Shown in pieces: positions 1 through 23,821 of a DNA stretch of 23,821 nucleotides. Numbering within the stretch: position 1 is the stretch's first letter; each line of letters opens with the position of its first letter. The DNA is from a virus, in the IMG/VR virus record IMGVR_UViG_3300017753_000107, positions 1 through 23,821 of that record, one strand, 5' to 3'. A program made the position numbers and the translations under genes. The notes beneath the pieces are model-generated. The model was not told the origin of the DNA. It saw only the letters and a list, made by a program, of their open reading frames with translations, and did no database searches.

Positions 1-559
1 TGTCCTTAGTACTGGAAGCCAACTTATGTTTAATATATGCGTTTTTATCGAACGAACGACCTACATAATAATTTAAAAAACCATCTTTATCATATGATGG
101 AACTACAACCATATTTCTTAATGGACCTTGTTCACAATAATGTAAGTCGTATTTTACTACGTCTTGTTGAGTGACTCCTCTTTGGTTTAAATAATGTAAA
201 GCATGTTTTGATAAAACTGCAGAGCTAGACATAATTGGTGTGACTTCTTTAGGTAGCGTTAAAGTGTTAGCGTCAACTTTTTGTTTGACTTTTGATTTGA
301 AATTATATTGTTGATCTATTTCTTTTAAAGCACTATATGCTGCACCTGGAGCGTTGGCTTTTTTAAGTAATTGAAAAGCTCTATGACCTTTATAACCACA
401 AACCCAACACTGAAATTTTTGAGATAGTAAGTTAAATGTTAGTTTATTCTTATGGTGGTTACAAGAAGGACATTTAAAAACAGCTTCGTCTCCTCCACGA
501 GCAGACTTACTTCTACCTAAAACTGATTCTAATAATTTTTTTAATAAATCTTCTTTCAT
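1..559 (-). CDS. gp61: DNA primase, DnaG/T4 gp61-like (partial, 3' end beyond window)
   Basis: Synthesises RNA primers on the lagging-strand template at the phage fork, normally with the replicative helicase. The first 186 residues are visible and open to the window edge. A CHC2-type zinc ribbon is formed by Cys30, Cys33, Cys51 and Cys54 (CPSC and CWVC pairs). Residues about 119-142 (HALHYLNQRGVTQQDVVKY) match the 'YL..RGi' helix that opens the DnaG RNA-polymerase domain, and residues 149-170 match its following strand pair. The catalytic Toprim acidic residues lie outside the window. The ATG at 559-557 overlaps the stop of the upstream GIY-YIG gene (ATGA), which implies translational coupling. 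Family is clear from the zinc ribbon plus the YL..RG motif; equivalence to gp61 is inferred from the T4-like context. Confidence 0.9.
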   Translation of the reverse strand, partial: MKEDLLKKLLESVLGRSKSARGGDEAVFKCPSCNHHKNKLTFNLLSQKFQCWVCGYKGHRAFQLLKKANAPGAAYSALKEIDQQYNFKSKVKQKVDANTLTLPKEVTPIMSSSAVLSKHALHYLNQRGVTQQDVVKYDLHYCEQGPLRNMVVVPSYDKDGFLNYYVGRSFDKNAYIKHKLASSTKD

Positions 560-981
560 CTAAAATCCCTATCATAAAACTTACCTAATATATTATCATT
601 AAGATATTTAGGTGTTTCTAAAACTTCTAATATAAATTGATATTTACATTCTAAATATGTAAGTTCTTTTTTATTATAAGCCACTTGTAGGATTTTTCTT
701 TCTAAGTCTTCTTTATTTGCGTCTTTTATAAAACTGTGAGAACCATAGTAAGTTTTCCAATCGCTTTCCTTTTGTACTCTTTTAAATACAGGAGGACGAC
801 CTTTACCTTCCCAAAGTGCTTTTTCTTTTTTGCCTAATTTTTTCTTTAAATTGTAAATTAAAGATTTTTTACCAATATACCTTTTACCCGTTGGTAAATG
901 TGTTGTTTGATAGATGAAACCAAATGCACCTTCTGGAAGGTCAACGATTTCATTGATTTGTTCATTTAAGTAATACCACAT
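556..981 (-). CDS. GIY-YIG endonuclease, SegE-like
   Basis: Predicted single-domain DNA endonuclease of 141 residues. The GIY half is GFIY at residues 21-24 and the YIG half is RYIG at 34-37, separated by the usual short hairpin (TGK turn). Basic residues follow (KKS, then a Lys-rich stretch about 46-54). A WKTYYGS motif at 75-81 and a late Glu in LECKYQF (Glu111, the likely metal-binding acid) are as in T4 SegE-like free-standing nucleases. No separate DNA-binding module is visible. It sits between the late adhesin and the primase, with a 24-base gap upstream and an ATGA overlap into the primase. T4 Seg proteins are homing endonucleases, but this copy is built into the operon and may have another role. 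The start lacks a Shine-Dalgarno; the ATG at 981 is the first Met before the domain. Confidence 0.82.
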   Translation of the reverse strand: MWYYLNEQINEIVDLPEGAFGFIYQTTHLPTGKRYIGKKSLIYNLKKKLGKKEKALWEGKGRPPVFKRVQKESDWKTYYGSHSFIKDANKEDLERKILQVAYNKKELTYLECKYQFILEVLETPKYLNDNILGKFYDRDFR

Positions 982-1005
982 AATGGTGAATGTATGAAAA
1001 ATATT

Positions 1006-4000
1006 TTAGGTATCCCAGCGAAGTACAAAAGTAGTGTCAGTTTCATCAGAAGCTCTAACTGGCTGACCAAGTTTACCTACTACTAATAATTCGTTGTCTT
1101 CATTATAAAGACCAATTGTAGTAACATAAGGTTTAAAAAGTGAACCTGTTGCAAAATCTGCTAATTCATGGGAATCTTGAGATCTTATTTTTCTTGCTGA
1201 AATGTTTAATGTGTCATTAAATTCATATTCATCTATTGTACATTGATATTCATGTTCAAAAATTAAATGTGATCCTTGAAAATGAACTTTATATAAAACA
1301 GGTTCAGGATTTGTATTATTTGAACCTATAATTACTTTACTAAGAGATCTTCCACGAAAATTAGAAATAACATAAGCATTTCCATTGTCTATAAATCTAA
1401 GATTATTTAATCCACTAGCATTATCTTTAAATCTATAATCTGTTAATGTACCACTTTCATCAAAATTACCATTTCCCCCTATACCAAAATTTTCTATGAA
1501 AAAATCATTTGTAGGAAAAGTTCTTTCAAGTATTCCCCCAGGTTTAGCTAAAGGAGTTGAATTTATATAATAAGCTGATAATATATCCCATGGTACTTCT
1601 AATCTATATTCCCATAATCTGGTACCTTGTGTTTCGGTTCCAAAATTAGTTGCAGGAATCCATCCATTTACTGCATCAAATTGTGTACCCCATCCTCCTG
1701 CAGCAAACCTAGTACCTGTTGGTTCAGATATAGAGGAGGCTTGACTTGTTAAAAACATTTTAGTTCCATCATTATTAAATTCTATGGATCTTACTTTTAT
1801 AGGATATCCTTCTGGTGAAATTAAAGATGTTAAATCTAATACTTTTCCTGAATGTCCATATCTATAATTTACAGGATTTCTATTAGTTGCTAAAGATGAT
1901 GAATCAGTAAAAGCTGCAGGTTGATTATCTTTAAAATATTCACCTGTTATTTCTATACTGCTTATATCCCAAGGTACTGCTAAATTATGTTCTATTATAT
2001 TGTAAGTAGAGTCTAAAGGAGTATTGGGACCACTTGGTAAACCAAGAGGATTTAAATAAAGATCAGGACCCATAGAATTATTTCTATGATCTCCACTATC
2101 AAATCTAACTTTTGCTGAATCATGTGCTGTGAAAAATTTAGTACCATCTGGTTTAAATGCAAGTGCCATTGGGGTTAATCCTCCTTGTCTATAATATTTT
2201 TGTGATGGGGTAACAGTTTGTTCTGCTATCATACTACTAAATTTATAATATTCAGTACGATATACTTTAGCTTGATCTATTCTTAAAGAATCAGCAGTCC
2301 AATTACTAGCATCACGGACAGGTGTTTGTGTAGCGGGGTTAGATCCACTAGATATATTCCAAGGAACAGTAAGAGGTATTTGAACTATTCCTCCTAAAAA
2401 TCTCCAATAGGTTGATCCAGAACTAGCATGATTTTTAAAAAGATCAAGATTATTATAAGTAGCTGGAGGTATAGTTGTGGAGGATGGGTTTACTGTTTGA
2501 AAATGGGTATCCATTTCAGCCATAGTAGGATGATTAGATCCTGATAATATATCATGACCATTTCCAATTAGATATAAATTCATTCCATCAGGTGAAAATT
2601 TTATATCATGTGTATTATTTAAAAATAAATAAGGAAGAGAAGATGATATAGTTGCATATGAAGCTGTGTGTCCTAATGCGTGAGCTGTTGTACCCGTAAG
2701 ATAAGCTCCTGATCCTACATCATTTCCTGTTGTGCTTTGTGAAACAAAAGAAAAAGGAGTACTTAACTCATGTTTATAAACCGTCATTGGGTGTTTATGT
2801 CGTAGACTTCTATCTGAATTAGAATATCCTGCGTTAACATTACTTAAATTACTTTCTCTTCTTTCTACATAAAAATGTTCTGTTCCATCTGGTTTAACAT
2901 CAATCCCACCATGCATTGGTGTTGCATTACCATCAAAAGGTTGATTATTATAATTAAATTTAAATGTTCTTTCAGCAATTCTATCTACATTATGAGGATT
3001 AAATTCAAAAATTGCTTTAGTAGGTACGTCTATATCTTGTACATTTGGTTTTGTAATTGTTGCAAAACCATTTTGATAAAAAATATTTCCAATATAAGGA
3101 GAAGCATCTATACTTTCTGATATATTTTTAATTGAAGCTGTATTAAATTGATTATTCCATATATTTATACAACTTAAACTTCCATTAAAAAATTTTGTAT
3201 CTGATCCTAATGTTTCATCTTTACTTATTATACCTTTAGAACCTATATATAAATTAGCTAAATTTCTTGTTTCTTCTAATACACTATCAGAAGCTTCTAT
3301 AATTTTATTACCATCTATATGAATTTCCATTACAGATGATGATTTTTGAACTAAAACATGGTGAAATTCAGGATGTTTAGAAGAACCCGTTAGTTCAGCA
3401 CTTATAGATATTGTTTGTTTTCCATCTGATCTTGCAAAATATAATGATTGACTTTGCATGTAAACCTCAAATGGAAATTGAGGCTGAGAAGGTATGTCTA
3501 AAGGTTGAGAAGAACCTGATTTTGCAGTATTTTTAGTTGTTTGAGTACCAGTATTTAAATCACTTGGAGATACTGTTTGTGTTCCACTTTTACATATAAT
3601 ATAACGTTTCGATTTATCGTAAAATACACTATTTGGTCCTCTTGGAACTCTTCTTACTGGTAAAAAGGTTTTAGGTGAGCTAGCTAAAGAAAAATCTTTA
3701 GGGAAAATATGATTTGGCAGAATTGCAGGAAGTAATCCTGTTCCTTCAAAAGGGTAAAGATAACCAACATATTGATTAGGATGACTAGGAAAAGATGACG
3801 ATGCTTCTGTAGATGTTAATAGTGTATGTGGTAGAGCATCTGGGAGACTAAAATCTGCACTATCTGCTTCTAAATTTTCTTTTAAAAATTTAAAATCTGG
3901 ATTTATAGTAAGTTCTAAAGGAAAAGCAGCTGTTGCATTTTGAAAACCCTTTATTATGTTTAAATTTTCATTTGCTGTGTGCATTTCTGTTAATGTGGGT

Positions 4001-5190
4001 ATATACCAATCATTATATCCTTTAAATATAAGTCCATCTATAAGAGTACCTGCAGTTCCTGTAGCTGCCCCATCTGCATTTCTCATATTTACAGTTTGTG
4101 CTTTACCATCCCCTATTTTAGGTGTAAAACCAGGTCCTGTTGTTACATTACCTACTCCTGCGTTAGCGTTTGCTCCATCTACTCCCCAAACATATGGTTG
4201 ACCTAATTGATTAGAAAATGTTCCTATTGCCTCTTTAGATATAATATAAATAAAAAATGGATCTACATCAAATATTCTTCCTCCTCCAAAATCTAATCCA
4301 ATACTTGATGATGCATTTATTATTTTACCTCCTACAGGATTAGGATCTATCCAAAAAGATATTGAAAAATCTTCATTATTAAAATTAAATTTATCATTAT
4401 GAGGAGATGTTATGTATGAACCTACTTTACTATCAAAATCTATTTGTGAATAATTGTTCCCATTAACTCCTAAATTACTATTTCGACTAAAATTGACTTT
4501 TTTATATGTAAATTCATTATAATAATAACTTTCATCTGTTTCTAATAAATTATTAGGAGTGCTATAACGAGGTGTTGCATCTGGGTGTTCTACTCCTCTT
4601 CTCCAAAATCTTTTAGTTATTCCTACTTCTTTATTTTGTGGATCAGTTAATTTAACAGCATATCCAGGAATAGTATCTAAATCATATGCTTTAAAAGCAT
4701 TAACTGGTTCTAATTTAAATACATTTTTTCGAATGTCTGAAGGGTAATGGTTTATGTTAGTACCACTAATAATAAGATTACCGTAAGTATCATCTACTAC
4801 TTGATAATTGCTTGAAGAAAGCAAAAATTCTCCTGGTTTTACTTCATGACCATATAATCCTGCTGGAATAGATAATATTTGAGCGGTTTTATATAATTTT
4901 CTTTGTTGTTTTAAATAATTATTATATCCAAATCTATCAAAAATATTTTTTTTAAAATTTCTATAAAAAAGATGATCTAATTGATTATATTTAATAACAT
5001 TTTTAGTATCACCTCCATAAGCACCACTAGATGTACTATACTGAGATATAGATTCTGAAGTCCAACTAACACTGTGCCATGTTATTTGATTTTCTTCGGC
5101 TGATTGAGAAGTAAAATTATATTGTTTATGGGCATTAAAAGGAACTACTGCGTAATCTTGGGCTGTAAACTTTTTATAAGCTTCTGACAT
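1006..5190 (-). CDS. Large multidomain tail adhesin (LamG + DUF1566/Lcl + beta-propeller)
   Basis: Probable receptor-binding virion protein of 1394 residues. Residues 1-140 and 1290-1394 match the scaffold of the neighbouring 367-residue protein: an FxxQD start, a 'KPG.. L' segment near 118-124, and a C-terminal YVTTIGLYNEDNELLVVGKL block (1355-1374). Residues about 225-297 and 520-697 look like two halves of a LamG/concanavalin-type lectin domain (DFSISFW at 274-280; IHIDG at 623-627; LYIGSKG at 647-653). Between them, about 300-516, lies a DUF1566-like (Lcl) domain with YNDWYIPTLTEM, LLTSTE and a terminal LPVRRVP. Residues about 750-1290 hold degenerate beta-propeller blades with FxPDGTK and VPWDIS motifs. 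No signal peptide or transmembrane segment. Carbohydrate binding is inferred from the folds. Twelve-base gap from the upstream gene, no Shine-Dalgarno. Confidence 0.85.
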   Translation of the reverse strand: MSEAYKKFTAQDYAVVPFNAHKQYNFTSQSAEENQITWHSVSWTSESISQYSTSSGAYGGDTKNVIKYNQLDHLFYRNFKKNIFDRFGYNNYLKQQRKLYKTAQILSIPAGLYGHEVKPGEFLLSSSNYQVVDDTYGNLIISGTNINHYPSDIRKNVFKLEPVNAFKAYDLDTIPGYAVKLTDPQNKEVGITKRFWRRGVEHPDATPRYSTPNNLLETDESYYYNEFTYKKVNFSRNSNLGVNGNNYSQIDFDSKVGSYITSPHNDKFNFNNEDFSISFWIDPNPVGGKIINASSSIGLDFGGGRIFDVDPFFIYIISKEAIGTFSNQLGQPYVWGVDGANANAGVGNVTTGPGFTPKIGDGKAQTVNMRNADGAATGTAGTLIDGLIFKGYNDWYIPTLTEMHTANENLNIIKGFQNATAAFPLELTINPDFKFLKENLEADSADFSLPDALPHTLLTSTEASSSFPSHPNQYVGYLYPFEGTGLLPAILPNHIFPKDFSLASSPKTFLPVRRVPRGPNSVFYDKSKRYIICKSGTQTVSPSDLNTGTQTTKNTAKSGSSQPLDIPSQPQFPFEVYMQSQSLYFARSDGKQTISISAELTGSSKHPEFHHVLVQKSSSVMEIHIDGNKIIEASDSVLEETRNLANLYIGSKGIISKDETLGSDTKFFNGSLSCINIWNNQFNTASIKNISESIDASPYIGNIFYQNGFATITKPNVQDIDVPTKAIFEFNPHNVDRIAERTFKFNYNNQPFDGNATPMHGGIDVKPDGTEHFYVERRESNLSNVNAGYSNSDRSLRHKHPMTVYKHELSTPFSFVSQSTTGNDVGSGAYLTGTTAHALGHTASYATISSSLPYLFLNNTHDIKFSPDGMNLYLIGNGHDILSGSNHPTMAEMDTHFQTVNPSSTTIPPATYNNLDLFKNHASSGSTYWRFLGGIVQIPLTVPWNISSGSNPATQTPVRDASNWTADSLRIDQAKVYRTEYYKFSSMIAEQTVTPSQKYYRQGGLTPMALAFKPDGTKFFTAHDSAKVRFDSGDHRNNSMGPDLYLNPLGLPSGPNTPLDSTYNIIEHNLAVPWDISSIEITGEYFKDNQPAAFTDSSSLATNRNPVNYRYGHSGKVLDLTSLISPEGYPIKVRSIEFNNDGTKMFLTSQASSISEPTGTRFAAGGWGTQFDAVNGWIPATNFGTETQGTRLWEYRLEVPWDILSAYYINSTPLAKPGGILERTFPTNDFFIENFGIGGNGNFDESGTLTDYRFKDNASGLNNLRFIDNGNAYVISNFRGRSLSKVIIGSNNTNPEPVLYKVHFQGSHLIFEHEYQCTIDEYEFNDTLNISARKIRSQDSHELADFATGSLFKPYVTTIGLYNEDNELLVVGKLGQPVRASDETDTTFVLRWDT
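1321..2943 (-). repeat. Degenerate beta-propeller blade repeats in adhesin
   Basis: Within adhesin residues about 750-1290, four to five divergent blades share a core 'I.FxPDGT(K)xF/Y': IDVKPDGTEHFY (763-774), IKFSPDGMNLYL (863-874), LAFKPDGTKFFT (1010-1021), IEFNNDGTKMFL (1136-1147) and probably LRFIDNGNAYVI (1264-1275). Three are followed or preceded by a VPW(D/N)I(S/L) motif: 942-947, 1072-1077 and 1199-1204. This 'PDGTK...STPWDVS' type repeat is common in marine phage and bacterial surface proteins. Repetition is at the protein level only; the DNA is too diverged to look repeated. Confidence 0.72.
3643..4290 (-). other. DUF1566 (Lcl-type) domain inserted in LamG domain of adhesin
   Basis: Encodes about residues 301-516 of the adhesin. 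Visible hallmarks in family order: GGGRIFDVD at 302-310, PYVWG at 332-336, an IGDG turn at 359-362, the signature YNDWYIPTLTEM at 392-403, LLTSTE at 457-462 and the closing LPVRRVP at 510-516. This pattern is typical of DUF1566/Lcl domains, which are reported to have a C-type-lectin-like fold. Flanking sequences on both sides read as lectin (LamG) strands, so it appears nested within another domain. Boundaries are approximate. Confidence 0.75.
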
Positions 5191-5202
5191 TTAAAGGACA
5201 TT

Positions 5203-6306
5203 TTAATAATCTAATTTAACTCTAATAAGTGCTTCCTTTGTAAAATCTTTAACAACTGGTTGACTTAATTTTGCTACTGCAACTAAATCATTAGAATCAT
5301 TATATAAACCTACAGTTGTAATGTAAGTTACTGGGTTATTTATCATACTACTATAAGTTAAATTACCTGTATTATCTGTAAATGAAGGGTTTGTTGTATA
5401 ATTAAATTCAAAGTTTTTAGCTCTTGCAAAATAATATTGTGATGTTATTTTTTCTTCACTGTCTACTATAAACCCTCCTGCTGACATTGATATTGCATAA
5501 AATAATTGTTCTGGATTACGAAGTGCACCAATATAATCATATTGGTTTAAAGGTCCTCTTGATATATTAGGAGCTAATCCTGAAAAATTAGCTGTACCCA
5601 TAGCTGAAGAACCAGTAGTTCCAAAAGCTGATGGGTTTAAAATGATTACACCTGCATCTGGGTAAAATAAACCATATGAAGAAGTTACATTATTACCTGT
5701 TCCAATTTGTAAATGGGTACCATCTTTAGCTATTCCACTAGATCCTGATACAATATTAAATTGTCTTCCTAAATTAGTAAGTTTAGCAGAACCATTTGTT
5801 GTAACACTATCATCTGTAAGGTGAATTTCTGATTGTACCCCTGGAGATACTTGTATAGAAGCAGATATATCTAAATTTAAAGTACCTGGTTTTAAAGATT
5901 GTTTATATCTTGCTCTTGCTATATTAATAACATAAATATCATCTGGCACATGAGTACCAAATGTAAAAAATTGATTTTCATCTCCATAAATTAAACTTCT
6001 ATAAGCACCATAAGTTGTTCTAGCAGCATTAAAACCATGTGAACCACTATCAGATGTAAAATCAGGAGAACCTGATCCTAATCTATTACCATAACCAACA
6101 GAATATTGTATTTCTGCTGCTGATGATGAAGGATGTATATTATAAACATCTAAATGAAACCATCCTGAACTAGTAGGAGAATTAAAATGTTGTACAGAAC
6201 TTGTATATCCTGTTTGTAAATTGTTTGTGTTATTACTCCATGTTGAAGTTACTAAAGAATCTGTACTTACTACTATATCTTGTTGGCTAAATCTTGTTAA
6301 ACTCAT
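5203..6306 (-). CDS. Tail fibre / adhesin scaffold protein
   Basis: A 367-residue virion protein of a family seen in marine T4-like phages, with no enzymatic motif. N-terminal: FSQQDIVV (6-13), then IQYSVGYGNRLGSGS (66-80). The middle has DDIYVINIARARYKQSLKPGT (122-142) and a LFYPDAGVIILNP strand pair (213-225). The C-terminal 80 residues carry YYFARAKNFEFNY (291-303) and TYITTVGLYNDSNDLVAVAKL (327-347), ending KVKLDY. The same blocks, in the same order, occur in the downstream 1394-residue adhesin, so the two are paralogues and may assemble on the same baseplate position. Gly/Ser/Thr-rich, predicted all-beta. It lies 11 bases after the 234-residue structural gene and 12 bases before the large adhesin. 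The leader is AAATAAATAAATG, with no Shine-Dalgarno. Confidence 0.75.
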   Translation of the reverse strand: MSLTRFSQQDIVVSTDSLVTSTWSNNTNNLQTGYTSSVQHFNSPTSSGWFHLDVYNIHPSSSAAEIQYSVGYGNRLGSGSPDFTSDSGSHGFNAARTTYGAYRSLIYGDENQFFTFGTHVPDDIYVINIARARYKQSLKPGTLNLDISASIQVSPGVQSEIHLTDDSVTTNGSAKLTNLGRQFNIVSGSSGIAKDGTHLQIGTGNNVTSSYGLFYPDAGVIILNPSAFGTTGSSAMGTANFSGLAPNISRGPLNQYDYIGALRNPEQLFYAISMSAGGFIVDSEEKITSQYYFARAKNFEFNYTTNPSFTDNTGNLTYSSMINNPVTYITTVGLYNDSNDLVAVAKLSQPVVKDFTKEALIRVKLDY

Positions 6307-6317
6307 TTATTTATTTT

Positions 6318-7022
6318 TTATATACTTTCTGAAGGAGTTGCATCTGAAGCTGCGGCTGTTGTTATTGCTACTGTTTTAGATATTTCAAGTGGTATTGTTA
6401 ATCTTGCACCTGTATTTCTACCTTCTATTGTAAGGGTTGTTAATAATTTTTCATTTGATCCAAATAGAGATGTTGCACTAATTCCTGTTATGCTAAGTCC
6501 TGATCCATTAACACTTTCTCCAACAGCTGTTGTAGAATAAGGTGCTGCCATTCTAGCTCTAGGTGTTTGTTGTCCACCTACACCTGAAAATCTTGAAACT
6601 AATCGTCTGTCTGCTATTGTGTAATTATATCCATTTGGTTCTGCTAATCCTGTTGTTACACCATTATAATTAAGTGTTTTAGGAGTAAGAGAAAATGTTC
6701 CACCAATAGCTAATTTTATAATGTTTATTCCCGCATCAATAAATGGTATTACAGAAGTTCCTCTGTCTAAAGTTATTAATTTATGACGCATTATATGATT
6801 TCCATCTGGAATAGCTTCTATTACAGACATGTTTTCGATTGCTTCTCCTGAATATTGAGAACCATTTGGGTGGTTTTCATTAAACATAGTGTAATCTATT
6901 TCATCGTCTCCTAAAGCGAATTGTGTTATTTTAAAAGAACCATCATTACGTGCAATTAATTCACGTCCTCTTTTAGTTAAAATTGCGTCTACTGTGATTG
7001 TTGAACTGTCTAAATATCCCAT
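6318..7022 (-). CDS. Conserved marine T4-like phage structural protein
   Basis: A 234-residue protein whose N-terminal half is a recognisable conserved phage family: GYLDSSTITVDAILTKRGRELIAR (about 2-25), FKITQFALGDDEIDYTMFN (30-48), then HPNGSQY and EAIENMSVIEA (60-70). I recall relatives annotated as structural proteins near baseplate and tail-fibre genes; no biochemical role is known to me. The C-terminal half (about 110-234) is Gly/Thr/Ser-rich and beta-predicted, with an Ig-like feel (LTTLTIEGRNTGARLTIPL). It heads the fibre/adhesin group (367- and 1394-residue proteins) and is preceded by the largest gap of the window (50 bases), which carries a candidate late promoter. A connector or attachment role for fibres is possible but is inference. 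Confidence 0.65.
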   Translation of the reverse strand: MGYLDSSTITVDAILTKRGRELIARNDGSFKITQFALGDDEIDYTMFNENHPNGSQYSGEAIENMSVIEAIPDGNHIMRHKLITLDRGTSVIPFIDAGINIIKLAIGGTFSLTPKTLNYNGVTTGLAEPNGYNYTIADRRLVSRFSGVGGQQTPRARMAAPYSTTAVGESVNGSGLSITGISATSLFGSNEKLLTTLTIEGRNTGARLTIPLEISKTVAITTAAASDATPSESI

Positions 7023-7039
7023 TTTATTTGTGTTTTGTT

Positions 7040-7047
7040 ATAAATAT
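7040..7047 (-). promoter_or_regulatory. Candidate late promoter core ATATTTAT
   Basis: On the coding (minus) strand the 50-base gap reads AATTTATATTTATAAC around this site, 17 bases before the ATG of the 234-residue structural gene. The same 8-mer lies in the other two largest gaps. No Shine-Dalgarno follows. Role inferred from position and recurrence only; the 8-mer also occurs inside genes (18554-18561, 20566-20573). Confidence 0.4.
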
Positions 7048-7072
7048 AAATTGTTTTAAAAATATGTTATTT

Positions 7073-8803
7073 TTATTTAGTTGCTTGGAAAGTTGTTGAT
7101 TTTGTTAATATTCCTCCTTGTTTTAAATAATATTCTAAATTGTTTTTTATGTCTCCATGTAAATGTTCTGATATTAAAGCTATTCCTAAAGTTCCAATTC
7201 CTTGAAATAATTCTGTAGGTTTATCTATGTTTATTATAAGTGTATGATCTTTATCTAAAAATGAAAGTTCATAAGCTGCTGAACCAGAATAATTTAATAC
7301 ACGTGGATTTTCATTTCCATTCCAATAAACTCGTCTTGTATGACCTAATTTTACTCCACCAGAATCAGTTGCACGATCAAACAAAACAAAATTATCTCTA
7401 GTATTAACTGGAGGAGCTCCTATAGGGGTAAAAGGTGGTGTTCCTTTTAATTGTAAAATTGGATGTCTTGGAGTATTATGTCCCATAAATCCTCCTGGAT
7501 TATTATTTGCATCAAAACTATCTAAACCTGATGTACCTGTTCCATCTGCACAACTACTTTCATCATTTAATGCAACTTCACCAAGACTTCCATATCCTTT
7601 ATCTACCTCAAATGTACCCATACTTCTTTCATCATTAAAACCAGAAGCAAAATCTAAGGTTCCTTTATTTATTGTTAAATGTAATTCTGTAGTTTCAAAG
7701 TTTTTATTTAAAAAACCTAAAGTGTCATTTATTATAAATCTACTTGCTGAAAAGAAAGCACCTTGATATCCTGTATTAAGTGAAGGAAATGAATTACTTC
7801 CTGTATAATATAATTTTGTAAATTTATTTGTTTCTATTGTAGCTCCTGTATAATTTGGAGAAAAATCTCTTTCAACCATATAACTATCAGCTGCTAATCC
7901 ATCTGTTAATGGTACTTCAGGGGCTCCAACACATCCAGGGGGAGTGGTAAGATTTGCAGGATCACTAGTTTTAATACCAAATCTAAATGATAATCTTGGA
8001 GTGTCTAAAGCTACTATATTATTAAATGATGGTGAATTTACTAGGCCAAAGTTTAAACTTGTATTATCAGTACAAATTCCCCCATCTTCCATGTCTGATT
8101 GATCAAATAATTCTAAAGGACGCGGATGACTTTGAGCTGAAGCAGAAAAGGGAAAAACACTAGATCCAGTAAAATGATTTAATTTATAATCAAAATATTT
8201 AAAAGTACTTAATAACCATCCTTTATTCATTCTAACACTATAACTTCCTGCTTCTAAGTCTGATTGAATAGATTCATCTAATACTTTAATATTAAGTTTA
8301 GTTCCTGTTGGAAAATCTTGGGTTATAAATCTATGAAAACTATCATATGGTTCTGTTTCTCTGTCTATGACTTTAACTGTTCTGTCTTCTTTATTAACTA
8401 TTAATATTTTATTAATACCAACATATGAATGACCTTCTAATGTAGCATATCTTTTAGGATTTTCTGCTCCTCCTACAACAGTATTTGCTATATAAATGGC
8501 TGTTGTTTCTTTATTAATTACAGGATTTAAACCATAAGTTATGTCTCCTCCCCATACACTTTCAGTACTACTAGAAGGTATAAATTGAGCTAAATAATCA
8601 TTACTTGAAGTATTTATTTGATCAATAAAAGGATCAATTCCATTATATTCATTTATTTTTCTACCTGTTAATTTACAACCTGCCCATCTTGGGTTTTTCC
8701 AATGTGCTTGATGTACCAAGGCATCATCAAATTCAGCTACAAAAAAATTACCTGCTCCTTGTCCTAAAGCTTCATTTAAACTTTGTGAATATATTGGTGC
8801 CAT
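7073..8803 (-). CDS. Virion structural protein, baseplate/fibre region (unknown role)
   Basis: A 576-residue protein I cannot assign to a named T4 gene. The N-terminus (MAPIYSQSLNEALGQ, then FDDALVHQAHWKNPRWAGCKLTG) and a middle ILIVNKEDRTVKVIDRE segment look conserved among marine T4-like phage structural proteins. There is no signal peptide, transmembrane segment or enzymatic motif. It is rich in Asn, Ser, Thr, Gly and Phe, and predicted mostly beta. The C-terminal region HTLIINIDKPTELFQGIGTL (about 530-549) precedes a helical tail. It follows the 1394-residue gp7/gpI-like baseplate gene by 6 bases and precedes the fibre group, so a peripheral baseplate or fibre-attachment role is plausible. 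The leader AAATTAAATAATAAAGTATG has no Shine-Dalgarno. Confidence 0.6.
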   Translation of the reverse strand: MAPIYSQSLNEALGQGAGNFFVAEFDDALVHQAHWKNPRWAGCKLTGRKINEYNGIDPFIDQINTSSNDYLAQFIPSSSTESVWGGDITYGLNPVINKETTAIYIANTVVGGAENPKRYATLEGHSYVGINKILIVNKEDRTVKVIDRETEPYDSFHRFITQDFPTGTKLNIKVLDESIQSDLEAGSYSVRMNKGWLLSTFKYFDYKLNHFTGSSVFPFSASAQSHPRPLELFDQSDMEDGGICTDNTSLNFGLVNSPSFNNIVALDTPRLSFRFGIKTSDPANLTTPPGCVGAPEVPLTDGLAADSYMVERDFSPNYTGATIETNKFTKLYYTGSNSFPSLNTGYQGAFFSASRFIINDTLGFLNKNFETTELHLTINKGTLDFASGFNDERSMGTFEVDKGYGSLGEVALNDESSCADGTGTSGLDSFDANNNPGGFMGHNTPRHPILQLKGTPPFTPIGAPPVNTRDNFVLFDRATDSGGVKLGHTRRVYWNGNENPRVLNYSGSAAYELSFLDKDHTLIINIDKPTELFQGIGTLGIALISEHLHGDIKNNLEYYLKQGGILTKSTTFQATK

Positions 8804-8809
8804 ACTTTA

Positions 8810-11800
8810 TTATTTAATTTTATAATAATTTCCAAATTTATAATAAATACTGGATTTTCTTCCTTTTACAACATTTCCTAATATTTCACTTGATGTATAA
8901 GGTTTATATTTAACAGGTTCACCTGATCTTTTAGCTTCTTGAGTAGTTGTAATTGTAATAGTTGCTTGACTTGCTCCTCCTGTTAATGTTGCATTAGTAA
9001 TAAAAATTTTCAAATTATCCAAACTACTACCATTACTTAATATCCCTGTTATTTCAAGATCATTACCATTAACTATACAATCTGCTATGACTCCAAAGGT
9101 TTTTAATTCAGTGGCAATTAAATTCATAGTATTATTATGACTACTTGCAAAAGTTATTGTAGATATAGAATCACCATTTACCGTACAACTAAATTGATTA
9201 CCTGTTACTAACACTCCACTAAATGATATTGTCATAAGTTGAGCCTTAGGTCTTGAATCAAAAGGGTTTATAGGAGCTTGAGCTGCTTGTTGAGGTTCAT
9301 CTAAAATATAACTATTTACATCAATAGTAGTATTAGTTCCTTGTTCTACTCTATGAGATCTGTTGTTTATTACTTCAAGACTTCCTGTTGAAAGATCTTT
9401 TCTAAAATTATTTGTAGTAGCAACATTTCCTCCCCCTACAGTTGTTCTATTTTGAGAACCATTTGGTGGTATTCTATCATACTTAGGTCCCATAAAAGAA
9501 TATATTTCATCTGCGGCTTCTCCTTTTACATCAGCATGTATTGTATTATAAGAACCAGATATCATTGTTTGACCATCATCTATAACTGGTAATTCTCTTG
9601 CAAATTTAGTTCTTTCTAAATAATGTGGTTCAATTAAAAGACCTGTTTTTAAATTGGCTTTCATTGGAACCCATTGTTCTATTAATTTAAATAATGTGTG
9701 ATCTATATATTGTATTGTTTTAATATAATCCCAATAATTAAATCTATTAGGTACTCTTTTAAAATAATCATCTCTTAAATGTTTTAAATCTGTATAAAGA
9801 GAGGCTGTTTGGGCTGAAGGTAAAGGGGATCCTATAAAATCATCTAATCTAAAAGCCCCCATATTATAAATTATATGTTCATTTATTTCTGTTTGTGGTG
9901 AGAAAAATACTCCTAAATCTTCAAAATCTTGTGGTTGTCTGTCTAATACAGATACTTCAGATCTTCTTGTAGTAGATAAAATATCATCATCTATAGAACC
10001 TTCATCCATTCTAACTTTTTCACTTGTCATTGAAATACCAACTGTGTCTGGAGTAGGTAAATGATGAACTTCTAATACTTCTTCATATTTCATACCTGAT
10101 ATATTAGTTGAAATACTAGCTGTTGGTATATAATGTATATTAAAATTAGGATGAGAACTTGAACTGTCTATTGTTTGATCTGTTTCACAAACTAAATTAC
10201 TACCTAAAGGAGCTCTAAAAATTAATTCATCATACGCTGAGGATGTAGTGTTACCTGCATATATAAAAGGATCTAAGGCTTGTATTTTTAATGTTTTTGG
10301 GTTTAAAATATCTGTGCTAGCTGATGCAAAATAATATCTTACTTCTTGAAGAGATCCTGTGTATGTTAAAGTATTTATTAAACTATAATATGTAGAACTA
10401 TTTTTTTCAATACCACAAAAATAAGCAAATGTTGCTCCTTCAGAAAAAGCAGCTATATTATCATTTCCCCAACCAAATCTTGCTACTCCACTAGATAATC
10501 CTTCTAAATCAAAACTAGAAGTGTGGTATGTTACACTTTTTAAATGATTTGATTGATAAGCTCCAAATTTAAGTGTACCTTCATAATAATTATCAACAAA
10601 TCCATCGTAGGTTTTAGAAGTATCTACTTCTCTTCCCATAAAAATATTCCAAAAATCTCCATTGTATATAGGAAAATTATTAGTTGAAGATAATAAAGAA
10701 CTACCTGTGTATAAATCTAATTTACCGTATTGAATAGAATCTCCTGATGAAGATATATCATTTCCTATATAAGGGGTTAAAACTAAATGGGTATCATATT
10801 GTGGTCTACTTAGATTTTGGCCTGATCCTGATAAAGAAAATAAATGATATTGATTATTTGATCTTGTAGGTTTAATTCTAAAAGTTACTGTTTTTGCATT
10901 TTGATCATCTTTAGCAGTAGTAGTTCTTTCTGCTGTAAAAGAAGAAGACCATGCTGTTTTTAAGAAATAACCATTTTCACTTGAACTTCCATGTAATGCT
11001 AATGAAGATTTATCATAACTAAAACACTTATATTTTGTTTTGTCTTTTACAGGTCCTCCATATTCTTTAACATTTAAAACAGTTGAAGGTACTCCATAAC
11101 AACTCATTAGGGCTCTTAAACCTCTTTCTGTTCCTTTAGTTTTTAACAAATAAGGTGCATTATGGTATAATCTTTTCCAAATTTCTTTTGTTATATCTCC
11201 TTTAGGAATAGATTTAGTAGAAGTTGTAACTAATGATTGAGATACTGGAGTATCATAATATAAACTTCCTGTGGTTCCTTCTCCTAAAATATATTCTATT
11301 AAATTAGCATTTTCAAATTGATCAAATGTTTCTAAACCTAAACTTTTTAATGTAAAATAAACTAAATCTTTTGATACCCCTTTTTTATGGTGAGTATCAT
11401 TTATTTCTGTTGTGTGTTTTATATGAGTCCATATATGATCAAAATGATGTCCTATCATATGAGTAAAAGTTTTATAAAAACTATTATCTTCATTATCTAC
11501 AATATGTTTAGGTACTAAATTTATTAATCCATATTCGTTTCCAAAATCAAATAAAGAAGCAGATAATAATTGTCCTCCATAATAAGAATTATTACTATTT
11601 TCACTTCCTAACCAAGTTAAAGCTTCAGAAGATGTTACTGAATAAAGAAGAGATCCTGTGTTTGTACTGGTATGTTTAGGCCAAGTAAATATATTGGATC
11701 CTGTTTCATAATATAAAAATTGTTCATATCCATCTAATCCTTTTATTAACTTTTCTTTTTTACTATTAATTAATTCTTTATTATTTAAAGCTACTTGAGG

Positions 11801-12994
11801 AATAATACTTGTAATACTTTCTATTTCTCCTATTTGTCTATCATATAATTCTATTAAACCTAATTTATATTCAAAGTTTTTTAAACGATCAAATGCACTA
11901 CCAAAATGAACAAAATTTTCAAAATGATAAGGTACATCTATAGTTTCTGTGCTTGAAGATACAGGTCTTATATGATCATAATTTATTTGTGGTACTTCTT
12001 TATTTTCTAATTGGTTTAGAAGATGTTGATATGATGAAGTTACACTATAATTTAATAATTCATTATAATTTTTATAATTAGAGGGCATTGAATTATTTTC
12101 TCTAACATTTATTTTAAAATTAGGTCCTTGTAAAGGAATAACATCTGCATCATTTACAAATTCAGGTTCTCCTAAATCAACTGTTACAGTTATAGGATCT
12201 ATAATTAATTCTGATATTTTAAATGTTGATTTAGTTGTTATTGAGGGTGATAAAGGTTCTAATAATTTTATTAATAATTCATGTTTATTAGGATTTTTAT
12301 TTAATAAAACATTTATTCCTATAAAATTTAAATCATTTCCAAAATTTAAAATAATATCTTTAAAATAAGAAGATGTTTCAATTTCTGATATAAAAAGATT
12401 AATTGATTTATCAAATGAATTATTTTCTATATTTGGAATAATAGCTCTAATTTCTCTACGAGAAGGTGAAATTTCTTTAATATTAAATACATTATCTCCT
12501 TTTTTAAATATTTTATTTCTTTGAATATTTAATTTAATCTTATATTTACCTGCTATATAAGATCTATCATTTAATATAGCAATAGGATCTATTTGAAATG
12601 TAGGGGATACTTCTGGTTTTTCTCCTACAGAAGGTGATTTTGATTCTACTGCAGTTACCCATACCATTTGATACCCTGTATTAAACCAATAACCATCTGT
12701 TGATTTATTAGGTCCTGGGCTATATACTCTTTCTCCTGCTCCTTTTGCTTCTGGATTTACTATTGGAGGTTCTTTTCCTGTTGGAATTAAAGGAGTTGAA
12801 ATAATTTCATCTTCTATTTCATTTAAAAAATATTCTGTAAAATTATCCTCTGAATATAAAAGATTATTATTAAGATCATATATATGTAATTCTACTGTGT
12901 CTTCATTTCTTCCAAAAGTTTTTGAAATTACTTTAGAAGTAACAGAATCTAGTTTAAATATTTGTTCTGAAGATATGTCTGTAATTGTAGCCAT
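8810..12994 (-). CDS. Giant baseplate protein, tail protein I / gp7-like core with LamG insertion
   Basis: A 1394-residue virion protein. Residues 601-648 (KEIWKRLYHNAPYLLKTKGTER.., then LRALMSCYGVP and VKEYGG) are a strongly conserved block in marine T4-like phages. Its 'KGT..gLr.l...g.p.....E' pattern resembles phage P2 tail protein I, the counterpart of T4 gp7. Residues 350-570 are helical with aromatic-rich stretches. Residues about 660-890 look like a LamG/concanavalin beta-sandwich (VTFRIKPT, FGWGNDN, TLTYTGSLQEVRYYFAS). Residues 1070-1130 (LRDDYFKRVPNRFNYWDYIK..) are conserved baseplate-type sequence. Residues about 1250-1352 form a small beta domain often seen as an add-on in phage structural proteins. 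The order gp25-gp6-...-this gene matches P2 W-J-I. The start shares one base with the preceding stop (TAATG). Wedge role is inferred. Confidence 0.7.
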   Translation of the reverse strand: MATITDISSEQIFKLDSVTSKVISKTFGRNEDTVELHIYDLNNNLLYSEDNFTEYFLNEIEDEIISTPLIPTGKEPPIVNPEAKGAGERVYSPGPNKSTDGYWFNTGYQMVWVTAVESKSPSVGEKPEVSPTFQIDPIAILNDRSYIAGKYKIKLNIQRNKIFKKGDNVFNIKEISPSRREIRAIIPNIENNSFDKSINLFISEIETSSYFKDIILNFGNDLNFIGINVLLNKNPNKHELLIKLLEPLSPSITTKSTFKISELIIDPITVTVDLGEPEFVNDADVIPLQGPNFKINVRENNSMPSNYKNYNELLNYSVTSSYQHLLNQLENKEVPQINYDHIRPVSSSTETIDVPYHFENFVHFGSAFDRLKNFEYKLGLIELYDRQIGEIESITSIIPQVALNNKELINSKKEKLIKGLDGYEQFLYYETGSNIFTWPKHTSTNTGSLLYSVTSSEALTWLGSENSNNSYYGGQLLSASLFDFGNEYGLINLVPKHIVDNEDNSFYKTFTHMIGHHFDHIWTHIKHTTEINDTHHKKGVSKDLVYFTLKSLGLETFDQFENANLIEYILGEGTTGSLYYDTPVSQSLVTTSTKSIPKGDITKEIWKRLYHNAPYLLKTKGTERGLRALMSCYGVPSTVLNVKEYGGPVKDKTKYKCFSYDKSSLALHGSSSENGYFLKTAWSSSFTAERTTTAKDDQNAKTVTFRIKPTRSNNQYHLFSLSGSGQNLSRPQYDTHLVLTPYIGNDISSSGDSIQYGKLDLYTGSSLLSSTNNFPIYNGDFWNIFMGREVDTSKTYDGFVDNYYEGTLKFGAYQSNHLKSVTYHTSSFDLEGLSSGVARFGWGNDNIAAFSEGATFAYFCGIEKNSSTYYSLINTLTYTGSLQEVRYYFASASTDILNPKTLKIQALDPFIYAGNTTSSAYDELIFRAPLGSNLVCETDQTIDSSSSHPNFNIHYIPTASISTNISGMKYEEVLEVHHLPTPDTVGISMTSEKVRMDEGSIDDDILSTTRRSEVSVLDRQPQDFEDLGVFFSPQTEINEHIIYNMGAFRLDDFIGSPLPSAQTASLYTDLKHLRDDYFKRVPNRFNYWDYIKTIQYIDHTLFKLIEQWVPMKANLKTGLLIEPHYLERTKFARELPVIDDGQTMISGSYNTIHADVKGEAADEIYSFMGPKYDRIPPNGSQNRTTVGGGNVATTNNFRKDLSTGSLEVINNRSHRVEQGTNTTIDVNSYILDEPQQAAQAPINPFDSRPKAQLMTISFSGVLVTGNQFSCTVNGDSISTITFASSHNNTMNLIATELKTFGVIADCIVNGNDLEITGILSNGSSLDNLKIFITNATLTGGASQATITITTTQEAKRSGEPVKYKPYTSSEILGNVVKGRKSSIYYKFGNYYKIK

Positions 12995-13587
12995 TATGTT
13001 AAAGGATTTTCTTCTAGATCATCAAATTGTCTATCGTCAAATCTATTTATTGTCATTAAATCTATATTTAAATCTTCTGTTTCATTAATAGGAGGACCTA
13101 CTAATATACCTCCTATACAAGTTTGAGATACTAAGATTACAAATTCTACAGTAGGTACTCCTTTTTTACCTGCTCTTCTTTTTATTAATTCTAAAGCACC
13201 ATTACTATTTATTTCTCTTCTTCTTCCTGAATGCATATAATATTGATTTCCATCATTTTCTAAAACTGTTCCATTTTTAAAAAAAGGGTGTTCATTTTCT
13301 ATAGACCATATATCATCTTCTATTTGTTGTATTTGTACTCGTAATTCTTCTATGTCTGCTTCTTTAGGGTTTATAGGATAACCAGCATATTTTATACTTT
13401 CTTGCATTATATTAAAATGAGAATGTTTTTTTCCTTCTTTTATTATATCATAAAATAATAAATCATACATATTAAATAAATCATTTATTGTATGTTTTTT
13501 AGGAGCAAATTCTATAAATTCTTCATCTAAGTTTTCATGAGCTTTTGTTAACCCATAAATAGTTTTAGTTAATTTTAGTGTTTCCAT
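12994..13587 (-). CDS. Baseplate-region protein, paralogous to N-terminal domain of the 593-residue neighbour
   Basis: A 197-residue protein of unknown function. Residues about 27-140 align with residues about 76-200 of the preceding gene product: INDLFNMYDLLFYDIIKEGKKSH-like (here KKHSH), then a QESIKY helix, EHPFFKNGTVL (99-109), and a closing helix with IKRRAGKKG. The pattern 'lF..Y.dLFYdI.K.G..SH..li..S..Y...EhpfF.NGT' is familiar from marine T4-like phages next to baseplate genes. The C-terminus (150-197) is a hydrophobic beta stretch (CIGGILVGPPI) followed by an acidic tail. The ATG lies 2 bases after the stop of the 593-residue gene, and its own stop overlaps the ATG of the giant baseplate gene, so the three genes are probably co-translated. 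Likely a small wedge or connector subunit; this is inference. Confidence 0.6.
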   Translation of the reverse strand: METLKLTKTIYGLTKAHENLDEEFIEFAPKKHTINDLFNMYDLLFYDIIKEGKKHSHFNIMQESIKYAGYPINPKEADIEELRVQIQQIEDDIWSIENEHPFFKNGTVLENDGNQYYMHSGRRREINSNGALELIKRRAGKKGVPTVEFVILVSQTCIGGILVGPPINETEDLNIDLMTINRFDDRQFDDLEENPLT

Positions 13588-13588
13588 A

Positions 13589-15370
13589 TTATATTAAACC
13601 AAATTCATCCCAATATTCTTGTGGTATATAATACCCATTTTCATCTCGAGGAAATTTACGAGCTTCTGAAAAACTATAAGCTCCACCATAATTGGGTTTA
13701 TAAAAATTATTTTGAACCTCATTATGTGATAAGCTATATATATAAATTACTCTACCATCTGATAAAGGACCATGACCATTATAATCTTTATTTAAAATTA
13801 CATAATAATATCTATCTCTATAAAATCCTGTTCTGTTCCATTTTCCTAAATATTGATAATAAAGTCCCGTTAATGATGAGTAGTATATTCTTGAATAATT
13901 ATCTTTACTATTATATCCTCCTCCTTTTCTTATAGTAGGCCCTATATTTTCACATCCATCACAATTTTTAGCTTTTGACCAATCATAATTTCCATTATAA
14001 AATGCATTTTTAGGATCACTTAGTACTTGTTTCCATATTTTTTGGTCATTAGAATTAAGTCCTGATTCCTCTCGTATTTTTCCATTGACACTTCCATATC
14101 GTCTTTGATCACCATAACCTAATGTTTTATACATTTGAGTACCATAATCACTATAAAATGGTTCTATATAAGCAGGCAAAGTATCTACAGAAACAGAAGT
14201 ATCAAAAGGTATATTTACATATTTAGTAGGTGTACCTTCAGGAGTTTTATAATCAAACCTCATATATCCCTTCATATCAAATATACCATCTTCTTCTCCA
14301 AGAAGTTGTTGTTGAAGAATATTAGAATTAAGACCTAAAGTTGAATCAGTTATATCAAAATCAGGATTATCTTTTCTAAAATAGGCTTCTATAGTATCAC
14401 CAGGACTAAATCCTCGAGATGTGTGTCTAGTACCATTAAGTACCCAGTATCTTACATAACATGCATCTCTATAATCATGAGTTGCTGAATAATTTTCTGG
14501 TTTAACTTGATTTGGATCATTAGGATCATCATATCCTTCTAAACAAGTTATTTCTGCTCTATAATAATCTAATATATCAGATAATGATATATCTATTTCT
14601 CTATCGGGACCAGGAGGTTTATTAAGATCACTATCATCATTTATATCTGCTCCCGTAGGTATATAATTTAAATCATTTACATGTAATAATTCTGTTATAT
14701 CTAGATCTTTATCTCCTAAAAGTTCTTGTTTATCAACATCATAAAACATATTAGTAAACCCTGCTGCTTTTTTAGCTACTTTAAATGCATCATAACTTTT
14801 AAATTCTCTTTTCATTCCTTCATTCATAACCCACATAGGAAGACCTTGAGGAACTCCTTCTACTATTTCTGTATTTGCTCCATGTGTACGTAAAAAAGTG
14901 CCATTTGGGTAAAATAAATGTTCTTTAGGTTCTGGATTTTCTTTTAAATTAAATTCTTCGTCTTTTTTTTCTAATAATTCTAATAATCTTTCTAATTTTA
15001 TCTCTAAAGGATCACTATAATTATTTACGTATTCTTGACTTTGTTCAATAAGAGAATGATGTGATTTTTCTCCTTTTTTTGGGATATTATAAAATAAATC
15101 TTTATAAACTTCAAAAAATTTAGGAATTGTATAATTAGGATTAGATTTTATAAGTTCAGAAAAAGAAGTATTCATAAAATCTGAGGATTTTTTGTTATTA
15201 TAAACTTTTTTTTCTAAATTAATTATAGCTTTTTTATTTTTAATTTTTGATTTTTGAAGGGCCCTTTTTATTTTAGATAATTTATCATTTTTTAATAATG
15301 TTTTAGAAAATAATTTAGGTGAATTATCTTTAAATTTAGATTTTTGAATATTTTGAAATTTTTTTTTCAT
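13589..15370 (-). CDS. Baseplate-region structural protein with Lys-rich N-terminal extension
   Basis: A 593-residue protein of unknown function. Residues 1-65 are extremely Lys-rich and low in complexity. Residues about 76-200 hold the domain shared with the next gene (PKFFEVYKDLFYNIPKKGEKSH, EHLFYPNGTFL, then a KKAAGF helix). Residues about 240-400 are acidic (SDLNKPPGPDREIDISLSD) with an LNGTRHTSRGFSPGDTIEAYF beta segment. The C-terminal 200 residues are Tyr/Gly/Asn-rich (YYSSLTGLYYQYLGKW, FYRDRYYYVIL), an adhesin- or fibre-like composition. A CDGCENIG pair near residue 467 has only two Cys. It starts at 15370, sharing one base with the preceding stop; Met66 (ATG at 15175-15173) is an alternative start just before the conserved domain. 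Neither start has a Shine-Dalgarno. Confidence 0.6.
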   Translation of the reverse strand: MKKKFQNIQKSKFKDNSPKLFSKTLLKNDKLSKIKRALQKSKIKNKKAIINLEKKVYNNKKSSDFMNTSFSELIKSNPNYTIPKFFEVYKDLFYNIPKKGEKSHHSLIEQSQEYVNNYSDPLEIKLERLLELLEKKDEEFNLKENPEPKEHLFYPNGTFLRTHGANTEIVEGVPQGLPMWVMNEGMKREFKSYDAFKVAKKAAGFTNMFYDVDKQELLGDKDLDITELLHVNDLNYIPTGADINDDSDLNKPPGPDREIDISLSDILDYYRAEITCLEGYDDPNDPNQVKPENYSATHDYRDACYVRYWVLNGTRHTSRGFSPGDTIEAYFRKDNPDFDITDSTLGLNSNILQQQLLGEEDGIFDMKGYMRFDYKTPEGTPTKYVNIPFDTSVSVDTLPAYIEPFYSDYGTQMYKTLGYGDQRRYGSVNGKIREESGLNSNDQKIWKQVLSDPKNAFYNGNYDWSKAKNCDGCENIGPTIRKGGGYNSKDNYSRIYYSSLTGLYYQYLGKWNRTGFYRDRYYYVILNKDYNGHGPLSDGRVIYIYSLSHNEVQNNFYKPNYGGAYSFSEARKFPRDENGYYIPQEYWDEFGLI

Positions 15371-16527
15371 TATCTAACTACTTTAAAATGATAATCATTA
15401 TCATATATAGTAGTACCATCATTATTTTTATGTTTAAATAAAATACGATAATATCTTTCTGGTTGTAAACCATTCATATATAATTTAAAATACATCCCTT
15501 TATCATCAGCACTCATTTTTGTAAAATCATCATCAAAAGGAATAACTTCTTCTTCAGTGTAAGCATCTCTTACACTATAAAAAGATGATGTTGTAAAATA
15601 TCCTACGTTTAAATAATTTGATGTTGTTGAGAATGTTCTATTTGGATATTTATCTCTAACATGAATTCTAAGAAGAGCTTCATCATTTTGATTAAATTCT
15701 TGTTTATTTTTATATAAAGTTACATTTAAACTTCCACTTTTTTTAGATGTAGATTGTTTAGTATGTACACTATCATCCCATTTAAAACATAATTTTGGGG
15801 GATAAATTGTATGAGTGTCAACTGAAAAATATTGCATTTCACCAAAACTACTTGATGTATTTTCTTCTACTGAATCTGGATGTTTTATAATAAATCCATT
15901 ATTATCTACACCTGTTGGGTAAGTATCTCCTGCAAATAAACTTGCTGAATGTTTTTGAACTAAACAAGTTACATCTAAATCTATATCTAAACTTGCATTA
16001 TTTAAAAATTGCTGAGTTGCAGTAAAACAACTACCAGTATACCATTCTCCCCCTCCTTTTTCTAATCCACTTCCTGTTCCAACAGATCCTGTTGATCCAG
16101 GTGCAAAACTTGCTGTTCTCCATTGTGTTTGAGTTGTATTATTATCTCTATAAATCCAAGTTGCTCCATTTGAACTTGTAGGTAAATTTGAATATCTACC
16201 TGATCCTTCATGCCATGATTGAGAAACAAGAAAAGTTTGTATATTAAGTATAGATGTTATATTTTTTTGTTCTGTTGCAAATAGTTGGAGATTTGTTTTT
16301 GTTATTCCATCATTAAATTTAGAAGAACCAATTGTGTTTGAAATTACTGATTTAATTTCTTCATTTTTAAACTTAATAAGAATTCTTGAAGGATAATGTA
16401 ATTGATTAGTACTTCCTCTTTCTTGTACAAGTTCTAAAATTTCATCTCCCCCTGTATTCATTGAAGTTCTATCAGGGTGACTATATAATGTTGTGTCTAT
16501 TTCTGGAAATATTGAGTAGTATGCCAT
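15370..16527 (-). CDS. DNRLRE-like beta-sandwich structural protein
   Basis: A 385-residue virion protein. The N-terminal about 220 residues follow a DNRLRE-type pattern: YSIFPEIDTTLYSHPDRTSMN (4-24), a PSRILIKF strand (46-53), a strand with LQLFATE, then SQSWHEGSGRYSNLP and GATWIYRD (about 102-127), and a final strand DIDLDVTCLV. In known families this is a jelly-roll module of surface proteins. The C-terminal part (about 260-385) looks like a fibronectin/Ig-type beta region ending in YYRILFKHKNNDGTTIYDNDY. Relatives that begin with a similar 'YxIFPExDxTxYSHP' occur next to gp6-like genes in marine T4-like phages. It is the gene right after gp6 (2-base gap), so it is probably a baseplate component. 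The DNRLRE assignment is pattern-based and moderately sure. Confidence 0.6.
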   Translation of the reverse strand: MAYYSIFPEIDTTLYSHPDRTSMNTGGDEILELVQERGSTNQLHYPSRILIKFKNEEIKSVISNTIGSSKFNDGITKTNLQLFATEQKNITSILNIQTFLVSQSWHEGSGRYSNLPTSSNGATWIYRDNNTTQTQWRTASFAPGSTGSVGTGSGLEKGGGEWYTGSCFTATQQFLNNASLDIDLDVTCLVQKHSASLFAGDTYPTGVDNNGFIIKHPDSVEENTSSSFGEMQYFSVDTHTIYPPKLCFKWDDSVHTKQSTSKKSGSLNVTLYKNKQEFNQNDEALLRIHVRDKYPNRTFSTTSNYLNVGYFTTSSFYSVRDAYTEEEVIPFDDDFTKMSADDKGMYFKLYMNGLQPERYYRILFKHKNNDGTTIYDNDYHFKVVR

Positions 16528-16529
16528 TT

Positions 16530-18422
16530 TTAATAAATTATTACTCGACCTTTAATGTCCGAGTTTGGATATTTTAATTCGAAAATACTTGGATCTAATG
16601 AAGGGTATATTACTCCTTTTTTAGTAGCTCCAACAAAATCATATTTATATTGTGAATAACCAAATGATACTCCATTTTTGTTTTTAAGAGTTACTTTTTC
16701 TACTGTTTGTACTCCTTTTACTCCTCCTATTAAATTTTCTATTTCAGATATAATAATAGGTTGATTTACTTGCCATTTATCTATATCAAAATGATCTTTT
16801 AATTCATTAATACAATTTAAAATTACTTCATTATTATTATAACTTTTAAAAGCTGTTATTTCAAAATCTAAAGAAAAATTAATTACAAATGCATTTTTTA
16901 TATTAATAGCATCTGTTAGCATTCTAAATTGTTCTAAATAAGTTGCTAAATTAGTTTTTGTTGCTGTATTTAATGTTGTTAATTTTTTATTAGAATCATA
17001 TCCTAAAGTATATAAATTTAAAGCTAATGGATTAGGAATACGATTAGGTTCAGTTGTTAAAGGAGATATTTGATCATCTTGTGTTATATAAGCTTTAGAT
17101 ATTCTCCCTAATTGTGAAGGCATAGATAAAGTTCTAATTAAATAATCTTCTTTTGTTACTGTTCTTTGTTGTGCTGCAAAATTAGCCATTGCATTTTGTC
17201 TTATTTCTTCTATAGTTTCTCCTGCTCCTCCTCCTCTTGCAGCTTCTGTATTATTAACTGCTACTGAACTATTTACAAAATTAAGCATTCCTGTATTTAA
17301 ATTAACTCTATTTGATGATTTTATAGTTTCTATTTCTGTTATAGTATTTGCATTAACATTAGCTTCTAATCCTCCTCCTACAATATAAGTAATTGTTAAT
17401 GTTGTATTTGCTGGTGTTTCTCCATAAGCTTTAGTATACAAAAAGTTTGAAGGATCATATGCTACATCTAATTTACTTCTTCCATCATTAATTCCTAATC
17501 CTATATTATTTGGATCTGGTACTATACATGAATCTGAATTAACAGTTGATCCTGGTCCAAATTGAATTTCTAATGTATTATCTAATTTAAAACGAGTTAC
17601 AAATCTTTTAGGTACTTTTTTTATTTTTAATAAGTAAGGTGTTTGTTGATTATATGCATGTAAATCAGGATCATTAGCTGCATTATTTTTTAATTGTTCA
17701 AATGTAGTATCTTGAGCTAAATAAGGTACTTCTGTCCAATCATTTCCATCTGAATCTACTATTGTTTCAATTGATATTATATTTTTATCAAATAAAGTTA
17801 GTGTTTTAAATTGTTCAACATCATTAATAACAAACGTTTGTGTTTTTTTAGTTCCTGATACTGATTTTATATTCTTTTTTAATAAATAATATTCTGGATT
17901 ACTAGATGTATCATATTGATATATATTAACTATTGTAGGATCAAAAGAAGAAGAAAAACCAAATCTTACATCATCTGTTGTATAAAAAGTAGCCCCTTCA
18001 GTTGAATTAAAAGTAGATCCTGCTTCTATATCTAAAGTATAACTGTAATCTGGTAAATATTCTCCTCCTATGTTTATAGAAGGAACTAATTGAAACATTT
18101 CTAAATTAACAGAAGCAGCTGATGTTACTTTAGGTTTATACCCTAAAGCATAAGCTAAATTATATAAATTTTCCTTTTCTTGTGCTAATAATAAAAAACA
18201 TTCTCTTAATTGTGTGTCAGTATAAAAAGATAATACATCTCCTACATAAGCTGCCATTTCTAAGAACATCATTCCTGGATTACCTTCACTAAAATCATTG
18301 AAATTATTAGGAAAATATATTTCCGCAAATTCCATTAATTTATCTTTATAAGAATTATAATCTTTACTTAAATATTTTACATCCTTAGTTTGTGTTTTAT
18401 TTGATATTTTATTATAAGCCAT
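16530..18422 (-). CDS. gp6: Baseplate wedge protein gp6-like (Baseplate J family)
   Basis: Counterpart of T4 gp6 / P2 gpJ, the wedge subunit that forms the ring around the hub and changes conformation on contraction. Visible support: the conserved N-terminal helical region with GNPGMMFLEMAAYVGDVLSFY (47-67) and NLYNLAYALGYKP (85-97); a GSTFNSTEGATFYTTDDVRF segment (135-154), as in the J-family 'G..f.s..g..F.t'; and the domain start RGGGAGETIEEIRQNA (396-411), then RTVTKEDYLIR (420-430), a hallmark of the Baseplate_J fold. The length, 630 residues, is close to T4 gp6 (about 660). Its ATG shares one base with the gp25-like stop (TAATG), and the gene order 25-6 is the T4/P2 order. High confidence in function. 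Confidence 0.93.
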   Translation of the reverse strand: MAYNKISNKTQTKDVKYLSKDYNSYKDKLMEFAEIYFPNNFNDFSEGNPGMMFLEMAAYVGDVLSFYTDTQLRECFLLLAQEKENLYNLAYALGYKPKVTSAASVNLEMFQLVPSINIGGEYLPDYSYTLDIEAGSTFNSTEGATFYTTDDVRFGFSSSFDPTIVNIYQYDTSSNPEYYLLKKNIKSVSGTKKTQTFVINDVEQFKTLTLFDKNIISIETIVDSDGNDWTEVPYLAQDTTFEQLKNNAANDPDLHAYNQQTPYLLKIKKVPKRFVTRFKLDNTLEIQFGPGSTVNSDSCIVPDPNNIGLGINDGRSKLDVAYDPSNFLYTKAYGETPANTTLTITYIVGGGLEANVNANTITEIETIKSSNRVNLNTGMLNFVNSSVAVNNTEAARGGGAGETIEEIRQNAMANFAAQQRTVTKEDYLIRTLSMPSQLGRISKAYITQDDQISPLTTEPNRIPNPLALNLYTLGYDSNKKLTTLNTATKTNLATYLEQFRMLTDAINIKNAFVINFSLDFEITAFKSYNNNEVILNCINELKDHFDIDKWQVNQPIIISEIENLIGGVKGVQTVEKVTLKNKNGVSFGYSQYKYDFVGATKKGVIYPSLDPSIFELKYPNSDIKGRVIIY

Positions 18423-18832
18423 TATTGATTAAAATTAAGTTGTATTGCATCTGTAGTATTATCTGAATTAATACTATATATTATTTTTATAAATAATAAA
18501 TGTTCATCATCTAAAAAATCAACTATTGTGTCCATTAATGATATTTCAGGTATATAAATATTTATTTGTTCATTTATTAATGTGTTTAAAGAATCTATAT
18601 CTACATTTTGTTCAAAAAGATAATGTTTTAATCCTACTCCAAAATTTGGTTCATTTATTCTTTCACCTGGTTGAGTTAATAAAAGATTTATTAAATTAGC
18701 TTTTACTTGTTCTTTTAAAGTTTGAGTTCCTTTAAACATATTAACCTCATCTAAAGGAAAAGCAACCCCAATACTAACATTTTTGTTAATATCTAATGGA
18801 CTTATTCTTCTTGTAGAATTTACTATTGGCAT
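18422..18832 (-). CDS. gp25: Baseplate wedge protein gp25-like (GPW/gp25 family)
   Basis: A 136-residue protein of the GPW/gp25 family (T4 gp25, P2 gpW, type VI secretion TssE), which links the wedge to the start of the sheath. Key residues: the family's 'LL.T.pGER...p.fG.gL..ylFe' core is visible as LLLTQPGERINEPNFGVGL (50-68) followed by YLFEQ (71-75), including the conserved Glu-Arg pair (ERINE). The N-terminal VAFPLDEV and KEQVKANLINL helix precede it, and the C-terminal half has the usual strand pair. The length matches T4 gp25 (132). It directly precedes the gp6-like gene with a one-base overlap. The upstream leader AAAGATAATAAATG lacks a canonical Shine-Dalgarno. Confidence 0.95.
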   Translation of the reverse strand: MPIVNSTRRISPLDINKNVSIGVAFPLDEVNMFKGTQTLKEQVKANLINLLLTQPGERINEPNFGVGLKHYLFEQNVDIDSLNTLINEQINIYIPEISLMDTIVDFLDDEHLLFIKIIYSINSDNTTDAIQLNFNQ

Positions 18833-18835
18833 TTA

Positions 18836-19303
18836 TTATCTTTCTTTTTTCTTATTTATTGCTTTCATTAAATCACTATAGTCTCTAGTTACTACATTTG
18901 CTACTGATTCAGGCATACCTGTTGTATCCATAGACATTGGAGCTCCTGATGCAAATGGTTGTGCCATACTTACTGGTGAATTTCCTGAATCTAAATTTGT
19001 GTCTCCTTGTGCTGTTTCATTTAATAAATCATTTAAATTATTATTAGATGTAAAATTATGATTTTTTATTGGTTTATTAGGTATAGGATTTGATCCCATA
19101 ATTTTTTCTCTTAATACATTTTTTGATGTTTTAGGTATTGAATTATTAGGTACTTCTACTATTCTTTCCTTATGTTCTACAATAGTTGGTTTTAATTCAT
19201 CACGTAAATCTTCTTTAAGTGTTTTAATTTCTCTACGCAACGCATAATCGATTTCTTCTCTAACTACTTTTCTGATTAGATTTTCGAATGTTTTTGCTTT
19301 CAT
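18836..19303 (-). CDS. Small conserved phage protein, coiled N-terminus and disordered linker
   Basis: A 155-residue protein of unknown function. Residues 1-50 are a charged amphipathic helix (FENLIRKVVREEIDYALRREIKTL), likely a coiled coil. Residues about 55-120 are low-complexity, Asn/Pro/Ser-rich and probably disordered (NKPIKNHNFTSNNNLNDLLNE, then SGNSPVSMAQPFASGAPMSM). The C-terminus TRDYSDLMKAINKKKER is again helical. Both ends look conserved in marine T4-like phages, while the middle varies. No enzyme motif is visible. It is the first gene after a 34-base gap with a candidate late promoter and lies 3 bases before gp25. A chaperone or assembly-linker role in the baseplate would fit, but this is a guess. 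Confidence 0.55.
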   Translation of the reverse strand: MKAKTFENLIRKVVREEIDYALRREIKTLKEDLRDELKPTIVEHKERIVEVPNNSIPKTSKNVLREKIMGSNPIPNKPIKNHNFTSNNNLNDLLNETAQGDTNLDSGNSPVSMAQPFASGAPMSMDTTGMPESVANVVTRDYSDLMKAINKKKER

Positions 19304-19321
19304 GTTTGTTTATGTTTGTTA

Positions 19322-19329
19322 ATAAATAT
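19322..19329 (-). promoter_or_regulatory. Candidate late promoter core ATATTTAT
   Basis: On the coding strand the 34-base gap reads TTTTTATATTTATTAAC around this site, 18 bases before the ATG of the 155-residue gene and 8 bases after the preceding stop. It would drive the gp25-gp6 wedge group. Same core as at 7040 and 23336; no experimental or host -35 element can be shown. Confidence 0.4.
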
Positions 19330-19337
19330 AAAAATTT

Positions 19338-20288
19338 TTAAGGTAATGGTACAGTTTTTACTTCATAACTTGTTTGAAGATCATCTTCTGTTCTTATTAG
19401 CCTTTCTATTATTTTTGTTTTTCCATTTTCTTTAAGATCTTCTAAAAGATCATTATATAAAGTTGTCATTTTATCTCTTATATTTTTTGTATTTGTATCT
19501 GTTAAAGTTCCTGCTGCTGCTTTATCTATTGCTGCTTGTATTTGTTCATCTAATAAATTTGGATTTATAGTGCCTGCTCCACTTCCATCTCCACTTCCAT
19601 TATTACTTATAGGAGATTGATCTGCTACATTACATTTTTTAATATAATTTCTAAATAAAAATATAATAAAATCTTTTAATTTTTGTATTACTGCTATTAA
19701 ACTTTTAATGGCCATCATAACAATTTCCATAATACTAAATAATTTTTCTATTGCTTTTAATACTAAAGGTAAAGCTGCTACTATTGTTAAGGCTAATTTT
19801 GCATATTCTTTTACTTTTCCTAAAATTAATCTTTTTTTCTCCCCCATAAAATCAATTAATTTTCCACTAGCTGCAAGACCTGAAGATATTGCTAGTGCTA
19901 CTTCACATGCTATTACTACTATTAATAAAGCTGGTACTAAAACATCTTTTATTATTTCTAATATTTTTTCTATTTTAGGTATTATTTTATCCCTTATTTT
20001 TTTTAGTTTTTTATCTATATTTTTTACTTTTGCTAATCCTTTTTCTGGAATTTTTTTAAGATTATCTAAAAGTTTAATAAGTTTATCATATATTTTTGTC
20101 ATTTTATCTTGAGCTTTTCTTTCACAAGAACTAGATATAAGTTTTTCTTTAAGTTCATCTTTACTAGGTAATTTTTCTTTTACTTTTTGAACTTGTTTTG
20201 TACCTTGTTTTCTTAAATCTTTTTTAGCTGTATAAAGTTGTTTATCTATTTGACTATTTATTAGATTTCTTATTGTTGTTGCTGACAT
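19338..20288 (-). CDS. Helical protein with central hydrophobic segments
   Basis: A 316-residue protein of unknown function in the baseplate hub/wedge interval. Residues 1-115 are Lys-rich and strongly helical/coiled (KKDLRKQGTKQVQKVKEKL, IDKKLKKIRDKIIPKIEKIL). Residues about 116-140 (VLVPALLIVVIACEVALAIS...) and about 164-178 are hydrophobic enough for membrane insertion, and about 185-212 is a further hydrophobic helix, followed by a basic turn RNYIKKC. Residues 228-240 are a Gly/Ser linker, and the C-terminal about 75 residues form a charged helical domain. There is no signal peptide. Tape-measure-like or membrane-penetrating roles are conceivable, since tape measures contain such helices, but the length is too short for a full one. 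ATG at 20288, one base after the previous stop. Confidence 0.5.
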   Translation of the reverse strand: MSATTIRNLINSQIDKQLYTAKKDLRKQGTKQVQKVKEKLPSKDELKEKLISSSCERKAQDKMTKIYDKLIKLLDNLKKIPEKGLAKVKNIDKKLKKIRDKIIPKIEKILEIIKDVLVPALLIVVIACEVALAISSGLAASGKLIDFMGEKKRLILGKVKEYAKLALTIVAALPLVLKAIEKLFSIMEIVMMAIKSLIAVIQKLKDFIIFLFRNYIKKCNVADQSPISNNGSGDGSGAGTINPNLLDEQIQAAIDKAAAGTLTDTNTKNIRDKMTTLYNDLLEDLKENGKTKIIERLIRTEDDLQTSYEVKTVPLP

Positions 20289-20289
20289 T

Positions 20290-20781
20290 TTATGCTATTT
20301 TTGTTATTTCACTTTTAAAACTTATAATATTATCTTTTAAATCTTGTATTTGTTGTTTTCTTAAAGACAACATACCTTGATTTGCAGGATTAGGTCCTGT
20401 TGGGGCTCCTGGAGCTGTTGTTATATATGCTACTTTTGTTACTAAATCATCTATTAATCCTTCAAGTGTTTCTAATAAATCCATTTGCCATCTATCTAAA
20501 TGATCTCCTAATACTGCGGGTTCTGTAGGTAATAAATCTTCTCCATATTCTCTTTTTAGCCCTAAATAAATATTAGGAGAATTTATTACAACTTTACTTG
20601 CTTTATCCCCATCTTTTTTATCACTAGTATCAAAATGAATACTACCTACTGTGCTAAATCCTATAGCTTCTTTTGAAAATAATAAAATAGAATCATCTTT
20701 AGCATTAAATAATAATCTGTCTGAGTTTATTATTACTTGCTTTCCTTGATATATTTCTGGAGCGTCTGGTTTATAACTCAT
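20290..20781 (-). CDS. Baseplate central spike-like protein (gp5 C-terminal type)
   Basis: A 163-residue virion protein. Residues 10-75 are a run of short strands (YQGKQVIINSDRLLFNAKD, ILLFSKEAIGFSTVGSIHFDT, then VVINSPNIYLG), as in triple-stranded beta-helix spikes of T4 gp5 and VgrG-type proteins. Residues about 82-112 (LLPTEPAVLGDHLDRWQMDLLETLEGLID) match the 'PAVLGd.L...l..Li' helix found at the end of many spike proteins. The remainder has a Pro/Gly stretch (TTAPGAPTGPNPANQG) and a final helix. It follows the M15 peptidase by one base, and that gene follows the OB-fold hub protein. The trio therefore mirrors the domain order of T4 gp5. The beta-helix is inferred from the strand pattern, not measured. 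Confidence 0.65.
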   Translation of the reverse strand: MSYKPDAPEIYQGKQVIINSDRLLFNAKDDSILLFSKEAIGFSTVGSIHFDTSDKKDGDKASKVVINSPNIYLGLKREYGEDLLPTEPAVLGDHLDRWQMDLLETLEGLIDDLVTKVAYITTAPGAPTGPNPANQGMLSLRKQQIQDLKDNIISFKSEITKIA

Positions 20782-20782
20782 T

Positions 20783-21619
20783 TTATATTTGTTTTTTAGC
20801 GTAATCTATTAAAGTTTGTTGTTGACCTTCGTTAACATATGCATATGTTTCAGATTTATATATTACATTCATGTCTTCATCTTTAACTTCAACAGATATT
20901 AATCGTGAATCACTTACATTATAAGTGTCATTTTTATATTGTTTTTCTATAGTTATATAAAATCCATTACCATTTTCTACTTGATCAGCATTAGGATGTT
21001 TAGATATAGGAGGTTCTGCATTTTCAGATACTTCATTTAAGTATTCAGGATATGCTCTTTTTATATCATTTTGATATCCTGCAGCAGAAACAGGTCCCCC
21101 ATATCTTTCATGTAAAGTAGAGTTATTAGAAGCTAAGGATGTTTTTTTTCTATTATTACCACTTTTATAAGATATATGAATCCAAGAACCATTTACTCCT
21201 TTACCTAATTCAGGAAATTCCCAAATCATCTGATCAAAATCAATTCCTTCATCAATAACCCAATTAAATAATTCATGTGATTCAAAATTATTAATACTTA
21301 CTAAATCAGAAGCATATCCAAATGTATGTTGACTATCTTCTGCTCCTCCTATATATTCATTTAATGTTTTACTTCTATAAACTGAAGTTATAACTATATC
21401 AGGATATCTGTCTTTTATAGGATTAACACATTTATACATAAGATTATTTATATTTGTTATAATTTTATCTTTTTCATATTCAGGGTTATCTCCTAAATAA
21501 TCATCTCCAGGGACATTACCTCCAATTTTTTCAGCTTCTTCAGGTCCACAATATTTATTATCATTTTTATCAAGAGTTCTTGAATAAATGCATTGTTGTA
21601 ATGTAAAATATTTTGCCAT
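20783..21619 (-). CDS. Peptidase M15-family peptidoglycan hydrolase, virion or lysis type
   Basis: A 278-residue zinc peptidase of the M15 (D-Ala-D-Ala carboxypeptidase/endopeptidase) superfamily, cleaving peptide bonds in peptidoglycan. The signature is intact: SVYRSKTLN (79-87), GGAEDSQHTFGYASDL (91-106) with zinc ligands His98 and Asp105, DQMIWE (129-134) with the likely catalytic Glu134, and WIHISY (146-151) with third ligand His148. After residue 190 a beta-rich C-terminal domain (about 215-278, YITIEKQYKNDTYNVSDSRL) has no match I recognise and could dock it to the virion. No signal peptide or membrane segment. Placed between hub OB-fold and spike-like genes, it could be the tail-associated cell-wall enzyme; a free endolysin is the alternative. 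ATG at 21619, 9 bases after the upstream stop. Confidence 0.88.
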   Translation of the reverse strand: MAKYFTLQQCIYSRTLDKNDNKYCGPEEAEKIGGNVPGDDYLGDNPEYEKDKIITNINNLMYKCVNPIKDRYPDIVITSVYRSKTLNEYIGGAEDSQHTFGYASDLVSINNFESHELFNWVIDEGIDFDQMIWEFPELGKGVNGSWIHISYKSGNNRKKTSLASNNSTLHERYGGPVSAAGYQNDIKRAYPEYLNEVSENAEPPISKHPNADQVENGNGFYITIEKQYKNDTYNVSDSRLISVEVKDEDMNVIYKSETYAYVNEGQQQTLIDYAKKQI

Positions 21620-21628
21620 AATTAATTA

Positions 21629-22948
21629 TTAAATTCTTTCTCCTCCAAATTCATAATCTTCTATTGAATCATCTATTGTTTCTTTTATTCCTGATAATCT
21701 ATTATCAGACATACCTCCTCCTCCTATATCATTATAAACATATTCTTCTAAAGAACCAGGTTTAGATCCTGGATCATCTTCTACTTCATAATATCCTAAA
21801 TTAGTTCTTATTATATTAAATCCTTTATAAGTTTCTACTATGTTAGTTGGAGGTGGAGAAGGAGTATAAGAACCCCCCATTGGTTTATTTAATTCTTCAG
21901 CAGTTAAATTATATTCATTTATAGATTTTATTGATATTTCATCTAATTCTACTTCTGTGTCTTTATCTATTTCATTGTTTTCTGAAGGGGCTACATCATA
22001 ATATGCTACTTCTTCAGGTACTACTGTTTCTTCGAGATTTTCTTCTTCAATTACAGGTGGTGGAGAATTTAATATTGGTTCTTCTTCATCAGATATTTCT
22101 TGTTCTTCTATTTCAGGTTCACTTATAATATTTAAAGGAGGATCTGTTAGTAAAGTATTTATATTTTCTGGTTGTACTAAATTTGCACCAAAAGATTTTT
22201 GATAAATAGAAGCAGGTATAAAACTTTTTAATCGTTGGTTAGAAGTTAAATATATACTAGAAGCATCATCATCTATATCTTCTATAGAGTGAACCCATCC
22301 TTTACCATCTGTATCTTCTAATTGACCATTTCTAATAATTAAAATAGGGTCTCCTGTTTTTCCTTCTTCACTACTCCATCTATTTTTGTTTTCTTCTAAT
22401 ATATCTTCACTTATATTAGTAGATCCAAAACGAATTGAATTACCAAATCTACCTTCTATTATTGTATCTCCTTCATAAGGTAAAAGAGGTTTTATTTGGA
22501 TTTGTTCTTTAAAATAATTTCCTAAATTTATATCTGTTCCTTCATCTTCTACTTGTCTTACTGCTAATCCATTTTCTGTTTGTTTATAATCTTGTTTAGT
22601 TGAATCATCTGATAATCCTTGTATAGTAGGAAGAGCATTATGATGAGGATGATTCCATATATTTAAAATAGGAAAATAATAATTTGTAAATCCTCCCGTA
22701 TTATATATATTTTTATCATAAGAAGACATTATTAAAACTATTTCATTTATTAAAGGATAATTTTTTAAAAATGAAAAAACAGGCCTAGCTGTATTATTTA
22801 TATTTGTCCATAGATTTTCTAAAGGTATATTATCATCTAATTTAGTAAAAAAAATAGTACCTATAGCATCATATCCCCCAAATTTAATAGCTTGAGGATG
22901 TTCTATATTTAGAATAATATCTTTAACTCTTACAGCAACTTGTGACAT
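21629..22948 (-). CDS. gp5: Baseplate hub OB-fold protein, gp5 N-terminal-like
   Basis: A 439-residue hub subunit. Residues 1-110 fit the gp5/VgrG OB-fold region: VAVRVKDIILN, IKFGGYDAIGTIFFTKL (21-37), ARPVFSFLKNYPLINEIVLIM (54-74). Residues 158-240 are a highly conserved block in T4-like phage gp5 proteins: YEGDTIIEGRFGNSIRFGST (158-177), GDPILIIRNG (199-208) and SIEDIDDDASSIYLTSNQRL (221-240). No lysozyme domain follows; instead there is a long acidic Pro/Glu/Asp-rich region (about 266-345) and a small C-terminal domain (YKGFNIIRTNLGYYEV, 374-389) with a Gly-rich tail. In T4 the lysozyme and spike are fused to this OB-fold; here an M15 peptidase and a spike-like protein are the next two genes. 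Leader AATAATAAAATG, no Shine-Dalgarno. Confidence 0.82.
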   Translation of the reverse strand: MSQVAVRVKDIILNIEHPQAIKFGGYDAIGTIFFTKLDDNIPLENLWTNINNTARPVFSFLKNYPLINEIVLIMSSYDKNIYNTGGFTNYYFPILNIWNHPHHNALPTIQGLSDDSTKQDYKQTENGLAVRQVEDEGTDINLGNYFKEQIQIKPLLPYEGDTIIEGRFGNSIRFGSTNISEDILEENKNRWSSEEGKTGDPILIIRNGQLEDTDGKGWVHSIEDIDDDASSIYLTSNQRLKSFIPASIYQKSFGANLVQPENINTLLTDPPLNIISEPEIEEQEISDEEEPILNSPPPVIEEENLEETVVPEEVAYYDVAPSENNEIDKDTEVELDEISIKSINEYNLTAEELNKPMGGSYTPSPPPTNIVETYKGFNIIRTNLGYYEVEDDPGSKPGSLEEYVYNDIGGGGMSDNRLSGIKETIDDSIEDYEFGGERI

Positions 22949-22952
22949 TTTA

Positions 22953-23324
22953 TTATTCTTTTGGAGGTTCTATTTGTTTTGGTTCATCAACTGTTTTAGC
23001 TATTTCTTCAGCTACATCCATTAATTGATCCATTTCTTCAGCTGTTAATAAACCACCATCACCTGTTGAAGCAGCACCTGTAGATAAACGTTGTACAATA
23101 GCAGCCATCTTAATTAATTGGTCGTCGTTTTTAACGCTGATTTCCATGTATTCTTTGATTAAAGGGACTACAACTGTAGCATCACCTAAAGATTGGACTA
23201 ATGGTTTTAATTCAGCTATTAAAGATGCAAGTTGTTTTGCTTTTTTCTTTTGATTACCGTGAATTTCTTTTAATAAATCTCCAAAGGATTTATCGTCAAA
23301 AAGTATTTGATTTAATGAATCCAT
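22953..23324 (-). CDS. Small helical conserved phage protein
   Basis: A 123-residue, almost fully helical, acidic protein of unknown function. The conserved-looking core is LLKEIHGNQKKKAKQLASLI (17-36) and VVVPLIKEYMEISVKNDDQLI (56-76), followed by QRLSTG, a Gly-rich loop, a second helix (TAEEMDQLMDVAEEIAKTV) and a Pro/Glu tail. Similar small genes lie next to late sigma factor and hub genes in marine T4-like phages as I recall them, without a known role. No enzyme motif, signal peptide or membrane segment. It is the first gene after the sigma factor, behind a 26-base gap that contains a candidate late promoter, and lies 4 bases before the gp5-like gene. A minor hub or assembly protein is possible. 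Confidence 0.55.
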   Translation of the reverse strand: MDSLNQILFDDKSFGDLLKEIHGNQKKKAKQLASLIAELKPLVQSLGDATVVVPLIKEYMEISVKNDDQLIKMAAIVQRLSTGAASTGDGGLLTAEEMDQLMDVAEEIAKTVDEPKQIEPPKE

Positions 23325-23335
23325 ATTATTTTATT

Positions 23336-23343
23336 ATAAATAT
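23336..23343 (-). promoter_or_regulatory. Candidate late promoter core ATATTTAT
   Basis: On the coding strand the 26-base gap after the sigma factor stop reads ATTTCATATTTATAATA here, 11 bases before the ATG of the 123-residue gene. This is the same core as at 7040 and 19322, in a gap that begins the hub operon. Assignment as a promoter is inference. Confidence 0.4.
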
Positions 23344-23350
23344 GAAATTT

Positions 23351-23821
23351 TTAGACTTTTACATACCCTGTTTCAATAAATTCAGAGTAAAGTTCTTTAT
23401 ATAAAACTTTTAATTTTTTAGTTACTTTAGTAATAACAGGAGTATCTACTTCTGTTATTTCTCTAATATAAATGTATAGAGCTTTTTTATTAAATATTTC
23501 TAAATTTTCTCTACGTTTAAAGAGTATATTTATAGCATCACATACTTTTCTATCTTTTTCTTTTTTAAACATAGTAAACATATTTTTATCAATATATTCT
23601 GTAAGATAATCTATAAAATCTTTTATTTCTTGTTTACGCCCATCTCTTCCTAATTGACGTAAAACACCATCATCTTCATCCGCTGCTAAAACATCCACTT
23701 TTTGTTTTTTCTTTTGATAATTGTTATTATTATATAATATAAGATAATTTTTACCTACAATTGAAAAATAACTAAATGCTTTAGTACCTTTTTCTGGTTT
23801 AAAATAATCTAATTTTTCTAA
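23351..23821 (-). CDS. gp55: Late transcription sigma factor, T4 gp55-like (partial, 5' end beyond window)
   Basis: Sigma-type factor that redirects host RNA polymerase to phage late promoters. The reading frame is open from the window edge, so the GTG at 23698 is an internal codon and not the true start; 156 C-terminal residues are visible. FKPEKGTKAFSYFSIVGKNYL (visible residues 7-27) is the sigma-70 region 2 pattern (compare FDP..G.rFsTYa...ir) in the form seen in phage late sigma factors. An Asn/Lys-rich stretch and an acidic DEDDG linker follow. The C-terminal helices (IKDFIDYLTEYIDKN; NKKALYIYIREITEVDTPVIT) have a helix-turn-helix look resembling region 4. The stop TAA at 23353-23351 precedes the first candidate late promoter. 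Region 2 match is strong; region 4 is tentative. Confidence 0.8.
   Translation of the reverse strand, partial: LEKLDYFKPEKGTKAFSYFSIVGKNYLILYNNNNYQKKKQKVDVLAADEDDGVLRQLGRDGRKQEIKDFIDYLTEYIDKNMFTMFKKEKDRKVCDAINILFKRRENLEIFNKKALYIYIREITEVDTPVITKVTKKLKVLYKELYSEFIETGYVKV

Follow-up and report, generated by a model that had tools for sequence, protein, structure and literature searches.

Insertion of a binding domain into the loop of another domain is known from the evolved Dit proteins of siphophages that infect Gram-positive bacteria, in which CBMs are inserted in loops of the galectin domain (PMC7291167), and recent domain shuffling has been reported to occur in phage receptor-binding proteins (PMC10684548). 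The DUF1566 domain is known from Legionella Lcl, where it forms a C-terminal domain (PF07603; structure 8q4e) on a trimeric collagen stalk, is highly conserved between strains, was described as C-type-lectin-like and binds sulphated glycosaminoglycans (PMC11162425). It is also a frequent target domain of diversity-generating retroelements (DGRs), in whose variable proteins it lies at the gene end and makes up the hypervariable portion of a binding protein (PMC4159848). In our literature search no paper was found that joins DUF1566 and laminin G in one phage protein.

The locus investigated here lies in a virus record of 23,821 bases, which was analysed in its entirety (hereafter the window) and represents an incomplete genome. 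The window carries T4-like baseplate genes, namely those for gp25-like and gp6-like wedge proteins, and among named phages its gp6 is closest to those of Microcystis phage Mel-JY01 and the Flavobacterium immuto phages, at 47-48% identity. Downstream of both wedge genes, and in the same position in relatives, the minus strand encodes a large protein which, from its gene position and its lectin-type domains, is probably an adhesin attached to the tail or baseplate. It is composed as follows:

1006-5190, minus strand: open reading frame of the large adhesin-like protein, 1394 aa, end gene of the baseplate/tail block
4519-5190, minus strand: N-terminal region, residues 1-224, conserved family-wide (alignment and tree)
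4342-4518, minus strand: N-terminal part of the LamG jelly roll, residues ~225-283, last strand FSISFWIDP (LamG_3 match without the insert; jelly-roll alignment)
3607-4341, minus strand: inserted segment, residues ~284-528 (alignments with the insertion-free L005, L006, L027 and L032)
3643-4290, minus strand: DUF1566/Lcl_C core, residues 301-516, hypervariable among close relatives (profiles, model, motifs and variability)
3091-3606, minus strand: C-terminal part of the LamG jelly roll, residues 529-700 (Pfam LamG_3; structure match)
1282-3039, minus strand: second optional block, residues 718-1303, with DGT-type repeated motifs (alignment; missing from the 561-aa relatives)
1009-1281, minus strand: conserved C-terminal domain, residues 1304-1394 (90% identity in L005)

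For residues 1-224 Pfam gave no significant match. The DGT-type motifs of residues 718-1303 suggest a beta-propeller, an assignment based solely on these motifs, as all WD40-type Pfam matches were sub-threshold. The domain of residues 1304-1394 is also present in Flavobacterium and Microcystis phages and is a probable virion attachment module. Downstream of the adhesin gene, at 1-125 and 556-981, a primase-like gene and a GIY-YIG-like gene (556-981) were observed, with a small cluster of differences at bases 98-125 in contigs L002 and L004. The sequence L002:6017-12078 prolongs the phage by ~6 kb past the window start (end of the primase/toprim gene and more open reading frames). The neighbouring gene, for a 367-aa protein, holds a small patch of seven base differences between L002 and the window, all within 26 bases (5473-5498), by which residues 270-276 change from YAISMSA to FAIVSSS.

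With the evolved Dit the adhesin shares a carbohydrate-binding-type domain that is placed in a jelly-roll loop of a tail-tip protein and is optional between relatives. It differs in the scaffold (LamG instead of galectin), in the insert (DUF1566/Lcl-type instead of CBM), in its T4-like baseplate context and in that the insert is a mosaic, fast-changing cassette. The mark of an evolved Dit, a CBM set into the galectin domain, is missing from the adhesin; the two work alike only. Compared with Lcl, the same fold and a conserved core motif are found, whereas the domain is internal, nested and variable here; its internal position also separates it from the DUF1566 proteins of DGRs, in spite of the shared hypervariability. 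Ongoing mosaicism is common to the adhesin and to the shuffled receptor-binding proteins, but here the exchanged unit is nested within another domain.

As proof of a DUF1566 domain in the window, Pfam taken by itself proved insufficient, since the match of the insert to DUF1566/Lcl_C (PF07603) was weak and below the curated cut-off (14.2 bits, E 0.054; cut-off 34.9). Lcl_C was matched by 10 of 11 inserts, all of them under the cut-off (best E 1.5e-4), and the insert profile joins these to phage homologues above it (L119 with 43.5, L094 with 40.3 and L102 with 36.7 bits). The core GG..hF, W, GxG, GYxDWxhP..E and VR is invariant or nearly so in the insert alignments, being represented in the window by GGGRIF, W, GDG, GYNDWYIPT..E, LLTSTE and VRR, and inserts with invariant fold-core residues share just 21-51% identity with that of the window. 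Modelled alone (pLDDT 74.3, pTM 0.80), the insert could be superimposed on the Lcl C-terminal domain 8q4e with Z 8.8 and an rmsd of 2.8 over 115 of 131 residues (6 chains aligned). This match came from a structural second look, as Foldseek with the insert model returned no PDB match at E < 1 and phmmer none against PDB. Viral structural matches of the insert model include proteins annotated as DUF1566. The top match, with 41% identity over 231 columns, was A0A218ML58, a 'Laminin G domain-containing protein' of 1299 aa from an uncultured virus, whose description names LamG only and no nested DUF1566, so that the nested architecture is probably already present in UniProt under the LamG label. 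Because insert matches, insert profile, conserved core and the model match to 8q4e agree, the identity of the insert as a complete, divergent DUF1566/Lcl_C domain is regarded as secure from homology and modelling.

The preliminary description had placed a whole DUF1566 domain within a LamG domain, at 3643-4290. These positions correspond exactly to residues 301-516, i.e. to the DUF1566 core, and this core was borne out, while the inserted segment turned out slightly longer, comprising about residues 284-528. In the intact protein the Pfam LamG_3 match (E 4.4e-10) lies solely C-terminal of the insert, which would fit a tandem arrangement of two unrelated lectin-like domains around an independent DUF1566 domain. 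However, the 561-aa relatives L005, L006 and L027 align end to end with the window protein and without break across the insertion site, and lack residues ~284-528. Furthermore, removal of the insert yielded one continuous LamG_3 (PF13385) match over positions 4-150 with 42.4 bits (cut-off 27.6), compared with positions 45-150 and 31.4 bits for the C-terminal LamG part alone. The modelled jelly roll, finally, was aligned with pentraxins and other ConA-like lectin-type domains at Z 13.5-14.4 over 170-185 residues, and this alignment covers about residues 229-696, across the insert. As the model of the whole nested region is of low confidence (pLDDT 47), it was used for the jelly roll only; likewise, botulinum neurotoxin binding domains and pentraxins, the top PDB rows, were taken as indicating a shared jelly-roll fold and nothing further. 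The structure prediction suggested beforehand as a check agreed with the nesting. Since insertion-free alignments, the profile match after insert removal and the jelly-roll alignment spanning the insert agree, the DUF1566 domain splits a single LamG jelly roll into two halves, and a tandem arrangement is extremely improbable. With insertion-free homologues at hand and a single LamG match, neither unrelated halves nor a lack of insertion-free relatives was found.

A profile scan delivered 79 relatives. Among 84,980 cellular genomes scanned, no relative was detected. DUF1566 occupies the same LamG loop in 16 distinct sequences, and in seven others (L052, L060-L062, L064, L076, L077) an unrelated domain of ~130-180 aa, without significant Pfam match (e.g. 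L061:2427-2849), is found there. It was also checked whether the L061 slot domain resembles the neighbouring 1394-aa protein (8810-12994), but this idea was given up. When DUF1566 is mapped onto a tree built from the N-terminal region, two changes suffice, against a shuffled mean of 14.3; the unrelated slot domain is scattered and needs five. The insertion-free clade (L029-L054 group) falls within the DUF1566-bearing part of the tree (support 97/91 and 100/94), and the simplest reading of these sequences, with the root being uncertain, would be one gain and one loss of DUF1566. Another LamG loop, after the PFEVY strand region, was seen to hold insertions of ~200 aa (L037:11204-11761, L042, L049, L072-L079). 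In L025:2620-4002 and L028:3102-5225, ~460 and ~710 aa lie between the LamG halves, and the nested DUF1566 domain of both seems to hold further long insertions, possibly a triple nesting.

A look at variation in the insert had also been recommended, and an excess is strong in close relatives. Between L021 and L022, 28 of 268 amino acids differ in the insert and 3 of 576 in the N-terminal, LamG and C-terminal regions (Fisher 7e-12), and between L014 and L015 the insert shows 34 differences in 208 amino acids with 3 in 578 in the flanks (Fisher 1e-17). The window's own near-identical contigs L001-L004 display no clear excess, two of the four amino acid differences to L001 being located in the insert. 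Variable patches cluster in stretches that flank the conserved GYTDWYIPT core. In nine pairs dN/dS, where defined, lay between 0.49 and 1.08 for the insert, compared with 0.04-0.51 for the C-terminal half of LamG. In the closest pairs, however, local dS of the insert is elevated too, so that dN/dS there mirrors exchange as well as selection. Among the relatives compared, the insert gains amino acid changes faster than the scaffold.

Such values, mostly below 1, could also be expected if the nested domain were a structural decoration, shaped by relaxed constraint on a surface loop and ordinary phage mosaicism and playing no role in receptor choice, and the occurrence of relatives with no insert at all, or with an unrelated domain in the slot, would fit this as well. 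Nevertheless, the fold-core residues remain invariant at the low identities between inserts, variability is mainly found in certain stretches instead of being evenly spread, and the best-studied DUF1566 domain is that of a glycan-binding adhesin. A mere decoration is hence considered unlikely, and the insert is best read as a cassette for receptor binding which sits on a conserved scaffold and owes its diversity to homologous recombination together with relaxed or diversifying selection.

Homologous recombination is proposed because long identical tracts break around the insert. L016 and L017 show no difference over 973 nt (residues 1-324) and again over 637 nt (residues 507-718), yet in the two variable insert stretches they are just 84% and 77% identical. 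L016 and L088 share an insert tail identical over 180 compared bases, while their N-termini are just 88-89% identical. L015 and L017 have in common an identical tract of 1580 nt that runs through the insert, after which their identity drops to 78-79% over much of the later block; the block of residues 718-1303 (1282-3039) was accordingly observed to be exchanged too, its diverged later parts standing beside identical N-terminal and insert DNA. Since every sequence used is a contig from a metagenome, chimeric assembly could account for some of the mosaic joins. It would not explain, however, why diversity is repeatedly concentrated in the insert.

Variability concentrated in a DUF1566 domain, a frequent DGR target, together with a genome incomplete at 23.8 kb, could likewise be explained by a DGR with its reverse transcriptase (RT) and template repeat in a part of the genome that was not assembled, as the preliminary description had considered. 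In a DGR, changes are confined to template adenines and therefore occur mostly at codon positions 1 and 2, without indels. This signature was not encountered here: variable sites were distributed over codon positions 1, 2 and 3 as 19/17/18 in L021/L022 and 25/18/23 elsewhere, i.e. about equally, and indels were present. Moreover, no RT was found in the window record and 31 further records, mostly fragments, among them two relatives of 190 kb and 160 kb that are complete and whose homologues lack the insert. Searches of the window and of records from relatives, with the genomes being incomplete, revealed no template repeat and no further copy of the insert DNA, and the exchanged tracts are identical over long stretches, so that the variation looks recombinational. 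With an incomplete genome, a DGR can be judged no more than unlikely from these sequence data, and one with its parts hidden in the unassembled remainder has only a very slight chance of being correct; the suggestion was not borne out.

We therefore favour, with a probability of roughly 0.7, an adhesin with a LamG platform and a recombination-exchanged DUF1566 tip that alters the glycan recognised, for which no retroelement is needed. The conserved ends of the protein would fix the adhesin to the virion, with the central LamG jelly roll as the platform. The loop after strand FSISFWIDP would carry the DUF1566/Lcl-type domain as a ligand-binding tip, and co-circulating relatives would swap this domain by homologous recombination via the conserved flanks. 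Such an exchange would likely change the surface glycan recognised, and an influence on receptor choice is plausible. Whether LamG serves beyond this as a general docking scaffold in a family of marine phage adhesins, one loop of which takes unrelated domains and a second loop others, while the conserved flanking LamG DNA gives the homology for rapid cassette exchange, is an evenly balanced question.

In phage receptor-binding proteins it is usually the tip or the C-terminus that varies; in the adhesin, one lectin-type domain, itself variable, is carried inside another, with exchange junctions in or beside the conserved scaffold. If true, the LamG docking scaffold would allow hypervariable C-type-lectin-like binding tips to arise without a retroelement, and the adhesin family suggests that the DUF1566 fold, although a frequent retroelement target, can diversify by recombination alone. 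Differing alleles in near-identical phages make the link between this domain and host range directly testable.
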